Below, one piece after another: positions 1 through 64,000 of a stretch of 64,000 bases of DNA; position 1 is the first letter of the stretch, and the number at the start of each line of letters is the position of its first letter. This stretch comes from Terriglobia bacterium (lineage in GTDB: Bacteria; Acidobacteriota; Terriglobia; Acidiferrales; UBA7541): the NCBI GenBank assembly GCA_020072785.1, contig JAIQGG010000004.1:124001-188000 (forward strand), read 5' to 3'. Both the position numbers and the translations under genes were made by a program. Below the pieces are notes generated by a model. The model was not told where the DNA came from. It did not search any database and saw only the letters and a program-made list of their open reading frames with translations.

Positions 1-1246
1 GCCGCTCTTCGTGTGCTTCCTCTTCCGTGAGCTCTTCTTCTCCCGGCTCCAGAATCGGTTCGCCGAGCGCCTCGCCTACTTCGGCCGCCTCTTCCTCGGC
101 CTCTTCTTCGGTCGAGATCCCGCCGTTCTCTTCCTCGAACACCGCGCCGCCCACGACGGCGTCGGCTTTCGCCTCTGCTTGAGTCTCTTCGTGCTTGGCT
201 TCGGCGAGCTGTGTAGCCAGCGCCGCGACGTCTTCCTCCGTCAGATTGTTCTCCGCTCGGGTTACGGCCGGAGCTGCGGCAGTTTCCGGCGCTGCTTGCG
301 GCGCGTTCTCCGCGGCCGTCTCGGCTTCGGCATTGGCCAGCAGCCAACTGGGCAGGCTGCGCTTGGCGCGCTGCGGCGTGCCCGGCGTTTCGACCACTGG
401 CGCCGGCGTTTCCACGGCTTCCGCGCGCGGCTGGCTCGGCACATTCACCGGCTCATCAGGGGGCAGCATGGTCGCTGGAGTGCGCCCGCGGTACTTCGCG
501 AGCGATTCGCCCGGCAGCACGATCGGCTCTTCGCCGCCGGCCACGGGTTCGGGGGGCGCAGTAAAGCGCGGCGTCTCCGGACGCCGCTGCTCCGGACCCC
601 GCGGCTCAAACGGCCGCGGTTCGGAACCCTGCGGAGACGCGTACTTGGAAGGCGGCAGGTTGCGTCCGCGCTCCGGTCCGCGTCCTCCGCGGTGCCGCCC
701 GCCACGCCGTCCAAAGCGCCCGCGTCCTCCGCGGTCGCCGCCACGATCGCCACCACGGTCCCCGCCGCGGTCACCACCACCGCCGCCGCGGTATTGTCCG
801 CCCTCCGGGCGCGGCTGAAAACTCTGCTGCCGGTGCGCGGCCTCGTTGTTGCCGATATTTTCCTGCGGCTGGCCTTCGCCCTCGCCTTCCGCGCGCGCTT
901 CCGGCTCAGCCGCGGCTTCCGGGGGTGCTTCCGCCCGCTCCGGCAGCGCGGGGGCCGCCGGTTGCGGCGCCGCAAGGGGCGCTTCCGCATGGGTGCCCGC
1001 GGGTTCGTACTCTTCCAGGTTTTCGAATACGTCGCTGACGTACAGGAAGGCGTCGCCGTCCAGGCCGATGTCCACGAAGGCCGACTGCATGCCCGGGAGC
1101 ACGCGGGTGACCCGGCCCTTGTAAATGCTTCCAACCAGCGCGAACTCTTTCTCGCGTTCGATGTAAATCTCTACGAGTTGTCCTTCTTCCAGAATCGCGA
1201 CTCGCCGTTCGTGGGCGGGTGCGGAAATAACCAGTTCTTTTGCCAT
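1..1246 (-). CDS. rng: RNase E/G family endoribonuclease, N-terminal part (cut by window edge)
   Basis: Endoribonuclease of the RNase E/G family, acting on single-stranded RNA in mRNA decay and rRNA processing in the cytoplasm. Only the first 415 codons are in the window. The ATG at 1246 follows a GAGGAG ribosome binding site. Residues 1-80 start as family members do, with MAKELVISA and the S1-like stretch YKGRVTRVLPGMQSAFVD. From about residue 82 the S1 domain is interrupted by a long low-complexity segment (Ala/Pro/Glu-rich, with a Gly-Arg-Asp block of repeated GGDRGG units near residues 145-185) that is still running at the window edge. The rest of the S1 domain and the catalytic domain lie outside. 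It follows rodA by 262 bp on the same strand. RNase E versus RNase G cannot be decided from this part. Confidence 0.88.
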   Translation of the reverse strand, partial: MAKELVISAPAHERRVAILEEGQLVEIYIEREKEFALVGSIYKGRVTRVLPGMQSAFVDIGLDGDAFLYVSDVFENLEEYEPAGTHAEAPLAAPQPAAPALPERAEAPPEAAAEPEARAEGEGEGQPQENIGNNEAAHRQQSFQPRPEGGQYRGGGGGDRGGDRGGDRGGDRGGRGRFGRRGGRHRGGRGPERGRNLPPSKYASPQGSEPRPFEPRGPEQRRPETPRFTAPPEPVAGGEEPIVLPGESLAKYRGRTPATMLPPDEPVNVPSQPRAEAVETPAPVVETPGTPQRAKRSLPSWLLANAEAETAAENAPQAAPETAAAPAVTRAENNLTEEDVAALATQLAEAKHEETQAEAKADAVVGGAVFEEENGGISTEEEAEEEAAEVGEALGEPILEPGEEELTEEEAHEER

Positions 1247-1508
1247 GAAAACTCCTCAGGAGGCATCGCCGCAAGCCCGGGCCCGGCGGAGTCCCGTCCC
1301 GTTGTGAGCGGGGCGTACGCTGGCCACACCCCTGGGGATGTGGCCGGACGTTCGAAGCCGGAGGGGTAGTGCTTCCCCATGCTTTCGCGGTAGTTCCGTT
1401 GCCGGGTATTTGACGGGCGAACGGCGGACGATGCGATCCTCAATCGTGAATTCCTATCCGCTGCCGCTCGCGCTGTGATCTGGCGGCTGGCGGAAACCGG
1501 TGACGGGC

Positions 1509-2597
1509 TCAGTTGACGAAACGGCGCAACCGTACGTTCATGACCAGGCCCATCGCCAAAAACACAAACAACGTGGCCGAACCCCCGTAGCTCATCAGCG
1601 GCAGCGGGATGCCGGTTACCGGCATATAGCCGATGACCATGGCCACATTCACCAAAACATGGAACCCCAGCGCCGCTGCAACGCCCATGACGAGAAACAT
1701 TCCCGCGCGATCTTTCGCGCGCTGGGCATTTTGCACCAAACGCAGAAGCAACGCCATGTACAGACCTAAGGCAAGCAGCACGCCCTTAAAACCTTGTTCC
1801 TCGGCCCATGCCGCCAGGATGAAATCCGAATAGCGGACGGGCACGAAGCCTAGTTGATTCTGGCTGCCGTTGCCAAACCCCTTGCCCCAGAATCCCCCCG
1901 AACCCACGGCGATCTTCGACTGCAACAACTGGTAGCCGGATCCTTTCGGGTCTTCTTCCGGTCGCAAAAAGGAGGTAATCCTTTCTTTCTGATACGGCTT
2001 CAAAACATGCCAGCCTACGGGCAACAGGAGAATTCCGATCAGGGCGATCGCCACGGCATGCTTCCATTGTAACCCGGCCAGGAACGCGCCGACCACCAGC
2101 ATGGGCATCAACACCAGCGCCGTGCCCAGGTCCGGCTGCAGCAGGATCAGCCCTAGTGGCACGCCGACCAGCATTCCCGCTTTGAGCAAATCCCCCAGCG
2201 AGAGATGGTCCGAGCGCACTTCACTGAAGAAACGTGCCAACTGAATAATTATAATCAACTTTACGAGTTCTGACACCTGAAGATACTGCCCCAGCAAGGG
2301 AATCCACCTTTTGGCCCCAAACCGGGTATGCCCCACCACCAGCACCGCCACCAGCGCCGCCAGCCCGATCAGGTAGAACACCGGCGCCTGGTCCAGGATC
2401 AGGTGATAGTCGATCCGCGACAGCACGAACAGGCACACCAGCCCCAGTCCCAGCCACCATATCTGCTTGGTGTGCATCCCTGCCAGGTGGCTGGCGTGCG
2501 TCGCGGAATAGATCTCCGCCACCCCGATGGTGCAGATGGCCAGCACCAGCGTCAGCAGCCACCAGTCGTATTCGCGGTTTCCTGGAGCGTCTTTCAT
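1509..2597 (-). CDS. rodA: Rod shape-determining protein RodA (SEDS glycosyltransferase)
   Basis: Polytopic inner-membrane SEDS protein that polymerises lipid II into glycan strands of the side wall together with PBP2. About ten hydrophobic segments and SEDS motifs are visible, such as PDLGTALVLMPML in the middle and the C-terminal GIPLPLMSYGGSATL. The ATG at 2597 (MKDAPGNREYDWW) is preferred; a GTG at 2648 in the same frame would add 17 residues, but that extension starts directly on a palindromic repeat and has no ribosome binding site. The gene lies directly downstream of its partner mrdA on the minus strand, as usual for this pair. Confidence 0.95.
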   Translation of the reverse strand: MKDAPGNREYDWWLLTLVLAICTIGVAEIYSATHASHLAGMHTKQIWWLGLGLVCLFVLSRIDYHLILDQAPVFYLIGLAALVAVLVVGHTRFGAKRWIPLLGQYLQVSELVKLIIIIQLARFFSEVRSDHLSLGDLLKAGMLVGVPLGLILLQPDLGTALVLMPMLVVGAFLAGLQWKHAVAIALIGILLLPVGWHVLKPYQKERITSFLRPEEDPKGSGYQLLQSKIAVGSGGFWGKGFGNGSQNQLGFVPVRYSDFILAAWAEEQGFKGVLLALGLYMALLLRLVQNAQRAKDRAGMFLVMGVAAALGFHVLVNVAMVIGYMPVTGIPLPLMSYGGSATLFVFLAMGLVMNVRLRRFVN

Positions 2598-2650
2598 TGC
2601 GAACTCTTCTGTCCCTCTCGCCGAGCCTTCCCGGCTCGCATCCTTCACTA

Positions 2651-2672
2651 GTGTGACCGCGAAGCGGTCAAC
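2651..2672 (-). repeat. Palindromic element, single unit between mrdA and rodA
   Basis: Perfect copy of the dispersed hairpin with core TGACCGCTTCGCGGTCA on the minus strand: 7 bp stem, TTC loop. It fills most of the 43 bp gap between the mrdA stop and the upstream rodA start candidate. On the minus strand it is followed 6-7 nt later by AAGGAT, as in other copies. Confidence 0.9.
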
Positions 2673-2690
2673 CCCGCTCCCCGCCTGCGC

Positions 2691-4718
2691 CTAGTGCCGG
2701 TTCTCGATGTCCGCCGCGGGCAGCGGCGCCACGCTTACTACGGGCTCTGCCGGCTTACGCACCGGGGGCCGGTTCGGTCTTCCGGGCTGTTGCGCCGCCT
2801 TCGCTTCCTGGGGTGGCTGGACAACTCCTGCCGTGGGGCTCCCGTCGCCGAGATCATACCGCTTATAGTCGACGGTGTATTGCCCCTGCGTCTTTCTGGC
2901 CTTCTTGTCGTAGTAGGCCTTGATGATATCCCGCGCCACGGGTCCCCCCACGGCGCCCCCGTGCTCGCCTTCCTCGATCAGTACGGAAACCACAATCTCT
3001 GGATTGCGCCGCGGCGCGTAGCCCACAAACCACGCATTATCCTTGAACCGCGCCTGCTTGCCCACCTTGTCCCGGGTGTTGTACCCGATGACTTGCGCGC
3101 TCCCCGACTTCCCGCACAATTCGATGCCCTGCAACCGTGCCCCCGCCGCCGTTCCGCCCTCGTTCACCACCCCATACATCCCCTGCGTCACCTTCTCCAC
3201 CGTCGCATCGGCTATCGCGAAGCGCTCCTCGCCCACGTGGCGCGCATCCTTCACCAGGTGCGGCTGCTTGAACACTCCGCCCATGGCCACCCCCCCGATC
3301 ATCCGCGCCAGTTGCAGCGGCGTCGACGTGAGGGCCCCCTGCCCGATGGACACGGAGATGGTCTCCCCGGCGTACCACTTGCGATGAAACACCCGCTGCA
3401 CCCACTCTTCGGACGGTACCAGCCCGGGCTCTTCGCTGGGCAGGTCGATCCCCGTGCGATGGCCCAGCCCCAGCTTCATCGCGTAATACGCGATTTTGTC
3501 GATCCCCAAGCGCATGCCCACGTTGTAGAAGAAAATGTCGCAGGATTGCACGATGGCTTTGTGGAAATCCACCAGCCCATGCCCGCCCTTGCCGAAGGTG
3601 TGGCACTTGAACATCCGCCCATAAAACGTCGCATAGCCCGGGCAGAAGACCGTGTAGCTTTCCGGCAACACTTTGGTCTCCAGCATCGCCGTGGCCATCA
3701 CGATCTTGAACACCGACCCGGGCGCCAGCTGCGCCTGAATCGCCCGGTTCAGCAGCGCCCGGTCGGGATCTTCGTTCAGCCGCTTCCACTCATCCTTGGA
3801 GACGCGGATCGCGAAATCGTTGGGGTCCGGCGCGGGCCGGCTGACCATGGCCAGCACTTCCCCCGTGCGCGGGTCCAGCGCCACCACCGCTCCTTTGCGC
3901 CCCTGCAGCGCCTGTTCGGCCGCCTCCTGCAGGTCGTAGTCAATCGTCAACTGGATCTGCTTCCCGGGAATGGCCTCCTGCTGGGAGAGCCGCCCCACTT
4001 CCTTGCCGACGCTGTTCACGATCACCCGGCGCATCCCGTCGGTGCCCATCAGCAGATCGTTGTACTCCCGTTCCAGTCCCGTTTTTCCCGCGATGTCCCC
4101 GGGCCGCAGCCGCCCGTCGCTCGCTTCAATCTGCTTCTCGCTCACTTCTCCCACGTACCCGCTCACGTGGGCCATGAACCCGCCCGGCAGATACCGCCGC
4201 CGGTGCACCATCAGCATTTCCAGGTACGGCACATCGGTGCGGTGCGATTCAATAAACGCCACGTCCGCTTTCGTCGCTTCCGGCTTGATCACGATGGGCT
4301 GGAATTTCGGCAGGCTCCGCGCCGCCTCCCACTGCTCGCGCAGATCGCTCAGCGGCACGTTCAGCCCCTCCGCGATCTGCGGCAGATTCTTCTCCACCTG
4401 CCCGGGATCGTCGCGCAGCAGCAGTACGCTGAAAGAGGGGTAGTTGTCCACCAGCACGCGCCCATCGCGGTCCAGCATCCGCCCGCGCGGCGCGATGATG
4501 GGAATCGAGCGCACCCGGTTGCGCTCCGCCATCAGCGCATATTTGTCGGAATCGATCACCTGCAGCTTCCAGAACCCCAGCAGCAGTAGCGCGATCATTC
4601 CGATGATGACGTAAGAGGCGACCGACAGCCGCCCTTGTGGCAATCGATTATCGTTGCGGAACCAGTACGACACAGGAACCCCGCGCGCGAGCCCCGATTT
4701 CGATCGGGGGAGCCTCAT
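2691..4718 (-). CDS. mrdA: Penicillin-binding protein 2 (elongasome transpeptidase)
   Basis: Class B penicillin-binding protein that cross-links side-wall peptidoglycan as partner of RodA; anchored in the inner membrane with a periplasmic catalytic domain. One membrane segment near residues 35-55 is followed by the dimerisation domain and the transpeptidase domain. The active-site motifs are SVFK near residue 333, SCD near 393 and KSG near 536. The 675 residues fit the family, with a Pro/Ala-rich tail. The start is uncertain: the ATG at 4718 lacks a clear ribosome binding site and the first 15 codons span a perfect hairpin (4692-4709), so a GTG at 4673 (VSYWFRND) may be the true start. Two palindromic repeat units lie directly upstream. 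Confidence 0.95.
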   Translation of the reverse strand: MRLPRSKSGLARGVPVSYWFRNDNRLPQGRLSVASYVIIGMIALLLLGFWKLQVIDSDKYALMAERNRVRSIPIIAPRGRMLDRDGRVLVDNYPSFSVLLLRDDPGQVEKNLPQIAEGLNVPLSDLREQWEAARSLPKFQPIVIKPEATKADVAFIESHRTDVPYLEMLMVHRRRYLPGGFMAHVSGYVGEVSEKQIEASDGRLRPGDIAGKTGLEREYNDLLMGTDGMRRVIVNSVGKEVGRLSQQEAIPGKQIQLTIDYDLQEAAEQALQGRKGAVVALDPRTGEVLAMVSRPAPDPNDFAIRVSKDEWKRLNEDPDRALLNRAIQAQLAPGSVFKIVMATAMLETKVLPESYTVFCPGYATFYGRMFKCHTFGKGGHGLVDFHKAIVQSCDIFFYNVGMRLGIDKIAYYAMKLGLGHRTGIDLPSEEPGLVPSEEWVQRVFHRKWYAGETISVSIGQGALTSTPLQLARMIGGVAMGGVFKQPHLVKDARHVGEERFAIADATVEKVTQGMYGVVNEGGTAAGARLQGIELCGKSGSAQVIGYNTRDKVGKQARFKDNAWFVGYAPRRNPEIVVSVLIEEGEHGGAVGGPVARDIIKAYYDKKARKTQGQYTVDYKRYDLGDGSPTAGVVQPPQEAKAAQQPGRPNRPPVRKPAEPVVSVAPLPAADIENRH
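4692..4709 (-). other. Hairpin at the mrdA start
   Basis: Perfect inverted repeat CCCCGAT-TTCG-ATCGGGG, 7 bp stem. It lies in codons 4-9 if mrdA starts at 4718, or in the leader if it starts at the GTG at 4673. It could modulate translation; function not shown. Confidence 0.5.
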
Positions 4719-4725
4719 TCATTTC

Positions 4726-4773
4726 TGTGACCGCGAAGCGGTCAACTATTTCCGTGACCCCAAAGCGGTCCAC
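4726..4773 (-). repeat. Palindromic element, tandem pair upstream of mrdA
   Basis: Two units in the same direction with a 27 bp period. The unit at 4726-4746 is perfect; the one at 4753-4773 carries mismatches (GACCCC instead of GACCGC on the plus strand). On the minus strand the pair runs straight into the mrdA start, with GAGG in the position where other copies have AAGGAT. Confidence 0.9.
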
Positions 4774-4894
4774 TCGGCCCGGCCCACACTGGCCTTCTCG
4801 CGTCACACCCAAGTTTTCCACAGCGCGAGGCTCTCGAAACTCCCGTAGCACTCCGGCAAAGCTTCCGAACCGCCGCCCGGCCTTCCTTTGTCTG

Positions 4895-4942
4895 CGTGAC
4901 CCCGAAGCGGTCAACTGCAAGTGTGACCGCAAAGCGGTCAAC
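4895..4942 (-). repeat. Palindromic element, second tandem pair upstream of mrdA
   Basis: Two units, 4895-4915 (one stem mismatch) and 4921-4942 (AAA/TTT loop variant), again with a 27 bp period. On the minus strand the last unit is followed by AAAGGAAGG. Confidence 0.9.
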
Positions 4943-5228
4943 CTGCTCAGAACGAAGGCATTTTTAAACCTATCACCTGCCGCATACCCGCGCAAGCTGC
5001 CTCCCGGGACAGGTTCGAAGACTGCACCGCGCACATTCCGGGGAATTGGCCTGCTCCAGCGGGGCCAGTCTGGCCCCGCCCCGGACAGCCGTCGGGGCCT
5101 TGCCCGCTCCCTGTTCACAACTCCCCGGGGGCACACTGCCTCGGGCCCTGGCGCAGAATGCCGTTGTTTTCGCTGCTGTTATCAGTCTAGAATCCGCCTT
5201 CCCCTTATCCCCGCCTCCCGGAGGGCGT

Positions 5229-6158
5229 ATGCAACGCTTCATCTCCTCGGCCTTCTTCGCCGCCGTCTTCGGCACTGTCCTTGTTGCCGCTCTCCCCAGC
5301 CGCACCGTTGTTGCTGCCGGCGTTGACCGTTTCGCGGTCACAGAAATAGAGGACCAGGCCGTGCGACAAGCCGACCACGCTCTGCTCCAGGCCATCGCCA
5401 AGGGCGACAAACCCGCGGCCGACGCCCTGCTCGACGCAGATTTCACCTGGACGGACCACACCGGGAAAACCCGGACCAGGGCCGAGATCCTTCAGGATTT
5501 GCCGGCGCTCGCCGCGGAGAGCGACACGGATCTGCAAGTGCGCGATTATGATCAGGTCATCCTGGTTCGCGGCGCACACCGCATTTCCTCCCGGAATCTT
5601 GGCGTGCGTTTTGTGCGCGCCTGGGTCAAGCGGCCCGCGGGCTGGCGTGTCCTCGTCTATCAGGAAACCAAAATTGCCGAGCACGTCCCGGAGCACAGAC
5701 AGGGCTTCGGCTCCCCGAGCGGCGGCGCCCCGGTCGACTGCGACAATCCCTGCCAGACCGTCCCCTACAAACCGGAAGATCCGGCCGCGCGGGAAGTGGT
5801 CGCCATGTGGCAGGCCGTGGAGCGCAGCGTCCTGGATAATGACGTGGACGCCTGGATCCCCAATTTCACCGACGACTTTATTTTCGTCACCCCCGACGGC
5901 GGTCCGCCCCTCGACAAGGCCGACCGCATCGCCATGATCAAGGAGCTGAAGCGCACTTCGACCGTGCTGATCCCGCCCAAGGTGCAGTCCATGCAGGTGT
6001 GGCCTTTTGGCAATTCGGCGGTCATGCGCTCCGAACACCGGCCGCGCAGCGGCAAGACCCTCCACGTCACCCGCGTCTTCGTCAAGCGCGAAGGGCACTG
6101 GCAGATCGCCTTCGGCCAGCAGACCACGATGGAACCGTCCCCCAGCGCAAGCCAATAG
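5229..6158 (+). CDS. Secreted tandem NTF2-like (DUF4440/SnoaL-type) protein
   Basis: Unknown function. The ATG at 5229 follows GGAGGG 5 nt upstream and begins a signal peptide of about 30 residues ending near VVAAG. Two NTF2-like domains follow, each with the pattern of DUF4440/SnoaL proteins: residues about 45-150 (TWTDHTGKTRTRAEIL) and about 185-300 (FIFVTPDGGPPLDKADRI). Such folds bind small ligands or serve as enzyme scaffolds; no catalytic residues can be assigned. Directly after the signal peptide lies the in-frame peptide VDRFAVTEI, encoded by a copy of the palindromic element. A tandem pair of the element follows the stop by 35 bp. Confidence 0.8.
   Translation: MQRFISSAFFAAVFGTVLVAALPSRTVVAAGVDRFAVTEIEDQAVRQADHALLQAIAKGDKPAADALLDADFTWTDHTGKTRTRAEILQDLPALAAESDTDLQVRDYDQVILVRGAHRISSRNLGVRFVRAWVKRPAGWRVLVYQETKIAEHVPEHRQGFGSPSGGAPVDCDNPCQTVPYKPEDPAAREVVAMWQAVERSVLDNDVDAWIPNFTDDFIFVTPDGGPPLDKADRIAMIKELKRTSTVLIPPKVQSMQVWPFGNSAVMRSEHRPRSGKTLHVTRVFVKREGHWQIAFGQQTTMEPSPSASQ
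5322..5342 (+). repeat. Palindromic element inside a coding sequence
   Basis: In-frame copy (one G-T wobble in the stem) encoding VDRFAVT immediately downstream of the predicted signal peptide of the NTF2-like protein. It is followed by GAGGAC about 10 nt later. Confidence 0.88.
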
Positions 6159-6192
6159 CCCGCAGAACGAAACGCGGTAGCCGCCCTCTGCA

Positions 6193-6241
6193 GTTGACCG
6201 CTTCGCGGTCACACCGACAGTTGACCGCTTCGCGGTCACGC
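6193..6241 (+). repeat. Palindromic element, tandem pair after the NTF2-like gene
   Basis: Two perfect units, 6193-6214 and 6220-6241, with a 27 bp period, oriented toward the P-loop kinase gene 160 bp downstream. The following AAGGA-like box is poor here (CAGGCGA). Confidence 0.92.
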
Positions 6242-6379
6242 ATACAGGCGACGGTCTTTTCTTTCTTTCCCCCAGCGCTTCCGCCTGGCCCGAACCACGA
6301 GAAATCTCCGCGGTCTTAAGGCCGCGGCTGCAACTCAAGTGGCCGCGCGCCTTGCCGGACTGCCAACCGCCGCGTTATC

Positions 6380-6395
6380 GTAGAGTGTTCTCTAC
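6380..6395 (+). promoter_or_regulatory. Short hairpin just upstream of the P-loop kinase start
   Basis: Perfect inverted repeat GTAGAG-TGTT-CTCTAC ending 6 nt before the ATG at 6402. No ribosome binding site is visible, so this is either an operator/promoter element with a nearly leaderless start, or a leader hairpin. Confidence 0.35.
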
Positions 6396-6401
6396 ACAAC
6401 G

Positions 6402-7064
6402 ATGACCACGACCTCTCACGCTCCGTTGCGTCTGGCCTTCATCGGCATGTCCGGCTCGGGCAAAACTTTTTGGACCCGCAAGCTGGCCGAAGCCGGCTAT
6501 CCCGCGCTCTCCTGTGACGACCTCATCGAAGAGCGTCTCCGGCCGCTCCTGGCCGCCGGCGGCTATGCCGGCATCGGCGGCGTGGCCGCCTGGATGGGCT
6601 GGCCGGACAGCCCGCACTATGGCGAGCGCGAATCGCAGTATCTCCGCGAAGAGACGGCCGTCCTCGATGAGGTCCTCGGGGACCTCGCGCGCCAGCCCGA
6701 AAAACCTCTGGTCCTGGATACCACCGGCAGCGTCATCTACACTGGCAATCACCTGCTCATGCGCCTGCGCCGCCAGATGAAGGTCGTCTATCTCGCGGCC
6801 TCCGCCGAAGAGCAGCAACTCCTCATCGAGCGCTATCTCACCAATCCCAAGCCGGTCCTCTGGCGCGGCACGTTTCAGCCGCGCTCCGGCGAAACCCCGC
6901 GCGACACCGTAGCCCGCTGCTATCCCGCGCTGATCGCCGCCCGCCGCCAGAGCTACGAAGTCCTCGCGCACTGCGCCATTCCCATCCGCGCCCTGCGTGA
7001 AGCCGCTCTCGACGCCGCGGCCTTTCTCGCCCTCGTGCAGCAGGCCCTCGAGCGTGCCCGATGA
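6402..7064 (+). CDS. Shikimate kinase-like P-loop kinase
   Basis: Small-molecule kinase of the shikimate kinase-like P-loop fold. The Walker A motif GMSGSGKT is at residues 15-22, followed by the substrate-binding-like SCDDLIEERL and a Walker B-like VLDTTGS near residue 107. At 220 residues it is longer than typical shikimate kinases. Its stop overlaps the thrC start by 4 bp (ATGA), so the two are translationally coupled. That pairing suggests a role close to threonine biosynthesis, for example as a non-orthologous homoserine kinase, but this is inference; AroK-like activity is equally possible. Confidence 0.85.
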   Translation: MTTTSHAPLRLAFIGMSGSGKTFWTRKLAEAGYPALSCDDLIEERLRPLLAAGGYAGIGGVAAWMGWPDSPHYGERESQYLREETAVLDEVLGDLARQPEKPLVLDTTGSVIYTGNHLLMRLRRQMKVVYLAASAEEQQLLIERYLTNPKPVLWRGTFQPRSGETPRDTVARCYPALIAARRQSYEVLAHCAIPIRALREAALDAAAFLALVQQALERAR

Positions 7065-8362
7065 GGTACCGCAGCACCGGCGGCCAGGCCCCGCTTACTT
7101 CGCTGCGCTCCGCGGTCCTCCGCGGCCTGGCGCCCGACGGCGGCCTGTACATGCCCGTGGAGATCGCGCGCCATTCCCCGGACGAGCTGGAGGAGTTCCG
7201 CCGCCTGCCCTTTACCGAAGTCTGCTATCGCGTGGTGCGCCCCTTCACCGGCTCGGAACTCCCCGAAGAGGTCCTCTGGCAGATCGTCAGCGAGTCCATC
7301 AATTTCCCGGTGCGCCTCGTTTCGCTCTCCCCCGGCCTGCACATTCTCGAGCTGTTCCACGGCCCCACGCTGGCTTTCAAGGATTTCGGCGCGCGCTTCA
7401 TGGCCCGCCTCATGGCCTATTTCGTCCGCGGCGAGACCCGCCCGCTCACCGTTCTTGTCGCCACCTCCGGCGATACCGGCAGCGCCGTGGCCCACGGCTT
7501 TCTGCGCGTCCCGGGCATCCGCGTCATCATCCTCTACCCCAGCGGGCGCATCAGCGAAGCCCAGGAAAAGCAGTTCACCACCCTCGGCGAAAACATCACC
7601 GCCCTCGAAGTCACCGGCACGTTCGACGATTGCCAGCGTCTGGTCAAGCAGGCCTTTTCCGACGCCGCGCTCAACCAGCGCACCTTTCTCACCTCCGCCA
7701 ACTCCATCAACATCGCCCGCCTGCTCCCGCAGATGTTCTATCACGTGGCCGCTTACCGCCTCCTCCCGGCCACCTCCACCCCGCTCATCGTCGCCGTACC
7801 CAGCGGCAATTTCGGCAATCTCACCGCCGGCATTTTCGCCAAGCGCATCGGCATGCCCGTGGCCCGCTTCGTCGCCGCCACCAACGTCAACGACGCCGTC
7901 CCCGAATACCTGCGCACCGGCATGTTCCGTCCGCGCGCGGCCACCGCCACCTACTCCAACGCCATGGACGTCGGCAATCCCAATAATTTTCCGCGCCTCC
8001 TGGCCCTCTGCCGCAATCGCCTCGACGAAGTGCGCCGCGAAATCTGGGGCCACGTTGCCACCGACGAAGAAACCCTCGCCGCCATGCGTCAGATTCACGA
8101 GCGCCACCACTATCTCGTCGATCCCCACACCGCCGTCGGCGTCCTCGGCTGGGAAGCCTACCGCCGCGAGCATCCCGAGCCGTCGCAAGGCATCGTCCTC
8201 TCCACCGCCCACCCCGCAAAATTCGCCGATGTGGTCCTGCGCGCCGTCGGCATCGCCCCCCAGCTTCCCGAGCGCCTCGCCGTTTACCTCCAGCGCCCCA
8301 AGCTCTCCCTCCCCATGTCCGCCGACTACGAAGAGTTCAAGCAGTTCCTCCTTACCCGCTAG
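7061..8362 (+). CDS. thrC: Threonine synthase
   Basis: PLP enzyme converting O-phosphohomoserine to L-threonine in the cytoplasm. The N-terminal part has family features: TGGQAPLTSLRSAVLRGLAP, GGLYMP, and the PLP lysine in LAFKDFGARF near residue 106. SGDTGSAV and the phosphate-binding loop PSGNFGNLTAGIFAK follow. The 433 residues fit the family. It is the second gene of a two-gene operon with the P-loop kinase and ends at a good intrinsic terminator. The pair is inserted in opposite orientation within what is otherwise a continuous mre-mrd block. Confidence 0.95.
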   Translation: MRYRSTGGQAPLTSLRSAVLRGLAPDGGLYMPVEIARHSPDELEEFRRLPFTEVCYRVVRPFTGSELPEEVLWQIVSESINFPVRLVSLSPGLHILELFHGPTLAFKDFGARFMARLMAYFVRGETRPLTVLVATSGDTGSAVAHGFLRVPGIRVIILYPSGRISEAQEKQFTTLGENITALEVTGTFDDCQRLVKQAFSDAALNQRTFLTSANSINIARLLPQMFYHVAAYRLLPATSTPLIVAVPSGNFGNLTAGIFAKRIGMPVARFVAATNVNDAVPEYLRTGMFRPRAATATYSNAMDVGNPNNFPRLLALCRNRLDEVRREIWGHVATDEETLAAMRQIHERHHYLVDPHTAVGVLGWEAYRREHPEPSQGIVLSTAHPAKFADVVLRAVGIAPQLPERLAVYLQRPKLSLPMSADYEEFKQFLLTR

Positions 8363-8678
8363 AACTCCTAAGCAAAATGCCAAGATCACCGCTCGGTCAT
8401 CTCGAGCGGAGCGGGCCGGCTTCATCGGCCCGCGCCGGCCCGTTTTCTTGCCATCCCGGTGTCTTTTTGCTGACAGTCCGCTGGCATCCCCGCAGACGAC
8501 AGTTGCGTTTCATGCTTCAATCCGTGTGCGTAGGTTCGTTACTTCATCTTGTCTGGCGGGATGTACTGCCGCAAAGGAAGGTCAAAGCGGCCTTCAATAC
8601 GTATCTCGAAAAACTGCAACTCGCGGACTAGAACCTATGCAGGTCCGCCTGTGCACTTGCTGGAACAGGGAAAACCGC
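8363..8678. other. Intergenic region between convergent thrC and mreD
   Basis: Contains the thrC terminator (8412-8450). An ORF at 8377-8631 lacks a ribosome binding site and overlaps the terminator, so it is not called. Nothing else seen. Confidence 0.5.
8412..8450 (+). terminator. Intrinsic terminator of thrC
   Basis: Nine base-pair stem CGGGCCGGC / GCCGGCCCG with a 13 nt loop, followed by TTTTCTTG, starting 49 bp after the thrC stop. Confidence 0.85.
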
Positions 8679-9212
8679 TCAGGACGGTTTGCGTAGCCGG
8701 TCCAGCAGGAAGAACAGCCCGACGGCCACGACGCCGTTCACCAGCGCCGCCAGCCCCAGCCGCATCGTGAACCAGGTCTCCGGCTGCGCCAGCAGCAGGC
8801 GCTTGATCAGCACAATCACTCCCTGATGCACCCCGAAGAAGACAATGGTCAGCGCGAAGCGGCTTGCCGGGTGTTCCGTGTCCAGCCGCCCTCCGATGGA
8901 CGAGGCGATGAACCCGATCACTGTTTTCGCAATGCCGTAAAGGCCCAGCGGCGACTTGCTGAGGCTGTCCTGCAACAGTCCGATCACCATCCCCAGTAGC
9001 AGCCCCGTCGAGGGATTGCGCCGGCTCAGCCCGAAATACGTGGTCAGCAGCAGCGGCAGGTCCAGGATGGCGGCCTTGGGGAAATAGACGGGCAGCAGCG
9101 CCTGCAGCACCAGCGCCGCCACCATGGTCGCCACCACCGCCCCGGCGCGAAACTTGTGCACCTCGATGTGTGTTTCCGTGTCCAGGCGCAGGTCAAAGGT
9201 ATCGTTGTTCAT
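8679..9212 (-). CDS. mreD: Rod shape-determining protein MreD
   Basis: Inner-membrane protein of the elongasome that interacts with MreC. The 177 residues carry five or six hydrophobic helices with the typical short loops (LLTTYFGLSRRNPSTGLLLG, LQDSLSKSPLGLYG). Its ATG overlaps the mreC stop by 4 bp, so the two are translationally coupled. In related genomes mrdA usually follows directly; here 4 kb of opposite-strand genes intervene. Confidence 0.92.
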   Translation of the reverse strand: MNNDTFDLRLDTETHIEVHKFRAGAVVATMVAALVLQALLPVYFPKAAILDLPLLLTTYFGLSRRNPSTGLLLGMVIGLLQDSLSKSPLGLYGIAKTVIGFIASSIGGRLDTEHPASRFALTIVFFGVHQGVIVLIKRLLLAQPETWFTMRLGLAALVNGVVAVGLFFLLDRLRKPS

Positions 9213-10120
9213 GGCTTGGCCGCTGCCGGCGCTGACCCCGCCCGGCTCTTAGCCGGGGCTGCGGCCTCCGGCTCCGCTTCTTTCCTCAAGTCCAGCGGCT
9301 GCAGCGTCTGCAGCACCAGCACCTCTTCGAGCCGTTGCAGCCCCGCCGCCGGCCGCACGCGCACCAACTTGAAAGGCATGCCGGGCTTCACGTCCACCAC
9401 CGTGCCCACCGGCAGATCCTTCGGGAATATCCGGTCCATCCCGCTGGTTACCACGCGCTCCCCGGGATTCACCGCATCATCCTCGCTCACGTACTTCATC
9501 TGCAGCAGTGGTTCGCCCATCCCCACTACCGGGCTCTGCAGCCGCGAATCCGCGAGCATGGCTCCAACCCCGCTATCCTTGTCCGTGAGCAGCAGCACCT
9601 GCGAGGTGTTGCGGTAGGCCTCAAGCACCTTGCCCACCACCCCGTCCGGCGTGATCACACCCATGTTGGCGAGGACTCCGTCGCGTTCCCCGCGGTCAAT
9701 GTAGATGGTCTGGCTGGCAGCCTCTGCGCTGGTGCCGATGACCCGCGCGGCAATCAGCGGAGCGTTGGCGTGCTCCTGGCGGAACTTCAGCAGCGCGACC
9801 AGGCGGTCGGCTTCCGCGGCCCGGCCCTGCAGCTGGTTGATCTGCATCTTCAGGGTGTCGCGCTCACCCCGCAGGCTGTCGTTTTCCTGCGCCGCGTAGC
9901 GCAGCGCGAAGTAATGGTTCCAGGTGCTGCGGACTTTGCCCACCCCCCAGGCCCCGGCGCGCTCAAACGGCGAGATCACCGCCACCGTCCACACGCGGAT
10001 CAGCCGGTCATGCCGGCCCTGCTGGGCCTGCTGAATCTGCACGGCAAGCAGCAGCACCTGCGCGACGATGGCAATCGCGAGCAGGACCAGCGATCGGTGA
10101 CGCGAAGCAATAGCGGCCAT
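9209..10120 (-). CDS. mreC: Rod shape-determining protein MreC
   Basis: Periplasmic scaffold of the elongasome that links MreB to PBP2. The N-terminal membrane anchor (residues 10-28) is followed by a coiled coil (about 70-110, QENDSLRGERDTLKMQINQL) and the beta-domain core (TIYIDRGERDGV, VVGKVLEAYRNTSQVLLLTD). The C-terminal 25 residues are an Ala/Pro/Lys-rich tail. Length 303. Lies 131 bp downstream of mreB. Confidence 0.95.
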   Translation of the reverse strand: MAAIASRHRSLVLLAIAIVAQVLLLAVQIQQAQQGRHDRLIRVWTVAVISPFERAGAWGVGKVRSTWNHYFALRYAAQENDSLRGERDTLKMQINQLQGRAAEADRLVALLKFRQEHANAPLIAARVIGTSAEAASQTIYIDRGERDGVLANMGVITPDGVVGKVLEAYRNTSQVLLLTDKDSGVGAMLADSRLQSPVVGMGEPLLQMKYVSEDDAVNPGERVVTSGMDRIFPKDLPVGTVVDVKPGMPFKLVRVRPAAGLQRLEEVLVLQTLQPLDLRKEAEPEAAAPAKSRAGSAPAAAKP

Positions 10121-10251
10121 GGGAGATCGAAACTCGGAACCCGTATCTCTTCACTTGCTTGGCCATTCCCCGGCGTAGCCAAGCTCTTCCAGCGGCATTT
10201 CTCCCGACCCGGTCGGCAGGCCGCCGTCTTTCCTTCCTTCCGCAATTCCTC

Positions 10252-11292
10252 TTAATCGATGCACACCTGCCGCAGCAGCCGGAAGTCGCTCAGCATCTTT
10301 CCCGTGCCCAGCACCACCGACGCCAGCGGATCGTCGGCGATGGACACCGGCAACCCGGTCTCCTCGCGGATGCGCTTGTCCAGATTCTTCAGCAGCGCCC
10401 CCCCGCCGGTCAGCACTATGCCCCGGTCGCTGATGTCCGCCGAAAGCTCCGGCGGCGTGCGCTCCAGCGCCACGCGAATCGCATTCAGAATCGTGGACAC
10501 GCATTCACTCAGCGCCTCGCGGATTTCGCTGTCGTCGATGGTCACCGTGCGCGGCACACCTTCGATCAGGTTGCGCCCTTTCACTTCCATGGTCAGCGGC
10601 TTTTCCAGCGGGTACGCCGATCCGATCTCCATCTTGATCTGTTCCGCCGTGCGCTCTCCCACCAGCATGTTGTACTTGCGCTTCAGGTACTGCATCACCG
10701 CTTCGTCCATCTCGTTCCCGGCCACGCGCACCGACCGCGAATAGACGATCCCGCTCATGGAGATTACGGCGATATCCGTGGTGCCCCCGCCGATATCCAC
10801 CACCATGTTGCCCGAGGGCTCTTCGATGGGCAGCCCCGCTCCGATGGCCGCGGCCATAGCTTGCTCCACCAGGAAGACTTCGCTGGCACGCGCCCGGTAG
10901 GCCGAGTCCTGCACCGCGCGCTTCTCCACCGGCGTGATCTCGCTGGGCACGCCGATGACGATCCGCGGATGCACCAGCACCCGCCGGTTGTGGGCCTTCT
11001 GAATGAAGTACGTCAGCATCTTTTCGGTGACCTTGAAGTCCGCGATGACCCCGTCCTTCATTGGCTTAATGGCCACCACGTTGCCCGGCGTCCGCCCCAG
11101 CATCTCCTTGGCCTCGCGCCCCACGGCCACCACTTCGCCGCTGTTCTTGTTGATGGCCACGATCGATGGCTCGTTCACCACGATCCCCTTGCCCCCCGAA
11201 AACACCAGCGTGTTCGCCGTGCCCAGGTCGATCGCTAGGTCGGATGAAAACAGGCTGAAAATCGACCTCAGATTATATCCGTTCTTGTTCAT
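10252..11292 (-). CDS. mreB: Rod shape-determining protein MreB (bacterial actin)
   Basis: Actin-like ATPase that forms membrane-bound filaments and directs side-wall synthesis. The phosphate-1 loop DLGTANTLVF (near residue 22), phosphate-2 motif VVDIGGGTTDIAV (near 165) and adenosine motif ILTGGGALL are intact. The 346 residues fit MreB. The N-terminal MNKNGYNLRSIFSLFSSDLA includes the usual amphipathic membrane helix. A GAGGGGAC ribosome binding site precedes the ATG; two strong hairpins lie in the leader. Confidence 0.97.
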   Translation of the reverse strand: MNKNGYNLRSIFSLFSSDLAIDLGTANTLVFSGGKGIVVNEPSIVAINKNSGEVVAVGREAKEMLGRTPGNVVAIKPMKDGVIADFKVTEKMLTYFIQKAHNRRVLVHPRIVIGVPSEITPVEKRAVQDSAYRARASEVFLVEQAMAAAIGAGLPIEEPSGNMVVDIGGGTTDIAVISMSGIVYSRSVRVAGNEMDEAVMQYLKRKYNMLVGERTAEQIKMEIGSAYPLEKPLTMEVKGRNLIEGVPRTVTIDDSEIREALSECVSTILNAIRVALERTPPELSADISDRGIVLTGGGALLKNLDKRIREETGLPVSIADDPLASVVLGTGKMLSDFRLLRQVCID

Positions 11293-11309
11293 GTCCCCTC
11301 AGTCCCCCC

Positions 11310-11353
11310 GCGGAGAAATAGTTCTCCGCAGCCCGCGGGAGTTTCCCGCGGGC
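11310..11353 (-). promoter_or_regulatory. Two tandem hairpins in the mreB leader
   Basis: Stem 1, 11331-11353: GCCCGCGGGA / TCCCGCGGGC with a 3 nt loop. Stem 2, 11310-11329: GCGGAGAA / TTCTCCGC with a 4 nt loop, ending shortly before the mreB ribosome binding site. No U-tract follows either. They may separate FecR-gene from mreB transcription or control mreB translation. Confidence 0.6.
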
Positions 11354-11385
11354 CCCAGACCAGCGCGCCGGCCGCGCCGCGGTCC

Positions 11386-12660
11386 TTATTTCGGTATCAC
11401 GATGGGTACCCGCAGAATCGCCGTGCCTCCGCGGCGATTCTGCCCCGTAATCACAATCGTCTGCTGTCCCGGTTGCAGCTGTTCCGTGAAGTGCCGGAAC
11501 TTTCCGTCCGGCCCGATCATCGATACCGCCTGCCCGTTTACTATCAAAGCTGCTCCCGGCTCGGTGCGCCCGATGATTTCCACGACGCGTCCGTGCAGCT
11601 GCGTGCCGTCTACTTCCAGCACCATCTCCTGTGTCTTGCCCTGTGCCACCAGCGAGAACTTGAACGTATCGCTCACCTCGCTCGTGCGCTTCCTCACGTC
11701 CATCGCCGTCACGTTCCAGAAGTACTCCCCGGCTTCCAGCCCGCTGACCTCCGTGCTCGTCCCGGTCACCTTCTTCTCCACGTATTTCGCGAAGACCGTC
11801 GAGGTGCTGATCCGCAGCGTATACGATACCGCGTCCGGTACCGCTCTCCATTCGAAATGCACCGCCGCCGCTTTCGGGTCCGCCACGATCAGCGGCTGTA
11901 GATTGAGCGGTTCCACCAGGTCCGGCGGCGCCAGTACCGTCGATTTCTGGATCGCTCCGCCTGTCGCGAAGCTGGCCTTCTCCCACTGCGCCAGTTCAAT
12001 GTGCTCCGACCCGCGCTGTACCTCCGCGCTGCCTTGCGCCACCACGATCTCATGCTCGTTCTTCGTCGGGTCGTTCTTTACGCTCATGCGGCTGTTCTGC
12101 CGCGCCTGCGCTTTCGCGTCATCCACCGAAACCACCGCCAGCGAACCCGGCGCCAGGTTCGGCGTCGCCAGGTCCAGCGCACCGGACGTCACGCGCATGG
12201 CCACGCTCGTGGGCCGGTCGTGCTCGGTCGAGTTTTCCTCCACGGTCACGAAGGAGTCCGATTTCACCGTGTAGGTCGTGCCGTCCGCAAAGGCGATGCG
12301 CGCCGCCCCTTCCGCCGACGTCTTCACCTGGTCGCCCTTGTCCAGCGTCGTGCGGTAGTCCGCATCCACCCATTCCACCGAATTCACTTTCTTGATCTGC
12401 ACCTTGCCGTCCAGGTTCACGAAGCGCGCCTGCTTCTTCTCCATCGGCGCCGCTTCCCCCTCGCTGCTGCCCATGGCATTCGTCAGTTTCCGGTAGGCCG
12501 CCGAGTACCAGTCCGGCACCAGCAGGTACATCCCCGCCAGCAGCACCGCGGTCAGCAATCCCGCGTATACCGCCACGGTCTTGTACGTCACCGCGGTCCA
12601 CACCACTTCCACGCGCGGTATCTTCTGCTGGTGCGGGTCGGACGGTAGTTGTGTGCTCAC
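11386..12660 (-). CDS. FecR-domain membrane protein with fibronectin-like repeats
   Basis: Envelope protein of unknown role. A cytoplasmic N-terminus of about 25 residues precedes one membrane helix (about 29-49). A FecR-type domain follows (about 75-220; motifs GKVQIKKVNSVEWVDADYRT, LDKGDQVKTSAEGAARIAFADG), then an Fn3-like domain (about 260-340, VHFEWRAVPDAVSYTLRIST) and a C-terminal beta domain (GAALIVNGQAVSMIGPDGKF). FecR domains usually sense or transmit envelope signals, but no sigma factor gene is adjacent. It lies 93 bp upstream of mreB on the same strand, so a link with the elongasome is possible but unproven. Confidence 0.85.
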   Translation of the reverse strand: MSTQLPSDPHQQKIPRVEVVWTAVTYKTVAVYAGLLTAVLLAGMYLLVPDWYSAAYRKLTNAMGSSEGEAAPMEKKQARFVNLDGKVQIKKVNSVEWVDADYRTTLDKGDQVKTSAEGAARIAFADGTTYTVKSDSFVTVEENSTEHDRPTSVAMRVTSGALDLATPNLAPGSLAVVSVDDAKAQARQNSRMSVKNDPTKNEHEIVVAQGSAEVQRGSEHIELAQWEKASFATGGAIQKSTVLAPPDLVEPLNLQPLIVADPKAAAVHFEWRAVPDAVSYTLRISTSTVFAKYVEKKVTGTSTEVSGLEAGEYFWNVTAMDVRKRTSEVSDTFKFSLVAQGKTQEMVLEVDGTQLHGRVVEIIGRTEPGAALIVNGQAVSMIGPDGKFRHFTEQLQPGQQTIVITGQNRRGGTAILRVPIVIPK

Positions 12661-12870
12661 GGTTTTTGGCGCAGCTGGAGCGCTAATTTAACAATTTAGC
12701 ACAGCGCTCCGGGAGCGTCCAACGCCTGCGCGCCTGCGTACTCTATCAGCAAACACCGTCTCCGCCTTTCCTTCCGATCCCGCAGCCCCGCCGCTGCTTC
12801 CCGGACGATGCCGGATGTCCTGCTTCCCGGCCCTCTTTTTGCCCCCGGCGCCGCCCTTGTGCGTTTCCGG

Positions 12871-12900
12871 TTGTGGCGTGTGCCTTCTCTCTCCTATAAT
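12871..12900 (+). promoter_or_regulatory. Sigma-70-type promoter of the PpiD-like gene
   Basis: TTGTGG (12871-12876), 18 bp spacer, consensus TATAAT (12895-12900). Predicted start of transcription is about 28 nt before the ATG at 12936. Confidence 0.7.
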
Positions 12901-12935
12901 GCAACGTTTGTTCCCGTACCCTGGAGACATCGCGG

Positions 12936-14855
12936 ATGGCTGGCATTCTGGATAATCGCAAGACCCTGGTTCGCATCTTCATCGGCATAGTGATCGGCCT
13001 GCTCGCCGTCAGCATGCTGCTCTACCTCGTGCCCCAAGGCCCCGCGACGGGCGATGCTGCGCCCGATGCCGTCGCCCGCATCGGCGATCAGACCGTTACC
13101 GTCGCCGACGTGCGCGAGCAGTTCGCCCAGATCTCCTCGCGCGGCCAGATCCCCAAACAGCTCGAAGGCCTCTATGCCCAGCAGATCATGAACCAGCTCG
13201 TTTTCCAGAAAGAGCTGGAATTCGAAGGCCGCCGTCTCGGTATCCGCGTCAGCGACGAAGAACGCGCCGACCGCATCCGCCAGTTTCTACCCACTGCCTT
13301 CAGCGGCGGCACCTTTGTCGGCATGGACCGCTACTCGGCCGAAGTGCAGAGCCGCTTCGGCATGAGCGTCCCGCAATTTGAAGAGCTTGTCCGCCAGGGT
13401 CTGCTCGAAGAAAAATTCCGCCGCCTGGTCACCGACGGCATCAGCGTCAGCCCCGCTGAAGTCCAGGAGGAGTTCCGCTACCGCAATCAGAAGATTACAC
13501 TGGCCTACGCCTACATCAAGCCCGAGGATCTCGAGGCCAAGCAGGCCCCCGACGACGCCGCCATCCAGGCCGAATTCGAAAAGAACAAGGCCCAATACCA
13601 GGTTCCCGAGCGCCGCGTCGTCCGCTATGCCCTCGCTGACCTAAACCAGCTTCGCCAGAGCATCCAGGTTTCCGACGACGAACTGAAGGCCCTCTACCAG
13701 TCGCGCATCCAGCTCTACCAGGTGCCCAACCGCGTGCACGTCCAGCACATCCTCTTTCGCACCACCGGAAAAACCGATGCGGAAGTCGCGGAGATCCGCA
13801 AAAAGGCCGAAGATGTCCTCAAACTGGCCAAAAAGGGCGCCAAGTTCGAGGACTTGGCCAAAAAATATTCCGAGGACACCACCAAGGACAAGGGCGGCGA
13901 CCTCGGCTGGATCGAGCAGGGCCAGACGGTGGCGGAGTTTGAAAAGGCCGCCTTCAGCCTCCCCAAGGGCGGCATCTCCGATCTGGTGCGCACCCAGTTC
14001 GGCTTTCACATCATCAAGGCCGTAGACAAAGAGACCGCGCACACCAAGTCCTTCGACGAGGTCAAGGAGTCCCTGCGCGCCCCGCTCATCCTCGAGAAGG
14101 CCGACCAGCGCGCCGCCGACCAGGCCGAACAGATTGCCGCCGTCGTCCGCAAATCCAACCGCGGCTCCCTCGATGACCTCGCTAGCCAGTTCCATCTGAC
14201 TGTTGCGGAGACCCGCCCCGTGGCCGCCACCGACGTGCTCCTCGAGCTCGGCAATTCCCCGGAGATCAAGGACGCCATCTTCCGCCTGCGCCAGGGCGAA
14301 CTCGCCCCACCCATCCGCATCGACCGCGGCTACGTTGTGTTGACCGTGCAGGAGATCCTGCCGGCCCATGCCGGCACCCTCCCCGAAGTCCGCGACCGCG
14401 TCCTGGCGGACCTCAAGCGCTCCATGGCCGCCACCGCCGCGCGCTCCCGCGCCGAGGAGCTCGTCCGCCGCGTCAAGGCCGGCGAGAAATTCGCCGCCGT
14501 GGCCAAATCCCTGGGCCTGGAGTCCAAGACCAGCGACTCCTTCGCCCGCAACGGCTCCATTCCCGGCGTCGCCAGCGGCCGTCAACTGGCTTCCGCCTTC
14601 CACATGAACTCCGGCGAAACCGGCACCCCGCTCAGCCTCGGCAACAACTGGCTCGTCTACCAGGTGGTGGCCAAGGAAGAGCCCGACCCCGCCAACTTCG
14701 ACAAGGACAAGCAGTCGCTGGCCGATCAGGTCCTCCAGAACAAGCGCAACTTGGCCTTCGAAGCCTTCAAGACAGGCCTCCAGAACCGCCTCAAGCAGGA
14801 AGGAAAGTTGCAGCTGATGCCCGAACGCCTGAAGAATTTTACCGGCCAAGGCTAA
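12936..14855 (+). CDS. PpiD/SurA-like peptidyl-prolyl isomerase chaperone
   Basis: Membrane-anchored periplasmic foldase. Residues 12-30 form a single N-terminal membrane helix, followed by a SurA N-like region (about 40-190) and a parvulin domain (about 265-375, starting RVHVQHILFRTT and ending FGFHIIKAVD). A C-terminal half with PpiD-like helices completes the 639 residues, the size of PpiD. A consensus promoter precedes it. It is divergent from the FecR-domain gene. PpiD assists folding of secreted proteins at the SecYEG exit; the same role is inferred here. Confidence 0.92.
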   Translation: MAGILDNRKTLVRIFIGIVIGLLAVSMLLYLVPQGPATGDAAPDAVARIGDQTVTVADVREQFAQISSRGQIPKQLEGLYAQQIMNQLVFQKELEFEGRRLGIRVSDEERADRIRQFLPTAFSGGTFVGMDRYSAEVQSRFGMSVPQFEELVRQGLLEEKFRRLVTDGISVSPAEVQEEFRYRNQKITLAYAYIKPEDLEAKQAPDDAAIQAEFEKNKAQYQVPERRVVRYALADLNQLRQSIQVSDDELKALYQSRIQLYQVPNRVHVQHILFRTTGKTDAEVAEIRKKAEDVLKLAKKGAKFEDLAKKYSEDTTKDKGGDLGWIEQGQTVAEFEKAAFSLPKGGISDLVRTQFGFHIIKAVDKETAHTKSFDEVKESLRAPLILEKADQRAADQAEQIAAVVRKSNRGSLDDLASQFHLTVAETRPVAATDVLLELGNSPEIKDAIFRLRQGELAPPIRIDRGYVVLTVQEILPAHAGTLPEVRDRVLADLKRSMAATAARSRAEELVRRVKAGEKFAAVAKSLGLESKTSDSFARNGSIPGVASGRQLASAFHMNSGETGTPLSLGNNWLVYQVVAKEEPDPANFDKDKQSLADQVLQNKRNLAFEAFKTGLQNRLKQEGKLQLMPERLKNFTGQG

Positions 14856-15105
14856 TCTAAAATACTGTAAACAAATGACTTATTTATGTTGACGGCTCCT
14901 CTTGCCATTCCCCGGCCGTCCAGCTACGCTATATGCATCCGGACCGCCTTTCTTTGCTTCCCCCGCCGTTACTGGCGGCTGACGGAGGAAGGGTGGATTC
15001 ACTGCTCCTCGGCCCAGGCTCCACAAACTGCCCGCAGTGAATCCGCAGGAAGGCACTGCCGGTGGTACGCGGTTCCCGCAAGTCCTTTTTTCAAGTGAGA
15101 CTTAT

Positions 15106-15534
15106 ATGCCCGCTCGCACCACAACCATCCGCAACGACTATCGTTGCAGCATGGAACGCAATCAGGCCGGCAAGTACTGCGTGCGCATCCGCGTCCATTA
15201 CCCCCGTCATGCCTGGACCCTGGCCACCTTCTTCATGGCCTCTTCCTTCGATCGGGCCATGAAAAAGCTCGAACAGGCCCTCGATTTCCTCCAGCACAAC
15301 GAAGAAAAGCTCTGGTTCTGGGGCGTGGACCGCGCCGCCGACCTTGGCTTTTCCGCCGAATTTCTCCGCGAAGCCGGCCTCAAGCTCGATCGCCGCGTGG
15401 AGTTCCCCCGCAAGTGCGCCAGCCTCAGCCTGGCTCCCGAGCGCCCCGTCCCCGCCTTCCTCCTGGGACCCGTGCGCCGCGGCCTGGCCGAGTCCGTCGA
15501 AAGTCCCCGTAGCGTCGCCGCCGTGGGCGACTGA
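15106..15534 (+). CDS. Small protein of unknown function
   Basis: Not recognised. The ATG at 15106 (MPARTTTIRNDYRC) is preferred over an in-frame upstream ATG at 15037, because the upstream part looks non-coding. The 142 residues are soluble, with a helical middle (SFDRAMKKLEQALDFLQHNE) rich in aromatic residues (KLWFWGVDRAADLGF). No signal peptide or membrane helix. It ends 170 bp before an inverted repeat between convergent genes. Confidence 0.6.
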   Translation: MPARTTTIRNDYRCSMERNQAGKYCVRIRVHYPRHAWTLATFFMASSFDRAMKKLEQALDFLQHNEEKLWFWGVDRAADLGFSAEFLREAGLKLDRRVEFPRKCASLSLAPERPVPAFLLGPVRRGLAESVESPRSVAAVGD

Positions 15535-15859
15535 ACCGCTCGTCCTTCTTGGCTTCCCGGTCCAGTTCACGCCATCATTCGCGCGCCCTGAAGAAGATCA
15601 GTGACGATTTTCACCCTGCCCCCTCCCGCCAGCGCAACTGGATGCGAATCCTTGCCCGCCGGGCCGCGCATCCGCCGCGCGCAGCACGATCTACTGGTAG
15701 TCATCCTGAGGTCCCCACGTTTTCTATGGGGGACTCAGGATCTCCACTGCGGGTGTCTGCAATCTGTTTGGAATTATCCGAGGCGGGATCGCGGAGCAAC
15801 TCTTCCACTCTTCAACTCTTCAACGGTTGAACCCTTGAACCGTTCGACCCTTTTACTCT
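15535..15859. other. Intergenic region between convergent genes
   Basis: Holds an inverted repeat (15703-15741) and a periodic pyrimidine-rich tract (15798-15860). No supported gene. Confidence 0.5.
15703..15741. terminator. Imperfect inverted repeat, likely bidirectional terminator
   Basis: ATCCTGAGGTCCCC and GGGGGACTCAGGAT pair with one bulged base around a T-rich loop, between two convergent genes. No classical U-tract follows. Confidence 0.5.
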
Positions 15860-15860
15860 T
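15798..15860. repeat. Periodic CTTCAAC/CTTGAAC tract
   Basis: Degenerate 8-9 bp units (ACTCTTCA, ACGGTTGA, ACCCTTGA, ACCGTTCG, ACCCTTTT, ACTCTTTA) run head to tail up to the stop codon of the next minus-strand gene. Confidence 0.5.
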
Positions 15861-16147
15861 TACCCCTCGCGCAGAATCACTTCGCCCTGCCCGACCATCT
15901 GGTCGTTCAGCCACAGCCGGTACTTGTAGATCCCGGCTTTCGTCCCGATGCGCGGCGGCCCGCTCAACAGCCGCATCCCCATCGGCGCCTGAAACACGTT
16001 CGAGGAGAACGGGCAGCGGTTCACGTCGAACTCCACGCGCAGATTGCCCGCATCGGAGATCCACGACACCTGGTCCCCGGCCTCCAGCACCACCACTTGC
16101 GGGATCAATCCCACCAGCACCGGACGTTCCGCCATCGCTCTCTTCAT
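15860..16147 (-). CDS. Small cupredoxin-like protein of unknown function
   Basis: About 95 residues, predicted all-beta (VLVGLIPQVVVLEAGDQVSW, AGIYKYRLWLNDQMVGQGEV). The arrangement of an early VSW strand, a central Cys (NRCPFSSNVF) and a closing KYRLWL strand resembles cupredoxin-like domains, but the copper-binding His/Cys/Met set is not complete, so metal binding is doubtful. The start could be the ATG at 16147 (MKRAMAERP) or the one at 16135; a longer frame to 16246 is unlikely. No signal peptide. Confidence 0.6.
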   Translation of the reverse strand: MKRAMAERPVLVGLIPQVVVLEAGDQVSWISDAGNLRVEFDVNRCPFSSNVFQAPMGMRLLSGPPRIGTKAGIYKYRLWLNDQMVGQGEVILREG

Positions 16148-16386
16148 CCTTTCAGATGCGCTGCGCATCGGCGCCCTGGCAAATTTCCGCGCCCGTCGTG
16201 ACGATAACATATCCGCGTGCGCGTCGCACCGGTTACCCCCCGGCAAACCATTCCTTGACCCCCTTCCTGCCGCCCCGTAAACTGGGATTGCTTACTCGTG
16301 ACGGCGTCTCCGGCAGGTTTCGCGCTCGCGGTCGGCGCAAGATTATTTGTCCTCATGTAAGTTAGGACGCAAAGGAAACTCGCTGG

Positions 16387-17238
16387 ATGGCTTCACGGGC
16401 TCTATCTATACCTCTGCCGAATGGCTCGCGCATTTCGGTTTTGCATACCCTCCCGTTTGCGCTGATTCACTTGGCCGCGCTCTCGGTCTTCTGGGTCAAA
16501 TTTCACTGGTCGTATCTGATCGTCTGCCTGGCCCTTTACTGGGTGCGCATGTTCTTCGTCACCGCGGGCTACCACCGCTACTTCTCGCACCGCTCCTTTA
16601 AGACCAGCCGCGCGTTTCAGTTCGTCATCGCCTGGATGGCCATGTCCTCCAGTCAGAAGGGTATCCTCTGGTGGGCCGCCCATCACCGCCATCATCACCG
16701 CCATTCGGATACCGACGAGGATCTCCACTCCCCCACGCTCTTCGGCTTCTTCTGGTCCCACGTCGGCTGGTTCATCTCCGACAAGTACAACGGCACGCGC
16801 ATCGAATACATCGGCGACTTCGCCAAATTTCCCGAGCTGCGCTGGCTCAACAAATATCATCTCGTGCCTCCCGTGGTTCTCGCCGTGGTGCTCGCGCTCA
16901 TCGGCGGCTGGGGGCTCTTCCTCTGGGGCTTCTGCCTGAGCACCGTGCTCCTTTGGCACGGCACGTTCACCATCAATTCGCTCTCACACCTCTTCGGCTC
17001 GCGCCGCTACGTCACCTCGGACACCAGCAAGAACAATTTCGTGTTGGCCCTGGTCACCCTCGGCGAAGGCTGGCACAACAACCATCACCACTACATGGCC
17101 GCCGCCCGCCAGGGCTTCTTCTGGTGGGAAGTGGACATCACCTACTACGTGCTGAAGGTGATGTCTTGGGTCCGCATCGTCCGCGACCTCCGCCCCGTGC
17201 CCCCGCACCTGCTCTCCGAAGAACACGCCTCCGCCTAG
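16387..17238 (+). CDS. Acyl-CoA/acyl-lipid delta-9-type desaturase
   Basis: Integral membrane di-iron desaturase that puts a double bond into a saturated fatty acyl chain using O2. All three histidine boxes are present: HRYFSHR near residue 63, HHRHHHRHSD near residue 100 and HNNHHHY near residue 232. Hydrophobic helix pairs lie between them. The 283 residues are the short form typical of bacterial stearoyl-CoA 9-desaturases, without a cytochrome b5 domain. The oxygen requirement implies an at least facultatively aerobic life. A lone gene, 195 bp upstream of the selenoprotein candidate. Confidence 0.93.
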   Translation: MASRALSIPLPNGSRISVLHTLPFALIHLAALSVFWVKFHWSYLIVCLALYWVRMFFVTAGYHRYFSHRSFKTSRAFQFVIAWMAMSSSQKGILWWAAHHRHHHRHSDTDEDLHSPTLFGFFWSHVGWFISDKYNGTRIEYIGDFAKFPELRWLNKYHLVPPVVLAVVLALIGGWGLFLWGFCLSTVLLWHGTFTINSLSHLFGSRRYVTSDTSKNNFVLALVTLGEGWHNNHHHYMAAARQGFFWWEVDITYYVLKVMSWVRIVRDLRPVPPHLLSEEHASA

Positions 17239-17432
17239 CTTGTCTTTCTTGCTTGCCTGCGTCCCCGCAGGATGTGCCGCCTCGCACGGCGGCCATTCCC
17301 ATTGCTTCTGATTTTCTGCTACCCTGCAGCGTCATCTCGCTCAGCGCGGCCCGTCCGCGGCCCATGCGAGGACCGCTGCGAAGCGCTGCTGGGCAACGCA
17401 CGCCGCGAACGCGGGCTCACGGGAGGCACCCC

Positions 17433-18029
17433 ATGGAACCGATGTACCTGAAAGACGTGGAAAAGGCGCTGGGCAGCGATTTCCGCGCCCGCATGATCGC
17501 CAGGATGCGCGAAGCCGGCCGGAGCGTTCCCCAGATTTTCCACATGTTTGCCTTCAAGCCCGGCGCTACGGCCCATCTCGAGCGCTATACCCAGGAGGTC
17601 ATGCGCGGCCCCTCGCCTCTCTCGCCCGGCATGCGCGAATTGATTTCTGCTTTCACCTCCAGCCTCAACCATTGCCCGTTTTGAACCGGCACCCATTCCG
17701 CCGGTGCGGCGGAACTCCTCGGCGACCGGAAACTGGTGGACGCGGTGCTTCGCGACTTCCGTTCCTCGCCTCTGTCGGAACCCGAAAAGGCTCTCTTCGC
17801 CTTTGTCGAGAAGCTCAATGACCAGCCGCACGCGATCTCCCAGCAGGACGCGGACACGCTCAAGACCGCCGGCTGGTCCGACGAAGCCGTCTACGACGCC
17901 ATCACCGTCTGCGGCCTCTTCAATTTCTACAATCGCTGGTGCGATGGCGCCGGCGTCCACGCCCTCTCCCCGGAGGAATTCGTGGAATCCGGCAAGCGCC
18001 TTGCCCGCTTCGGCTACATCGGGGGATAG
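17433..18029 (+). CDS. AhpD-like peroxidase-related selenoprotein candidate (UGA as Sec84)
   Basis: Carboxymuconolactone decarboxylase/AhpD-type protein, a family of thiol-dependent alkylhydroperoxide reductases. ATG 17433 follows GGGAGG with 6 nt spacing. The frame reads MEPMYLKDVEKALG to SSLNHCPF, meets TGA at 17682-17684, and continues in the same frame as TGTHSAGAAELLGDRKL to GYIGG at 18029. The TGA takes the place of the second cysteine in the family motif CxxC-x3-H, giving C81-P-F-U84. Both sides are typical family sequence, so the TGA is very likely read as selenocysteine. A SECIS-like hairpin lies at 17696-17714. Without Sec insertion the product would be an 83-residue fragment. Selenocysteine machinery genes are not in this window. 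Confidence 0.85.
17696..17714 (+). promoter_or_regulatory. Bacterial-type SECIS hairpin downstream of the UGA codon
   Basis: Perfect 7 bp stem TTCCGCC / GGCGGAA with apical loop GGTGC. The loop begins 18 nt after the UGA and starts with GG, which meets the known rules for bacterial SECIS elements (loop 16-37 nt after the UGA, G among the first two loop bases). E. coli fdhF has GGUCU in this position. Confidence 0.8.
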
Positions 18030-18332
18030 CCCCCGGATTGTGACGCGCTGCCCGTTTCCAGAAACCGCGTTGTGCATGACTTCCGAGTGCGACATGATCC
18101 ACCCGCAATCGGCGGCCAGCTCCCAATGCAGCTTCCAACTTCCCACAAGCGGACTTATGTAACTCAGCCATGGGGTCCAATTTAGCGGGCGTCTTGCTTT
18201 TGGCTACGTTGCCGAAATGAATTCGCACTTCTTATTCGTTTAACCAAGACGCTCTCTGGACGTAGGAAGGCATTCGTCCACGAGTTTGTCTCCCGACCTC
18301 GCAGCAGCAAGCGCTCGAATTCGATGGTGGCA
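18030..18332. other. Intergenic region, nothing recognised
   Basis: Base composition becomes less GC-rich here, marking entry into an accessory stretch. No gene, terminator or repeat was recognised. Confidence 0.4.
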
Positions 18333-18560
18333 CTAGTTTGCAATCTCTACCAATTGGGATAAGCAGCTCATCTCGCAATCCATCAGACCGGCGGACAGCA
18401 GCGGACAATCGATGACTGTCCAGGAAGTCCACCGGCCATCATTCATCTGCCATCTTGCCACGACGATGCTGGCGGAGAGCTTCTTGTCTGGGCAACGAAC
18501 CGTACCGTTGCGGTAGGTGCATGATTCGAGAAGCGATTTGATTGCGGAGGGGTTGGACAT
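18333..18560 (-). CDS. Small cysteine-rich protein of unknown function
   Basis: Not recognised. A 75-residue ORF with a strong GGGAGG ribosome binding site 7 nt before the ATG at 18560. The sequence begins MSNPSAIKSLLESC and has five cysteines (CTYRNGTVRC, DCPLLSAGLMDCEMSC), more than expected for a cytoplasmic peptide, but no signal peptide and no clear CxxC pairs. Isolated gene in an AT-richer accessory stretch. Confidence 0.5.
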   Translation of the reverse strand: MSNPSAIKSLLESCTYRNGTVRCPDKKLSASIVVARWQMNDGRWTSWTVIDCPLLSAGLMDCEMSCLSQLVEIAN

Positions 18561-19023
18561 AATCCACCTCCCTTGGCGGGCCGAACCTTTTCGAGTCCAT
18601 ACTTATCCCAGTGGCGCAACAAGTCAAGCGCCGCATGGCATCGGGCAAGTGTGACGCGGCCTTCTGCTCAGCCCCGCTGACGAGCATCTGCCGGGGTCCT
18701 TTCGTGGTCCGAATGTTGAGCTGCTCCTTACATTCCTCTACAATCTGCCGCCAGCGTCAGCGCCCCATTCCTCGACTCTTGGAGCCTGACCGAATCGAGT
18801 TGTGTCCAATCCGATTTTGGCTCGCCCGATGTATTCCCCAATGCGCACATATAACGGCGGATACTTAACTTCTTTACCCAAGCGACAATACGATCCATCG
18901 GGATTTTTCAGAGAAAGTCTGATGCTGATCGCGCGTGCCCGCCCTCTTGACCGCCGCTCCAGGCAAGCGTAGCCTCGCGGGAGAAATCCCTGCATTCGCC
19001 CTTGCAACCGAAGGAGGCTGCGC
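18561..19023. other. Intergenic region, nothing recognised
   Basis: About 460 bp between divergent small genes. Only short shadow ORFs. The last 30 bp hold the ribosome binding site of the gene at 19024. Confidence 0.4.
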
Positions 19024-19581
19024 ATGGTCCCTCTCACTGCACTTTGGCTCCCGGTCCTGCTGTCGGCCGTCATCGTTTTTGTCGCCAGCTCCATCATGCA
19101 CATGCTTCTGCCTTACCACCGCGGCGACTACCAGCAACTCCCGGAAGAGGACAAGCTTCTTGCCGCCTTACGAGCCGCTGGTTTGAAGCGGGGTCTCTAT
19201 ATGTTCCCTTTTGGCAGCCATAAGGAGATGAAGTCGCCCGCCATGGTGGAAAAATACCAGCAGGGACCAGTGGGGATGCTGACCGTGATTCCCAGCGGCC
19301 CACCCGCCATGCCCAAGTTCCTGGGCCTGTGGTTTGCCTATTGCCTCCTCATTGGCTTCTTCGTCGCCTACCTCACCGGACACACGGTTGCGCCCGGCGC
19401 CCACTATCTGGCCGTCTTTCGCGTCGTGGGCACCGCCGCGTTCCTTGCCTACGGCCTGGGACACCTGAGCAACGGCATCTGGAAGGGCCAGCCTTGGGGC
19501 ATGACCCTGAAGGAAGTCATTGATGGACTCGTGTACAGCTTGCTGACCGCAGGCACCTTTGGGTGGCTTTGGCCCCGCTAG
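19024..19581 (+). CDS. Four-helix membrane protein of unknown function
   Basis: Not recognised to family level. AAGGAGG lies 6 nt before the ATG. The 185 residues have one N-terminal helix (about 5-27, ending SSIMHMLLPYHR), a cytoplasmic-type loop of some 65 residues (HRGDYQQLPEEDKLLAALR, PFGSHKEMKSPAMVEKY) and three further helices up to the C-terminus (FLGLWFAYCLLIGFFVAYL, VVGTAAFLAYGLGHL, GLVYSLLTAGTFGWLW). Histidines at the membrane faces (HMLLPYHR, GLGHL) could bind a metal, but that is speculation. Confidence 0.75.
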   Translation: MVPLTALWLPVLLSAVIVFVASSIMHMLLPYHRGDYQQLPEEDKLLAALRAAGLKRGLYMFPFGSHKEMKSPAMVEKYQQGPVGMLTVIPSGPPAMPKFLGLWFAYCLLIGFFVAYLTGHTVAPGAHYLAVFRVVGTAAFLAYGLGHLSNGIWKGQPWGMTLKEVIDGLVYSLLTAGTFGWLWPR

Positions 19582-19751
19582 CACCCTGACCGGACATGTG
19601 CCCGGCGGCGATCACGAGAATTGCCTTGGTCCGGTTAGCGCGTTATAGGGACAAGTGACTTCCGCTGATCTGAGGCAAAGTCCACCTTTGAAGATCAGTC
19701 CGAACGTGATCCTGTCGACGGCCCGTGGGTGAGTTGGGAAAAGAGGATTTT

Positions 19752-19847
19752 ATGGAGTTGTGCGAGGCTCACTGCGGGAAGTTCATCTGGCGCGACAGAA
19801 TCCCGGAAATGCGGGTTGGAGCAGAAGAAAAGCCCAGAATTCGCTAG
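19752..19847 (+). CDS. Possible 31-residue small protein
   Basis: ATG with AAGAGGA 5-6 nt upstream and a TAG stop 3 nt before a perfect 12 bp hairpin. The product starts MELCEAHCGKFIW and ends EEKPRIR. Spacing of ribosome binding site, ORF and hairpin is that of a real small gene, but the ORF is short enough to arise by chance and no homologue is known to me. Confidence 0.28.
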   Translation: MELCEAHCGKFIWRDRIPEMRVGAEEKPRIR

Positions 19848-19850
19848 GAA

Positions 19851-19883
19851 GCCTCGGGCCCGGCGGATGCGCGGGCCCGAGGC
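19851..19883. terminator. Strong hairpin, probable terminator
   Basis: Perfect 12 bp stem GCCTCGGGCCCG / CGGGCCCGAGGC with a 9 nt loop. It could end the small ORF on the plus strand or, more likely, the kinase operon on the minus strand (stop at 19979). No strong U-tract on either side. Confidence 0.55.
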
Positions 19884-19978
19884 GCGACAACGAGAAATCT
19901 CTCGACGCTTCCGTCATCGAGAGCATACAGTTAGAGTGGCTGGCTGGTGCCTCACGCGATGCGGAATACTCGATTGCT

Positions 19979-20338
19979 TTATGGCTTCACGCCACCGTCC
20001 GGGTCCAAGGTCTGCTTGCCGACCGTAACGCTGTATTTGTACCTCTGGTTGTCCTTGGCTTTACTCGTCGGACGGCCAGAAAGCGCACGACGATGACCCT
20101 CGAAGTGCGAGTCGTTGAAGGGCGAGCCGGTCGTCTTATCAAAGTCCACCTTGAAGCAGGGATCGTTTGCATCGCCATGTTCATGATGCTGAACGCATAC
20201 CCACTTCACCTGTTCGTCTTCACATCGGTAGATCCAAAAGGGGTCTGGTTCCACGGTGATTTTTCCGGCAGCGTCGCATCCGATATGGACGCGAACGTCT
20301 TGAGGGGCGGTTTGAGGCATTATTTTCGGGGTTGCCAT
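19979..20338 (-). CDS. Protein of unknown function downstream of the Ser/Thr kinase
   Basis: Not recognised. AAGGAGG lies about 9 nt before the ATG at 20338, only 25 bp after the kinase stop, so it is the second gene of that operon. The 119 residues begin MATPKIMPQTAPQDVRVHIG and look like a small beta-rich domain (KITVEPDPFWIYRCEDEQVK, RYKYSVTVGKQTLDPD). Three cysteines and a HHEHGD cluster could bind metal. A role as kinase substrate or effector is inference from position only. Confidence 0.65.
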   Translation of the reverse strand: MATPKIMPQTAPQDVRVHIGCDAAGKITVEPDPFWIYRCEDEQVKWVCVQHHEHGDANDPCFKVDFDKTTGSPFNDSHFEGHRRALSGRPTSKAKDNQRYKYSVTVGKQTLDPDGGVKP

Positions 20339-20363
20339 AACGTGTTTCCTCCTTGATATCGGG

Positions 20364-22994
20364 TTATTGGGTTCTGAGTAATTCCGGGAATTGCGGATTG
20401 GTCCGCAAATGGTCGAAGTTGGGAAGGTCTCGAATGCGAGACGGAGAGTAGCCTGCCGCGAGTGCTTTCCTCAACCAGTCGATAGCCTCGTCCGGTTGGT
20501 CGAACTGGTTGTAAACGAGCGCTGCTTGAAAAAGTGAGAACGGATTGTTTGGTGAAAGCTGGAGCTCCCGCCGCAGGGCGTCCAGGGCCGGTTTTTTCTC
20601 CCCGAGCATCGCGTGACAGATGGCCAGAACGCCGTACGCGTAAGAATCCTTCGGATTGACGCGGAGTTCCTCCCTCGCAATCGCGATCGCTTGCCGGTAC
20701 GCAGTCACGGATTGATTGCGTTTTCCTGGTGTCCAATAGTATCCGTCCCCCAGATTCCACCATAGGAAGGATTCCTTTTCGCTGAGCTTTACCGCTTGTT
20801 CGTAGGCGCGATCGGCCTCCTCGTATCGTCGCAGGAAGAAGTAGGCGTTTCCCAGGTTAGTGTAGCCATAGGCTATCGGTCGGATGGCGATGGAACGCTC
20901 GAGAACCGCAATTGCTTCCGTATAACGGCCCTGCTCAACATAGGCGGCACCGAGGTTGGAATAGCCAAGGAAGCTGTCCGGAGCGAGTGCTACCACCTGA
21001 TTAAACATCTCGGCAGCTTCCCGGTAGCGTGCCTGGCGATAAAAAAACGCGCCCAGCCAGCTATAGTTGGACCAATAATGAGGCCGCAGTTCGATCGCCC
21101 GCCGATATGTTGCTTCTGCGTCTTGAGGCTTTCCCAAATGCTGGTACGCGTCCGCCAGGCCATGAAATGCGGCATCGTTGGTGGGCTCATTCTCGACGGC
21201 GCGTTCGAATTCTCGTGCCGCCTCCTGATAGTTCCCCGTTCCCGCGTAGAGGGATCCCAGGCAGGCATGGGCGGAGGACAGTCGGCTATCCAAACGGTTG
21301 GCCTGTTGACAGGCCTCCCGGCTTCTTTCGATCCAGGCAGGTTCTCTGCTGCTCTCGTATTTCTTCCAGTAAGCATCGCCCAGACCCGCGTAGGCTAAAG
21401 CGTAGCGGGGGTCGAGAGCCAGAGCCCGCTCGAAGACTTGGACGGCGCTATCGAGGTTTTCCACCCGGTCGTAGTTCTGAAGATATCCTCTCCCCTGCAA
21501 GTAATAGTCATAAGCTCTGGCCACCTGTGTGCCGTGACTTTCGAGAGCCTGACGCTCGCGCCCCTGCACTTTGATTTCGAGCATCCGTATCGCTCCATCT
21601 ACTACCGCGTCTTGGGCGCCAAATGGATCCGTTGCTGCTACAGTCAGGCTGCTGGCGCGTATCTGCCGGCGTGTTTGAGCATCTACCAGGATGTAATTTA
21701 CGCGGATCTGCTCCCCCGATTTGTGCAGGCTGCCTTCCAGGGCTAGGTTCGCACCAAACTCCTTGCGTGCGTCGTCCACTGTGCTGATGTGCTTGGCGCG
21801 TATCTCGGTGGCGGGAACGACCTGCAACGACGGGTCGCCGGTTAGTTGCGTGAGCTTGGCGGTCAGGGTTTCGGTGAGGCCCGCGCTGAACGCTGCCGTT
21901 TCCGGGTCACTGCCCACAACGCTGAACGGCAAAACCGCCACTTGTTTCGCTCGGGGCATAGGACTTAGGCCCAGCCCGGTCCTCAGTTGCTGCCGCAGAG
22001 GGGCAAGAACTGCCGCTGTGGCCAAGAAAACCGCCGCAATACCTGCGGCCCAGAACAGGGCTTTCTTGTTTACGCGAACAGAGGACAATTGACGTCCGAT
22101 AGGGGCTCGCCCTGCGGTGGGTACGGGGCGCTTGTCCCGGCCTAGCCGGCTCAGGTCCGCCGCCAGTTCCTTGGCCGACTGGTAGCGGTCCTCGGGATCC
22201 TTCTCCAGACACTTCCCGATGATTCGTTCCAGCTCCGGAGACAGTTTGGGATTCAGCGTTCGGGGCTTGGCAGGAGGACGCCGCAAGATGGCGCCGATCA
22301 ACTGGCCGCTTTGCACCTCCGCAAAGGGGCGCTGCCCCGTAGCCATCTCATACAACACGAGCCCGGCCCCATGAATATCCGTGCGCGCGTCAAGCTCCTC
22401 CCCCATCAGTTGCTCCGGAGCCATATACGCAAAGGTTCCCGAAATAGCTTGCGTCTGCAGCGTGGTTTCCGCCGCGGCACTCTCGGCCAGCGGCTGCCGC
22501 AGCTTCGCCAAACCGAAATCCAGAATCTTCAGCCGTCCGTCGCTCGCCAGCCGGAGATTGCCGGGCTTCAGGTCGCGATGCACCACCCCGTGTTCATGCG
22601 CTGCGGCCAGACCATCGCTGAGCTGCATTCCCAGGCGCAGGACTTCGTTCTCCGGCAACGGTCCGCCGGCCAACTTCTCGTTGAGGGTGACCCCAGGGAT
22701 GTATTCCATCACCAGGAAGTCGATGCCGCCCTGAGTATCGAAATCGAAAATCGTGGCGATGTTGGGATGATTCAGTTTGGAGAGCGCCAGGGCCTCTTTG
22801 TGGAGATGCTTCCGAGCCCATTCATCGGTGATGGTCCCGGGGAGCAGCACCTTGATGGCGACTTCGCGGTCGAGGTGCTCGTCGTGGGCGCGGAAGACCA
22901 CACCCATCCCGCCGCTGCCGATTTCTTCGATGATGCGGTAGTGGGAGAGCTCGACCCCGATGAGGGAGTCCAGGGATAGAACCTGGTCCGGCAT
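20364..22994 (-). CDS. Transmembrane Ser/Thr protein kinase with C-terminal TPR repeats
   Basis: Hanks-type kinase. The N-terminal kinase domain (about 18-280) has an intact glycine loop (IGSGGMGVVF), VAIK lysine, HRDLKPGN catalytic loop and DFG. A membrane helix near residues 312-333 follows. Next comes a module seen with such kinases and with adenylate cyclases (about 350-480, VAVLPFSVVGSDPETAAF), then at least nine TPR units to the C-terminus (ALDPRYALAYAGLGDAYWKK, FLGYSNLGAAYVEQGRYTEA). AAGGAGGT precedes the ATG. This architecture is abundant in Acidobacteria; substrates are unknown. Confidence 0.95.
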   Translation of the reverse strand: MPDQVLSLDSLIGVELSHYRIIEEIGSGGMGVVFRAHDEHLDREVAIKVLLPGTITDEWARKHLHKEALALSKLNHPNIATIFDFDTQGGIDFLVMEYIPGVTLNEKLAGGPLPENEVLRLGMQLSDGLAAAHEHGVVHRDLKPGNLRLASDGRLKILDFGLAKLRQPLAESAAAETTLQTQAISGTFAYMAPEQLMGEELDARTDIHGAGLVLYEMATGQRPFAEVQSGQLIGAILRRPPAKPRTLNPKLSPELERIIGKCLEKDPEDRYQSAKELAADLSRLGRDKRPVPTAGRAPIGRQLSSVRVNKKALFWAAGIAAVFLATAAVLAPLRQQLRTGLGLSPMPRAKQVAVLPFSVVGSDPETAAFSAGLTETLTAKLTQLTGDPSLQVVPATEIRAKHISTVDDARKEFGANLALEGSLHKSGEQIRVNYILVDAQTRRQIRASSLTVAATDPFGAQDAVVDGAIRMLEIKVQGRERQALESHGTQVARAYDYYLQGRGYLQNYDRVENLDSAVQVFERALALDPRYALAYAGLGDAYWKKYESSREPAWIERSREACQQANRLDSRLSSAHACLGSLYAGTGNYQEAAREFERAVENEPTNDAAFHGLADAYQHLGKPQDAEATYRRAIELRPHYWSNYSWLGAFFYRQARYREAAEMFNQVVALAPDSFLGYSNLGAAYVEQGRYTEAIAVLERSIAIRPIAYGYTNLGNAYFFLRRYEEADRAYEQAVKLSEKESFLWWNLGDGYYWTPGKRNQSVTAYRQAIAIAREELRVNPKDSYAYGVLAICHAMLGEKKPALDALRRELQLSPNNPFSLFQAALVYNQFDQPDEAIDWLRKALAAGYSPSRIRDLPNFDHLRTNPQFPELLRTQ

Positions 22995-23368
22995 GGGAAG
23001 ACCTCCTTCCCATTAACCCTCTATGGCGAGATATACGCTTGCGCCTCTCACAAGTCAATGTACGTCCCGGCCCGCTTCGGCTACATCGTCGGATAGCCCC
23101 GCTCTTGCTTCGAGCCTTTACCGTAGCGGACGAAATTTATCCCTACTTGTCCCGGCTTTTTCAGGGCCTGCCCCGGCTCCGCGGGAACCCAGCCGGAATG
23201 CCGCCGTCTCCGCTTTTGTGGCACAGCCATTCCTGGCTATGCTCTTCTCTCCTCGTAGAGGGGTGGGTGCCCGCCCGCCAAACAGCGCAGGATTGTTCCC
23301 CTGATCCAATAAGCTGGAATGGCCCTGGCCGCTCGGTCCACGAAATCTACCGCCGATGCCGCTGGCCT
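22995..23368. other. Intergenic region upstream of the Ser/Thr kinase
   Basis: About 370 bp; the kinase promoter should lie here but no good consensus was found. Nothing else seen. Confidence 0.4.
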
Positions 23369-24037
23369 TTAGGTTGACCTGCGAGTTGAGTAGGCGTCCA
23401 GGCGCTTCTTGTAAAGCAGGAGCACGCTCGGACCGAAAGATAACAACATGACGGCGATGCCCGCGGCGATGCCGAAACTCGTCACGGCCGGCGCCGAGCA
23501 ATCATGACGGCGCCGCACAATCACATGGCTCGGTACCGCGACCAAAAGCTCCAAAACGCTGCCCTTCAGCAGCCACGAAACTGCTCGCGTTGTCAGCTCC
23601 GTAGAATTTCGGAAATACAAGTAAAAGAGAATTCCCCAGAGCACCCACAGGATTCCCCAGAAGCCCAGCGCCTGAGCCGCGGTGTTCAGATGCTCTTCCC
23701 CGAACTTGTCGCCAGAATCCGCAGACCCCAAGGAATAGATGGCCGCAAACGTAAGAAGAGCGCATAACATCGCCGTGACGGTACACGAAACCAGAATATG
23801 CGCTTGGGGCTTTAGCCGTTTCTGCGCAGTGTCGACAGATAAGAAAAGCAGGAGGGCCTGGCCGGACAGGACCACCGCAATGGGAACCCATACCGCCCAC
23901 TCCTTGTACGTGCCTCTTACTCCCTCGTAGAGTTCCGGCCAGCGGGAGTAGCCGGCAAGGAACACTGCACCCGGCACAAGGAGCCCCAAAACAATCAGGG
24001 CGTAAAATACGCTGACGACGATGCCCCATTTGCGCAT
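23369..24037 (-). CDS. Six-helix membrane protein of unknown function
   Basis: Not recognised. Start ATG at 24037 (MRKWGIVVSVFYALIV) is chosen because AAAGGA lies 7-8 nt upstream and a hydrophobic helix begins at once; a longer frame to 24244 adds only non-coding-looking sequence. The 222 residues hold six hydrophobic helices and an Arg/His-rich loop (IVRRRHDC) before the last one. It lies between the two kinase genes on the same strand, with large gaps, so operon membership is doubtful. Confidence 0.75.
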   Translation of the reverse strand: MRKWGIVVSVFYALIVLGLLVPGAVFLAGYSRWPELYEGVRGTYKEWAVWVPIAVVLSGQALLLFLSVDTAQKRLKPQAHILVSCTVTAMLCALLTFAAIYSLGSADSGDKFGEEHLNTAAQALGFWGILWVLWGILFYLYFRNSTELTTRAVSWLLKGSVLELLVAVPSHVIVRRRHDCSAPAVTSFGIAAGIAVMLLSFGPSVLLLYKKRLDAYSTRRST

Positions 24038-24406
24038 GTCGCATCCTTTCCGTGGTTCCTGTTGGAAACGGTTTGTCCTGATCCAGCGCAGTTGATTCTG
24101 CAGAAGCGCGGCTGGCTTGGCCTCCGTCCTTCTCTTTTCTTGATGGCCGTATACGGTCAGAGGATAGCACTGCTGGAATTCACCCTGGAGTAGTATGACC
24201 AGGGAGCCCCACCCCTTCGTTGTCGGGTCTTCGGCAGCTTCCAACGCGCGCCGCGCAGCCCTGGATGCAAACCGCGCACACTTCGAAGCCGTCGCCCACT
24301 GGGCCGGCCCCCGCTGAAAGACCCGCTGAAACCGGCCGATAGCGGCAAATTGAATCCAGGGGACCTGCTCGGCTTCACCCGGCGCCGGGGATGGCTGGGT
24401 TCGTCG
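24038..24406. other. Intergenic region, nothing recognised
   Basis: About 370 bp after the pseudokinase stop; no terminator-like hairpin or gene recognised. Confidence 0.35.
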
Positions 24407-25822
24407 CTAGGGAACGGCTTGCGCCGGTACGACTTTCGTTTCCGTACTCGTAAACACGAACCGCAGGACCCATTCACTCGCTACCTTTCGCCCATCGACC
24501 TCCGGCGCCTCAAATTCCCAGCGCTTCGCTGCTTGCAAGCTTTTGCCGGCAAAGTAGGTACTCGGCCCGGGAGATTCCAATTCCGCTCCCACCACATTGC
24601 CGGACGGATCGACATGAACTCTCACGCTGACTCGCAACCTGCCCTGGATCGTGCCGCGAGCCTTCTCGGATATATCCGGCATCGCTTGTTGCACGATTTT
24701 GCCGGGCACACGATGACGGACAGGCTTCTGCTCTTGTACCTCGGTCTGAATCGCGGCGGGCGGAGCGGGAGTTCCCGTCGAAGCCGGCGGGGCCTCGCTG
24801 TTTTTCTTCGTGGACTGCGCTGCCGCATCTGTCGCCGGCCGCGGCTCCGGTTTCCGGCTCACTTTCGGCTCCGCGAGCGCGGGGGCCGAGGCGCGTTCCG
24901 TTTCAGAAGGGCGGCTGAATAGTTTTGTTCCGAGATAAAACATAGCTAGTGCGAACACAATTCCCGCTGCCGGAATCAGGTAGCTGCGCTTCGGAGATGG
25001 CTTCCGCAAAGAGGCCACTGCCGGCCGTCTTGGCGGAGCGGCGGGAACCGGCGGCGTGGCGGGCTGCAGTCGCTTCACCACGTCAGCCACAGTCCACCGG
25101 CTTTGCGGGTCGCGGCGCAGACAGTTGCGCGCGATATCACCGAACGGCGCGGGCAGTGTTTCCGGCAGAATGGGCTCTCCCTGCTGCGCGCGGTCCCAGA
25201 CCGGCAAATGCTGGCTCAGAACTTCGGCCAGCGTCATTCCCAGCGACCACATGTCGCCGGCGGGCGACTTCCCCGTGGTTTGACTCTCCGGTGCATCGTA
25301 AACGCCTGGCCCGTCCATGCTCCTGTTCAGCTCACCCGCCTTGCAGAGATCGTCGCTCGAGATTTTCAATTGATCGCCGGTGGCCATGATGCTCGCGGGC
25401 TTCAGACGGCCTTGCACCAATCCTTTGCCGTGCAGGAAACCCAGCACGCCCAGAACGGCCTCGAGCATCTGTCTTGTTTCAACCGCAGTCAGCGGCCGTT
25501 CTGGAAGAATCTGCGCGAGATTCTCTTCGGCGTACTCCATCACCACATACAGCATTTCTCTTTCGCCGAGCTGACAACGTCCCATTTCGAAGATGCGGAT
25601 CAAATTTGGATGAGCAAGCTGTGCGGCCAGCCCCCACCGCGCGAGCCGGAGCTCTGCGTCTTGTGGTTCCGCCGCAATCAGTTTGATCGCGGCTTTCTCG
25701 GGCAGACCCCCGCCTCGCTCCGTTAGGAACACGGCGCTGCGGTCGGAGCCTCCCAGATACTGCGTCAGGCGGAAATTCCCATGAATCACCTGGCCTTCCC
25801 ACTGTTTCCATGCCTCGCTCAT
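24407..25822 (-). CDS. Pseudokinase fused to a TonB-type C-terminal domain
   Basis: Membrane protein with a Hanks-fold N-terminal domain (about 15-265) that keeps the ATP-site lysine (AAIKLI) but has lost the catalytic residues: HRDLKPxN reads VQGRLKPASI and DFG reads SSDD. A Pro-rich linker precedes one membrane helix (about 288-305, YLIPAAGIVFALAMFYLG). A long Pro/Ala/Lys-rich stretch follows, as in TonB, then a TonB C-terminal-like domain (about 395-465, RLRVSVRVHVDPSGNVVGAE, KRWEFEAPEVDGRKV). A GAGGGGG ribosome binding site is present. It may sense a cytoplasmic signal and act on the outer membrane, but there is no direct evidence. Confidence 0.82.
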   Translation of the reverse strand: MSEAWKQWEGQVIHGNFRLTQYLGGSDRSAVFLTERGGGLPEKAAIKLIAAEPQDAELRLARWGLAAQLAHPNLIRIFEMGRCQLGEREMLYVVMEYAEENLAQILPERPLTAVETRQMLEAVLGVLGFLHGKGLVQGRLKPASIMATGDQLKISSDDLCKAGELNRSMDGPGVYDAPESQTTGKSPAGDMWSLGMTLAEVLSQHLPVWDRAQQGEPILPETLPAPFGDIARNCLRRDPQSRWTVADVVKRLQPATPPVPAAPPRRPAVASLRKPSPKRSYLIPAAGIVFALAMFYLGTKLFSRPSETERASAPALAEPKVSRKPEPRPATDAAAQSTKKNSEAPPASTGTPAPPAAIQTEVQEQKPVRHRVPGKIVQQAMPDISEKARGTIQGRLRVSVRVHVDPSGNVVGAELESPGPSTYFAGKSLQAAKRWEFEAPEVDGRKVASEWVLRFVFTSTETKVVPAQAVP

Positions 25823-26936
25823 AGTGCCCCCTCTCTGCTCCCATCGGTCAGCGCGGCTGCTTCCGGGCCAGCGCGTCGGACCTCATCCGAAGGAAACGCC
25901 CTTTGCGCCTGAAATATAAGGCAGACGCAAAGTTGTCATTGTAACGGTCGCCCGGAGAACTCGCATCCGGGCGCTGGTTTACGGTATTCCTGGCTGGGGG
26001 TCGGCGACTGCAAAAGGCGGTCTTTGCCGCTACAGACAAATGCTGCGTAAAGACCAAAAACCTTCGTTTTCATAATAGTGATTCAAGTCAGCCGGAAAAG
26101 CAAAATACCGATTGTCCAAAAGACACATCCTTTGGCGCAGCCGGCGCGTGGGGCATCCCTTCCGTTTCCCGCACGCTCCGCGCAATCGTTGCAGCCGCAT
26201 TCATTTCCATCGGAAGTCCGCCGTAGCGTCGCGAGGGTGCCCTCGCTTCTTCATCTCCCGGTGACTTACATGAGCTTAGTTAGAGATCAGCGGACAGTTT
26301 GCACTGAATTGCAGGAGTGAAGGCAAGAGGGTGCTCCCTGCCACGGTCGCATCTGTTCGGACTTGTCCCGACCCTGTCGGGATCCGATCGCGGCCGGCTC
26401 GGGGCGCCTGGGCTTTTCTTCTTGCTCTCCCCCTGCAGCGATTCTTTTGCCCACTTTTCTACACCCGTTCGCACACTTTACTGCACGGCATCTTGAACGC
26501 GGAGTATGCGTCCCGTATAATGATTTTGTTCTTTGGCGCGGAGGAGATAGGATCGCTCCCTTGTCCGTGCCACCGCTCGCCCCGCAACACTCTTTCCCCC
26601 TCCCGCAACCCCTCCAGAATCAGCACTTCCGCACTCTTTCGTATCAACGGAAATCTACACGACTTAAAATTCTTTCGTTTCATATTCTTGCGCACTCTTG
26701 TGCACGAAGCGCAACGCAACTCCTGCGGAATCAGGCAGTAGCGCACTCTTTGCAAAAAACAACGGGGGTGGGGTGGGGATACCCCCTGGGTTCTGGTACC
26801 CATTTCGCCGTCCCTGCAGCTCTCATCTCCCGGCCAATTTGTCGGTTGCACCTCCTCCGCGATTGCGCCAAAATTACTCTTCCCGTCGAGCCCCCTCGTC
26901 CCTGGGGCGACTCCCCGGCAAACTGCGAGGCGCGTC
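25823..26936. other. Long non-coding region upstream of the aminotransferase
   Basis: About 1.1 kb. The first half holds nothing recognised. The second half has a consensus promoter (26493-26521) and a leader of about 410 nt with three GCACTCTT copies (26631, 26692, 26743) and a G-rich hairpin stretch near 26765-26795. Short ORFs lack ribosome binding sites. Confidence 0.5.
26493..26521 (+). promoter_or_regulatory. Consensus sigma-70 promoter, probably of the aminotransferase gene
   Basis: TTGAAC (26493-26498), 17 bp spacer, TATAAT (26516-26521). The next convincing gene on this strand starts at 26937, which implies a leader of about 410 nt. Confidence 0.65.
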
Positions 26937-28145
26937 ATGACCCAAAACATCGGCGAACTGAATCCCCCCATGCGGTTGATGATGACTCCCGGACCCTCGT
27001 CCATAGATGCTCGCGTCTATCGCGCCCTGGCCACGCCCCTGGTCGGCCATCTGGACCCTTATTTCCGCGTGGTCATGGACGACACCCAGCAACTGCTGCG
27101 CCAGATGTTCCAGACCGAGAGCCGCATCACCTTTCCGCTCTCGGCCTCCGGCTCCGGCGGCATCGAGGCCGCCGTGCTCAATCCCCTGGAAGAGGGCGAC
27201 GAAGCGCTGATTTGCGTGAACGGCGTCTTCTCCGAGCGCATGGCCATCATCGCCGAGCGCACTCCGGCGCGCGTCACCCGCGTCGAGGCGCCCTATGGCC
27301 GGCCGGTCGATCCCGAAGATGTGCGCCGTGCGGGCAAGGGCAAGAAGGTCAAGATTGTCGGCCTGGCGCACGGCGAAACTTCCACCGGCGTGCTCACCAA
27401 CATTGACGCCTTCCGCAAGGTCGCCGATGAGTTCGGCGCCATGCTGGTCGTGGACACCGTGGCCACCCTCGCCGGCGCGCCGCTGCATGTGGACCGCCAG
27501 CGCATTGACATCTGCTTCAGCGGCTCGCAGAAGGCTCTCAGCGCGCCCCCGGGCATGTCCCCCATCACGGTGAGCCCCCGCGCCGAGGAAGCCATCCGCG
27601 CGCGCAAATCCAAGGTGCAGAGCTGGTATTTCGATCTCTCCTCGGCCATGAACTACTGGGGCAAGGACCGCCTCTATCACCACACCCCGCCCATCTCCCT
27701 CATCTATGCGCTGCGCGAAGCCATGCGCATCGTCGCCGAGGAAGGCCTGGAAAAGCGCTGGGAGCGCCACCGCCAGAATGAGCACGCGCTCACCGCCGGC
27801 CTGGAAGCCATGGGCATCGGCCTGCTCGTGAAGAATCCCGCCGACCGCCTGCCCACGGTCACCGCGGTGCTGGTCCCTGACGGCATTGATGAAGTGAAGG
27901 TGCGCAATCAATTGCTCGACGAATTCAATATCGAGACCGCCGGCGGCTTCGGCCCGCTCAAGGGCAAGATCTGGCGCGTCGGCCTGATGGGCCACGTCAG
28001 CCAGAAGGGCAATGTGCTGCTCTTCCTCGCGGCCTTCGAGAAGATATTGCTGGAAAACGGCTACCGCGCTTCCGCCGGCGCCGGCGTGGCCGCGGCCATC
28101 AAGTGCTATACCGAAGCGGAAACGGCCGCCGCCGTCAGCCGTTGA
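26937..28145 (+). CDS. Class V aminotransferase (alanine-glyoxylate/serine-pyruvate type)
   Basis: PLP enzyme of the AGXT/SgaA group, moving the amino group of serine or alanine to a keto acid such as glyoxylate. Family motifs: TPGPSSIDARV at the N-terminus, the GSGGIEAAVLN cofactor loop, VDTVATLAGAPL and the PLP lysine in SGSQKALSAPPG near residue 201. The C-terminal 35 residues extend beyond the usual end. It lies 28 bp upstream of a small orphan gene. Substrate cannot be decided; phosphoserine or 2-aminoethylphosphonate activity is less likely. Confidence 0.9.
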   Translation: MTQNIGELNPPMRLMMTPGPSSIDARVYRALATPLVGHLDPYFRVVMDDTQQLLRQMFQTESRITFPLSASGSGGIEAAVLNPLEEGDEALICVNGVFSERMAIIAERTPARVTRVEAPYGRPVDPEDVRRAGKGKKVKIVGLAHGETSTGVLTNIDAFRKVADEFGAMLVVDTVATLAGAPLHVDRQRIDICFSGSQKALSAPPGMSPITVSPRAEEAIRARKSKVQSWYFDLSSAMNYWGKDRLYHHTPPISLIYALREAMRIVAEEGLEKRWERHRQNEHALTAGLEAMGIGLLVKNPADRLPTVTAVLVPDGIDEVKVRNQLLDEFNIETAGGFGPLKGKIWRVGLMGHVSQKGNVLLFLAAFEKILLENGYRASAGAGVAAAIKCYTEAETAAAVSR

Positions 28146-28173
28146 TTTTTTCAGGGGAAAGGGAAAACAACTC

Positions 28174-28548
28174 GTGGCCTCCAAGCCTCTGCTAGCGAAT
28201 GCCGGTCCGATGAGCCAGTTCGTCGGCCCCTTCGACGTGGTTTCCAAGCTCACCGGGCGCGTCTTTCATTGCCGCTTTTCGCACATGTGGAACGGCATCG
28301 CCACCCGCCACAGCGATACGATCGACGCCAAGTTTTTTGTGGATGGTGCCGGCGTCATTCTCGGCCTGGCGCACCCTGCATTCATGGAATTCCGCGCCAA
28401 GAACGGCCGCGACTTGAGCGATCGCGAAGCCAGCTTTCTCGCCGCCGAATTTCTCCGCGAGCGCCTCGAGGAAGAAGACGAGCGCGCGCTCTACGACGTC
28501 TCCGGCGGAGACGTGCTGCGCCTCATCGCCCAGTTCAACCTGCGCTAA
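28174..28548 (+). CDS. Small protein of unknown function after the aminotransferase
   Basis: Not recognised. Start GTG at 28174 has a GGGG/AAAGGG stretch upstream; ATG at 28210 (MSQFVGPFDVV) is the alternative. About 124 residues, soluble, with a beta-rich first half (VVSKLTGRVFHCRF, IDAKFFVDGAGVILGL) and a helical acidic second half (SFLAAEFLRERLEEEDERAL). Probably co-transcribed with the aminotransferase; the stop is 7 bp from that of the convergent MFS gene. Confidence 0.65.
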   Translation: MASKPLLANAGPMSQFVGPFDVVSKLTGRVFHCRFSHMWNGIATRHSDTIDAKFFVDGAGVILGLAHPAFMEFRAKNGRDLSDREASFLAAEFLRERLEEEDERALYDVSGGDVLRLIAQFNLR

Positions 28549-28555
28549 GACTTTT

Positions 28556-29800
28556 TCAATCGTCGTGCTCGGCGCGGAACGCATCCAGATGCGGATGATG
28601 CAAGCCGTCGCGCCGGATGAAGTAGATCACCAGAAACAGCAGCAGCGCCCCGCAAACCATTACCCCCACGGCCACCTGCAGCCCCACCTGCAGATCCCGC
28701 AGGTCGGAAATCTTGCCCACCAGTTGCGGGCCGAACGCTCCGACCAGTTGCGTCACGAACATGTACACCCCGATGGAGGTGGCATGCGCGCGCTGCGGCA
28801 TCATGTCGTGAATCACCGCGGTGACCGGGCCGTGGTACCAGGACATGAAGAATTCCGCGATGAACAGCCCGGTGAGCACAACCCATTTTTCGTCGGACTG
28901 AATGGCCAGCAGGACGAAGGGCGCCGCGAGCAAAAAAGCGGCGGCAATGGCGATGATGCGTCCGTAGGCGAATCTTTTCTGCAGGCGGTCGGCGACGTAG
29001 CCGCCGGTCAAAACGCCGAGGAGCAGAGAAAACAGGGCGATGGCGGCGAGATAGAGCGCGGCTTCGCGGAGGCTGAATTCCTTGTAGCTGACGGCGAAGT
29101 CGATGCCCCAGGTAAGCAGAGACATACTTGAAAAAGTAATAAACACACCGGCGAGAATCATGGCCAGGTAGGCCGGCACGCTGAGCAGCTGGCGGAAGGG
29201 CACCACTTCGATGCGCGGGACGCGCGGCGGCTCCTGCAGCTTGAGCACGCTGAGGCCGGGGATCAGGCCGAGCAGGCCGACGAGGAAGAAGGCATAGCGC
29301 CAGCCGTGAATCTGGCCCATGAGGCCGCCGAGGGCCAGTCCGGAGGCGCCGCCGAGGAGCATGCCGGCGGCAAAGATGGCCTGGCCCCAGGCGCGGCGTT
29401 CCCTGGGAAAGGCGCCGGAAATCAGGGATTGGGCGGCCGGGGCATAGGCGGCTTCTCCGACACCGACCAGGGCGCGGGCCACGAGGAGCATGGCGAAGGA
29501 GGGCGCGAGGCCGCCGACGATGGTGGCCAGGCTCCAGAAGGCCACCCCGCCGGCGATGATGCGGGTGCGGCTGATGCGGTCGGCGAAAAAACCGAAGGGC
29601 ACGCTGGCGATGGCCAGGACGACGAGCAGGGAGGTCTGCAGGGAGCCGAGCTGCGCGTCGGTAACGTGGAGATACTCGCGGAGGATGGGCAGCAGGGGCA
29701 CGATCACCTGGCGGTCGGCAAAATTCACAAAATTGATCAAGGAAAGTACAACCAGGAGGCGAACCTGATAGGCTGTGAGCGAAGTGGAGCTGGAGTTCAT
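28556..29800 (-). CDS. MFS transporter, spinster-like
   Basis: Twelve-helix major facilitator superfamily permease in the inner membrane. The start MNSSSTSLTAYQVRLLVV at 29800 places the first helix at residue 10; a frame to 29839 is possible. Motifs include NFADRQVIVPLLPILREYL in helix 1 and the loop 2-3 motif GFFADRISRTRIIAGG. This resembles the spinster/ExuT-like subgroup exporting or importing small organic compounds; substrate unknown. The strand composition of the window flips within this gene. Divergent from the PerM-like gene with 64 bp between starts. Confidence 0.88.
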   Translation of the reverse strand: MNSSSTSLTAYQVRLLVVLSLINFVNFADRQVIVPLLPILREYLHVTDAQLGSLQTSLLVVLAIASVPFGFFADRISRTRIIAGGVAFWSLATIVGGLAPSFAMLLVARALVGVGEAAYAPAAQSLISGAFPRERRAWGQAIFAAGMLLGGASGLALGGLMGQIHGWRYAFFLVGLLGLIPGLSVLKLQEPPRVPRIEVVPFRQLLSVPAYLAMILAGVFITFSSMSLLTWGIDFAVSYKEFSLREAALYLAAIALFSLLLGVLTGGYVADRLQKRFAYGRIIAIAAAFLLAAPFVLLAIQSDEKWVVLTGLFIAEFFMSWYHGPVTAVIHDMMPQRAHATSIGVYMFVTQLVGAFGPQLVGKISDLRDLQVGLQVAVGVMVCGALLLFLVIYFIRRDGLHHPHLDAFRAEHDD

Positions 29801-29864
29801 GCGGCTTCGCCGGCGGCCCGGCGAGGGGCCTGCATGCACCGACTTCTGGGATTATATACCGCGC

Positions 29865-30929
29865 ATGAGCACACCCGAATCCACGGCGAAGAATACGAGT
29901 GACCGGCTCGCCACGGTGCTGTCCTACGGCGGGCTGCTGCTGCTCGGCTACCTGGTGTACCGGATCACGGAGGGGTTTCTGGTGCCGCTGGCGTGGTCGG
30001 CGGTGCTGGCGATCTTTTTTTATCCGCTGCACGAGCGGCTGGCGAGGCGATTTTCCGCGACCACGGCATCGCTGCTGAGCACGCTGGCGGTGATGTTGTT
30101 CCTGGTGGCGCCGTCGCTGGTGGTGCTGACGCTGACGGCGCGGGAAGCGCTCGAAGCCTCGGCGGCGGCGCAGAAACTGTTCCTGGACCCGCAGACGCAG
30201 TTACCGGCGCAGGTGATGAGCTGGCTGCGGCACGTGCTGCCGGCCGCGTGGCAGCAGGCGGACCTTTCGGGGCCGCTGCGGCAAACGGCGGAGAAGACGG
30301 CGTCGTTTCTGGCCGGGCAACTGGCGGCGCTGGTGCGCAACGTCTTTACCTTCCTATTCAGTTTGTTCCTGCTGCTGTTCGCGCTGTTTTTTCTGTTTCG
30401 CGACGGGGAGAGCATCGTGCGCGGGGTGCGCGGCCTGCTGCCCTTTGAGGATGCGCTGCAGGAGAGCGTGATGCGGGAATCGCGCGACCTGATCTTCGCG
30501 GGGGTGGCCGTGGGGCTGCTGATTGCCGCGGTGCAGGGCACGCTGGGGGGAATCTCGTTTGCGCTGGTGGGATTCGCGACGCCGGTGTTCTGGGGCGTGC
30601 TGCTGACGTTTCTGTCGCTGGTGCCGGTGGTGGGCTCGGCGCTGGTGTGGGTGCCGGCGGCGTTGTGGCTGGGGCTGACGGGGCATTGGGGGAAGGCGCT
30701 GGTGGTAGTGGCGATCTGCGGGGGGATCGCCGGGGTGGTGGACAACTTCCTGCGGCCGCTGCTGCTGCGCAACCGCACGCAGCTGAATAGTCTGTTGCTG
30801 TTCATCGGGGTGCTGGGCGGGCTGGACGCCTTCGGGATGCTGGGGCTGGTGATCGGTCCGACGATCGTGGCGGCGGCGCTGGGCGTTTTCCGGGGCTACA
30901 TGCAGCAGCGGGAGGCGGGCGGCGCGTGA
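29865..30929 (+). CDS. AI-2E/PerM family membrane transporter
   Basis: Polytopic protein of the AI-2E (PerM/YdiK) family, whose members export small molecules or act as Na+/H+ antiporters. The ATG at 29865 (MSTPESTAKN) sits about 10 nt after a TATATA box. About eight helices are visible, with the family motif region FFLFRDGESIV in the middle and the C-terminal VVDNFLRPLLLRNRTQLNSL. The 354 residues fit the family. Substrate unknown. Confidence 0.9.
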   Translation: MSTPESTAKNTSDRLATVLSYGGLLLLGYLVYRITEGFLVPLAWSAVLAIFFYPLHERLARRFSATTASLLSTLAVMLFLVAPSLVVLTLTAREALEASAAAQKLFLDPQTQLPAQVMSWLRHVLPAAWQQADLSGPLRQTAEKTASFLAGQLAALVRNVFTFLFSLFLLLFALFFLFRDGESIVRGVRGLLPFEDALQESVMRESRDLIFAGVAVGLLIAAVQGTLGGISFALVGFATPVFWGVLLTFLSLVPVVGSALVWVPAALWLGLTGHWGKALVVVAICGGIAGVVDNFLRPLLLRNRTQLNSLLLFIGVLGGLDAFGMLGLVIGPTIVAAALGVFRGYMQQREAGGA

Positions 30930-31007
30930 GATGGGAACGAGGGCGGGAAAAAGATAACGCGGAGACGCGGAGAGCGCAGAGGAGTGCAGTGCGGAGGGGT
31001 CTCTACG

Positions 31008-31075
31008 GTGAAGTGCAGGAGTGGTATGCTCGCGCCGTGCGCAGGCGTCAAAAAGAGAAAAATCGGAAGGCCTGG
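31008..31075 (+). repeat. 68 bp direct repeat, copy A (promoter-like)
   Basis: Differs from copy B (32516-32583) at only three positions. Contains TGGTATGCT, an extended -10-like motif, followed by GTGCGCAGGCGTC and an A-rich run. Lies about 60 bp upstream of the secreted protein gene at 31134. Confidence 0.85.
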
Positions 31076-31133
31076 ACCACGCGCTTCCGATGACCTTCAC
31101 AGTGCGCTGACGCCGAGAGGATGGGACAAGCCA

Positions 31134-31688
31134 ATGATGAAAACTTCATCTATATGTTTTCTGGTCTTGCTTCTGGCTTTCACTGCTCGCGCGACAGGCC
31201 AAGCACCCACAACAGAATCAGTAGAGCGCCGCGCTTTGATTTTCCGGGCTCTTCCAGCAAAACACTTGTTTGCTCGGGGTGAAGATGTGGTTCTTGTCCT
31301 TTCAATACGCAACGAGTCGGCAGGTCCTGTATTTGTGAGTCGTTTGCTTCAGGATGAGTTTGTAGATTTCAAGGTATCTGGACCTGATGAAAAAGAAGTG
31401 GCCTGGCAAGGCAAGGGCAGAATTGACTCCAAGAGTTACTCTCCTTCGGGTTTCACGGTGCTAAAGCATGGAGAGAAGGTCAGCGCAAGAAGAACCATAT
31501 CATTGAAAAATGGACAAGGGTTTCTAATTGGCAAATCCGGTCAGTATTCTGTGACAGCGGAATACTCGCTGGAACCGCCAGAATATTTTGCGCCAATCGC
31601 GGGCAATGTGAAGATTCCGAATGGATCTTTTAGTTCTGTGAAGACCACTTTCTGCGTAGGTACGTGCGGCTCTGGTTCGCAGAAGTGA
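31134..31688 (+). CDS. Secreted protein of unknown function
   Basis: Not recognised. The ATG at 31134 (MMKTSSICFLVLLL) begins a signal peptide of about 22 residues ending ARATGQA. The mature part (about 160 residues) is predicted beta-rich, in the style of an immunoglobulin-like domain (GEDVVLVLSIRNESAGPVFV, GQYSVTAEYSLEPPEYF), with two cysteines near the C-terminus (CVGTC). Preceded by copy A of a 68 bp repeat that is also found before the secreted protein gene at 32605. Confidence 0.75.
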   Translation: MMKTSSICFLVLLLAFTARATGQAPTTESVERRALIFRALPAKHLFARGEDVVLVLSIRNESAGPVFVSRLLQDEFVDFKVSGPDEKEVAWQGKGRIDSKSYSPSGFTVLKHGEKVSARRTISLKNGQGFLIGKSGQYSVTAEYSLEPPEYFAPIAGNVKIPNGSFSSVKTTFCVGTCGSGSQK

Positions 31689-31782
31689 AAGCGAAACGCC
31701 CACTCGAGCTGGCCCGGCGCATGAGTATGCGGAGAGAATAAGCAACGTTTCGATCTCTTGGACATCGGACGAAGGAAAGAAC

Positions 31783-31805
31783 CCACCCTTTAAAACGAAG
31801 GGTGG
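31783..31805. terminator. Hairpin between convergent genes
   Basis: Perfect 8 bp stem CCACCCTT / AAGGGTGG with a 7 nt loop, between the stop of the secreted protein gene and the stop of the cytochrome c gene. Confidence 0.6.
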
Positions 31806-31841
31806 GGCACCCGCGCAAAGAGTGCGGCACCCAAGTTCGCG

Positions 31842-32333
31842 TCATTTCGTTAAGGGTGTGCCAGGCGTCACCGATTCTTTTTGCTGCAGAGAGGCCAGAT
31901 AGTCGCAGAGGTTCTTGATGCGCCGCTGCACGGCAACTTCGTTGTAGTGTTCGAGGTAGCCAAAGATAGGCCCCCACGTGGGCATATCCGGGGAGCCGTG
32001 CGCGGCGATGCGGATTCCGAAACGGAGGACGTTGGAGACGTAGTCGTACGGAAACCTGCCGCCATGCCGCTTGGCGAGAGTGGTCAGATCCGGCGGCGGT
32101 GTGTTGAGCGCGGGAGTGGCAGGGCCGTGGCCTTTGGCGTCGGCACCGTGACAGGCGGCGCAATATTCTTTGTACATTTGCCTGCCGGATGGCACATAGG
32201 TGGGAGGAAGCGGTATCTGATCCTCTTGTCTACTGGTGACCGCAGAGCGGCCGACGGCCGGCTTCTGTTGAGCGCCGGCGGCGCAGGCGACGAGAAGCAA
32301 AGCATTCAACAGAATGGTGTGGCGGATGCGCAT
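31842..32333 (-). CDS. Secreted monohaem cytochrome c
   Basis: Periplasmic class I c-type cytochrome, an electron carrier. Signal peptide at residues 1-21 (MRIRHTILLNALLLVACAAG), haem-binding CAACH near residue 59 and a probable axial Met in DMPTWG near residue 117. 163 residues, one haem. The sequence after the signal peptide contains VGRSAVTSR, which corresponds position by position to the VDRFAVT peptide of the palindromic element and is encoded by a decayed copy. The partner oxidoreductase is not adjacent. Confidence 0.9.
   Translation of the reverse strand: MRIRHTILLNALLLVACAAGAQQKPAVGRSAVTSRQEDQIPLPPTYVPSGRQMYKEYCAACHGADAKGHGPATPALNTPPPDLTTLAKRHGGRFPYDYVSNVLRFGIRIAAHGSPDMPTWGPIFGYLEHYNEVAVQRRIKNLCDYLASLQQKESVTPGTPLTK
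32235..32255 (-). repeat. Decayed palindromic element inside the cytochrome c gene
   Basis: Minus strand reads GTCGGCCGCTCTGCGGTCAC, 4 mismatches from the consensus, in the same frame (VGRSAVT) and at the same place (just after a signal peptide) as the copy at 5322. An AGAGGAT box follows. Confidence 0.6.
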
Positions 32334-32515
32334 AATCTCCTCCAGGCACTAGGAGCGGATTGGCAGAGAAGTGTTTTTTTCCGCGGAGCTCGCAACTTGG
32401 GAGACTATATCACGTTGCAAGTGAGTGAAGAGAAAGGGCACCCGAGCATCGGAGAACACCAAAATCCCTACCCTCGAAACCCGAGGGAGGGGTACCCTCG
32501 TTACAATACGTCGCA

Positions 32516-32583
32516 GTGAAGTGCAGAAGTGGTATGCTCTCGCCGTGCGCAGGCGTCAAAAAGAGAAAAATCGGAAGGCGTGG
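32516..32583 (+). repeat. 68 bp direct repeat, copy B (promoter-like)
   Basis: 65 of 68 positions equal copy A. Ends about 20 bp upstream of the secreted protein gene at 32605. Confidence 0.85.
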
Positions 32584-32604
32584 GCTACCCGCCTTGGGGA
32601 CAGC

Positions 32605-33582
32605 ATGAGAGGATTGCGCTGCGGTCTCCTTTTTCTTGCATTTGTCTTTTCCCCGGGGACATTTGCGCGACAGGCTAACCCGGTGGCAGATCCATGTCAG
32701 CGCACGTCGATTCCGCTTAGCTTCCCGCTAGGCGTAAATTTGAAGCTTGGGGTTGTCAATCATTTCCTCCAGTTCGTATCTGAGGTCGAAGGTGTCTTGT
32801 TTCTGCGAAACGACACCGGGGGCCAAATAAGAGGAATCACAATGCTTGTAATTTACCAGGACGAACAAGGGCACCGGCTCTTTACGATAACCTACCAAGC
32901 AAATGTCAAAGGAAATGGCAACTCTCATAGGAACATTCAACCTTTTTATGAAGGCAGGTTCACGAGGCCGGTAGAGCCAGGTGAGGTTTTTAATCTTTTA
33001 GGAACAAACCTTCAAATGACGACGAGAATTCCGACGAAAGCTGAGGTGTCGGTGATAGACATCCAGGTCGCCGATATGAATATCACCGTTGGGGGGGTTG
33101 GCACTTTCCAGTCAGACCCTATTCTCGAACAAGCACCGGCGGACTACTTCCAGCTAGCAACTTCGCCGGATAGCTTGCCTCACGACACTCTCATGAAACT
33201 GAGTATCAGCCCGAGGGGTACTGTCACAAATGTGGATTTTGCTTCGGAAACGGAACCGCGAGACCCGATTCTTACACCTGTGATGAATGAGCTACGGAGA
33301 TGGCGTTTTTCCCCCGCCATTCGCGATGGCTTTGGTATATCTTCCCACCTGTTCGTGCTTCTTCGCTTTCGCCGAACGGACGAACCTCCCGTGCTTGACT
33401 GCTTCATTGGACAGGGGGATAAGTATCCGACTACCTTCGTTATTGTGACGCTTGAGCCGGTCCCGAGTCTGAAGGGACGCTGGAGATTTTTCTACGACAA
33501 ATACCAAGTGAATGGATGGAAGGGCCCGTTCTTGGGCCAACAGATGTTCGAGAGTACTCCGTGGACCTCCAAACCTGAGTAA
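32605..33582 (+). CDS. Secreted protein with a TonB C-terminal-like domain
   Basis: Not assigned to a known family. The ATG at 32605 (MRGLRCGLLFLAFVF) begins a signal peptide of about 22 residues. The first half is beta-rich (LGVVNHFLQFVSEVEGVLFL, GGQIRGITMLVIYQDEQG). The region about 195-265 resembles the TonB C-terminal fold (LMKLSISPRGTVTNVDF, MNELRRWRFSPAIRDG) but has neither a membrane anchor nor a Pro-rich arm, so it would act free in the periplasm. The upstream extension to 32425 is rejected because it runs through repeat copy B. Confidence 0.72.
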   Translation: MRGLRCGLLFLAFVFSPGTFARQANPVADPCQRTSIPLSFPLGVNLKLGVVNHFLQFVSEVEGVLFLRNDTGGQIRGITMLVIYQDEQGHRLFTITYQANVKGNGNSHRNIQPFYEGRFTRPVEPGEVFNLLGTNLQMTTRIPTKAEVSVIDIQVADMNITVGGVGTFQSDPILEQAPADYFQLATSPDSLPHDTLMKLSISPRGTVTNVDFASETEPRDPILTPVMNELRRWRFSPAIRDGFGISSHLFVLLRFRRTDEPPVLDCFIGQGDKYPTTFVIVTLEPVPSLKGRWRFFYDKYQVNGWKGPFLGQQMFESTPWTSKPE

Positions 33583-33768
33583 GTACGTAATCCGTGTGGA
33601 GCGTAGTGCACCCCGCTAATTTAGACAATGAGAACCTCGTTTTTCGGTACAGATGTGAAAGCCAAGAACGCCTCCGCTCTTATCGAGGGGCACCCCGACC
33701 TTGCTTGATCACTAGGTCTGGGGCACCCACGCACGCTTGTTTCATTCCGCGGCACAGGGGGCGGCGGG

Positions 33769-33830
33769 GAAGTGCGGAAGTGGTATGCTCGCGCGAGCGC
33801 AGGGGTAAAAACGGAGGCGGAAGGGGCGGG
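33769..33830 (+). repeat. Divergent third copy of the promoter-like repeat
   Basis: Shares GAAGTGCGGAAGTGGTATGC and the following CG-rich and A-rich part with copies A and B, with several changes. It lies directly upstream of fhs. Confidence 0.6.
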
Positions 33831-33841
33831 CCAGCCGGCAT

Positions 33842-35455
33842 ATGAGCAAAGCACTGCTGCCGATACAGGAAATTGCGCGCAAGCTGGGGATTTCGGACGC
33901 TTACTTTGAACCGATCGGGCATTACGGGGCGAAACTCAAGCTGGAGCTGCTCAGCGATGCGGCGTTTCCGCGGCGCGGGAAGCTGATCCTGGTGACGGCG
34001 ACGACGCCGACGGCTTCGGGGGAAGGGAAGACGGTCACTTCGATCGGGCTAACACAGGGGCTGGAGAGAATCGGGAAGAAGGCGGTGATCACCTCGCGCG
34101 AGCCGTCGCTGGGGCCCATCTTCGGGATGAAGGGGGGAGCGGCGGGCGGAGGGATGTCGCAGATCGAACCCAACCAGAAGATCAATCTGCACTTTCACGG
34201 CGATTTCCACGCGGTCACCACGGCGCACAATCTGCTCGCCGCGCTCCTTGATGCGCATCTCTACCACGGCAACGAACTGGGGCTGGACCCCGAGCAGATC
34301 AGCTGGCCGCGCACGCTGGACATGAACGACCGCGCGCTGCGGCACATCGCCGTGAGCGTGGGCGGGAAAAGGGAAGGCGCGGGGCGGCACACCGGATTTG
34401 TGATCGCGGCGGCCTCCGAAGTGATGGCGATCCTGGCGCTGGCCAAGAGCCGCGAAGATCTGCGGCGGCGGCTGGAGGCGATCGTCGTAGGGGTTTCGCG
34501 TGCGGGGAAGCGGGTGAGCGCGCGGGATCTGGGCGCGACCGGGGCCATGCTGGCGCTGCTCAACGACGCGCTGCTGCCGAATCTGGTGCAGACCAGCGAA
34601 GGGACGCCGGCGATGGTACATGCCGGACCCTTTGGAAACATCGCGCATGGCACGAGCAGCGTGCTTGCGCATGAGATGGGGCTGCGCCTGGCGGATTATG
34701 TGGTGAATGAAGCGGGATTTGCGGCGGATCTGGGGGCGGAAAAGTACGTGGACATCGTGATGCGCGCGTCGGGGATCGCGCCGGCGGTGGCGGTGCTGGT
34801 GACTTCGGTGCAGAGCCTGCGGCTGCAGGGCGAAGGAGATCTGGAGCGGGGCTTCGCCAACTTGGCCAAACACGTGGAAATTCTGCGCCGCCTGGGGCTG
34901 CCCATCGTCGCGGCCATCAATCACTTTCCGAAGGACACGCCGGCGGAGCTGGAGCGCATCGCCGGGTATTGCGGGGAGTTGGGAGTGGCCAGCGCGAGGA
35001 GCGAGGCGTTCGCCAAGGGCGGGTTGGGCGCAGTGGATTTGGCCGAGAAGGTCGTGGAGACAATCGCCAAGAACCCCAACGTAACACCGCGGCCCATCTA
35101 TGCGCTCGAAGAGAGGCTCACGGAGAAGATTCAGAAAGTGGCGCAGGAGGTTTATGGGGCCAGCGGGGTGTCCTACAGCGAGGAAGCCGAGAGGAAGCTG
35201 CGGCAGTTCAGCGAGTGGGGCTGCGCGGGGCTGCCCATCTGTATAGCCAAGACGCAGTACTCGATCTCCGATAACCCGAAGCTTCCCGGAGCGCCGCGGG
35301 ATTGGACGCTGCACGTCACCGACGCCTCGCTCTCGGCTGGGGCGGGGTTCGTGGTGGTGCTGGCCGGGAACATCATGCTCATGCCGGGGCTGGGGAAGGT
35401 TTCGCGGGCCGCGCAGATCGACGTGTCGTCTGCGGGAGAGATCCTGGGGGTGTGA
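33842..35455 (+). CDS. fhs: Formate-tetrahydrofolate ligase
   Basis: ATP-dependent synthesis of 10-formyl-tetrahydrofolate from formate in one-carbon metabolism. The nucleotide loop TPTASGEGKTVTSIGLTQGL is at about residues 58-77, followed by GPIFGMKGGAAGGGMSQIEP and NLHFHGDFHAVTTAHNLL, all hallmarks of the family. The 537 residues are slightly shorter than usual. In bacteria it feeds purine synthesis or the methyl branch of the Wood-Ljungdahl pathway; no other pathway gene is nearby, so an assimilatory role is more likely. Confidence 0.95.
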   Translation: MSKALLPIQEIARKLGISDAYFEPIGHYGAKLKLELLSDAAFPRRGKLILVTATTPTASGEGKTVTSIGLTQGLERIGKKAVITSREPSLGPIFGMKGGAAGGGMSQIEPNQKINLHFHGDFHAVTTAHNLLAALLDAHLYHGNELGLDPEQISWPRTLDMNDRALRHIAVSVGGKREGAGRHTGFVIAAASEVMAILALAKSREDLRRRLEAIVVGVSRAGKRVSARDLGATGAMLALLNDALLPNLVQTSEGTPAMVHAGPFGNIAHGTSSVLAHEMGLRLADYVVNEAGFAADLGAEKYVDIVMRASGIAPAVAVLVTSVQSLRLQGEGDLERGFANLAKHVEILRRLGLPIVAAINHFPKDTPAELERIAGYCGELGVASARSEAFAKGGLGAVDLAEKVVETIAKNPNVTPRPIYALEERLTEKIQKVAQEVYGASGVSYSEEAERKLRQFSEWGCAGLPICIAKTQYSISDNPKLPGAPRDWTLHVTDASLSAGAGFVVVLAGNIMLMPGLGKVSRAAQIDVSSAGEILGV

Positions 35456-35489
35456 GGGAGTGCGCAGGGCCACAGGCGGAAGACAAGAT

Positions 35490-35507
35490 GCCGGGCTGAA
35501 GCCCGGC
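35490..35507 (+). terminator. Hairpin after fhs
   Basis: Perfect 8 bp stem GCCGGGCT / AGCCCGGC with a 2 nt loop (so effectively 7 bp and 4 nt), 35 bp after the fhs stop; no U-tract. Confidence 0.5.
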
Positions 35508-35581
35508 GCTACAAAATCCGGACAGAAACGCGCCGGGAGCATCCACGGCGGGTCCGGCTTGTGCTAGAGTAACGCGCTCGG

Positions 35582-38038
35582 ATGAATTCCATGGGCAACA
35601 AACCAGCATCGATACCCGGGGGGCTGCCAGCGGAGAAGTTGCGCTGGCGGTGCGATCCGGCGCGGCTGCCGTTTGAGACGACGGCGCAGGCGGAGCTGCG
35701 CGAAGGATTCATCGGGCAGGAGCGCGCGCTGCGGGCGCTGAAGATGGGCGTGGAGCTGACGGCGCCGGGCTACAACGTGTTCGTGTGCGGGCTGGCGGGA
35801 ACGAGCCGCGGAGGCACGATCGCGCGGATGATCCGGGAGGTGCACCCGGAAAGCAAACCCTCGCTGGACCGCTGCTACGTGAACAACTTCAAGAGCGCGG
35901 ACCGGCCGCGGCTGCTGTCGCTGCCGCGCGGGCAGGCCAATTCCTTCAAGAAGGACATGCAGGCGGGGGTGGATTTTCTGCGGCGGCGGATACCGCAGGT
36001 GTTCGAGGGGGAGCCGTTCCAGAGGCAGAAGGCGCGCATTGTGGAGCGGTTTACGGTGCGCGAGAAAGATTTGATGGACGACTTCACGCGGCGCATCGCG
36101 CGGGAGCAGTTCGCGCTGGGGCACATGCAGGTGGGGGCGGTGGCGCTGCCGGAGATTTTCCCGGTGCTGGACGGGCAGATGGTGCCCATCGAGGACATCG
36201 CCAAGATGGTGCACGAGGGCAAGCTGGAGGCGGGAGCGGCGGAAGGAATCGAGCGGAAGTACGAGCAATTCCGGCAGGAATTCACGGTGGTGTACCGGAA
36301 GACGCTGACGCTTTCGCGGGAGCTGGCCAGCGAGCTGAGCTACCTGGAGCAGGAAGCGGCGTCGGTGCTGCTGGACGGGTTCATCGAGGAGTTGAAGGAG
36401 AAATATCCGGGCGACGGGGTGATTGATTACCTGGAAGAGGTGCGGCACCACCTGCTGGACAATCTGGAGCCGTTCAAAGAACGCGAGGGCGAGCAGGAGG
36501 AGAGCGGGGAGGCGGTGGAAGGGCTGTTGAAGCCGGCGGGGCCGGAGCGCGATCCCTTCCGGATGTACGGCGTGAACGTGATCCTGGCGCACAACGACGA
36601 GAAAGAATCGCCGGTGATCTTCGAGACCATGCCGACGTACGCGAACCTGTTCGGGACGATCCAGCGGGCCTATGACGCGCGCGGGGGGTGGAGCAGCGAC
36701 TTCATGGACCTGCGGGCTGGATCGCTGCTGCGGGCGGACGGCGGCTTCCTGATCATGTACGCGGTGGAAGCGCTGTCGGAGACCGGGGTGTGGCGGGCGC
36801 TGAAGCGCACGCTGAACCACAACCGGCTGGAGATTCAGCCGCTGGAGATGTTCTTTCCGTTCGGGGGAAGCGCGCTGAAGCCGGAGCCGGTGGACCTGAA
36901 CGTGAAGGTGATCCTCATCGGGGACCGGCAGATGTACGAGCTGCTCTACGAGTACGAGGAAGATTTCCAGAAGATTTTCAAGGTGCGCGTGGAATTCGAC
37001 GAAGAGATGCGCATGAGCGACGGGGTGATCGCGGAATACGCGGGGCGGCTGCGGGCGCTGTGCGAGCAGGAAGGGCTGCTGCCATTCGATCGCGGGGCGT
37101 TCGCGGCGATGCTGGAATACGGGGTGCGGCGGGCGGGGCGGCGCAACAAGGTGACCGCGCGGTTTATAGACATTGCGGACCTGGCGCGGGAGGCGTCGTA
37201 CGCGGCGCGGGGCGCGAGCGCGGCGCAGGTGCGCGCGGATCACGTGCGCAGCGCGCTGGATCTGAAGGTGGAGCGGCACAACCTGATCGAGACGCGCATC
37301 CGGGAGATGATCGACGAAGGCACGCTGCTGATCGATGTGGCGGGAGCGCGCAGCGGGCAGGTGAACGGGCTGAGCGTGCTGGAGATCGGCGGGTATTCGT
37401 TTGGCAAGCCGGTGCGCATTACGGCGTCGGCGGCGATGGGCAAGGCCGGGCTGATCAACATCGAGCGCGAAGCCAATTTGAGCGGGCGCTTCCACGACAA
37501 GGGCATGCAAATCATCTCCGGGTACATCCGCAGCCGGTTCGCGCAGGACAAGCCGCTTTCGCTGGCGGCGAGCATCTGTTTCGAGCAGTCGTATGCGGGG
37601 GTGGACGGGGACAGCGCCAGCATCACGGAGATCTACGCGCTGCTCTCGGCGCTTTCCGAGCTGCCGCTGCGCCAGGACATGGCGGTGACCGGGTCGGTGA
37701 ACCAGCAGGGCGACGTGCAGGCCATCGGCGGGGTGAACGAAAAGATCGAAGGGTTTTACGACGTGTGCCGGATCAAGGGGCTGACGGGGACGCAGGGCGT
37801 GATCATACCGGCGGAGAACGTGGAAGACCTGATGCTGCGCGAGGATTTGCTGGAGGCTGTGGGCGCCGGAAAATTCCACATCTATCCGGTGGCCAAGGTG
37901 GAAGAGGGGCTGGAGATTTTGTCAGGCGTGGCGGCGGGAAAACTGGGAAGCGACGGCAAGTACGAAGCGGGCACGGTGTTTGCGCTGGCAGACGAGCGGC
38001 TGACGAAGATGGCGCAAACGCTGAAAGAGTTTGAGTAG
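35582..38038 (+). CDS. Lon-like (S16) ATP-dependent protease, LonB/YcbZ type
   Basis: Cytoplasmic protease with an atypical AAA+ region and a C-terminal Lon domain. A P-loop variant CGLAGTSRGG lies near residues 75-84, as known for this subgroup. A helical insertion follows, then the Walker B/sensor region (FLIMYAVEALSETGVWRALK). The catalytic dyad is Ser in GDSASITE near residue 677 and Lys in GVNEKIEGF near residue 721. The 818 residues fit the family. Start could be residue 1 or the ATG 3 codons later. Substrates are unknown. Confidence 0.9.
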   Translation: MNSMGNKPASIPGGLPAEKLRWRCDPARLPFETTAQAELREGFIGQERALRALKMGVELTAPGYNVFVCGLAGTSRGGTIARMIREVHPESKPSLDRCYVNNFKSADRPRLLSLPRGQANSFKKDMQAGVDFLRRRIPQVFEGEPFQRQKARIVERFTVREKDLMDDFTRRIAREQFALGHMQVGAVALPEIFPVLDGQMVPIEDIAKMVHEGKLEAGAAEGIERKYEQFRQEFTVVYRKTLTLSRELASELSYLEQEAASVLLDGFIEELKEKYPGDGVIDYLEEVRHHLLDNLEPFKEREGEQEESGEAVEGLLKPAGPERDPFRMYGVNVILAHNDEKESPVIFETMPTYANLFGTIQRAYDARGGWSSDFMDLRAGSLLRADGGFLIMYAVEALSETGVWRALKRTLNHNRLEIQPLEMFFPFGGSALKPEPVDLNVKVILIGDRQMYELLYEYEEDFQKIFKVRVEFDEEMRMSDGVIAEYAGRLRALCEQEGLLPFDRGAFAAMLEYGVRRAGRRNKVTARFIDIADLAREASYAARGASAAQVRADHVRSALDLKVERHNLIETRIREMIDEGTLLIDVAGARSGQVNGLSVLEIGGYSFGKPVRITASAAMGKAGLINIEREANLSGRFHDKGMQIISGYIRSRFAQDKPLSLAASICFEQSYAGVDGDSASITEIYALLSALSELPLRQDMAVTGSVNQQGDVQAIGGVNEKIEGFYDVCRIKGLTGTQGVIIPAENVEDLMLREDLLEAVGAGKFHIYPVAKVEEGLEILSGVAAGKLGSDGKYEAGTVFALADERLTKMAQTLKEFE

Positions 38039-38104
38039 AAGCCTCCGAAGTTCCGCGGTGCAAGCACACAACCAGGAAGCAGGGCAGCGCGGGGAGAGGT
38101 GTGG

Positions 38105-39166
38105 CTAGCGGGGGGCGAGGTAGGCGCGGCGGTGGTCAATGCGGTAGGCGGGGCGGGAGGCAGGAGCGGGCGTGGCGGCGGGTGTAGCCGGCGATGCGGA
38201 TGGGGGGCCGATGCGGACTTCGAGGGAGTGGACCTGGCCATCGCGGGCGGGCGGGGCAAAGCCGAGGCTGTATTCGTGGCGGACGAGCTGGGCGATCTGA
38301 GCGTAGACAGCGGGGTATTCGCGGGGGCTTGCGGGGAAGAAGACGCGGCCGCCGGTGGCGGCGGTGATGGCGGAGAGGCGGGCATCGGCTTCGGCGAAGC
38401 CCTGTGCCGCGGCGGCCTTTTCCGGCGAGACGGCATCCGGCGAAGGATTTTTCTTGTCCTGCTTGCGGCGCTTGCCGGGTTTGCCGGAGGGAGGAGGGGC
38501 GCGCAATTCGCCGCCGAGAGAGACGGCGAAGATGCGCACATCTCCGGTGAGCAGGCGCGCGGGAAGAGCGTCCCAGGCGGGCTGCGGGGAAGTGTCCACG
38601 CCGGTGGAGAGCAGGACGATGGTTTTCTTGCCGGGCACGGAGGCCAGGCTGTCGTAGAGGGCGACGAGGCTGGAGGCGAGATTGAGCTGGCCGAAGCCGA
38701 GATTGAAGCGCAAGCCGGCAAGGGCCGCAGCGGCGGTGCGCAGGTCGGCGGTGAAGTCGAGTACGGGTGAGGGGCGGTCGGCGTAGCTCACGATGGCGAT
38801 GCGGTCGCCGGGGGCGAGACCGTCGAGCAGGGAAGAGGCGGCGCGCACATGGCTGCCCTCGAGGAGATAGACGGCGGGGCCGCTCTCGAGGAGCAGCACG
38901 ACCTGCGCGGGGTCATCCATGGCGGCAAAGTTGGTGAGGGGCTGCTCGACACCGTCATCGAAAACATGGAAGTCCTCCTGGCGCAGGCCTTCGACGAATT
39001 TGCCCTGGGCATCGGTGACAATCACTGCGACATTGACGCGATTTACCTCGACGCGGATGGAAGGCGGGGGTTGCGGAGAAGGCTGCTGGGCGGAGGAGAA
39101 GGGAGCCGCAGCCAGCAGGAGAGTTGCGAGAAGAACGAGCGGCGCAGCGGGGCGGAGGAGTCGCAT
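38105..39166 (-). CDS. Secreted VWFA-related domain protein
   Basis: Signal peptide at residues 1-26 (MRLLRPAAPLVLLATLLL). Then the strand pattern of the acidobacterial VWFA-related family (TIGR03436): VNVAVIVTDAQGKFVEGL, EDFHVFDDGVEQPLTNF, then a von Willebrand A domain (about 85-300). In VWA the metal site DxSxS is replaced by LLLESGPAVY, so metal-dependent adhesion is unlikely. A Lys/Arg-rich insert (KPGKRRKQDKKN) and a Pro/Ala-rich C-terminus are present. Role unknown; this family is the clearest phylum hint in the window. Confidence 0.88.
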   Translation of the reverse strand: MRLLRPAAPLVLLATLLLAAAPFSSAQQPSPQPPPSIRVEVNRVNVAVIVTDAQGKFVEGLRQEDFHVFDDGVEQPLTNFAAMDDPAQVVLLLESGPAVYLLEGSHVRAASSLLDGLAPGDRIAIVSYADRPSPVLDFTADLRTAAAALAGLRFNLGFGQLNLASSLVALYDSLASVPGKKTIVLLSTGVDTSPQPAWDALPARLLTGDVRIFAVSLGGELRAPPPSGKPGKRRKQDKKNPSPDAVSPEKAAAAQGFAEADARLSAITAATGGRVFFPASPREYPAVYAQIAQLVRHEYSLGFAPPARDGQVHSLEVRIGPPSASPATPAATPAPASRPAYRIDHRRAYLAPR

Positions 39167-39198
39167 GGTCGAATCCTAGCCCCGTGCCGGAAAAGACG

Positions 39199-39243
39199 AA
39201 AGCCCTGTCCGGCCTGAAATTTCCAGGAGCGGGACAGGGCTTT
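39199..39243 (-). terminator. Intrinsic terminator of the coiled-coil gene
   Basis: Perfect 12 bp stem AAAGCCCTGTCC / GGACAGGGCTTT with a 21 nt loop. On the minus strand it is followed by CGTCTTTTCC, 36 bp after the stop at 39279. Confidence 0.8.
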
Positions 39244-39278
39244 CGCCGCAATGGAGCGATGTGCGCCGGCGGCCGGAA

Positions 39279-40184
39279 TCAGGAAGCCGGTTTGGGCGCG
39301 GGTGCTGCTGCCGGAGCCGCGGGTGCCGCCGGAGCAGCAGGCGCAGCTTCCTTGGGTGTCGCGAGATAGCCCGAGGCCGAGTTCTTGCCCACTTCGAAGA
39401 CGACGATTTCGTAGGGCATGGTGCGCCCGGCGCCCTTGGTGTAGAACTGGACGGGCTCGCCAACGGTGCGGTCCTTCTTCTCGATGGACTTGTCATCGGC
39501 GAAGACGGTCATGGTGTAGCGGCCCTTCTTGGTGTCCACCTTTTGCAGGGAAAGCTGCACGGGGCCGACGCGTTCGGCGTGTTTGGACTTCTGGACGGTG
39601 AATTCGAAGTAGTTGCGATCGCCGCGGCGCTTGAGGTCTTCGAGATCGTCGCGGTTGCGGGCGATGAGGCCGCTCATCACGCCCATGTCGCCGAGGGCGC
39701 GCTCGAGCTTGGTCTTGGTGGCTTCCAGGTCGGTGCGCGTCGCTTCGATGTCCTTTTTGGCGCCGCCGACTTCCGTGGCCACCGCTCCGATTTTTTCTTC
39801 GCTCTCCTGCTTGACCTGGCCGAGTTGGGAGGTCAGGCGCTGATCGGAGGCTTTCTGCTCCTTGCGAATGGCTTCGGCGCGGCTCTTGGCCTCGGCCAGT
39901 TCCGCCTGGGTCATGCCGAGTTTCTGCTCGGTGACTTCCATGTGGCCCTTGATCTCGGCGAGGCGGGAATTAGCCTGATCAAGCTGGGCGGAGAAAATTT
40001 TGTTCTGATCCTGGGCTTTGGCGAGGTCCTGTGCCACTTTGGTATGTGCCAAGTGTCCGATGACGGCCACGGCAGCGAGTCCAAGAAAAAGAACAATGAA
40101 CAGCAAGGAAATCCACCGCGGGGTGCCGGCGGCCTCGTAGTGACGAGACTCTTCCGCATTCGGCACATTCGGCGATGTACTCAT
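39279..40184 (-). CDS. Membrane-anchored coiled-coil protein of unknown function
   Basis: Not recognised. One membrane helix at about residues 24-44 (WISLLFIVLFLGLAAVAVIG), a coiled coil of about 140 residues (50-190, rich in Lys/Glu/Gln), then a beta-rich domain (about 195-275, YFEFTVQKSKHAERVGPVQL, GRYTMTVFADDKSIEKKDRT). The last 25 residues are an Ala-Pro low-complexity tail. Topology suggests a periplasmic coiled coil. Ends at a good terminator; monocistronic. Confidence 0.75.
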   Translation of the reverse strand: MSTSPNVPNAEESRHYEAAGTPRWISLLFIVLFLGLAAVAVIGHLAHTKVAQDLAKAQDQNKIFSAQLDQANSRLAEIKGHMEVTEQKLGMTQAELAEAKSRAEAIRKEQKASDQRLTSQLGQVKQESEEKIGAVATEVGGAKKDIEATRTDLEATKTKLERALGDMGVMSGLIARNRDDLEDLKRRGDRNYFEFTVQKSKHAERVGPVQLSLQKVDTKKGRYTMTVFADDKSIEKKDRTVGEPVQFYTKGAGRTMPYEIVVFEVGKNSASGYLATPKEAAPAAPAAPAAPAAAPAPKPAS

Positions 40185-40269
40185 TTTGCCTCCTCAGTCA
40201 ACGGGCTGGTGTGGGTTGCCCGGAATGCCCCCGATTATCCCTAGGGATGGCAAACCTGTCCACTATTGT

Positions 40270-40680
40270 TCAGCGGGGGTTTCTTTCCCGGCGCGGGGAG
40301 AGGCGGGGCCAGCGCGCCAGGACGGTGGTGGTGAGACCGCCGCGGGGAGTAAATTCGCCGCGGACGACGCACCACTCGGGGTGGATGGCGGCGACGATGT
40401 CGCGAAGCATGCGATTGACGGCGTTTTCGTAGAAAATGCCCAGATTCCGGTAGGCGAGGAGATACATTTTGAGAGCTTTGAGCTCCAGGCAGGCTTTGCG
40501 GGGCATGTACTGGATGGTGATGGCGCCGTAGTCGGGGAGGCCCGTTTTGGGGCAGACGGAAGTGTATTCGGGAAAGCGCGTGGTGATGACATAGCCGGGA
40601 AACTGATTGGGCCAGGTGTCGAGTTTGGGGAGCTTGGTGTGGATGCCGGACCGCGCGTGGTCTGCAGTATAAGCCGTCAT
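40270..40680 (-). CDS. queF: NADPH-dependent 7-cyano-7-deazaguanine reductase (preQ1 synthase)
   Basis: Reduces preQ0 to preQ1 in queuosine biosynthesis, cytoplasm. Short (unimodular) QueF: catalytic Cys43 in TSVCPKTGLPDYG and substrate Glu in the following KACLELKALKMYLLAYR segment, with FYENAVNRMLRDI after it. ATG 40680 (MTAYTADHARSG) is chosen because AGGAG lies 6 nt upstream; a longer frame to 40704 has none. The C-terminus is Arg-rich. No other queuosine gene is adjacent; divergent from the zinc-ribbon gene. Confidence 0.94.
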   Translation of the reverse strand: MTAYTADHARSGIHTKLPKLDTWPNQFPGYVITTRFPEYTSVCPKTGLPDYGAITIQYMPRKACLELKALKMYLLAYRNLGIFYENAVNRMLRDIVAAIHPEWCVVRGEFTPRGGLTTTVLARWPRLSPRRERNPR

Positions 40681-40787
40681 GATGGCTCCTATGTCGTTCC
40701 GCATTGTACCCTTTCTGCGGGAAGCAAGCTTGTGCCCGAGGTGCTCGTGCTACTCTATGCGGTAATGGCGTGTCCCAGGAGAGAACC

Positions 40788-40836
40788 GTTGACCGCTTTG
40801 CGGTCACACGCAAAGCTGACCGCTTTGCGGTCACAG
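40788..40836 (+). repeat. Palindromic element, tandem pair before the zinc-ribbon gene
   Basis: Two units, 40788-40809 and 40815-40836 (TTT loop variant), 27 bp period. The AAGGAT box that follows is the ribosome binding site of the gene at 40854. Confidence 0.92.
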
Positions 40837-40853
40837 ACAAAAAGGATACACGA

Positions 40854-41204
40854 GTGAACTGTCCGGTCTGCAAACATCCGGAATGCCGGCGCTCGCGGCG
40901 GCATTCCTATAAGGATCACGCACTGGGCATGGCCGGGCTGCTGCCCTGGCGGTGCGCCGGGTGCGAGTTGCGGTTTTATGCGATGGCCGTGCCCCTGAGC
41001 CAGTTTTTTTACGCGCACTGCGGGCAATGCGGAAGTCTCGGGTTGCGGGGGGTTCCGCGAGAGAGCGTGGTGGGACTCTGGTCCTTTGTGGGACGGGCCT
41101 TGCGTTTACCTGCCTTGCGGTGCGATCCCTGCCGGAACAATTTCTTTACGATTCGGCCGTTGCGGCAGCCGGAATCGAGGAGCATGACGACTGCGGAGCG
41201 CTAA
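40854..41204 (+). CDS. Small zinc-ribbon protein of unknown function
   Basis: Start GTG at 40854 (reads MNCPVCKHPECRRSRR) with AAGGAT 7-8 nt upstream. A longer frame to 40704 would translate two copies of the palindromic element (VDRFAVT, ADRFAVT) and is less likely, though possible. The 116 residues carry CPVC, CAGC, CGQC and CDPC pairs, enough for two zinc ribbons, with an LPWRCAGCELRFYA motif. Possibly a nucleic-acid or partner-binding protein. The ribosome binding site belongs to the conserved 3' part of the repeat element. Confidence 0.7.
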   Translation: MNCPVCKHPECRRSRRHSYKDHALGMAGLLPWRCAGCELRFYAMAVPLSQFFYAHCGQCGSLGLRGVPRESVVGLWSFVGRALRLPALRCDPCRNNFFTIRPLRQPESRSMTTAER

Positions 41205-41275
41205 AGGTGCAGGGGATGGCGAGCCGCGAGCTTCCTGCGGTAGGGAAGAGATTGCCATCGCTGAGATTGAAAGCG

Positions 41276-41350
41276 TGGTAGCGGTACGGGGAATCGAACC
41301 CCGGTTTTCAGGTTGAGAACCTGACGTCCTAACCCCTAGACGATACCGCC
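41276..41350 (-). tRNA. tRNA-Glu (anticodon CTC)
   Basis: Minus-strand cloverleaf: acceptor GGCGGTA / TACCGCT (G1-U72 wobble), D arm TCGTCTAGGGGTTAGGA, anticodon stem TCAGG / CCTGA around loop TTCTCAA (anticodon CTC), T arm CCGGGGTTCGATTCCCCG (its last base already in the acceptor region), and an encoded CCA. Confidence 0.93.
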
Positions 41351-41913
41351 GAAGGCAAACCGAACAAGCAACGATGACGAGCAAAATCGCTCATGCATAT
41401 TTTGGCACGGACGATCCTCACTGATCAAGCCGCAGGGTGCACTCCAGCGTTCCGCGAGTGCGAAGTCCGCAAAGGATAGCACCAAGACAGACCTGCAAGA
41501 ATTTTTGTGCCGGAAGCATCCGGACGGATTGCCCCCGCAGCTCTGTACCGAGTGGGAACGATCTGTCCCGAAAGGCTGGTGGACAGCGGTCTCATTTTTC
41601 GCAGGTGGCGGGTTCGGCGGCGGAGGAAATACTGTGGGAAATGCAGTGCTGGAAATGGCGCTGCGTCGGCGGGAGCATGGGACGCTGCCGGAAACGTGGG
41701 GGCGGAGGGAGGACGGAGAGTTTGGGGGCAGTTTCTTGCAGCAGCGGGATTAACTGATTTTAAGGTCTTTAGAGTAACATGGGGCCTTTGGAGAGAGTCC
41801 TGGCAGGGGCCGGAAGTTGCGGAGCGTTGGGCAATCTCACAAGCCCTGTGTGACGTAGGTCACAGCAATGATGTGCGGCGCTGCGTAGGCTGGGCGAAAT
41901 CGGGAGAGTGTGC
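41351..41913. other. Upstream region of the benzoyl-CoA reductase operon
   Basis: About 560 bp with no supported gene; ORFs at 41437-41757 have no ribosome binding site and low-complexity Gly/Arg products. Contains the operator at 41849-41864. A TAGAGT near 41776 could be a -10 box. Confidence 0.5.
41849..41864. promoter_or_regulatory. CRP/FNR-superfamily operator upstream of the bcr operon
   Basis: Perfect palindromic half-sites TGTGA-CGTAGG-TCACA, the E. coli CRP consensus. It is centred 57 bp before the operon's first start codon. In an acidobacterium the cognate regulator is unknown; CRP/FNR-family regulators (such as AadR in Rhodopseudomonas) control aromatic-acid genes in other bacteria. 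Confidence 0.65.
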
Positions 41914-42834
41914 ATGGACATCCAGGCGATCGACTTTATGTATTACGTGGCCACCCAGGAGTTCATGGAGCGCTGGGACAAGGCCAAAGAAGGCGAACTA
42001 CTGTGCCGGATGGAACGCGCCATAGGCGGGCTGCCGCGCTATGAGTCCATCGAGGCCATGCTGGCGAAGATGGACGCCGCGGGTGTGGAAAAGGTTTTCA
42101 TTACCCAGTGCAAGATGTGGTCGTACTGGCGCAAGTGGATGTATATGGATACGCAGCTCGAGGACGTGCTGCAATACACGGAAAAATATCCCAACCGCTT
42201 CGTGGGCCTTGCCGGGTATAACCCCTTCCGCATCAAGGACAGCCTGCGGGAAATCGAAACCGCGGTGACCAAGCACAACTTCAAAGGCGTGTACGTACAC
42301 ATCTACGGGTTCGACATCGGGCTGGACGACAAGAAGATGTATCCGCTGTATGCCAAGTGCGAAGAGTTGGGCGTGCCGGTATCGCTGCAGGTGGGGCACG
42401 TGCTGGAAGCCATGCCCAGCGAAGGCGGACGGCCCATGCATCTGGATCGCGTGGCGTGCGACTTTCCGCAATTGAAGCTGATCGGGGCGCATACCGGCTG
42501 GCCATGGGTGGATGAGCTGGTTTCGGTCTGCTATAAGTGGGATAACATCTGGCTGGGGGTGGACGCCTGGATGCCCAAGTACCTTCCGCCGCAGGTGCTG
42601 CAGTTCATCAACAGCCGCATGGGAAGAGACCGCTGCTTGTGGGGTACGAATGGCCTGCCGTGGAAAGAGAACCTGGAACAGCTGGAGCAACTGGGCTTGA
42701 AGGAAGAGACGAAGCAGAAGCTGTTGCGGGGTAATGCGGTGGAGCTATTCGGGCTGGAGGAAAAGACGCCGGCCGCAAAAGTAGCCGCCGCGCCCGCGGC
42801 CAAGATGCATCTTGTGGAAGGCCACCTACACTGA
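41914..42834 (+). CDS. Amidohydrolase-2 family protein (ACMSD-like fold)
   Basis: Metal-dependent hydrolase or decarboxylase of the amidohydrolase-2 group (PF04909-like). ATG 41914 follows GGGAG by 7 nt. The TIM-barrel pattern is visible: MLAKMDAAGVEKVFI, RFVGLAGYNPF, GVYVHIYGFDIGL, LIGAHTGWPWVDEL and the C-terminal RCLWGTNGLPW, where family members have the metal-site Asp (here Asn). The usual N-terminal HxH is not seen (MDIQAIDFMYYV), so metal binding may be altered. First gene of the bcr operon; it may act on a ring-cleaved or hydrated CoA intermediate. Confidence 0.82.
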   Translation: MDIQAIDFMYYVATQEFMERWDKAKEGELLCRMERAIGGLPRYESIEAMLAKMDAAGVEKVFITQCKMWSYWRKWMYMDTQLEDVLQYTEKYPNRFVGLAGYNPFRIKDSLREIETAVTKHNFKGVYVHIYGFDIGLDDKKMYPLYAKCEELGVPVSLQVGHVLEAMPSEGGRPMHLDRVACDFPQLKLIGAHTGWPWVDELVSVCYKWDNIWLGVDAWMPKYLPPQVLQFINSRMGRDRCLWGTNGLPWKENLEQLEQLGLKEETKQKLLRGNAVELFGLEEKTPAAKVAAAPAAKMHLVEGHLH

Positions 42835-43607
42835 TGACTGCGGGGAGCGTACAGGGCAAGGCCGTGGTGATCACCGGGGGGGCCCGGGGGATCGGGCGGG
42901 CGCTGGCACAGGCCTTTGCGGAGGCCGGTGCGGATATTCTTATCGGTGATTTGCGCGCGGAGGAAGCGGAAGCCACGGCTGGGGAAATTGCGCGGGCGAC
43001 GGGACGGAAAGTGTTCGCAGCGGGCGCGGACGTGACGCGGCTGGAGGATGCCCAGAAACTGCGGGATGCGGGGATCGTACAGCTGGGGCGGATCGATGTG
43101 CTGGTGAACTGCGCAGGGTGGGACCGGCTGATGCCGTTTCTGAAGACCACTCCGGAGCTGTGGGACCGCATCATCGGGATTAACTATCGCGGAGTAATTC
43201 ACACCTGTTATGCTGTGTTGCCGCACATGAAAGAGCGCAAGCAGGGATGCATCGTGAACATCAGTTCGGATTCGGCGCGGGTGGGATCGATGGGCGAAGC
43301 GGTGTATGCCGGGGCCAAGGCTGCGGTGGTGGCGTTTTCGAAAACGCTGGCGCGGGAACACGCGCGGGACAATATCCGGGTGAACGTGATCTGTCCGGGG
43401 CTGGTGGATACGCCGCTGCTGGCGGAGATCCAGAAGGAAGAGTTTGGCGGGAAAGTGATCGGGGCGGTGATCGGAGCCATCCCGTTGAAGCGGCTGGGGC
43501 GCGCGGAAGAGATCGCGCCGCTGGCGGTGTTCCTGGCGTCGGATGCGGCCGGGTACATCACGGGGCAAGTCACGAGCGTGGATGGCGGATTGACGATGGT
43601 GGGGTAG
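42834..43607 (+). CDS. Short-chain dehydrogenase/reductase
   Basis: NAD(P)-dependent oxidoreductase of classical SDR type. Cofactor motif TGGARGIGRA at residues 14-23, NCAGW near residue 92, catalytic Ser in NISSDSARVG and YAGAK near residue 160. The 257 residues fit the family. It overlaps the preceding gene by 1 bp and precedes the reductase subunits. It resembles 3-hydroxyacyl-CoA and 2-hydroxycyclohexanecarboxyl-CoA dehydrogenases (BadH type), which act after ring reduction; substrate is inferred from position. Confidence 0.88.
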   Translation: MTAGSVQGKAVVITGGARGIGRALAQAFAEAGADILIGDLRAEEAEATAGEIARATGRKVFAAGADVTRLEDAQKLRDAGIVQLGRIDVLVNCAGWDRLMPFLKTTPELWDRIIGINYRGVIHTCYAVLPHMKERKQGCIVNISSDSARVGSMGEAVYAGAKAAVVAFSKTLAREHARDNIRVNVICPGLVDTPLLAEIQKEEFGGKVIGAVIGAIPLKRLGRAEEIAPLAVFLASDAAGYITGQVTSVDGGLTMVG

Positions 43608-43628
43608 GGAAGAGGCAGGAGGAAGAGG

Positions 43629-44801
43629 ATGACGGAAACGTTGGCCTTCAATTTTGAACGAACGTTCGACCAATGCATGGCGCTGGTCAGCGACCTGACC
43701 TTCCCCACGGTGGCCGCCTGGAAGCAGGAGCATCCCGGCGGGCGGGTGATCGGCTATTTTCCAGTGTACGCGCCGAGCGAAATCATTCATGCCGGAGGGA
43801 TGCTTCCGGTGGCGCTGCACGGCGCCGGGGATGGGCTGGAGCTACAGCACGCCGACGCGCGCTTTGGCTCGTTCATCTGCTCGATCGTAAAGAGCACGCT
43901 GGAACTGGCCATGACCGACCGGCTGGCGCTGATGGACGGGCTGCTGTTTTCAACCATCTGCGATTCGGCGCGCAATCTGGCCTTCGTCATCAAGCGCAAC
44001 CAGCCGGGCAAGTACGTGGACTTTCTGCACCTGCCACACAATCCCAACGGAACGGCCAGCCACGATTTTCTGGCCAGTGAATACCGGCGGCTGATCGGGC
44101 ATCTCCAGGAGCTGACCGGAAAAACGATCAGCGACGAAGCGCTGCGCAACTCCATCGCGGTGTTCAATGAGAACCGCAATCTGCTGCGCCGGCTGTACGA
44201 TTTTCGCAGGGAGTATCCCGAGCGGTTGCGGACCTGGGAGCTGTACGTCCTGATGCGCGCGGGAAATTTCGTACCGGTGGAGACGCACAACGAATGGCTA
44301 CGCGGAGTGCTGGAGGAGCTGCCGGGGCGGACGGGCAAGCGGCGCGACGCCATCCGCGTGGTGGTCGAAGGCTCGTTCTGCGAGCAGCCGCCGCTGGACC
44401 TCATCCGGGTGATGGAAGAAGCGGGCTGCACGATCGCGGACGACGATTTTATCCTCGGGCGGCGCTGGTTCAACTCGGATATACCCGTGGAGGGGGATCC
44501 GCTGATGAATCTGGCGGAGAGCTATCAGGACCGCTCGGTGTATTCCTCGGTGCGGCATGACAACCGGAATCCGCGCCAGAAGCAGCTGGTCGAGAAAGTG
44601 AAGCATGCGAAAGCCCAGGCGGTGGTTTTTCTGACCGCGAAATTCTGCGAGCCGGCCTGTTTCGATTACGTGCTGTTCAAGCGCGAGCTGGAAGCGGCGA
44701 AGATTCCGCATCTGCCGCTGGAATTCGAGGAAAAGGCCTACACGTTCGACCGCTTCCGGATGGAAGTGGAAACCTTTGTGGAATCCCTGCTCTTTGAGTG
44801 A
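43629..44801 (+). CDS. bcrC: Class I benzoyl-CoA reductase subunit C-like protein
   Basis: Subunit of the 2-hydroxyacyl-CoA dehydratase/benzoyl-CoA reductase family that, with subunit B, forms the substrate-binding [4Fe-4S] half (BcrC/BadD). The cysteines expected to bind clusters are present (FICSIVKST, TICDSARNL, KFCEPACFDY). Family landmarks are YFPVYAPSEIIHAGGMLPV at the N-terminus and DDDFILGRRW. 390 residues, as BcrC. Followed by B, A and D in the same order as in Thauera and Rhodopseudomonas. A 2-hydroxyacyl-CoA dehydratase role cannot be excluded by sequence reading alone. Confidence 0.86.
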   Translation: MTETLAFNFERTFDQCMALVSDLTFPTVAAWKQEHPGGRVIGYFPVYAPSEIIHAGGMLPVALHGAGDGLELQHADARFGSFICSIVKSTLELAMTDRLALMDGLLFSTICDSARNLAFVIKRNQPGKYVDFLHLPHNPNGTASHDFLASEYRRLIGHLQELTGKTISDEALRNSIAVFNENRNLLRRLYDFRREYPERLRTWELYVLMRAGNFVPVETHNEWLRGVLEELPGRTGKRRDAIRVVVEGSFCEQPPLDLIRVMEEAGCTIADDDFILGRRWFNSDIPVEGDPLMNLAESYQDRSVYSSVRHDNRNPRQKQLVEKVKHAKAQAVVFLTAKFCEPACFDYVLFKRELEAAKIPHLPLEFEEKAYTFDRFRMEVETFVESLLFE

Positions 44802-44819
44802 GCGGGGAGTGAGGGAGTC

Positions 44820-46160
44820 ATGTCCAACACCGAAAAGACCGATTATCGCGGGCAGATTCACCAGTTGCAGAAGGAGATGATGGTCGAGTGGTACCAGAAG
44901 CTCGACGAATCGGCGACGACGGGGAAGCCGCCGGCGGTGTCGCTGATGATTTCCGGCAACTGCGTCGAGTTGCTGGAGGCGTTCGACTTGCTGCCGCTGT
45001 ATCCGGAGGTGAACGCGCTGCAGCTGGCCATCCGGCGGCAGTCGCTCGAACCGATTCTGGTGGCGGAGGAGATGGGTTACGCCACCGACAACTGCGCCTA
45101 CGTGAAGGCGGATATCGGGGCCATGGTGAAGGGAATCACGCCCGCCGGAGGGAAGCTTCCGGTGGCCGCGCTGGCGCTGTGCAATTTCGTGGGATGCAAC
45201 GTCTATACGAAGTGGTTCGAGCACATCGCGGAGTTTCAGAAGTCGCCGCTGTTCATGCTGGACGTGCCGTTTCTGCGCACCGATTCGCCGAGCAAGGAGG
45301 ACATTGCCTACGTGGTGCGGCAGCTGCACGATCTGGTGAAGCAGCTGGAGCAGATCAGCGGGAAGAAATTCGACATGGACCGGTTCCGGGAGGCGGTGCG
45401 GAATTCGGCGCGGGTGGAGGAGTTGTGGTCGCGCATCAAGCATCTCTCGAGGAAAAAACCGTCTCCCTATGATGCGTATTTCGACGCCATCTCGCTGATG
45501 GGGCCGCTGTATGTGTATCGCGCGAATCCGCGCGGGGTGCACTTTTTCGAGGTGGCGCTGAAAGAATACGAGGGGATGGTGGAGCGCGGCGAAGGGCCGT
45601 TCGAAAAGGAGAAATTCCGGGTGGTGCTGGAAGGGCCGCCGCCGTATCCGTTCTTCCGCACGTTCCGGGACATGTTCGCGAAGTGGGGAGCGTGCGCGGT
45701 GGCTTCGACATATTCGACGGTGGGCGGGCTGTGGGAGTTCGGTTTCCGGCACGATCCCGCGGAGCCGTTCGAGGCGATCGCGCTGCACATGATCGAAAAC
45801 AACGTAACCAATCGCAACTACCTGCAGCGCTACGACCAGATCCGGCGGTATGTGGAGGAGTGGAACGCGGACGGGCTGATCATCCACTTCGTGAAGAGCT
45901 GCCGGCTGTTTTCTGCGGGGCAGGGAGACATGCGCGATTACTTCACGAAGGAGCTGGGGATCCCGACGCTGTATCTCGAGTCGGACATCGAGGACCCGCG
46001 CTACTTCTCCGAGGCGCAGATCAAGAACCGCATGGACGCGTTTTTCGAATCGCTGGGGCATGCCCCGGCGCGCACGGTGGCGCAACTGGGTGCGGGAAGG
46101 GCGGGCTCGGGCATTCCCATGGTTCCCACCCAGAGTCCGAAGTTGAAGGTCTTGAATTGA
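44820..46160 (+). CDS. bcrB: Class I benzoyl-CoA reductase subunit B-like protein
   Basis: Partner of subunit C (BcrB/BadE). 446 residues. Cysteines in SGNCVELLEAFD, NFVGCNVYTKWFEH and VKSCRLFSAGQGD match positions that bind [4Fe-4S] clusters in the family; the SGN-C and FVKSC-R segments are typical. The start ATG at 44820 lies 18 bp after the previous stop. The C-terminal 40 residues (after YFSEAQIKNRMDAFFESL) are an Ala/Gly-rich extension. Confidence 0.86.
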   Translation: MSNTEKTDYRGQIHQLQKEMMVEWYQKLDESATTGKPPAVSLMISGNCVELLEAFDLLPLYPEVNALQLAIRRQSLEPILVAEEMGYATDNCAYVKADIGAMVKGITPAGGKLPVAALALCNFVGCNVYTKWFEHIAEFQKSPLFMLDVPFLRTDSPSKEDIAYVVRQLHDLVKQLEQISGKKFDMDRFREAVRNSARVEELWSRIKHLSRKKPSPYDAYFDAISLMGPLYVYRANPRGVHFFEVALKEYEGMVERGEGPFEKEKFRVVLEGPPPYPFFRTFRDMFAKWGACAVASTYSTVGGLWEFGFRHDPAEPFEAIALHMIENNVTNRNYLQRYDQIRRYVEEWNADGLIIHFVKSCRLFSAGQGDMRDYFTKELGIPTLYLESDIEDPRYFSEAQIKNRMDAFFESLGHAPARTVAQLGAGRAGSGIPMVPTQSPKLKVLN

Positions 46161-46177
46161 GGAGCGAGGTGAAGACG

Positions 46178-47020
46178 ATGCGCTATGCAGCGGGAGTGGA
46201 CGTCGGATCGACGCAGACCAAGGCGGTCATCCTGCAGGACGACGGGAACGAGAAGAAGATGATCGCCACGGCGCTGGTGGATACCGGCGCGAACGTGCAG
46301 AAGGCCGGGGGCAACGGCTTTCAGGCGGCGTGCAAGGAGGCCGGGATTGCGCCGGAGCAAGTGGGCTACGTGGTGGGCACGGGCTACGGGCGGTACAAGA
46401 TTCAGTTCGGCAATACGCAGATGACGGAGATCAGCTGCCACGCGCGCGGCGCACATTTTCTCTTTCCCAACACGCGCACGGTGATCGATATGGGAGGGCA
46501 GGACAGCAAGGCCATCAGCATCGGCCCAGAGGGGAACGTGCTGGATTTCGTGATGAACGACAAATGCGCCGCGGGGACCGGGCGGTTCCTGGCCAACGCC
46601 GCCGATGTGCTGGCGATGCCGCTCGATGACATGGGGCCGTTTTCGCTCAAGGGAAAGAATCCGGTGAAGATCACGACGGTGTGCACGGTGTTCGTCGAGT
46701 CGGACATTCTTTCCTATCTGGCGCAGGGAAAGAAGGCGGAAGACGTGCTGAGCGGTGTGAACCTGGCGATCGCACGGCGGACGGTCTCTCTGGCGCGGCG
46801 CGTGCCGGTCGAGCCGGCGATCACCATGACCGGCGGGGTAGCGCGCAACGTGGGGATGGTGAAGGCGCTTGAGGACGTGCTGGGAGTGAAACTGCAGATC
46901 AGCCCGCTGGCGCATTTTGCGGGAGCGATTGGCGCAGCTTTGTATGCTCTGGAAAAAATGGATCAGGATTCCCAACCGGGAGTCCAGGATGGTGCGCATG
47001 TTGCGAATCGCGGGAATTGA
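46178..47020 (+). CDS. bcrA: Class I benzoyl-CoA reductase ATPase subunit A-like
   Basis: ASKHA-fold ATPase of the BcrA/BadF/HgdC family: it couples ATP hydrolysis to low-potential electron transfer from a bridging [4Fe-4S] cluster. GVDVGSTQTKAVIL is the phosphate loop; cluster cysteines lie in NDKCAAGTGRF and TVCTVFVESD. The ATG at 46178 is preferred (GAGG about 8 nt upstream); GTG at 46169 is possible. 280 residues. The stop overlaps the start of subunit D. Confidence 0.88.
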   Translation: MRYAAGVDVGSTQTKAVILQDDGNEKKMIATALVDTGANVQKAGGNGFQAACKEAGIAPEQVGYVVGTGYGRYKIQFGNTQMTEISCHARGAHFLFPNTRTVIDMGGQDSKAISIGPEGNVLDFVMNDKCAAGTGRFLANAADVLAMPLDDMGPFSLKGKNPVKITTVCTVFVESDILSYLAQGKKAEDVLSGVNLAIARRTVSLARRVPVEPAITMTGGVARNVGMVKALEDVLGVKLQISPLAHFAGAIGAALYALEKMDQDSQPGVQDGAHVANRGN

Positions 47021-47870
47021 CGTCGGCACGGGATTTACCAAGGCGGTGGTGATCGGAGTGGCTTCGGCGGACGGGCAAACGCCCGCGGCGGAGGGCGCGC
47101 CTGAAATTCTGGGGCGTGCATCGCTGCGCACGGGAGTGGAGATGGAGAAGGCGGCGCGCGAAGCGCTGGCCGCGGCGCTGGAAGCGGCCGGGCAGCGGGA
47201 TGCGGAGGTGCGCTACGTAGCCGCGACGGGCTTCGGGCGGCATGCCGTCTCTTTCCGCGACATCCAGATCACGGAAATCACCAGCAGCGCGCGCGGCGCG
47301 CGGTTCCTCTATCCGCATGCCACCTGCGTGCTGGACATCGGCAGCCAAACCACGCGGGCGATCACGCTGACGGAGACCGGGCGGGTCAACCAGTTCAAGT
47401 CCAATGACAAGTGCGCGGCCGGATCGGGGAGCTTCATCGCGCGGGCCACCAAGTATCTGGAAATTCCGCTGGAGCAGGCCGGAGAAAAAGCGCTCGACGC
47501 GGACAAGCCGCAGGCCATCAGCAGCATCTGCGCGGTGCTGGCGGAGAGCGAAATCATCAACCACGTTAGCGCCGGGGTGAGCCTGGAGAACATTCTGGCG
47601 GGGATCTACGAATCGCTGGCCGACCGCGCCGGGATGCTGCTGAAGCGCACCGGGATGGGCAAGGACCTGGTGTTCATCGGCGGGGTGGCGCGGCAGCGCG
47701 GCATGCTGCGGGCGCTCGAGAACCGGCTGAAGGTGACAGTGCACGTTCCCGAGAACGCCGAATACGTGTGCGCGCTGGGAGCGGCGCTGCTGGGACTGCA
47801 GCGGCTGCGGGCCACGGAGAATGCGCGGCGCACGGAAACGGCGGGCAATTCCGCCACGGTCGCCGCCTAA
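46989..47870 (+). CDS. bcrD: Class I benzoyl-CoA reductase ATPase subunit D-like
   Basis: Second ASKHA ATPase (BcrD/BadG), forming with subunit A the heterodimeric electron activase. Phosphate loop IAGIDVGTGFTKAVV, cluster cysteines in NDKCAAGSGSF and SICAVLAESEI. Start ATG at 46989 (MVRMLRIAGIDVG), overlapping the previous gene by 32 bp; ATG 46998 is an alternative. Two different ATPase genes, rather than one as in 2-hydroxyglutaryl-CoA dehydratase, is the main argument for a benzoyl-CoA-reductase-type enzyme. Confidence 0.87.
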   Translation: MVRMLRIAGIDVGTGFTKAVVIGVASADGQTPAAEGAPEILGRASLRTGVEMEKAAREALAAALEAAGQRDAEVRYVAATGFGRHAVSFRDIQITEITSSARGARFLYPHATCVLDIGSQTTRAITLTETGRVNQFKSNDKCAAGSGSFIARATKYLEIPLEQAGEKALDADKPQAISSICAVLAESEIINHVSAGVSLENILAGIYESLADRAGMLLKRTGMGKDLVFIGGVARQRGMLRALENRLKVTVHVPENAEYVCALGAALLGLQRLRATENARRTETAGNSATVAA

Positions 47871-47952
47871 GGCGGCCACCGGGCCATCGCGGCACGGCGC
47901 GGGGGAAGGGGGCTTCCTCCTGCGGAGCACGCGCGCAGTTCCAGATGTCGGC

Positions 47953-47958
47953 TATAAT
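47953..47958 (+). promoter_or_regulatory. TATAAT box directly before the CoA-transferase start
   Basis: Consensus -10 hexamer ending 8 nt before the GTG at 47967, the spacing expected for a leaderless transcript. No clear -35 box and no ribosome binding site in between. Confidence 0.55.
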
Positions 47959-47966
47959 TCCCGCCT

Positions 47967-49163
47967 GTGACCCCCGTTCTCGATTCCATCCGCGTAGTAG
48001 AAATGACCGAGGCCATGGCCGGGCCGTATTGCGCCATGTTGCTGGGCGATTTTGGCGCGGACGTGATCAAGGTGGAGCGGCCGGGCGTGGGCGACCAGGC
48101 GCGCGGGTGGGGCCCGCCGTTTGTGGGCAGCGAATCGGCGTACTTCCTGGCCGCCAATCGCAACAAGAGATCGCTGACGCTGAACTACGATCAGCCGCGC
48201 GGCGCGGAGATGCTGCAGCGGCTGTTGGCGACGGCGGACGTGTTTGTGGTGAACCAGCCGGTGCTGGCGTCGCTCGAGAAGCGCGGGATCGATCCGCAAA
48301 CGCTGTGCGCGAAATATCCGCGGCTCATCTACTGCAGCATTACCGGATACGGATTTACGGGGCCGAAAGCGGGGATGCCGGGGTACGACATCCTGGCGCA
48401 GGCCGAAGCGGGAGTGATGAGCTTTACCGGGGAGCCGGAAGGCAGCCCGATGCGCTATCCAATCGCCATCGCGGACATGACCTGCGGGATGTACGCGGTG
48501 ATGGGGATACTGGGAGCGCTGTTCGCGCGGGAGAGAAGCGGGCAGGGGCAGTTCCTGGAGGTGGCGCTGTTCGATGCGCAACTGACGTGGCTGGCCAACG
48601 CGGGCAGCAGCTACCTGAATGCGGGGGAATTGCCGCGGCGCTGGGGAAACGCGCACCCGAACATCGTGCCGTACCAGGTGTTCCGCGGAAGCGACGCGCG
48701 GCACTTCGTGGTGGGCGTGGGGACGCAGGAGCAGTGGAAACGGCTGCTCCCGATGATGGGATTGGAAGAAGAGCTGGGGAGCGACGCGCGATTTGCGAGC
48801 AACGCGCTGCGCATTGCGAACCGCACGGAGCTGATCGAGAAGCTGCAGAAGCGCTTTGCGCAGGAGCCGGCGGGCTTCTGGCGGGAGAGACTGGCGGCGG
48901 CGGACATCCCAGCGGCGGCGATCCACACGGTGGGCGAAGCGCTGGAGGATGCGCAGACGCTGGCGCGCGGGCTGATCGTGCAACTGGAGCATCCGGCGCT
49001 GGGGCCGGTGAAGAGCATCGCCAATCCGGTGAACTTTGCGAATACGCCGGTGAGCTACCGGCTTCCGCCGCCGCTGCTGGGGGAACATACCCGGGAGGTG
49101 CTGCAGAGCCTGGGGTACAGCGCGGACGAGATGCGGGCCGGGGAGCGCGAAGGGGCGCTCTGA
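47967..49163 (+). CDS. CaiB/BaiF family (type III) CoA-transferase
   Basis: Transfers CoA between carboxylic acids. Family motifs: VVEMTEAMAGPYCAMLLGDF at the N-terminus, GADVIKVERPGVGDQAR, and the catalytic Asp in IAIADMTCGMYAV near residue 170. 398 residues. The start is a GTG at 47967 just 8 nt after a TATAAT box, suggesting leaderless translation; ATG 48003 would cut into the conserved N-terminus. Separated from bcrD by 96 bp. It probably loads an aromatic or dicarboxylic acid with CoA for the upstream enzymes (inference). Confidence 0.9.
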   Translation: MTPVLDSIRVVEMTEAMAGPYCAMLLGDFGADVIKVERPGVGDQARGWGPPFVGSESAYFLAANRNKRSLTLNYDQPRGAEMLQRLLATADVFVVNQPVLASLEKRGIDPQTLCAKYPRLIYCSITGYGFTGPKAGMPGYDILAQAEAGVMSFTGEPEGSPMRYPIAIADMTCGMYAVMGILGALFARERSGQGQFLEVALFDAQLTWLANAGSSYLNAGELPRRWGNAHPNIVPYQVFRGSDARHFVVGVGTQEQWKRLLPMMGLEEELGSDARFASNALRIANRTELIEKLQKRFAQEPAGFWRERLAAADIPAAAIHTVGEALEDAQTLARGLIVQLEHPALGPVKSIANPVNFANTPVSYRLPPPLLGEHTREVLQSLGYSADEMRAGEREGAL

Positions 49164-49323
49164 AGCCGGGTGGGGCGCCGCAAGATTCTGTTTGATTTCT
49201 CAAATAATTGATTTAATTTCGCCCATTCTACTCTCCGGCGCAGCGGGTCTACGTGTGGATGGGCGAGCGAAACGTACGGAAGTAAGCCGGTTGCCTGCCT
49301 TGCGTTTGTCTACCTAAAGAGAA

Positions 49324-49355
49324 GCGGCCGCCGCGAAATTTCCGCGGGCGGCCGC
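49324..49355 (-). terminator. Intrinsic terminator of the aldolase gene
   Basis: Stem GCGGCCGCC / GGCGGCCGC extended by 3 bp past a bulge, loop AAATTTC; on the minus strand followed by TTCTCTTT. Lies 37 bp after the aldolase stop and may also stop plus-strand readthrough from the CoA-transferase gene. Confidence 0.75.
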
Positions 49356-49391
49356 CTCCTCGGGTGGAACCCGTTGTGCTTTCTGCCGCGC

Positions 49392-50471
49392 TTACGCCAC
49401 GGTTACATCCGGGCTCAGATAGACGTCCTGAATCGCGTTGAGCAGGGAGACGCCTTCCTTCATGGGGCGCTGGAAGGCCTTGCGGCCGGAGATAAGGCCC
49501 ATGCCGCCGGCGCGCTTGTTGATGACCGCGGTGAGCACGGCTTCGGCGAAGTCGTTGGCGCCGGAAGCGCCGCCGCTGTTGATGAGCCCGGCGCGGCCCA
49601 TGTAGCAGTTGGCCACCTGGTAGCGGCAGAGGTCGATGGGATGGTCGCTCGACAAGTCGGTGTAGATGCGCTTGTCGAACTTGCCGTAGCTGGAGCCTTC
49701 GGCATTGAGGGCCTGGAAGCCGCCGTTATTTTCCGGGAGCTTCTGCTTGATGATGTCGGCCTCGATGGTGACGCCGAGGTGGTTGGCTTGGCCGGTGAGG
49801 TCGGCGGAGACGTGGTAGTCCTTGTCCTTCTTGAAAGCGCTGTTGCGCAGGTAGCACCACAGGACGGTGGCCATGCCCAGTTCGTGGGCGTGGGCGAAGG
49901 CCTGGCTGACTTCGACGATCTGCCGGGCGCTTTCCGGGGAGCCGTAGTAGATGGTGGCGCCGACGGCAGCGGCGCCCAGGTCGTGGGCCTGCTTGACGGT
50001 GCCGAACATGATCTGGTCGAACTTGTTGGGATAGGTGAGCAGCTCGTTGTGGTTGATCTTCACGATGAAGGGAATCTTGTGGGCGTATTTGCGGGCCACG
50101 GAGCCGAGTACGCCGAAGGTGGAGGCCACGGCGTTGCAGCCGCCCTCGATGGCCAGCTTGACGATGTTTTCGGAGTCGAAGTAGTCGGGGTTCTTGGCGA
50201 AGCTGGCGCCGCCGGAGTGCTCGATGCCCTGGTCCACGGGGAGGATGGAGAGATAGCCGCTGCCGCGCAGCCGCCCGGTGGAGTACATGCGGTGCAGGTT
50301 GGCGAGAACGCGGTTGTTGCGGTCCGAGAGCGAGCCCACGCGGTCGATGAAGTCCGGCCCGGGAAGGTTCAGGCGCTCCCTGGCGATTTTCGGCGCTTTG
50401 AAGCCGAGCAGGTAGTCCGCCTTATCGCCGAGATACTGGGTGATTTGGCTGTTGCTGAGCGTGGTTGCCAT
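49392..50471 (-). CDS. fbaB: Class I fructose-bisphosphate aldolase (DhnA/FbaB type)
   Basis: Cleaves fructose 1,6-bisphosphate to dihydroxyacetone phosphate and glyceraldehyde 3-phosphate via a Schiff base. Family features: [50 protein letters not shown] and GGASGANDF. The 359 residues match the FbaB size class rather than archaeal short forms. AGGAGA lies about 10 nt before the ATG. Last gene of the minus-strand sugar-phosphate block, ending at a strong terminator. Confidence 0.94.
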
Positions 50472-50588
50472 GACTCGTTGTCTCCTAAGATGCGGCGGTG
50501 GGAAGAAGGCGGGCCGCCGCTGGGTCCATCATCGCTAGCAATTTACCACTTTTTGGGGGAATGGGCTGCGCGGGAAACGGCTCCGGGG

Positions 50589-52313
50589 CTACTTGGCCGG
50601 ATAGGGGTAGCCGCGGGCCAGCACCTGTTCCAAGGCAGCGTCGTAGCCGTAGAGGTCGTCGAAGAAGCGCGCTTCGCCGGTTTCCGTGACGACGGCTGTG
50701 GCATAGAAGATGAGCACCGGGATGGGGGTGGCCACGCGCACGTGCTGGTTATCCTTTGCTTGTGTGACCGCGAAGCGGTCAACTCCGCTCTGCATGGCGG
50801 CTTCCACCTTCTCCAGGTCCCAGCCGGGATTATGCCGCAGAACCCAGGCGGCGAGCAGCGCGGGATTTTCCACGCGGATGCAGCCGTGGCTGAAGTCGCG
50901 GCGCGCTTTGGAGAAAAGCTCCGTTGCCGGCGTGCCATGCAGGTAGACGTCGTAGGAATTGGGGAAGAGAATCTTGACCCCGTCGAGAGCGTTCTTGGGG
51001 CCGGGGCGCTGGCGGACCTCGAGCGTGCCGGCCTGCAGCTGGCGCAGGACGTCCGGGGTCAGCTCGCCGGTGACCAGCTCGCCGGCGTGGGTGACGACTT
51101 CAAAATCGTTCTTGACGAGGTAGGCGGGATCTTTTTCGAGGGCGGGAAGGATCTCGTCGCGCTGCAGGGAAAGCGGCACATTCCAGTAGGGGCGGAAGAC
51201 AACCTCACCGATGGAGTCGGCGAAGGCCGGGGTTTCATAGCCGTAGGCCTGGCCCACGACGACGTTCATGGAGAGGGCCACGCCGAGGTTCTCATCGAAG
51301 GCGCGCAAGCGATATTCGGGGATATTGACGACGACGGGAGGCTGGGCGAATTCGTGAGGGAGCCAGCGCAGGCGCTCGAGAGTGAGCTGGAACTGGCGGA
51401 TACGGCGCGCGAGCGGGGTATTGAGTTGGGCCAGGGTGTCCGGGCCGAGGAGGCCGTCGGGCTCCAGGCCATGGCGTTCCTGAAAGCGCTTGACGGCGAG
51501 CACCAGCGCGCCGCGGTAGATGCGCGTGCGCGGCGGGACGTGCGCTTCGAGGGGGAGATCGCCGAGCAGGCGCAGGAGCTGGGCCAGGCGCGGGAGGCCG
51601 GGATAGCGTGCGCCGGGGCGCACGGCGCGCGGGGGAACGGGCAGGAGTTCGCCGCTATCGTGCCGGGCCAGGGCGAGGTAGTGCTGCAAGGCCTGCTGGA
51701 TGCGGCGATAGACGGGGAACGGCGGCTCGACGCCGGCGAGGACGGCTTTCACACTGGTAGCGCGCACGACACGCTCGCGGACGAATTCGGAGAGGACGTA
51801 TTTCTTGTGCTCGATGTCAAAGCCGAAATGGAAATAACGCGGGTTGACCTTGCCGATGTGCAGGTCGGAGATGTAGCGCATGAGGCAGACAGTGACGGCG
51901 GCGTCGAAGCGTTCGAGATTGCCGGGGGTGGGCGATTGGCGCAGCTGCTCGATGCGCGCGGCCCAGCGCGGGCCGTCGTAGTCCTCGGTATTCAGCCCTT
52001 TGTCATCGGCGGAGCGGAAGACGTCGAAGAGGGCCAGGGCCTGGGGAGTGGGCGCGGCGTTCGCGGACCAGGCGAGGGCGTAATTTGTGGGGAGGTAGAA
52101 ATCGCGAAGCTCGGAGCGATAGTCGGAGAAATCGGGCCAGCGCAGATCGTCCAGCCGGCCGGTGGCGATGATGGCGCGCAGGGTGGCGCCGGGCCCGGCG
52201 AGTTGCGGCGGCGCGGGTTCCTGCCGTGCGGGCGGGGCTGCGCGTAAGGAGACGGGAGCCACAAGCGCCAGGGGGAGCAGGAAGAGCAGCGGCGCCTGCA
52301 GGCGATTGCGCAT
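50589..52313 (-). CDS. Secreted L,D-transpeptidase (YcbB-like)
   Basis: Periplasmic enzyme forming 3-3 cross-links in peptidoglycan. Signal peptide at residues 1-26, a scaffold domain (about 60-220), a peptidoglycan-binding motif (about 260-295, VKRFQERHGLEPDGLLGPDT), then the YkuD domain with the active-site motif SHGCIRVE near residue 495. ATG 52313 is chosen; GTG 52329-52331 is possible. Near residue 523 the conserved stretch between AAMQSG and KDNQHV is lengthened by VDRFAVTQA, encoded by a palindromic element. It starts 21 bp after pgi and is probably co-transcribed. Confidence 0.93.
   Translation of the reverse strand: MRNRLQAPLLFLLPLALVAPVSLRAAPPARQEPAPPQLAGPGATLRAIIATGRLDDLRWPDFSDYRSELRDFYLPTNYALAWSANAAPTPQALALFDVFRSADDKGLNTEDYDGPRWAARIEQLRQSPTPGNLERFDAAVTVCLMRYISDLHIGKVNPRYFHFGFDIEHKKYVLSEFVRERVVRATSVKAVLAGVEPPFPVYRRIQQALQHYLALARHDSGELLPVPPRAVRPGARYPGLPRLAQLLRLLGDLPLEAHVPPRTRIYRGALVLAVKRFQERHGLEPDGLLGPDTLAQLNTPLARRIRQFQLTLERLRWLPHEFAQPPVVVNIPEYRLRAFDENLGVALSMNVVVGQAYGYETPAFADSIGEVVFRPYWNVPLSLQRDEILPALEKDPAYLVKNDFEVVTHAGELVTGELTPDVLRQLQAGTLEVRQRPGPKNALDGVKILFPNSYDVYLHGTPATELFSKARRDFSHGCIRVENPALLAAWVLRHNPGWDLEKVEAAMQSGVDRFAVTQAKDNQHVRVATPIPVLIFYATAVVTETGEARFFDDLYGYDAALEQVLARGYPYPAK
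50761..50781 (-). repeat. Palindromic element inside the L,D-transpeptidase gene
   Basis: Perfect copy, encoding VDRFAVT in frame on the minus strand, in a surface loop of the catalytic domain's C-terminal part. AAAGGAT follows 9 nt later. Confidence 0.92.
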
Positions 52314-52334
52314 TCGCTGTGGCCGCCTCACGGG

Positions 52335-53993
52335 TCAGCCGTGCACGGCCGCTTCGAACGATTTGATTCCGGTGGCGGCGTCGCGGCCGAGCTGCACGCG
52401 GAGGATGCGGCGTCCGCGCTGCGCCAGGGCCTGGAAATCGCCGAGGGCCTGCGCCTGAATGAGCTGCGCGAAGGTGTAGTCGGTTTCCGGGACGGCCAGC
52501 GGCTCGGAGGGCTCGTCAAGAAACTGCACGAAGAGGCCGGTATTGGGGCCGCCCTTGTGCAACTGTCCGGTGGAGTGCAGAAAGCGCGGGCCGTAGCCGA
52601 GGGTGGTGGCCAGGCGCGTGGTGTCGCGCAGGGTCTTCTGGAGCGAGGCGAGCGCCACGGTGGTGGCGGCGGTGGGAGCGAGATAGGCTTGCAAGGCGAT
52701 GTAGTCGCCGGGCTGGGCTGTGCCGAGCCAGTCCGCGACGGCTTTCTGCAGCGCGGCGCGGTCGGAGGCGAGGACCGGCGCGTCTGCGGCGGCGCCCTGC
52801 GCCGCGCCGGCCATGGCCTGGCGCGCGAGAGTTTTTGCCAGCTCGACGTCCGGCTGGTCGAAAGGCTGAACACCAAGAGCGGCGCCGGCGGCGGCGACGG
52901 CCACTTCCCAGCGGAAAAATTCCTGGCCGAGGTTGCTGTTTTCCCCAGATTCGATGCGGATCACCGGGTGGCCCACGGTCTCGAGGGTCTTCAGGCGGGC
53001 CTGCTGGCCGGCATCGGCATCCTGCGCTGCGCGCAGCGAGACGAAGACGCGATCCTGGGCGTATTGTTCCGGAGCGCCGAGGGGTTCGCCGGCGACGGGG
53101 ATAATGCCTTTACCGTTCTTGCCGGTGCTTTCGGCGATGAGCTGTTCGAGCCAGGCGGGGAGCAGGAACAGCGAGGGCGAAGTGACAAAAGTGACTTTGT
53201 CGCGGCCGGCGCGGGCCAGTTCCGCGAGCGCTGCGCCCAGAACCAGACCGGGGTTGCTGGTTGCGGGCACGGTGCCGGCGCAGGCCTGGGCCATGCGGCT
53301 GGCCGCCTGCAGGAAGCGCGCGACGTCCACGCCGAGGAGCGCGGCGGGGACCAGGCCGAAGTGGGTCAGCGCGGAATAGCGGCCGCCGACATCCGGGAGA
53401 GCTTCGAAGACGCGGCGGAAGTTGCGCGCCGCGGCGTGCTTGCCCAGGACCGTGCCGGGATCGGTGATGGCGACGAAGTGGCTGCCAGGGATTTTGGTTT
53501 TCTCGGCGACGCGGGCCCAGAAATAGTTGAGGAAAGAGTTGGGCTCGATGGTCGTGCCGGACTTGCTGGAGACGACGAAAAGCGTGCGTTCGAGGTTCAC
53601 GCTCTTTTCCACGGCGCGGACGGCGTCGGGATGGGTGCTGTCGAGGACGGTGAGCGCGGGGTAGCCAGCGGTGTGGCCGAAGGTCCTGGAGAAGACTTCC
53701 GGAGCTAGGCTGGAGCCGCCCATGCCGAGGAGGACGACGTGCTCGAATCCGGCGGCGCGGACTTCCTGCACGAAAGCGGCGATAGCGGGGACGTGCGCCT
53801 GCATGGCGTCGGGCAGCGTGAGCCAACCGAGACGGTTGACGATTTCCGCGGGCTCCTTGGCCCACAGGGTGTGGTCCTTGGCCCAGAGGCGGCGGGCAAA
53901 GCCCGTGGCGTCCCAATCGGCGAGGCGCTGGTCGGCGGCGCGCTGCGCGGAGCCGAGGCTTATGCGCAGGGGATTTACGGGGCTATCGAACAT
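52335..53993 (-). CDS. pgi: Glucose-6-phosphate isomerase
   Basis: Interconverts glucose 6-phosphate and fructose 6-phosphate. SIS-type sugar binding: VLLGMGGSSLAPEVF, VVSSKSGTTIEPNSFLNYFW and the catalytic Glu region (ESGENSNLGQEFFRWEVAV). The 552 residues and the diverged motifs match the long form often found beside transaldolase in cyanobacteria and Acidobacteria (there sometimes fused to it). Overlaps tal by 11 bp, so translationally coupled. Confidence 0.93.
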   Translation of the reverse strand: MFDSPVNPLRISLGSAQRAADQRLADWDATGFARRLWAKDHTLWAKEPAEIVNRLGWLTLPDAMQAHVPAIAAFVQEVRAAGFEHVVLLGMGGSSLAPEVFSRTFGHTAGYPALTVLDSTHPDAVRAVEKSVNLERTLFVVSSKSGTTIEPNSFLNYFWARVAEKTKIPGSHFVAITDPGTVLGKHAAARNFRRVFEALPDVGGRYSALTHFGLVPAALLGVDVARFLQAASRMAQACAGTVPATSNPGLVLGAALAELARAGRDKVTFVTSPSLFLLPAWLEQLIAESTGKNGKGIIPVAGEPLGAPEQYAQDRVFVSLRAAQDADAGQQARLKTLETVGHPVIRIESGENSNLGQEFFRWEVAVAAAGAALGVQPFDQPDVELAKTLARQAMAGAAQGAAADAPVLASDRAALQKAVADWLGTAQPGDYIALQAYLAPTAATTVALASLQKTLRDTTRLATTLGYGPRFLHSTGQLHKGGPNTGLFVQFLDEPSEPLAVPETDYTFAQLIQAQALGDFQALAQRGRRILRVQLGRDAATGIKSFEAAVHG

Positions 53994-55107
53994 CTGCGAT
54001 CTTTTCGCGCTTGGCTTCGAGGGCCGTGAGGAGCTGTTTGTAGGAGTCTGCGAAAAGGGTGACGCCCTGGCTTTGCAGGGTCTCCGTGATGGCGGCGAGG
54101 TCGATGCCGGCTTTGGCCAGCCCGGCGAGAACCTGGCGGGCTTCCGCCAAGCGGCCGGTGAGGGTCAGCTTGACGGCGCCGTGATCGCGGAAGGCCTCGA
54201 GTGTGGCGGGGGGCAGGGTGTTGACGGTGTGCGGGCCGATCAACTCGTCCACGTAGAGGACGTCGGAGTAGGCGGGATTCTTGGTGCCGGTGCTGGCCCA
54301 CAGCGGGCGCTGCACGCGCGCGCCTTTTTCCGCGAGTTTTTGGAAACGGGGGCTTTCGAAAACTTCCTGGAAGCGCTGGTAGACGATGCGGGAGTTGGCG
54401 ATGGCGGCTTTGCCGCGCAGGGCCAGAGCGTCGGGGGAGCCGTTGCGCTCGAGCTCTTTGTCCACCAGGGTGTCCACGCGGCTGACGAAGAAAGAGGCGA
54501 CGGAGGCGGCGCCCTGGGGATTCTTGTTTTTCTCGATGCCGCGGATGTAGGCCTGGGCCACGGCTTCATAGTGCGCCAGGGAAAACATCAGGGTGACGTT
54601 GACGTTGATGCCCTCGGCGATGAGCGTTTCGACGGCGAAGACGCCTTCCTTGGTGGCGGGCACCTTGATCATGAGGTTGGGGCGGGCGATGGCTTTCCAC
54701 AGGCGGCGGGCTTCGCTGAGGGTGACCTGGGTGTTGTAGGCCAAGTCCGGGGCCACCTCGAAGCTGACGAAGCCGTCGGCACCGTTGGTGGAGTCGTAGA
54801 CGGGACGGAGGACGTCGGCGGCCATCTGGATGTCCTCGATGGCCAGGCGCTCGTAGAGGGGAACGGTGTCCATGGCGGGATTGGCGGCCAGGGCCTGGCG
54901 CAGGGCTTCGTCGTAGTCGCTGCTGCCGGCGATGGCCTTTTCGAAAATGGTGGGATTGCTGGTCATGCCGCGGAGGCCGGCGTCGACGAGCTGCTGCAGC
55001 TCGCCGCTGGTGACCAGGGTGCGGCGGATGAAATCGAGCCAGATGGACTGGCCGAGCTTGTGCAGTTCCTGCAGGGTGTTTCCCGGAGCCATCTTAGTCC
55101 CGCCCAT
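53983..55107 (-). CDS. tal: Transaldolase
   Basis: Transfers dihydroxyacetone between sugar phosphates in the non-oxidative pentose phosphate pathway. [12 protein letters not shown] near the start, [13 protein letters not shown], and the Schiff-base lysine in [12 protein letters not shown] near residue 146. 374 residues, the long (TalB-like type 2/3) form. Strong GGAGG 6 nt before the ATG, which lies within the last codons of rpiB (14 bp overlap). Confidence 0.95.
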
Positions 55108-55549
55108 ATTTGACCTCCAAAGCCTGAACTTTCGCGAGACGCCGCTCGTGGCGCGCTTCGTGGGAAAACTTTGCGCGGACGAAGACGCTGACCAGCTCCT
55201 CGGCGAGTTTGGAGCCGATGACGCGCGCGCCGAGGACCAGCACGTTCATGTTGTCGTGCTCCACGCCCTGATGCGCGGAGTAGGTGTCGTGGCACAGGCC
55301 GGCGCGGATGCCGGGGAGGATGTTGGCGGCGACGCTGGCGCCGACGCCGCTGCCGCAGATGAGAATGCCGCGGTCGGAGCGGCCTTCGAGGACGGCCTTG
55401 CCGATGGCTTCGGCAAAGTCCGGATAGTCGGAGGGCTGGTCGTTGAAGGAGCCGACATCGAGAGTTTCGTGGCCCAGGCCGCGCAGGAATTCGCCGATGG
55501 CGTTCTTCAGCGCGAATCCGGCGTGGTCGGAGGCGAGGGCGATTTTCAT
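55094..55549 (-). CDS. rpiB: Ribose-5-phosphate isomerase B
   Basis: Interconverts ribulose and ribose 5-phosphate. Typical LacA/RpiB sequence: [16 protein letters not shown] at the N-terminus, catalytic Cys in [20 protein letters not shown] near residue 66, and [11 protein letters not shown]. 151 residues, full length. Sits 6 bp after the tkt stop. Confidence 0.96.
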
Positions 55550-55555
55550 CTGGTC

Positions 55556-57625
55556 CTATTTTGCCAGAACTGAGCGGACCGCGGCCATCACGCTCTCGGG
55601 CACGAAGCCGAACTTCTTCAGCAGGTCCTTGAGCGGGGCGGAGGCGCCGAAGGCCGTCATGCCGATCGCACGCCCCTTGGCGCCGACGTATTTCTCCCAG
55701 CCCTGGGTCACGCCCATTTCGACGGAGACGCGCGCGGTGACGTCCGGGGGGAGGACGGCGTCGCGGTAGGCTTGCGGCTGGCGGTCGAAGAGCTCCCAGG
55801 AGGGCATGCTCACCAGACGCACGCGGAGGCCTTCGGCGGAAAGTTTTTCATAGGCCTCGAGGCAGAGGGGCACTTCGCTGCCGGTGGCGATGAGGATGGC
55901 TTCGGGCTTGCCGCCTCTGGCTTCGGCGAGAATGTAGGCGCCTTGCGCGACGCCGGAGGCCGGGGCGTAGCGGGTGCGATCCAGGGTGGGGACGGCCTGG
56001 CGGGTGAGGATGAGGGCGGCGGGCTCATGGCGCAACTGCAGGATGACGCGCCAGGCTTCGGCGACCTCGTTGGCGTCGCCGGGGCGCAGAACGAGGAGGC
56101 CGGGAATGGCGCGCAGCGAGGCGACCTGCTCGATGGGCTGGTGCGTGGGGCCGTCCTCACCGACGGCGATGGAGTCGTGCGTGAAGATGTAGATGACGGG
56201 CAGCTCCATGAGGGCGCTGAGGCGGATGGGCGCGCGCATGTAGTCGCTGAAGACGAGGAAGGTGGAGCCGTAGGGGCGAAGTTTGGAAACGGAGAGGCCG
56301 TTGGCGATGGCGCCCATGACGTGTTCGCGGATGCCGAAATGCAGATTGCGGCCGCCGCGAGTGGCCGCCTGGAAATGGCCGGCGCCTTCGAAAGTGAGCA
56401 GAGTCTTAGTGGAGGGAGCGAGGTCGGCGGAGCCGCCGAGGAGCCAGGGGATATTTTTGGCGACGGCGTTGAGCACTTTTCCGGAGGAGTCCCGGGTGGC
56501 CAGGCCCTTGGGGTCGGCGGGGAAGACGGGGAGGTCCTGGTCCCAGCCGTCGGGAAGCTGGCGCCGCTGCATCTGGGAGAGCTGCGCGGCGAGGTCGGGG
56601 TACTGCTTGCGGAATTCGGCGAACTTCGCGGTCCAGGCGGTGCATGCTGCGGCGCCCCGGGCGCCGACGCCGCTCTGGAAATGGTCATAGACGCCTTCGG
56701 GGACGAGAAACTTGGCATCCTCGGGCCAGCCGTAATTGCGCTTGGTGAGGCGAATCTCTTCTTCGCCGAGGGGCTCGCCGTGGGCGCTGTGGGTGTCCTG
56801 CTTGTGAGGGGAGCCGAAGGCGATGTGGCTGTCCACGATGATCAGGGTGGGACGGTCGGTGGTCTGCTGGAAGGTTTGCAGGGCGCGCTCGAGCATTCCG
56901 AGGTCGTTGGCGTCGGTGACGTGGATGACGCTCCATCCGTAGCCGGCGAAACGCGCGGCCACATCTTCGTTGAAGGCTAGATCGGTGCGGCCCTCGATAG
57001 TGATCCTGTTGCTGTCGTAGAGCCAGCAGAGGTTGGAAAGCTGGAGGTGCCCGGCGAGAGAGGCGGCTTCGCCGGAGAGGCCCTCCATCATGTCGCCGTC
57101 GCCGCAGAAGGCGTAGACGTTGAAGTCGAAGAGGTCGAAGCCGGGGCGGTTGAAGGTTTGCGCCAGCCAGAAGCGGGCGATGGCCATGCCCACGGAGTTG
57201 GCGAGGCCCTGGCCGAGAGGGCCGGTGGTGGTCTCGACGCCACTGGTCCAGCGGTATTCGGGGTGGCCGGGACACTTGCTGCCGAGCTGGCGGAAGCGCT
57301 TGATCTCCTCGAGGGAAACCGCGGGATCAACGAGGGGCTGATCGGCGGGGCTGACGTCTTTGACCTGGGCGAGATGCAGCAGGGAATAGAGGAGCATGGA
57401 GGCGTGGCCGCCGGAGAGGACGAAGCGGTCGCGGTTGGGCCAGAGGGGATCGCCGGGATCGAAGCGCAGGAAGCGCTGCCAGAGGCAGTAGGCCACGGGA
57501 GCGAGGCCCATGGGCGCGCCGGGATGGCCGGAGTTGGCCTGCTGCACGGCGTCCATGGAGAGCGTGCGGATGGTGTTGATGCAGAGCTGGTCCAACTGGG
57601 CCTGGCTGGGGTCTGACTGGCTCAC
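55556..57625 (-). CDS. tkt: Transketolase
   Basis: Thiamine-diphosphate enzyme of the pentose phosphate pathway. GTG start at 57625 (VSQSDPSQAQLDQLC) with GGGAG 6 nt upstream is preferred to an ATG at 57760, whose extra 45 residues look non-coding. Motifs: SGHPGAPMGLAPVAY, the cofactor motif FCGDGDMMEGLSGEA, and EDGPTHQPIEQVASLRAIPG in the pyrimidine domain. 689 residues, full length. First gene of tkt-rpiB-tal-pgi; together with the aldolase it covers sugar rearrangement below glucose 6-phosphate. Confidence 0.96.
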   Translation of the reverse strand: MSQSDPSQAQLDQLCINTIRTLSMDAVQQANSGHPGAPMGLAPVAYCLWQRFLRFDPGDPLWPNRDRFVLSGGHASMLLYSLLHLAQVKDVSPADQPLVDPAVSLEEIKRFRQLGSKCPGHPEYRWTSGVETTTGPLGQGLANSVGMAIARFWLAQTFNRPGFDLFDFNVYAFCGDGDMMEGLSGEAASLAGHLQLSNLCWLYDSNRITIEGRTDLAFNEDVAARFAGYGWSVIHVTDANDLGMLERALQTFQQTTDRPTLIIVDSHIAFGSPHKQDTHSAHGEPLGEEEIRLTKRNYGWPEDAKFLVPEGVYDHFQSGVGARGAAACTAWTAKFAEFRKQYPDLAAQLSQMQRRQLPDGWDQDLPVFPADPKGLATRDSSGKVLNAVAKNIPWLLGGSADLAPSTKTLLTFEGAGHFQAATRGGRNLHFGIREHVMGAIANGLSVSKLRPYGSTFLVFSDYMRAPIRLSALMELPVIYIFTHDSIAVGEDGPTHQPIEQVASLRAIPGLLVLRPGDANEVAEAWRVILQLRHEPAALILTRQAVPTLDRTRYAPASGVAQGAYILAEARGGKPEAILIATGSEVPLCLEAYEKLSAEGLRVRLVSMPSWELFDRQPQAYRDAVLPPDVTARVSVEMGVTQGWEKYVGAKGRAIGMTAFGASAPLKDLLKKFGFVPESVMAAVRSVLAK

Positions 57626-58083
57626 GTTTGCTCCCTGAGGGCAGGGCGTAATCGCCGCTGCCGGACCGTTCTGCGCCGCAGTGCAGGACGGAATGTATAA
57701 CGGATTTCTGGAGAAAAGGAAAACGGTTCGTTGTTCGGGAACCCGCACAGAATCCGCCACAGATTCTACCCTGTGCGAGGGTACTTTTGCTCGCCAGATG
57801 GCGCAAAAGCATTTGGACCAATCCTAAGAAAATTAGGGTTCGGTTAACGGGTTCGAAGTTGAAACAACCTGAGAGCAGCACCCTCAATACCGTGCTGTAT
57901 GACGCAGCAAGAGGCTAGACGAATCAGCTACATCGCGAATCGAAGTGCAACCATTGATCCCCGGTTCAAATCCTGGCGGGCTCACCAACTGTTCTGAATC
58001 CAGACAACACAGTCAGTAGCCCTGCCCATCTCTTGCGCTGCCTCCCGGATTGGACAGTGCGATTTGCGGGAAGCCCGGCGGCG
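57626..58083. other. Intergenic region between tkt and the STAS gene
   Basis: About 460 bp. On the minus strand a TATACA near 57692-57701 may serve tkt. A tRNA 3'-end-like fragment lies at 57955-57987. No gene supported. Confidence 0.45.
57955..57987 (+). pseudogene. tRNA 3'-end-like fragment
   Basis: TGATCCCCGGTTCAAATCC is like the T arm of a tRNA (T loop TTCAAAT; one C-T mismatch in the stem CCCGG / CCTGG) and is followed by CGGGCTC-A-CCA, like a 3' acceptor strand with encoded CCA. No matching 5' half (GAGCCCG) is found upstream. It may be the scar of an integrated element or a decayed tRNA; chance is possible. Confidence 0.4.
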
Positions 58084-58422
58084 CTAGCCGAACGAGGCCA
58101 CGGCCTGCGGCAGGTCATCGAAGATCTCAAAGAGTTTGACCAGGGCGACGAGCTTCAGCGTTTGCAGCACGAATTTAGAGGGCTTGAGAAGCTTGACCGT
58201 GCCGCCACGCTGCTTCGTGCTGGTGAGCGCGCGGACCAGCAGACCGATGCCGCTGGAGTCGATCATGGGAACTTCCTCGAGGTCCAGGACGAGGCGCAAT
58301 TCGCCGGCCCCCAACTGGTCGTTGAGGGTTTCGCTGAGACGGTCGAGCGACTCCCCCAGCTTGAGCGCCCCGCGCAGCTTGATAATTTTGACCTGCTCTT
58401 GCGTGCGGATGGTGATTTCCAA
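58084..58422 (-). CDS. STAS-domain protein (anti-sigma factor antagonist-like)
   Basis: SpoIIAA/RsbV-like regulator. Start is a TTG at 58422 (MEITIRTQEQVKIIKLRG) with GGGAGGGGG about 9 nt upstream; the frame extends further but without a plausible start. About 112 residues: KIIKLRGALKLGES, LVLDLEEVPMIDSSGIGLLV with the phosphorylatable serine pair DSSG near residue 56, and a C-terminal helix. No kinase or sigma factor gene is adjacent. Divergent from the GAF-HlyD operon, which it might regulate (inference). Confidence 0.85.
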   Translation of the reverse strand: MEITIRTQEQVKIIKLRGALKLGESLDRLSETLNDQLGAGELRLVLDLEEVPMIDSSGIGLLVRALTSTKQRGGTVKLLKPSKFVLQTLKLVALVKLFEIFDDLPQAVASFG

Positions 58423-58482
58423 GGCGTTTCCCCCTCCCTGTTCTGCCAGGGCGTCCGGACCCGGGAGCCCAGCCGGGTTTCG

Positions 58483-58511
58483 TTGACACCTATTAACTGC
58501 TCTGTTAGAGT
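58483..58511 (+). promoter_or_regulatory. Sigma-70-type promoter of the GAF-HlyD operon
   Basis: TTGACA (58483-58488), 17 bp spacer, TAGAGT (58506-58511). Predicted leader of about 90 nt to the ATG at 58610. Confidence 0.65.
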
Positions 58512-58609
58512 GCCCGCTCAAGTTAGGAAAAACGGGGACAAATTGCAAGAAGAAGAAATGGAAGTTTCGGAGGTTCTCGAAAAGACATTCCCGGCTTCTG
58601 AGATAAGTT

Positions 58610-61018
58610 ATGGCCACGCCAAGTCCGGAATTGCAGATCGATATCGCCGGGTTCTCGACTCGCCTGCTGGCCGAACAGGGGCTTCTCTCCCGCGCGCTTA
58701 GCACCGCGCACGCGATCGCTGACCTCCTGCCGGGCACCGCGGTAAACCTTTACCTCCTCACCACCGAAGACGAAGCGGAGTTCTGGGTGCCCCGAGCCTC
58801 CACAGGAGAGGTATCCGTGCACGATGAAGCCATACCGGCCGACTCCGGGGCGCTGGGCGTTCTCCATGAGAAGCAGACAGCGCTGCTTTTTTCCGGAAAG
58901 GATCTGGTGCGTGAAGAGTACGCCCACCTGGACATTCGTAAGACGCTGGAGTCGCTCGCGTACTTGCCCCTGGTGAAGGACGGGAAACTGACTGGCGCCG
59001 TCGAGATCCTGAGTTTTGACCGGGCGCTGCGGGAAGGGCAACTGGCCATCCTGGCGACGTTGGGCAAAGTGGCGGCGGTGGCCCTGGCGGCGGCGCAGGG
59101 GTACGAGGAGGAGCGTCACGACGCTCTCACCTCCATCAGCCGGCTGACGCAGCTCTACGACCTTGAGAAGGTTTTTTCATCCACGCTGGAGATGGACGAG
59201 TTGCTGCCGATTATCGGGAACAAGTTCTGCGAGGTCCTGGAATGCCAGGGTGTGAACCTCTGGCTGCTACAGGGGGACGAGAGCATCGAGCTGCTGCACC
59301 AGGCCGGAGTCGATGTGACGGTAGAACAGGGGATGGTGCAGAAGCCCGGGGAGGGTTTGGCGGGCGCGGTGTCCGACACCGGGGAAGCTGTGCTGCTTGC
59401 TGATGCGGAAGACGAGCGGCTAATCGCGCGCAACCAGGGCGTGGAAGAAGGAGCGGTGCAGTCGATCCTGGTGGTGCCGATCCTGGACAAGGAATCGCTG
59501 ATCGGCGTGGCGGAAGCGGTGAACAAGCTGGACGGCACGGCGTTCGATGAGGACGATCTGTTCGCGCTGACCAACATTACGGAAGCCGCGGCTATTGCGC
59601 TGCACAACGCCAGCCTGCTGCAGGCCGAGCGCAAAGTGGAAATCCTGGAAACGCTGGTCACGGTGAGCCACGAGATCACGTCCACGCTGAACCTCGAACG
59701 CATGCTGCAGACCATCGTGAACGCGCCGCAGGCGGTGATTCCCTACGAGCGGGCGGCCATCGCGCTGGAGCAGCGCGGACGATTCAAGCTGAGCGCGGTG
59801 ACCGGGTTAACGCAGGTGAACGCCGATGCCCCGGACATTGCGCCGCTGAATGAAATTCTGCAGTGGGCGGCGCTGGCCGAAGAGGTGGTGCACGTGCGCC
59901 AAGAGGACGGGACCATCGACACGCCGCGCGAGGAGACCCGGGCGAAGTTCGCGAAGTATTTCAGCGAGACGGGTATGCGCGCATTTTATGCCATTCCGCT
60001 CAACGACGATACCGGACGAGTGGGCATCCTCGGCATGGAGAGCAGCGACCCCGACTTTCTCGCCCCGGCACACAAGGAGATCCTGGAAGTGCTTGCGGGC
60101 CAGGCCACGGTGGCGCTGCGCAACGCGCAGATGTACAAAGAAGTGCCTTTCATCAGCGTGCTGCAGCCAGTACTGGAAAGAAAGCGGAAGTTCATGGCCA
60201 TGGAGAAGCGGCGGCGCCAAGCAATTGTTGCGGTTTCCGCTGCGGCCGTCCTTTTTCTGGTCATTTGCCCTCTACCCATGCGCGTGGATGGCGATGCGGT
60301 AGTCACGCCGGTGCACCGAGCGTCTGTCCAACCGGAGTTCGAAGGAGTGGTTGCCAAGGTTTTCGTTCGTGAGGGCGAGCCTGTGAGGCGCGGGCAAGTT
60401 TTGGCGGAAATGGAGGCGTGGAACTATCGGTCGGCGCTTGCAGAAGCGGAAGCCAAATACCAAACCGCACTCCTGCAGATGAATCGCTCGCTGGCAGCGA
60501 ATGATGGGAGCGAAGCGGGAATCCAGCGCGTGCAGGCCGATTATTGGAGAGCCGAGGTGGATCGCTCGCGAGAACTGGTGGACAAGGCACAGCTGCGCTC
60601 GCCGATCGACGGTGTCGTAGCGACGCCCCATGTGGAAAATTTGGCTGGCCGGCGCCTGCAATACGGAGATAGTTTTGCGGAAGTGGTAGATACGTCGAAT
60701 GTGGTGGTGGACGTGGGCATCGATGACGCGGAAGCGAGCCTGCTGAAGACCGGTTCGAAGGCGGTGATGAAATTAAACAGCTACCCGATGCGCACCTTTC
60801 GCGGCACCGTTGTCGTGGTCAGCCCCCAAGGCCAGCAAGCGGGGGAATCGCGGGTGTTCTTCGCGCGGGTGCTGGTGCCGAATCAAGATGGGGCGATTCG
60901 GACGGGCATGGAAGGCCGGGGGAAAGTTTCGGTTGGTTGGTATCCGTCAGGCTATGTGTTTTTCCGGCGGCCGGTGATGTGGCTATATTCGCATGTCTGG
61001 TCGTGGCTGGGGTGGTAA
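58610..61018 (+). CDS. Triple GAF - HlyD membrane-fusion protein
   Basis: Unusual fusion. Residues about 10-165, 185-345 and 355-525 are three GAF-like sensor domains (VNLYLLTTEDEAEFWVPRAS; VNLWLLQGDESIELLHQAG; AIALEQRGRFKLSAVTGLTQ). A membrane helix (about 535-555, QAIVAVSAAAVLFLVICPLP) leads to a periplasmic HlyD-type adaptor (about 560-790: VFVREGEPVRRGQVLAEME, short hairpin, QLRSPIDGVVATPHVENLAG). 802 residues. The cytoplasmic GAF part could sense a small ligand and gate the export complex. First gene of the operon; 2 bp before the next gene. Confidence 0.88.
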   Translation: MATPSPELQIDIAGFSTRLLAEQGLLSRALSTAHAIADLLPGTAVNLYLLTTEDEAEFWVPRASTGEVSVHDEAIPADSGALGVLHEKQTALLFSGKDLVREEYAHLDIRKTLESLAYLPLVKDGKLTGAVEILSFDRALREGQLAILATLGKVAAVALAAAQGYEEERHDALTSISRLTQLYDLEKVFSSTLEMDELLPIIGNKFCEVLECQGVNLWLLQGDESIELLHQAGVDVTVEQGMVQKPGEGLAGAVSDTGEAVLLADAEDERLIARNQGVEEGAVQSILVVPILDKESLIGVAEAVNKLDGTAFDEDDLFALTNITEAAAIALHNASLLQAERKVEILETLVTVSHEITSTLNLERMLQTIVNAPQAVIPYERAAIALEQRGRFKLSAVTGLTQVNADAPDIAPLNEILQWAALAEEVVHVRQEDGTIDTPREETRAKFAKYFSETGMRAFYAIPLNDDTGRVGILGMESSDPDFLAPAHKEILEVLAGQATVALRNAQMYKEVPFISVLQPVLERKRKFMAMEKRRRQAIVAVSAAAVLFLVICPLPMRVDGDAVVTPVHRASVQPEFEGVVAKVFVREGEPVRRGQVLAEMEAWNYRSALAEAEAKYQTALLQMNRSLAANDGSEAGIQRVQADYWRAEVDRSRELVDKAQLRSPIDGVVATPHVENLAGRRLQYGDSFAEVVDTSNVVVDVGIDDAEASLLKTGSKAVMKLNSYPMRTFRGTVVVVSPQGQQAGESRVFFARVLVPNQDGAIRTGMEGRGKVSVGWYPSGYVFFRRPVMWLYSHVWSWLGW

Positions 61019-61020
61019 AG

Positions 61021-61968
61021 ATGAAGGAGCAAAACAGAGCGCGCAGCGAGTTTGTTCTGGCGGTGCTGGGCATAGCGGTGGCGGCGGGTTGCGGCGTAGA
61101 CAAGCAAGTCGCCGCCGCTAACGATCCGGTGCCGGTTTCCACGTCGCGCGGCGCGGAAACCTCCTCCGCGCCGGCGGCTGCGGCGCCGGAACAGCGGGGG
61201 CGGGGGACGGGGGACGACCCGCTGGTGGTGTCCGGGCCGCTGGTGGTGGAACACCAGTTGGACCTGGTGGCCATGCGCGAGGGACTTGTCGCGGTGATCC
61301 TGGTGGAAGCCGGGAAGCGTGTAAAGACCGGGGACGTGCTCGCGCAGCTCGATGACCGGCAAATTCACGCCGAGCTGGAAGCTGCCCGGGCCAAGACGCG
61401 CAGCATCGAGGCCGACGTGCGGAACTGGGAGGCCGAAGCCCGGGTCATGCAGGCGGACTACGAGCGCGCCCAGAAGATGTGGGATGCCAATCTCATCCCC
61501 AAGGAACAATTGGAGCACGCCAAGTTCAAAGCGGAATCGGAACAGTGGGACATCCAGCGGGTGCGCGAGCTGCTGACCAATTCGAAAGAGACCGAGCACG
61601 GGCTGGAATTGGAGCTCGAAAAAACACGCATCCTGGCGCCGTTTGACGGCGTCGTCGCGCGGCGCTACGTGCGCGAAGGCCAGGCGGTGGCCAAGGGGGA
61701 CCGCCTCTTCTGGGTGACCGCCGAGGCGCCGTTGCGCCTGCGCTTTACGCTCCCTGAAAAATACCTAGGCCGGCTGAAGCGTGGGCAGGAATTGCCGCTG
61801 GCCTCGCCCGATCTGCCGCAGGAAAAGCATACGGCGCGGGTGATTGAACTGAGCCCCGTGGTGGACCCGGCCAGTGGAACGATCGAGGTGCTGGTAGAGC
61901 TGGTGGGTTCGCAAGGCAAGCTGCGCCCGGGGATGACCGTCACCGTCCGCCTCGATAATCTGCGATGA
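61021..61968 (+). CDS. Lipoprotein membrane-fusion (RND/HlyD-type adaptor) protein
   Basis: Periplasmic adaptor subunit. Lipoprotein signal at residues 1-24 with lipobox VAAGC. The lipoyl-like half (LVAVILVEAGKRVKTGDVLA) is followed by an alpha-hairpin of about 90 residues (ELEAARAKTRSIEADVRNWE), the second half (TRILAPFDGVVARRYVREGQ) and the beta-barrel (RVIELSPVVDPASGTIEVLV). 316 residues, typical size. ATG 61021. Its stop overlaps the next start by 4 bp, so the three-gene order is coupled. No RND pump or ABC ATPase gene lies within the window. Confidence 0.9.
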   Translation: MKEQNRARSEFVLAVLGIAVAAGCGVDKQVAAANDPVPVSTSRGAETSSAPAAAAPEQRGRGTGDDPLVVSGPLVVEHQLDLVAMREGLVAVILVEAGKRVKTGDVLAQLDDRQIHAELEAARAKTRSIEADVRNWEAEARVMQADYERAQKMWDANLIPKEQLEHAKFKAESEQWDIQRVRELLTNSKETEHGLELELEKTRILAPFDGVVARRYVREGQAVAKGDRLFWVTAEAPLRLRFTLPEKYLGRLKRGQELPLASPDLPQEKHTARVIELSPVVDPASGTIEVLVELVGSQGKLRPGMTVTVRLDNLR

Positions 61969-64000
61969 ACATCACCCGAGCTCTTACCGCAGCTCTGCCG
62001 GAGATTCCGGCTCGCACCCTCGCGCAACACTATCCCCGGATGGCCCCGGATATCGTCTCCAAAGATCACATTGAAGATGGCAAGCCGGTAGTCCGTGTCT
62101 ACGTTCCCAGCGCAGAATCGATGTACAAGTTCCCTCCTCAAAACTGGGCTCTCATCCAGCTCTTTGATGGAAAGCGGTCTTACGAGGAGATCGCTGCAAT
62201 TTATTCCCAACAGACGGGAATTTGGTATACCGCCGAAGCAGTCCGGGAATTCTCCGATGAACTTGAGGCCGCAGATTTCTGGTACAAGACGCCGCAGGAA
62301 AAAAACATCCTGCTGATGCAGAAGAGCACAGAGGAACGCCGAGAACTTTTGAAATCGAAAAGCAAGTACGGCGATCTGTCGCTTTTCCTCTTTCCGGGAG
62401 TCAATCCCGACAAGTTCCTCGACTGGTTGTATAAGTACACCAGTTTCTTCTATACCCCATGGTTCACGCTGGTTACCCTGGCGGCATTTGTCTTCACGGC
62501 CGGTATCACCATCACGCACTGGCCGGAGATAGGCCGCGACACTCTGGAGTTCTACAACTTCTCGCATAAGTCGTTGTTGGATGTCGTCCAGTTCTACCTG
62601 CTGGCGGTGGTGGTCCTCGGAATACACGAACTCGGGCACGGGCATGCCTGCAAACATTATGGCGGGCGTGTGCCCGCGATGGGATTCGCGCTCATCTATC
62701 TGGCGCCTGCATTCTACACGGACACAACCGAGGGTGATGTCAAAGGAAATCGACAACAGCGTTTGGTCATCTCTCTGGCTGGAGTTTGGGCCGAATTGAT
62801 GGTCTGCGCCATTGTCACGCCCATCTGGTGGGGCACACCCCCCGATACTCCTGTCCATAACGCCGCGTACATTCTCATGCTGATTACCGGGATTTCCGCT
62901 GCTCTGGTGAATTGGAATCCGCTGATCAAGCTCGATGGCTACCACATGCTTTGTGAGACCCTCGGCATCGTGGACTTGAAAGAGGCCTCGACTGCCTATG
63001 TTTCGGGCTGGGTGAAAAATCATATCTGGGGCTTGCCGGTGGAAGTCCCTTACGTTCCCAAGCGGCGGCGGTTCGGATACGCCGTATATGCGCTTCTCTC
63101 TGGCCTCTACAGCTACTTAGTGTTGTACGTGCTTGCACACTTCGTGGGTAACGTCTTTCGCAATTTCAATCCCGAATGGTCCTTTATCCCTGAGTTGGCA
63201 ACAGCGGGCCTGATCTTTCAATCACGGATCCGCCTCTTGGTGAACTTTATGAAATTCGTTTACTTGGACAAGAAAGACAGGGTACTTGGATGGTTCACAC
63301 CCCGGCGCTCCATGGCAATGGCTGCGGGCATTGGAGCGTTGTTGTTGACCCCCTTGCGGCACGATGCCGTCATGGGGCGCTTCATTCTGGAACCATACAA
63401 ACGGGTTACGGTGCGTGCCGAGGTGCCCGGCATTGTAACGGACATTTATGCGGACGAAGGAAAGCCGGTGGAATCAGGGGCGTCTTTGGTGCGCTTGCGT
63501 AATTTGCCTTTGCAATCGAGGCTGGCGCGCAGCGAGTCTGAATACATCGTTACTTCCGGGCGAGCCGTGTCCGCGACTCTGCGCTATGACAACTTCGGGC
63601 CTGTGGTAAAGGAACGAGAAAGGCTGGCCCGACAGACCAGCATGCTTTTCTCCGAGGCCGCCAACCTGGAGCTCAAGAGCCCGATTTCCGGAGTGGTTCT
63701 GACGCCACACGCGACCGATCGCGTAGGAGCCTATGTCACGGAGGGAACGGAGCTTCTCGAGATCGCCGATTTGAACCAACTGCGTGCTCGCATTTATGTT
63801 TCGGAACACGATATGTATAAGCTGCGGGTGGGCTCCCACGCCAGCTTGCAAGTAGAGGGCATTCTCAAGAAATGGGACGCCCACGCGCTGGCTATTTCTG
63901 CCCTGTCTACTGAAATTGACCCAGGACTTGGGGATCAGACCCAGTACAAAGGGCTTCTGTCACCAAACTTCTACCTGGTCGATCTGCTGGTTGCGAACCC
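61965..64000 (+). CDS. PqqD-like - M50 metalloprotease - HlyD fusion protein (cut by window edge)
   Basis: Membrane protein, running off the window after 678 codons. Residues about 30-120 resemble PqqD, a peptide-carrier domain (NWALIQLFDGKRSYEEIAAI). Then a polytopic M50 site-2-protease-like core with HELGHGHACKHYGG near residue 221 (zinc site) and NPLIKLDGYHML near residue 320 (third ligand). From about residue 470 a HlyD-type segment follows (VPGIVTDIYADEGKPVESGA, LKSPISGVVLTPHATDRVGA). ATG 61965 overlaps the previous stop. PqqD-M50 pairings usually belong to modified-peptide maturation or export; the cargo here is not visible. Confidence 0.88.
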   Translation, partial: MNITRALTAALPEIPARTLAQHYPRMAPDIVSKDHIEDGKPVVRVYVPSAESMYKFPPQNWALIQLFDGKRSYEEIAAIYSQQTGIWYTAEAVREFSDELEAADFWYKTPQEKNILLMQKSTEERRELLKSKSKYGDLSLFLFPGVNPDKFLDWLYKYTSFFYTPWFTLVTLAAFVFTAGITITHWPEIGRDTLEFYNFSHKSLLDVVQFYLLAVVVLGIHELGHGHACKHYGGRVPAMGFALIYLAPAFYTDTTEGDVKGNRQQRLVISLAGVWAELMVCAIVTPIWWGTPPDTPVHNAAYILMLITGISAALVNWNPLIKLDGYHMLCETLGIVDLKEASTAYVSGWVKNHIWGLPVEVPYVPKRRRFGYAVYALLSGLYSYLVLYVLAHFVGNVFRNFNPEWSFIPELATAGLIFQSRIRLLVNFMKFVYLDKKDRVLGWFTPRRSMAMAAGIGALLLTPLRHDAVMGRFILEPYKRVTVRAEVPGIVTDIYADEGKPVESGASLVRLRNLPLQSRLARSESEYIVTSGRAVSATLRYDNFGPVVKERERLARQTSMLFSEAANLELKSPISGVVLTPHATDRVGAYVTEGTELLEIADLNQLRARIYVSEHDMYKLRVGSHASLQVEGILKKWDAHALAISALSTEIDPGLGDQTQYKGLLSPNFYLVDLLVAN

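Follow-up and report, generated by a model that had tools for sequence, protein, structure and literature searches.

The 64,000-nucleotide stretch of DNA analyzed here (the window), from a soil acidobacterium, contains a gene whose reading frame holds a single TGA, and the question it raises is whether this codon ends a decaying gene or is read as an amino acid, and if so, as which one and in what kind of protein. Comparative sequence analysis indicates that the gene almost certainly encodes an AhpD-like thiol/selenol oxidoreductase of the TIGR01926 family (carboxymuconolactone decarboxylase, CMD, superfamily), in which UGA codon 84 would be translated as selenocysteine (Sec) by the organism's own machinery with the help of a predicted SECIS hairpin.

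Gene structure and family assignment

The gene and its immediate surroundings comprise the following features.

17433..18029, forward strand: AhpD-like (TIGR01926, CMD superfamily) predicted selenoprotein gene, 198 aa including Sec84, with 13 homologues that have the same TGA
17682..17684, forward strand: in-frame TGA, predicted to be read as Sec (U84), residue 2 of CxxU-x3-H; Cys in the Cys-form homologues L045 and L046
17421..17426, forward strand: Shine-Dalgarno-like GGGAGG, 6 nt before the ATG at 17433, as read from the sequence
16387..17238, forward strand: neighboring fatty-acid desaturase family gene, which adjoins the homologue in L017 and lies ~1.4 kb from it in L018

The frame consists of 198 codons, ends with a TAG stop and has its lone in-frame TGA at codon 84, in the context NHCPFU-TGTH. 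Translation with table 11 halts at this codon and would give an 83-residue product. The read-through protein scores 112.9 bits with the NCBIfam model TIGR01926 'peroxidase-related enzyme' (curated cut-off, 81.8 bits), in a match that covers residues 20-169 and spans the TGA, and 30.1 bits with Pfam CMD (cut-off, 23). These matches bear out the initial annotation, which had described an AhpD-family frame continuing unshifted on both sides of a single TGA. It had assigned the TGA to position 2 of CxxC-x3-H, as CPFU-TGTH, in agreement with our reading of the frame; the ribosome binding site that it had seen before the start corresponds to the GGGAGG, and the sequence on either side of the TGA is intact, as expected from its claim that the frame has no further defect.

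A 337-aa GTG frame (window positions 16671-17684, forward strand) ends at the same TGA and is an in-phase upstream extension across the desaturase gene; it could cause gene callers to choose the wrong start and predict a truncated protein. No desaturase match was found in the available flanks of the homologue loci other than L017 and L018, and the gene neighborhood yielded no functional link, the desaturase being nearby in the nearest relatives only.

Active site and predicted activity

Three further residues of the putative active site were located in the gene.

17673..17675, forward strand: codon of Cys81, which should be the partner of Sec84; equivalent, from the motif spacing, to Cys130 of M. 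tuberculosis AhpD, and invariant in 14 sequences
17637..17639, forward strand: codon of Glu69, which precedes Cys81 by 12 residues, the distance also found between Glu118 and Cys130; invariant, with the spacing taken from sequence
17694..17696, forward strand: codon of His88, which follows Sec84 by 4 residues, the distance also found between Cys133 and His137; invariant

Glu69, Cys81, U84 and His88 are thus all invariant in the 14 aligned sequences. The E-x11-C-x2-C/U-x3-H spacing and the CMD superfamily are shared with M. tuberculosis AhpD, in which Cys130 and Cys133 are catalytic and the proton relay includes Glu118 and His137 (PMC3141380). The two proteins differ in that AhpD has Cys133 where the window protein has Sec84, and in that the window protein belongs to the peroxidase-related branch, whose catalytic hairpin occupies a different place along the chain from that in AhpD proper. 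We saw no ahpC partner adjacent to the window gene. Cys133 of AhpD reportedly attacks the peroxide, and Cys130 is said to resolve. Since Sec84 aligns with Cys133, the peroxidatic cysteine, it would replace the attacking and not the resolving residue. The initial annotation had put Sec in place of the catalytic or resolving cysteine; the catalytic site stands, while 'resolving' has to be dropped, as that role belongs to the counterpart of Cys130.

In the mechanism that we propose, UGA codon 84 would be decoded by the genome's own SelA, SelB, SelD and tRNA-Sec, aided by the predicted SECIS hairpin directly downstream. The Sec84 selenolate, activated by Glu69 and His88, would then attack a peroxide or another oxidant, the selenenic acid would be resolved by Cys81 to a selenenylsulfide, and the latter would be recycled by a cellular thiol reductant.

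The gene may also encode a selenoprotein with a role other than that of a peroxidase, such as a thiol-disulfide adaptor or an enzyme whose target is a different oxidant or an electrophile. The AhpD of M. tuberculosis serves as an adaptor to AhpC, the AhpD-like protein PA0269 has weak peroxidase activity (a single case; PMC3141380), and the CMD superfamily is diverse, with the debrominase 6ohi among the solved relatives. We regard such a role as possible, though rather unlikely, given that the spacing of Glu69, Cys81, Sec84 and His88 equals that of the AhpD proton relay and that Sec in place of the attacking cysteine favors the direct reduction of an oxidant.

Selenocysteine machinery and other TGA-containing genes

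The initial annotation had proposed a search for selA, selB, selC and selD, and the complete set was found in the window's own genome (3.73 Mb in 11 contigs, 98.9% complete). It encodes SelA (555.6 bits), SelB (356 bits, 641 aa) and SelD (349 bits), the last with an in-frame TGA of its own (AAGU-AAKL), as well as two tRNA-Sec genes with a UCA anticodon (66 and 61 bits), located 3.6 kb apart. Both tRNA genes score above the Rfam gathering score, and each has a G before CCA (G73).

Other genes of this genome also have a TGA in frame. The formate dehydrogenase alpha subunit (L074:1501-3381; G000:C1:37048-38928) has it within NRTUHAPSV, and we take this RTU-HAPSV position to be the usual Sec site of FdhA. 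Two genes of the CMD superfamily, L072:1501-1986 (G000:C2:200023-200508) and L073:1501-1947 (G000:C2:1493276-1493722), contain a TGA in a CxxU motif (NDCHYU and MSCNYU, respectively), without the His at +4. The nearest NCBIfam model for both is NF053654 'YciW-related (seleno)protein', far under its cut-off; they are possible additional selenoproteins.

UGA could also be read as an amino acid other than Sec, such as Cys, by way of the selC*-type tRNA-Cys with a UCA anticodon that occur in some bacteria (PMC7609411), or Trp, by suppression, and the genome does have two UCA tRNAs. Such decoding is nevertheless very improbable here. Both tRNAs score as tRNA-Sec over the gathering score and have the G73 needed by tRNA-Sec, whereas selC*-type tRNA-Cys have U73 (PMC7609411, PMC5330540). 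In addition, SelA and SelD are present, and further TGAs of the genome fall at the standard Sec sites of SelD and FdhA (RTUHAPSV). Sec is thus the preferred reading of UGA codon 84.

The two tRNA-Sec genes (L036:5065-5163 and 8714-8812, that is, G000:C2:1112064-1112158 and 1115713-1115807; Rfam match) are divergent at paired positions with the pairing preserved, as compared by eye. Their anticodon stems are CGGGC/GCCTG and CCGGC/GCCGG, and their variable arms GCGG/CCGC and TCGG/CCGA. No second tRNA-Sec gene was detected in any of the 24 same-genus genomes searched, in each of which one or none was seen; several tRNA-Sec genes per genome are already known in other bacteria (PMC5330540). Additional matches to the tRNA-Sec model (L011-L015) were rejected, being tRNA-Ser, tRNA-Leu and others according to ARAGORN. 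Two SelB-like matches were likewise rejected as a second SelB: the sequence of the one at C7 and its position after fusA identify it as EF-Tu, and EF-Tu is also the most likely identity of the one at C3, a partial match that adjoins a tRNA-Thr/Tyr/Thr/Gly cluster.

Candidate SECIS element

A candidate for the RNA element that would assist Sec insertion was found downstream of the UGA.

17696..17714, forward strand: predicted bacterial SECIS hairpin with an 8-bp stem (UUCCGCCG/CGGCGGAA) and a GUG apical loop, lying 19 nt downstream of the UGA, with an energy of -12.5 kcal/mol

The stem length, loop, distance and energy of this hairpin are all within the published limits for bacterial SECIS elements (PMC13188914). 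A SECIS-like hairpin is present in every aligned homologue, in most cases as a 6-bp stem with a GGUC loop in the corresponding location. The four innermost pairs in the consensus register are retained in 14 of 14 sequences, the loop region has a conserved G in the aligned homologues, and the synonymous sites of codons +8 and +9, which form the 3' arm, are fully conserved. No compensatory changes in the stem were found among the 14 aligned sequences. Synonymous recodings are as stable as the hairpin in 4-5% of cases for the window gene and its two nearest relatives and in 3-20% for the others, a borderline result because the gene is G+C-rich. For the 42 nt that follow the UGA, the energy of folding is no lower than in synonymous recodings, and so it is the local hairpin, not the wider fold, that points to a SECIS. 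As a putative SECIS element, the hairpin is supportive and not decisive.

Conservation of the TGA and selection

In the scanned genome contigs we identified 13 homologues, with 55-91% identity to the window protein, from Acidobacteriota and Myxococcota, including isolates of Corallococcus. The TGA occupies exactly the same codon in all 13, and none has another defect. A Gemmatimonadota homologue from a complete record, a Gemmatirosa plasmid, also has a TGA at this codon. The latter gene (L092:301-888; NZ_CP007130.1:356440-357027) is unannotated and resides on a 1.04-Mb plasmid of Gemmatirosa kalamazoonensis.

The dN/dS ratio between the window gene and L017 is 0.21 before the TGA and 0.23 after it; for L018, the corresponding values are 0.22 and 0.30. 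Both halves of the gene are under purifying selection, and with ratios of about 0.2-0.3 the segment 3' of the TGA has to be translated. That the TGA is a true stop in a decaying pseudogene, as the termination of the table 11 frame at codon 84 and the lack of strong significance of the SECIS hairpin by itself might suggest, is refuted in practice, its probability being close to nil, by the TGA at the same codon in 14 homologues of three phyla without other defects and by a dN/dS of 0.23-0.30 downstream of it, and the full Sec machinery of the genome also stands against it. The initial annotation had interpreted the TGA as a Sec codon and not as a sign of decay, and had suggested looking for other disruptions in close relatives; the relatives keep the TGA and have no other defects, and this interpretation holds.

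Co-occurrence with tRNA-Sec and cysteine forms of the protein

Across 247 evenly drawn Acidobacteriota genomes, tRNA-Sec is present in 38 of the 41 that have TGA forms of the gene versus 1 of the 12 that have stop-free forms only (Fisher p=5e-8, for genomes that are related and thus not independent). Most of the stop-free forms in this count come from a more distant branch. The three genomes with TGA forms but no tRNA-Sec match are all draft assemblies, with roughly 130-410 contigs.

Two full-length homologues, L045 (1501-2079) and L046 (1501-2082), have a CEFC motif whose second Cys coincides exactly with the Sec site. Alignment of Cys-containing homologues across position 84, another check suggested at the outset, placed Cys there in both of them and in solved relatives. 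In a midpoint-rooted tree of 23 proteins, L045 and L046 are paired (95/86) and nested beside Sec forms (98/96, 96/93). tRNA-Sec was detected in the genome of L045 and was not detectable in that of L046. Because these two proteins are nested among Sec forms, their Cys is most simply explained as a reversion, and a Sec-to-Cys change is probable. Such changes are rare in bacteria and have been documented mainly for FdhA and SelD (2026 review, PMC13188914). With moderate confidence, we propose both that Sec has been replaced by Cys at least once in this subfamily, in L045/L046, and that Sec decoding in the window's genome involves two divergent, apparently functional tRNA-Sec genes.

Relation to known selenoproteins

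AhpD-like selenoproteins with a CxxU motif were described in a Sargasso Sea study of 2005 (27 proteins; PMC1088965) and in an ocean (GOS) survey of 2008 (AhpD-like 1 and AhpD-like 2; PMC2398784), and a 2026 catalogue contains the entry 'AhpD-like protein, TIGR01926, CxxU' (PMC13188914). The window protein shares with this catalogued family the NCBIfam model, the CxxU motif and the single Sec, a likeness by model and motif, and shows no essential difference from it, the window member coming from an acidobacterium. The window gene is an ordinary fresh member of a selenoprotein family known since 2005, not the first of a new one. The AhpD-related (seleno)protein family NF041238 (AhpD_rel_CFYUT) has the CxxU motif and partial homology, with a match restricted to residues 60-177; membership was rejected, as the score is 37.2 bits versus a curated cut-off of 175. 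Among solved structures, 2pfx, 6k40, 3c1l, 2oyo and 2prr give profile matches over most of the chain (E 1e-21 to 1e-25), and the two shown aligned have Cys at the Sec position of the window protein; CxxC occurs there in solved relatives such as 2pfx.

Annotation pipelines that take TGA as a stop would truncate the window gene and others like it. The distribution of its homologues points to an antioxidant-type selenoprotein of the TIGR01926 family that is widespread in Acidobacteriota and has members in Myxococcota and Gemmatimonadota.

Follow-up and report, generated by a model that had tools for sequence, protein, structure and literature searches.

AhpD-like proteins with a CxxU motif, encoded together with predicted SECIS elements, have been known since 2005 from a report on the Sargasso Sea (PMC1088965), and a 2026 review lists 'AhpD-like protein, TIGR01926, CxxU' as a selenoprotein (PMC13188914). 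The same source gives the rules for bacterial SECIS (bSECIS) elements: a loop of 3-9 nt with a G in its first two positions, a spacing of 16-37 nt between the UGA and the loop, and a stem of 4-16 bp with a stability of -7.5 kcal/mol or lower.

The gene considered here lies in an acidobacterial genome, within a stretch of 64,000 nucleotides referred to below as the window. It shares with the known AhpD-like CxxU selenoproteins (TIGR01926/COG2128) the family model, the CxxU motif, the UGA at the second redox position and the hairpin downstream. Because such proteins have already been reported, the window gene adds one more member to a known family and carries a standard element. What differs from the earlier reports is its setting, an acidobacterial genome with some 90 relatives in Acidobacteriota and Myxococcota, in which covariation can be counted. 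A literature search found no description of this acidobacterial group, which is not proof of absence. We put at about 0.95 the probability that positions 17696-17714 form a bacterial SECIS that lies within the reading frame of an AhpD-like selenoprotein gene, the UGA of which would be read as selenocysteine (Sec).

The gene and its predicted product

An open reading frame of 198 codons runs from an ATG at 17433 to a TAG at 18027-18029 and contains a single in-frame UGA, around which the translation reads NHCPFUTGTH (Table 1). The predicted product, 198 residues long, belongs to the AhpD/CMD superfamily and carries its redox pair as CPFU. It scores above the family cut-off of TIGR01926, 'peroxidase-related enzyme' (112.9 bits; cut-off 81.8), and matches PF02627 with 30.1 bits (cut-off 23). 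A solved AhpD-like protein, PDB 3c1l, aligns with it at E = 1e-21, and the CxxC of that structure matches CPFU. Residue 84 is the second member of the pair, the place of the reactive residue in AhpD. The protein is probably a selenol/thiol peroxidase or a disulfide reductase. Inspection by eye of the flanks of five relatives revealed no obvious common neighbor gene.

Table 1. Features of the AhpD-like gene and its putative SECIS element (window positions)
Feature	Position	Strand	Basis or remark
Shine-Dalgarno-like GGGAGG	17421..17426	+	6 nt upstream of ATG; direct reading
Predicted AhpD-like (peroxidase-related, TIGR01926) selenoprotein gene	17433..18029	+	translation with UGA = U; family scores
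TGC codon, Cys81, first position of CPFU (CxxU) redox motif	17673..17675	+	reading, translation, alignment with CxxC of 3c1l
UGA codon, predicted selenocysteine 84, second CxxC/CxxU position	17682..17684	+	homologues: UGA 91, Cys 19, Ser 1
CAT codon, His four residues past Sec84 (U-x-x-x-H)	17694..17696	+	translation; His there in listed homologues
Putative SECIS stem, 5' arm TTCCGCC	17696..17702	+	reading, folding, rule scan
Putative SECIS apical loop GGTGC	17703..17707	+	folding; G17703-C17707 may pair, leaving GUG
Putative SECIS stem, 3' arm GGCGGAA	17708..17714	+	reading, folding, rule scan

A more distant group of AhpD-like proteins, comprising AhpD_rel_CFYUT (NF041238) and proteins with CFYU or CHYU motifs, has in common with the window gene the superfamily, the UGA codon and the place of a SECIS-like hairpin. 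It differs in sequence, with an identity near 30% or a score far under the cut-off of the family model; the window protein reaches only 37.2 bits against NF041238, for which the cut-off is 175. Related genomes encode distant proteins of this kind (L022-L029, L033, L034, L036 and L039, at about 30% identity) with UGA at the same codon. In most of the distant UGA genes the hairpin reads CACGGRGA-GGA-UCUCCGUG, in the same place as the family's GCCGC-GGUC-GCGGC, and Cys relatives at that level lack one.

A hairpin that follows the bSECIS rules

The hairpin had been picked out in a first-pass annotation as a perfect 7 bp stem, TTCCGCC/GGCGGAA, with a loop GGTGC that starts with GG 18 nt after the UGA, and as a match to the published bacterial rules. 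Its coordinates prove exact, and the match extends to the loop, the G, the spacing, the stem and the stability. Folding adds an eighth pair, G17703-C17707, which leaves a GUG triloop and is more stable than the 7 bp form (-12.2 versus -11.0 kcal/mol). Both forms satisfy the rules: the loop, GGUGC or GUG, is within 3-9 nt and has a G in its first two positions; the stem of 7-8 bp, at -11.0 to -12.2 kcal/mol, is inside the limits of 4-16 bp and -7.5 kcal/mol; and the spacing from the UGA is 18 nt (17685-17702), or 19 nt with the triloop, within 16-37 nt. Compared with the bSECIS consensus (PMC13188914), the window element is the same in stem length, small loop, loop G, spacing and stability and in lying directly past the UGA inside coding sequence. 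Nothing essential differs, the loop being GGUGC here and GGUC or AGUU in most homologues. At gathering thresholds, Rfam gave no match at the hairpin site, although it may have no model for such elements.

Over both strands of the whole window, a hairpin that obeys the rules, with a stability of -7.5 kcal/mol or better, follows 126 of 1451 TGA triplets (8.7%), and one at least as stable as that of the AhpD-like gene follows 16 of the 1451 (1.1%). Permutation of synonymous codons inside the gene gives p = 0.045. The folding of the 48-91-nt context is not significant against dinucleotide shuffles (z of -0.03 to -1.26) and is not counted as support. Taken alone, in GC-rich sequence, the hairpin is only modest evidence, and the 8.7% background and the permutation value are what speaks for the alternative that GC-rich alanine codons happened to produce it, with Sec decoding directed by some other element. 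Weight was therefore placed on the homologues. The annotation had taken the hairpin as support for Sec decoding that does not depend on homology; for the single sequence this is too strong, given controls of 0.01-0.09, but the support becomes strong once homologues are compared.

Hairpins in UGA and Cys/Ser homologues

Homologues were gathered by searches of relatives, of the phylum, of the class and of a species-wide collection, supplemented by further matches, and were read at the aligned codon. At 40% identity or more, the set comprises 91 distinct UGA genes and 20 genes with TGC, TGT or TCC at that codon (19 Cys and one Ser, encoded by TCC). The family is spread over many families of the Acidobacteriota and is found also in Corallococcus and another Myxococcaceae genome. 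Two genomes carry UGA and Cys copies side by side (L104/L127 in G573 and L115/L154 in G583).

Hairpins that conform to the rules, at -7.5 kcal/mol or lower, are present in 89 of the 91 UGA genes but in only two of the 20 Cys/Ser genes (Fisher p about 1e-16, a value that ignores the relatedness of the genes). In 87 of the 89 the loop lies 17-23 nt past the UGA, and in the two Cys/Ser genes with a hairpin it lies 24 and 27 nt past the codon. The UGA genes without a hairpin of that stability are L059 and L131, the latter falling just short at -7.0 kcal/mol, and in L143 and L144 the best-scoring hairpin is at another place. The mean best energy of the UGA genes is -10.4 kcal/mol versus -6.9 in synonymous permutations, and that of the Cys/Ser genes is -3.9 versus -3.6; the latter is close to the permutation level, and there is thus no sign of selection for a hairpin in the Cys/Ser genes. 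Equal conservation of the hairpin in Cys homologues, named at the outset as an observation that would count against a SECIS, is not what the family displays.

Covariation at synonymous sites

Counting nucleotides after the UGA, the main stem of the family pairs 12-17 with 22-27 and encloses a loop, GGUC, at 18-21. Three of its pairs, 12-27, 15-24 and 18-21, each link two third-codon positions and are therefore free to vary without change to the protein. When every combination of two wobble columns within the first 33 nt is ranked by excess mutual information, 18-21 and 15-24 come out on top (z of 30 and 17, respectively, with kinship ignored). In the 91 UGA genes, pair 15-24 is C-G in 80, U-A in 5, U-G in 2, G-U in 1, A-U in 1 and unpaired in 2, the U-G combinations being intermediates of the change from C-G to U-A. 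Pair 18-21 is G-C in 65 of the UGA genes and A-U in 16. In the Cys/Ser genes, 15-24 can pair in 5 of 20 and 18-21 in 6 of 20. The contrast persists when the encoded amino acids are held constant: among genes that encode HAAVA, both pairs form in all 74 UGA genes, whereas in the six Cys genes 15-24 forms in none and 18-21 in two.

Because homologues are related, raw counts overstate their independence. A protein tree from which the Sec/Cys site and the codons of the hairpin had been masked requires five exchanges between C-G and U-A at 15-24 and 11 between G-C and A-U at 18-21. The codon itself changed between UGA and Cys at least four times, three of these changes being forced by supported branches, and the hairpin accompanies UGA in almost every independent pair. 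The supported pairs of this kind number only 3-5, and sign tests alone fall short of 0.05; with the three pairs on supported branches that value cannot be reached.

An absence of stem covariation among UGA homologues had been named as the second observation that would speak against a SECIS. Compensatory changes are instead present at the synonymous sites 15-24 and 18-21, and constraint on the protein cannot explain them. A hairpin produced by chance from alanine codons is accordingly a very improbable reading, at odds with the distribution between UGA and Cys/Ser genes, with this covariation and with the amino-acid-matched contrast. The comparison of homologues makes the evidence for a SECIS decisive.

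Register of the helix

In the window gene, as in the two relatives closest to it (L011/L040 and L012/L041), the arms are 12-18 and 24-30 and the loop is GGUGC. Placed in the main register of the family, the window gene forms only four contiguous pairs. Since the register of the window clade is shifted, covariation supports the family element and bears on the exact pairing in the window only by homology; that pairing rests on its greater stability and on its nearly unchanged place. In the main register, the loop GGUC or AGUU has a covarying apical N1-N2 pair. The odds seem about even that the helix of the window clade has slipped, from arms 12-17/22-27 with loop GGUC/AGUU to arms 12-18/24-30 with loop GGUGC, possibly by way of dual-register sequences like that of L084, which on reading is able to form either register. 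If so, the family would record a shift of a SECIS helix by one to two nt with the position of the loop almost fixed.

The family loop GGUC may resemble that of the E. coli formate dehydrogenase element, a likeness that we do not use as evidence. A search of the available literature returned nothing on how SelB recognizes GGUC loops.

Selenocysteine machinery and the reading of the UGA

The predicted Sec-decoding set of the host genome, selA, selB, selC and selD, is complete. The scores are 556 bits for selA (cut-off 268), 356 for selB (cut-off 242) and 349 for selD (cut-off 125), and two tRNA-Sec genes with a UCA anticodon score 66 and 61 bits (Rfam cut-off 47). With these components, the mRNA hairpin, with its G at the loop, would presumably be bound by SelB together with Sec-tRNA-Sec and GTP, and the UGA, which precedes the loop by 18 nt, would then be decoded as selenocysteine at position 84. 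Across the family, tRNA-Sec was found in 56 of 63 genomes with the UGA form versus 7 of 17 in which the Cys/Ser form stands alone (Fisher p = 1e-4); some of the seven UGA genomes in which it was not found are incomplete or fragmented assemblies.

Two features of these genes may be recorded in their own right. The selD gene (L098, contig C1:111200-112165) is itself a selenoprotein gene: its motif KAAGUAAK contains an in-frame UGA, after which comes a hairpin that obeys the rules (-8.4 kcal/mol). The tRNA-Sec genes (L009, about 9065-9163 and 12714-12812; contig C2 at 1112064 and 1115713) lie 3.6 kb apart, are similar but non-identical, and flank a long open reading frame; two copies are present also in the relatives G032, G036, G569 and G711, and one in most.

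If the UGA were an ordinary stop, as translation table 11 has it in ending the frame at 17684, the locus would encode a truncated protein of 83 residues or be a pseudogene. This is scarcely credible, because in the UGA homologues the conserved frame runs on through the AhpD domain interrupted, as the searches reported, by one TGA and by no further stop, because the Cys homologues have Cys at this codon, and because the genome holds Sec machinery. That a suppressor tRNA decodes the UGA as Cys or Trp is just as hard to credit: unusual allo-tRNAs, which occur in Acidobacteria among others, and selC* tRNA-Cys do exist in some bacteria (PMC7609411), but both UCA-anticodon tRNAs here score as tRNA-Sec above the Rfam cut-off, SelA, SelB and SelD are encoded in the genome, and such decoding would not require a covarying hairpin restricted to UGA homologues.

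Concluding remarks

The SECIS mechanism itself is textbook. What the family offers is an unusually clean natural test of it, in which some 90 genes with UGA can be set against 20 with Cys or Ser, and it documents AhpD-like selenoproteins widely in the Acidobacteriota and also in the Myxococcota. For the window gene, standard annotation would end the protein at codon 84; read with its hairpin, it very probably encodes a full-length selenoprotein.

Follow-up and report, generated by a model that had tools for sequence, protein, structure and literature searches.

A 27-nucleotide palindromic element, dispersed in a soil acidobacterium and inserted in frame in an L,D-transpeptidase gene

Rickettsia palindromic elements are palindromic repeats that occur in frame within functional genes of unrelated kinds as well as in intergenic DNA (PMC10969869, PMC3733652), and PARCEL sequences are tandem palindromic DNA coding for peptides (PMC2996958). 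In REPINs, the replicating unit is an inverted doublet (PMC3116915). Members of the IS200/IS605 family leave no target duplication, have their target at one end only and carry a target-like terminal tetranucleotide at the other end (PMC6006769). Here we describe a 27-nt palindromic unit of a soil acidobacterium (G000, genome of 3.73 Mb), starting from a stretch of 64,000 nucleotides, hereafter the window, for which the original prediction proposed that a copy of a palindromic repeat lies inside an L,D-transpeptidase gene. The insertion in this gene is confirmed and involves the following features:

50589..52331, minus strand: host gene, a YcbB-like L,D-transpeptidase (Scaffold, PG_binding_1 and YkuD), assigned from its domains and PDB relatives
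50757..50783, minus strand: 27-nt unit, GTTGACCGCTTCGCGGTCAC plus ACAAGCA, in phase 0, encoding VDRFAVTQA; delimited by comparison with the homologue L033, whose empty site lacks precisely 27 nt, with two units in the sister species G007
50752..50756, minus strand: 3' target of the unit, AAGGA (RAKGW); GAGGA at this place in L033

The host protein has 580 amino acids and is related to solved YcbB L,D-transpeptidases. A perfect match to GTTGACCGCTTCGCGGTCAC occupies 50764-50783 on the minus strand; the repeat is indeed found at 50761-50781, where it had been placed, but that span is slightly short of the full unit with its 7-nt spacer. As predicted, VDRFAVTQA stands between AAMQSG and KDNQHV, and its nine residues correspond exactly to one 27-nt unit, with GTTGACCGCTTCGCGGTCACACAAGCA as the coding letters.

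The unit consists of GTTGACCGCTTCGCGGTCAC followed by a 7-nt spacer, and the consensus over the G000 copies reads GTTGACCGC-TTC-GCGGTCAC and then a variable A-rich 7-mer. The 20-nt palindrome has a 3-nt loop and a perfect stem, with a DNA hairpin z-score of -4.65. Allowing up to three mismatches, GTTGACCGCTTCGCGGTCAC occurs 11 times in the window, compared with 0.01 expected from dinucleotide shuffles; about 310 copies are present in the genome, against one for the reversed control. Units are single or arranged head to tail, spaced by 27 in 31 of 32 neighbouring pairs in G000, with occasional spacings of 25-26 in G005 and G025. The palindrome arms show nine compensated double changes where about 1.6 are expected under independence, a count that is supportive only, because the units are not independent. 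Selection on the palindrome at the RNA level was tested through the single arm changes and rejected, G:T (36) showing no preference over A:C (30). Both observations point to pairing as DNA, not RNA. The other copies in the window are:

2646..2672, minus strand: single unit, intergenic
4720..4773, minus strand: two-unit array, intergenic; two units in G007
4889..4942, minus strand: two-unit array (window:4896), intergenic; one unit in G007, a 27-nt difference
5322..5348, plus strand: one unit that reads VDRFAVTEI in frame close to the N-terminal end of a DUF4440/SnoaL_2 protein (gene called at 5229-6158); the empty site of G007 lacks exactly these 27 nt
6193..6246, plus strand: two-unit array, intergenic
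40788..40841, plus strand: two-unit array, intergenic

Separately, a direct repeat of 30-77 bp (GTGAAGTGCAGGAGTGGTATGCTCGC...) occurs in three copies at 31006-33794 of the window, spaced by 1508 and 1251 bp.

At up to two mismatches, there are 276 copies in G000, 248 in G007 (Terriglobia MAG SRVP_26, by a 100% match of the contigs), 100 in G005, 0-15 in the other members of the genus and none in 25 genomes outside it. Only a few species of this single acidobacterial genus, of subdivision 2, reach a high copy number. Tandem copies in GTDB contigs belong to subdivision-2 acidobacteria and, in a different arrangement, to one Saprospiraceae contig; the pattern used in this search presupposes a 27-nt period, so that its matches carry no information on the period in other genomes. 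In the Saprospiraceae contig (L076:889-932), TGACCGCTCTGCGGTCA palindromes cluster in both orientations and seem to bear no relation to the acidobacterial unit. Viral contigs and plasmids gave no match to the element, and neither did Rfam, where only a tRNA was matched; the literature searched contained no mention of the palindrome sequence or of the peptide.

Insertion takes place at a defined target. Positions 28-32 after the last unit follow RAKGW, the G at position 31 being present in 62 of 68 arrays in G000 and 49 of 57 in G007, and the 5' flank shows no preference. Arrays of further subdivision-2 genomes are likewise followed by RAKGW-type targets, namely GAGGA in L066 and AATGT in L090 and L097. 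The target is not duplicated, the array flanks of G000 and G007 showing no clear excess of duplicated sequence. Twenty-three G000 arrays have orthologous sites in G007, and several of these differ by whole units, as clean presence or absence of 27, 54 or 81 nt:

window:5322: one unit in G000, none in G007
L124:16748: two units in G000, none in G007; empty site CGCATC|AAGGAGAGCCCTTCATG
L135:11827: three units in G000, none in G007
L124:15033: one unit in G000, four in G007
transpeptidase site: one unit in G000, two in G007

At a few sites, the difference has another length, which is to be expected as intergenic DNA ages. At L124:16748, the target is already in the empty allele, as AAGGAG. The 5' end of the unit, GTTGA, loosely fits RAKGW, so that an existing copy is a possible target itself, which would explain the 27-bp arrays; identical spacers inside some arrays suggest slippage or unequal exchange as well. 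The idea that the length is tuned to a multiple of three was unsupported, as intergenic arrays keep 27 too. At one further G000 locus (L127:13846-13865), a unit adjoins a palindrome, GTTCCACGTGGAAC, that looks like a parS site of ParB; the G007 counterpart (L159) lacks the unit and has two GTTCCACGTGGAAC palindromes instead.

Taken together, the element is probably a small palindrome of subdivision-2 Acidobacteria that is mobile but non-autonomous, inserts exactly 5' of RAKGW and is carried as an in-frame passenger in genes. The alternative that survives best, although we consider it unlikely, is a REP of the GTAG/RAYT kind whose tag has drifted, moved by the Y1 enzymes of the genome (TnpA-REP) and forming arrays that are the usual REP clusters. 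In line with this notion, the palindrome is similar in size to the REP of S. maltophilia (23 nt, 8-bp stem, 3-nt loop; PMC8266576) and has the same kind of 3-nt loop and perfect stem, REPs inside genes have been described (PMC3733652), and Y1_Tnp genes are present, three in G000, at C1:420614, C1:581615 and C2:747449, and one in G007, at C59:61346. However, the GTAG or CGTC tag that marks the foot of the REP hairpin is absent (consensus GTTGACCGCTTCGCGGTCACACATACA), and the arrays run head to tail, without inverted doublets. Whereas a GTAG-type RAYT gene is flanked by its repeat, the element adjoins none of the genes at 13 Y1_Tnp loci of G000, G007 and G005, scanned with flanks of up to 1.5 kb. 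The closest clear copies, found in G000, lie at distances of about 1.3 and 1.5 kb, and no copies occur in the flanks of the remaining loci. Nor does the number of Y1 genes track copy number over the genus, as G034 has 15 Y1 matches and no copies.

Placement was analysed in 824 kb of G000, comprising stretches around copies and sample blocks, with a home-made gene finder (83% coding); since part of this sample was picked for having copies, its densities do not scale to the whole genome. The sample contains 96 arrays: 68 intergenic, 8 at gene edges and 20 inside genes. Fifteen of the intragenic arrays are sense and in frame, 14 of them in phase 0, and five are antisense, although some antisense or N-terminal cases may be errors of gene or start calling. 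Of the RA[GT]GA sites, 5.8% are used outside genes, compared with 0.6% of those in sense and 0.2% of those in antisense orientation; genic insertions are therefore mostly absent, presumably having been removed. Because 27 nt make nine codons and four of the six reading frames of the unit are free of stops, genic insertions add nonapeptides in frame: in the sampled part of the genome, exactly nine residues are added to the transpeptidase and to about a dozen other proteins. Among the host proteins are GyrB (N-terminus), an S15 peptidase (inside the domain), Asparaginase_2, YdjM, an MFS transporter, Peptidase_C26 and a TonB_C protein. The excess of phase 0 was considered as selection for the peptide and discarded, since the target explains most of it (RAKGA is in phase 0 at 71% of sense sites); a phase-1 insertion would create TGA. 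The TonB_C protein gene (L124:14394-16517) holds three separate in-frame arrays, of which the first has four units in G007 and the other two none. Elsewhere, at L075:6855-6898 (gp2 AA102), two tandem units seem to be translated in a different frame (LTALRS), close to the beginning of a signal-peptide-like stretch.

A second alternative, in which the palindrome is not mobile but is a protein-binding site or an RNA regulatory hairpin spread by selection, its arrays changing by slippage only, appears quite improbable. The strong intergenic bias would fit it, as would the 16 arrays located at most 25 nt upstream of start codons, yet the SD-like target accounts for this latter placement: of such targets, 7.1% are used, compared with 5.8% of all intergenic ones. 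Clean 0-versus-n sites in exact 27-nt multiples, in-frame copies in unrelated enzymes and the lack of an RNA-type G:T preference likewise argue against it.

Regarding the transpeptidase itself, the window's sequence was aligned with 11 other homologous sequences (12 in total). The G007 protein, 92% identical, carries two units, that is 18 residues, at the identical position (VDRLAVTQT IDRGAATQT), and the ten further homologues (40-60% identity) have no extra residues there, lacking exactly the nine. The number of units thus varies between 0, 1 and 2 in the homologues, and a stretch of equal length is far from general at this place, the PDB YcbB chains also being gapped. In L033, the closest insert-free homologue at 60% identity, the empty site reads ATGCAGGGTGGA|GAGGATAATTTC, compared with ATGCAGAGCGGA|27 nt|AAGGATAACCAG here or, in short form, GGA|GAGGAT compared with GGA|27 nt|AAGGAT; as the difference is precisely 27 nt, the insertion is exact. 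The gap in the PDB chains falls about 30 residues past the catalytic cysteine motif SHGC and ahead of the PIPVLI strand; the insert sits in the turn between a helix and a strand, beyond the catalytic cysteine segment. The loop holding the nonapeptide is probably exposed, and the added residues may well be neutral. Between G000 and G007, the dN/dS of 0.24 indicates purifying selection, and the gene is therefore maintained with the insert. These results support the original view of a dispersed palindromic element that entered the gene in frame without destroying it. An ordinary loop of variable length, in which the repeat arose by chance, is hardly credible as an explanation of the nine residues and is ruled out by homologues without exactly the unit: loop length after the helix does vary by about one residue among homologues, but the difference here is 9 or 18 residues and the nucleotides perfectly copy a 300-copy repeat.

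For the mobile palindrome that we favor, the following model can be proposed. The 27-nt unit would enter directly 5' of RAKGW, leaving the target undoubled, and later copies would land on the GTTGA of earlier ones to give head-to-tail 27-bp arrays, which could also grow through slippage or unequal exchange. Genic insertions at tolerant places, such as the transpeptidase turn, would persist as neutral passengers. Our best guess is that movement proceeds through single-stranded DNA, with a Y1/HUH-type enzyme acting in trans that might now be lost, remote or unrecognised; since no enzyme is tied to the element, this single-strand mechanism is one that we infer. However, the bias of orientation relative to GC skew that lagging-strand insertion would predict is weak (Fisher p=0.024 overall, Spearman p=0.08), and the intergenic arrays alone give little sign of it.

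The exact 27-nt empty sites in the sister species offer a clear view of a REP-sized palindrome entering genes and fix both its ends and its target. The element supplies many natural nine-residue insertions in conserved enzymes, open to tests of their effect, and the lack of a cognate transposase beside it raises a sharp question on its mobilisation. We tentatively suggest that it could be among the smallest mobile DNA units known, a single hairpin of 27 nt that inserts as a monomer at an SD-like RAKGW, uses machinery distinct from RAYTs and repeatedly adds an identical nonapeptide to conserved enzymes.

The likeness to Rickettsia palindromic elements that had been proposed holds for the consequence, an in-frame palindrome in protein genes (here 15 sense arrays in 824 kb and the transpeptidase empty site), but not for the family. 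Those elements are described as about 150 bp, or near 100-150 bp for the Rickettsia families, some families corresponding to short CGTC REPs, whereas the present one is 27 bp, differs in sequence, inserts at RAKGW singly or in head-to-tail arrays, lies mostly between genes and belongs to a genus of another phylum. Tandem peptide-coding palindromes are shared with PARCEL, which forms 25-residue amphipathic repeat domains in unassigned ORFs, in contrast to nine-residue units found in conserved enzymes and mainly between genes. In IS608, a C lies next to the cut, whereas the most conserved target base of our unit is four bases from the junction. With IS200/IS605 ends, the unit has in common a hairpin, a one-sided short target, the lack of duplication and a target-like other end, its terminal tetranucleotide CAAC (complementary strand) resembling the target (CMTY); it differs in being a single 27-nt hairpin without an internal transposase gene. 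These mechanistic features also recall TnpA-REP (PMC8266576). DDE-type MITEs have terminal inverted repeats and target-site duplications, unlike this element with its unduplicated flanks. With REPs and REPINs it shares a palindrome of 20-40 nt, hundreds of copies and a mostly intergenic, sometimes intragenic location, but REPINs are inverted doublets, and here we find singles, direct 27-bp arrays and single-unit presence or absence. The element thus behaves like a Rickettsia palindromic element or an intragenic REP, departs from GTAG/CGTC REPs, REPINs and DDE MITEs in their defining features, and is best called REP-like.
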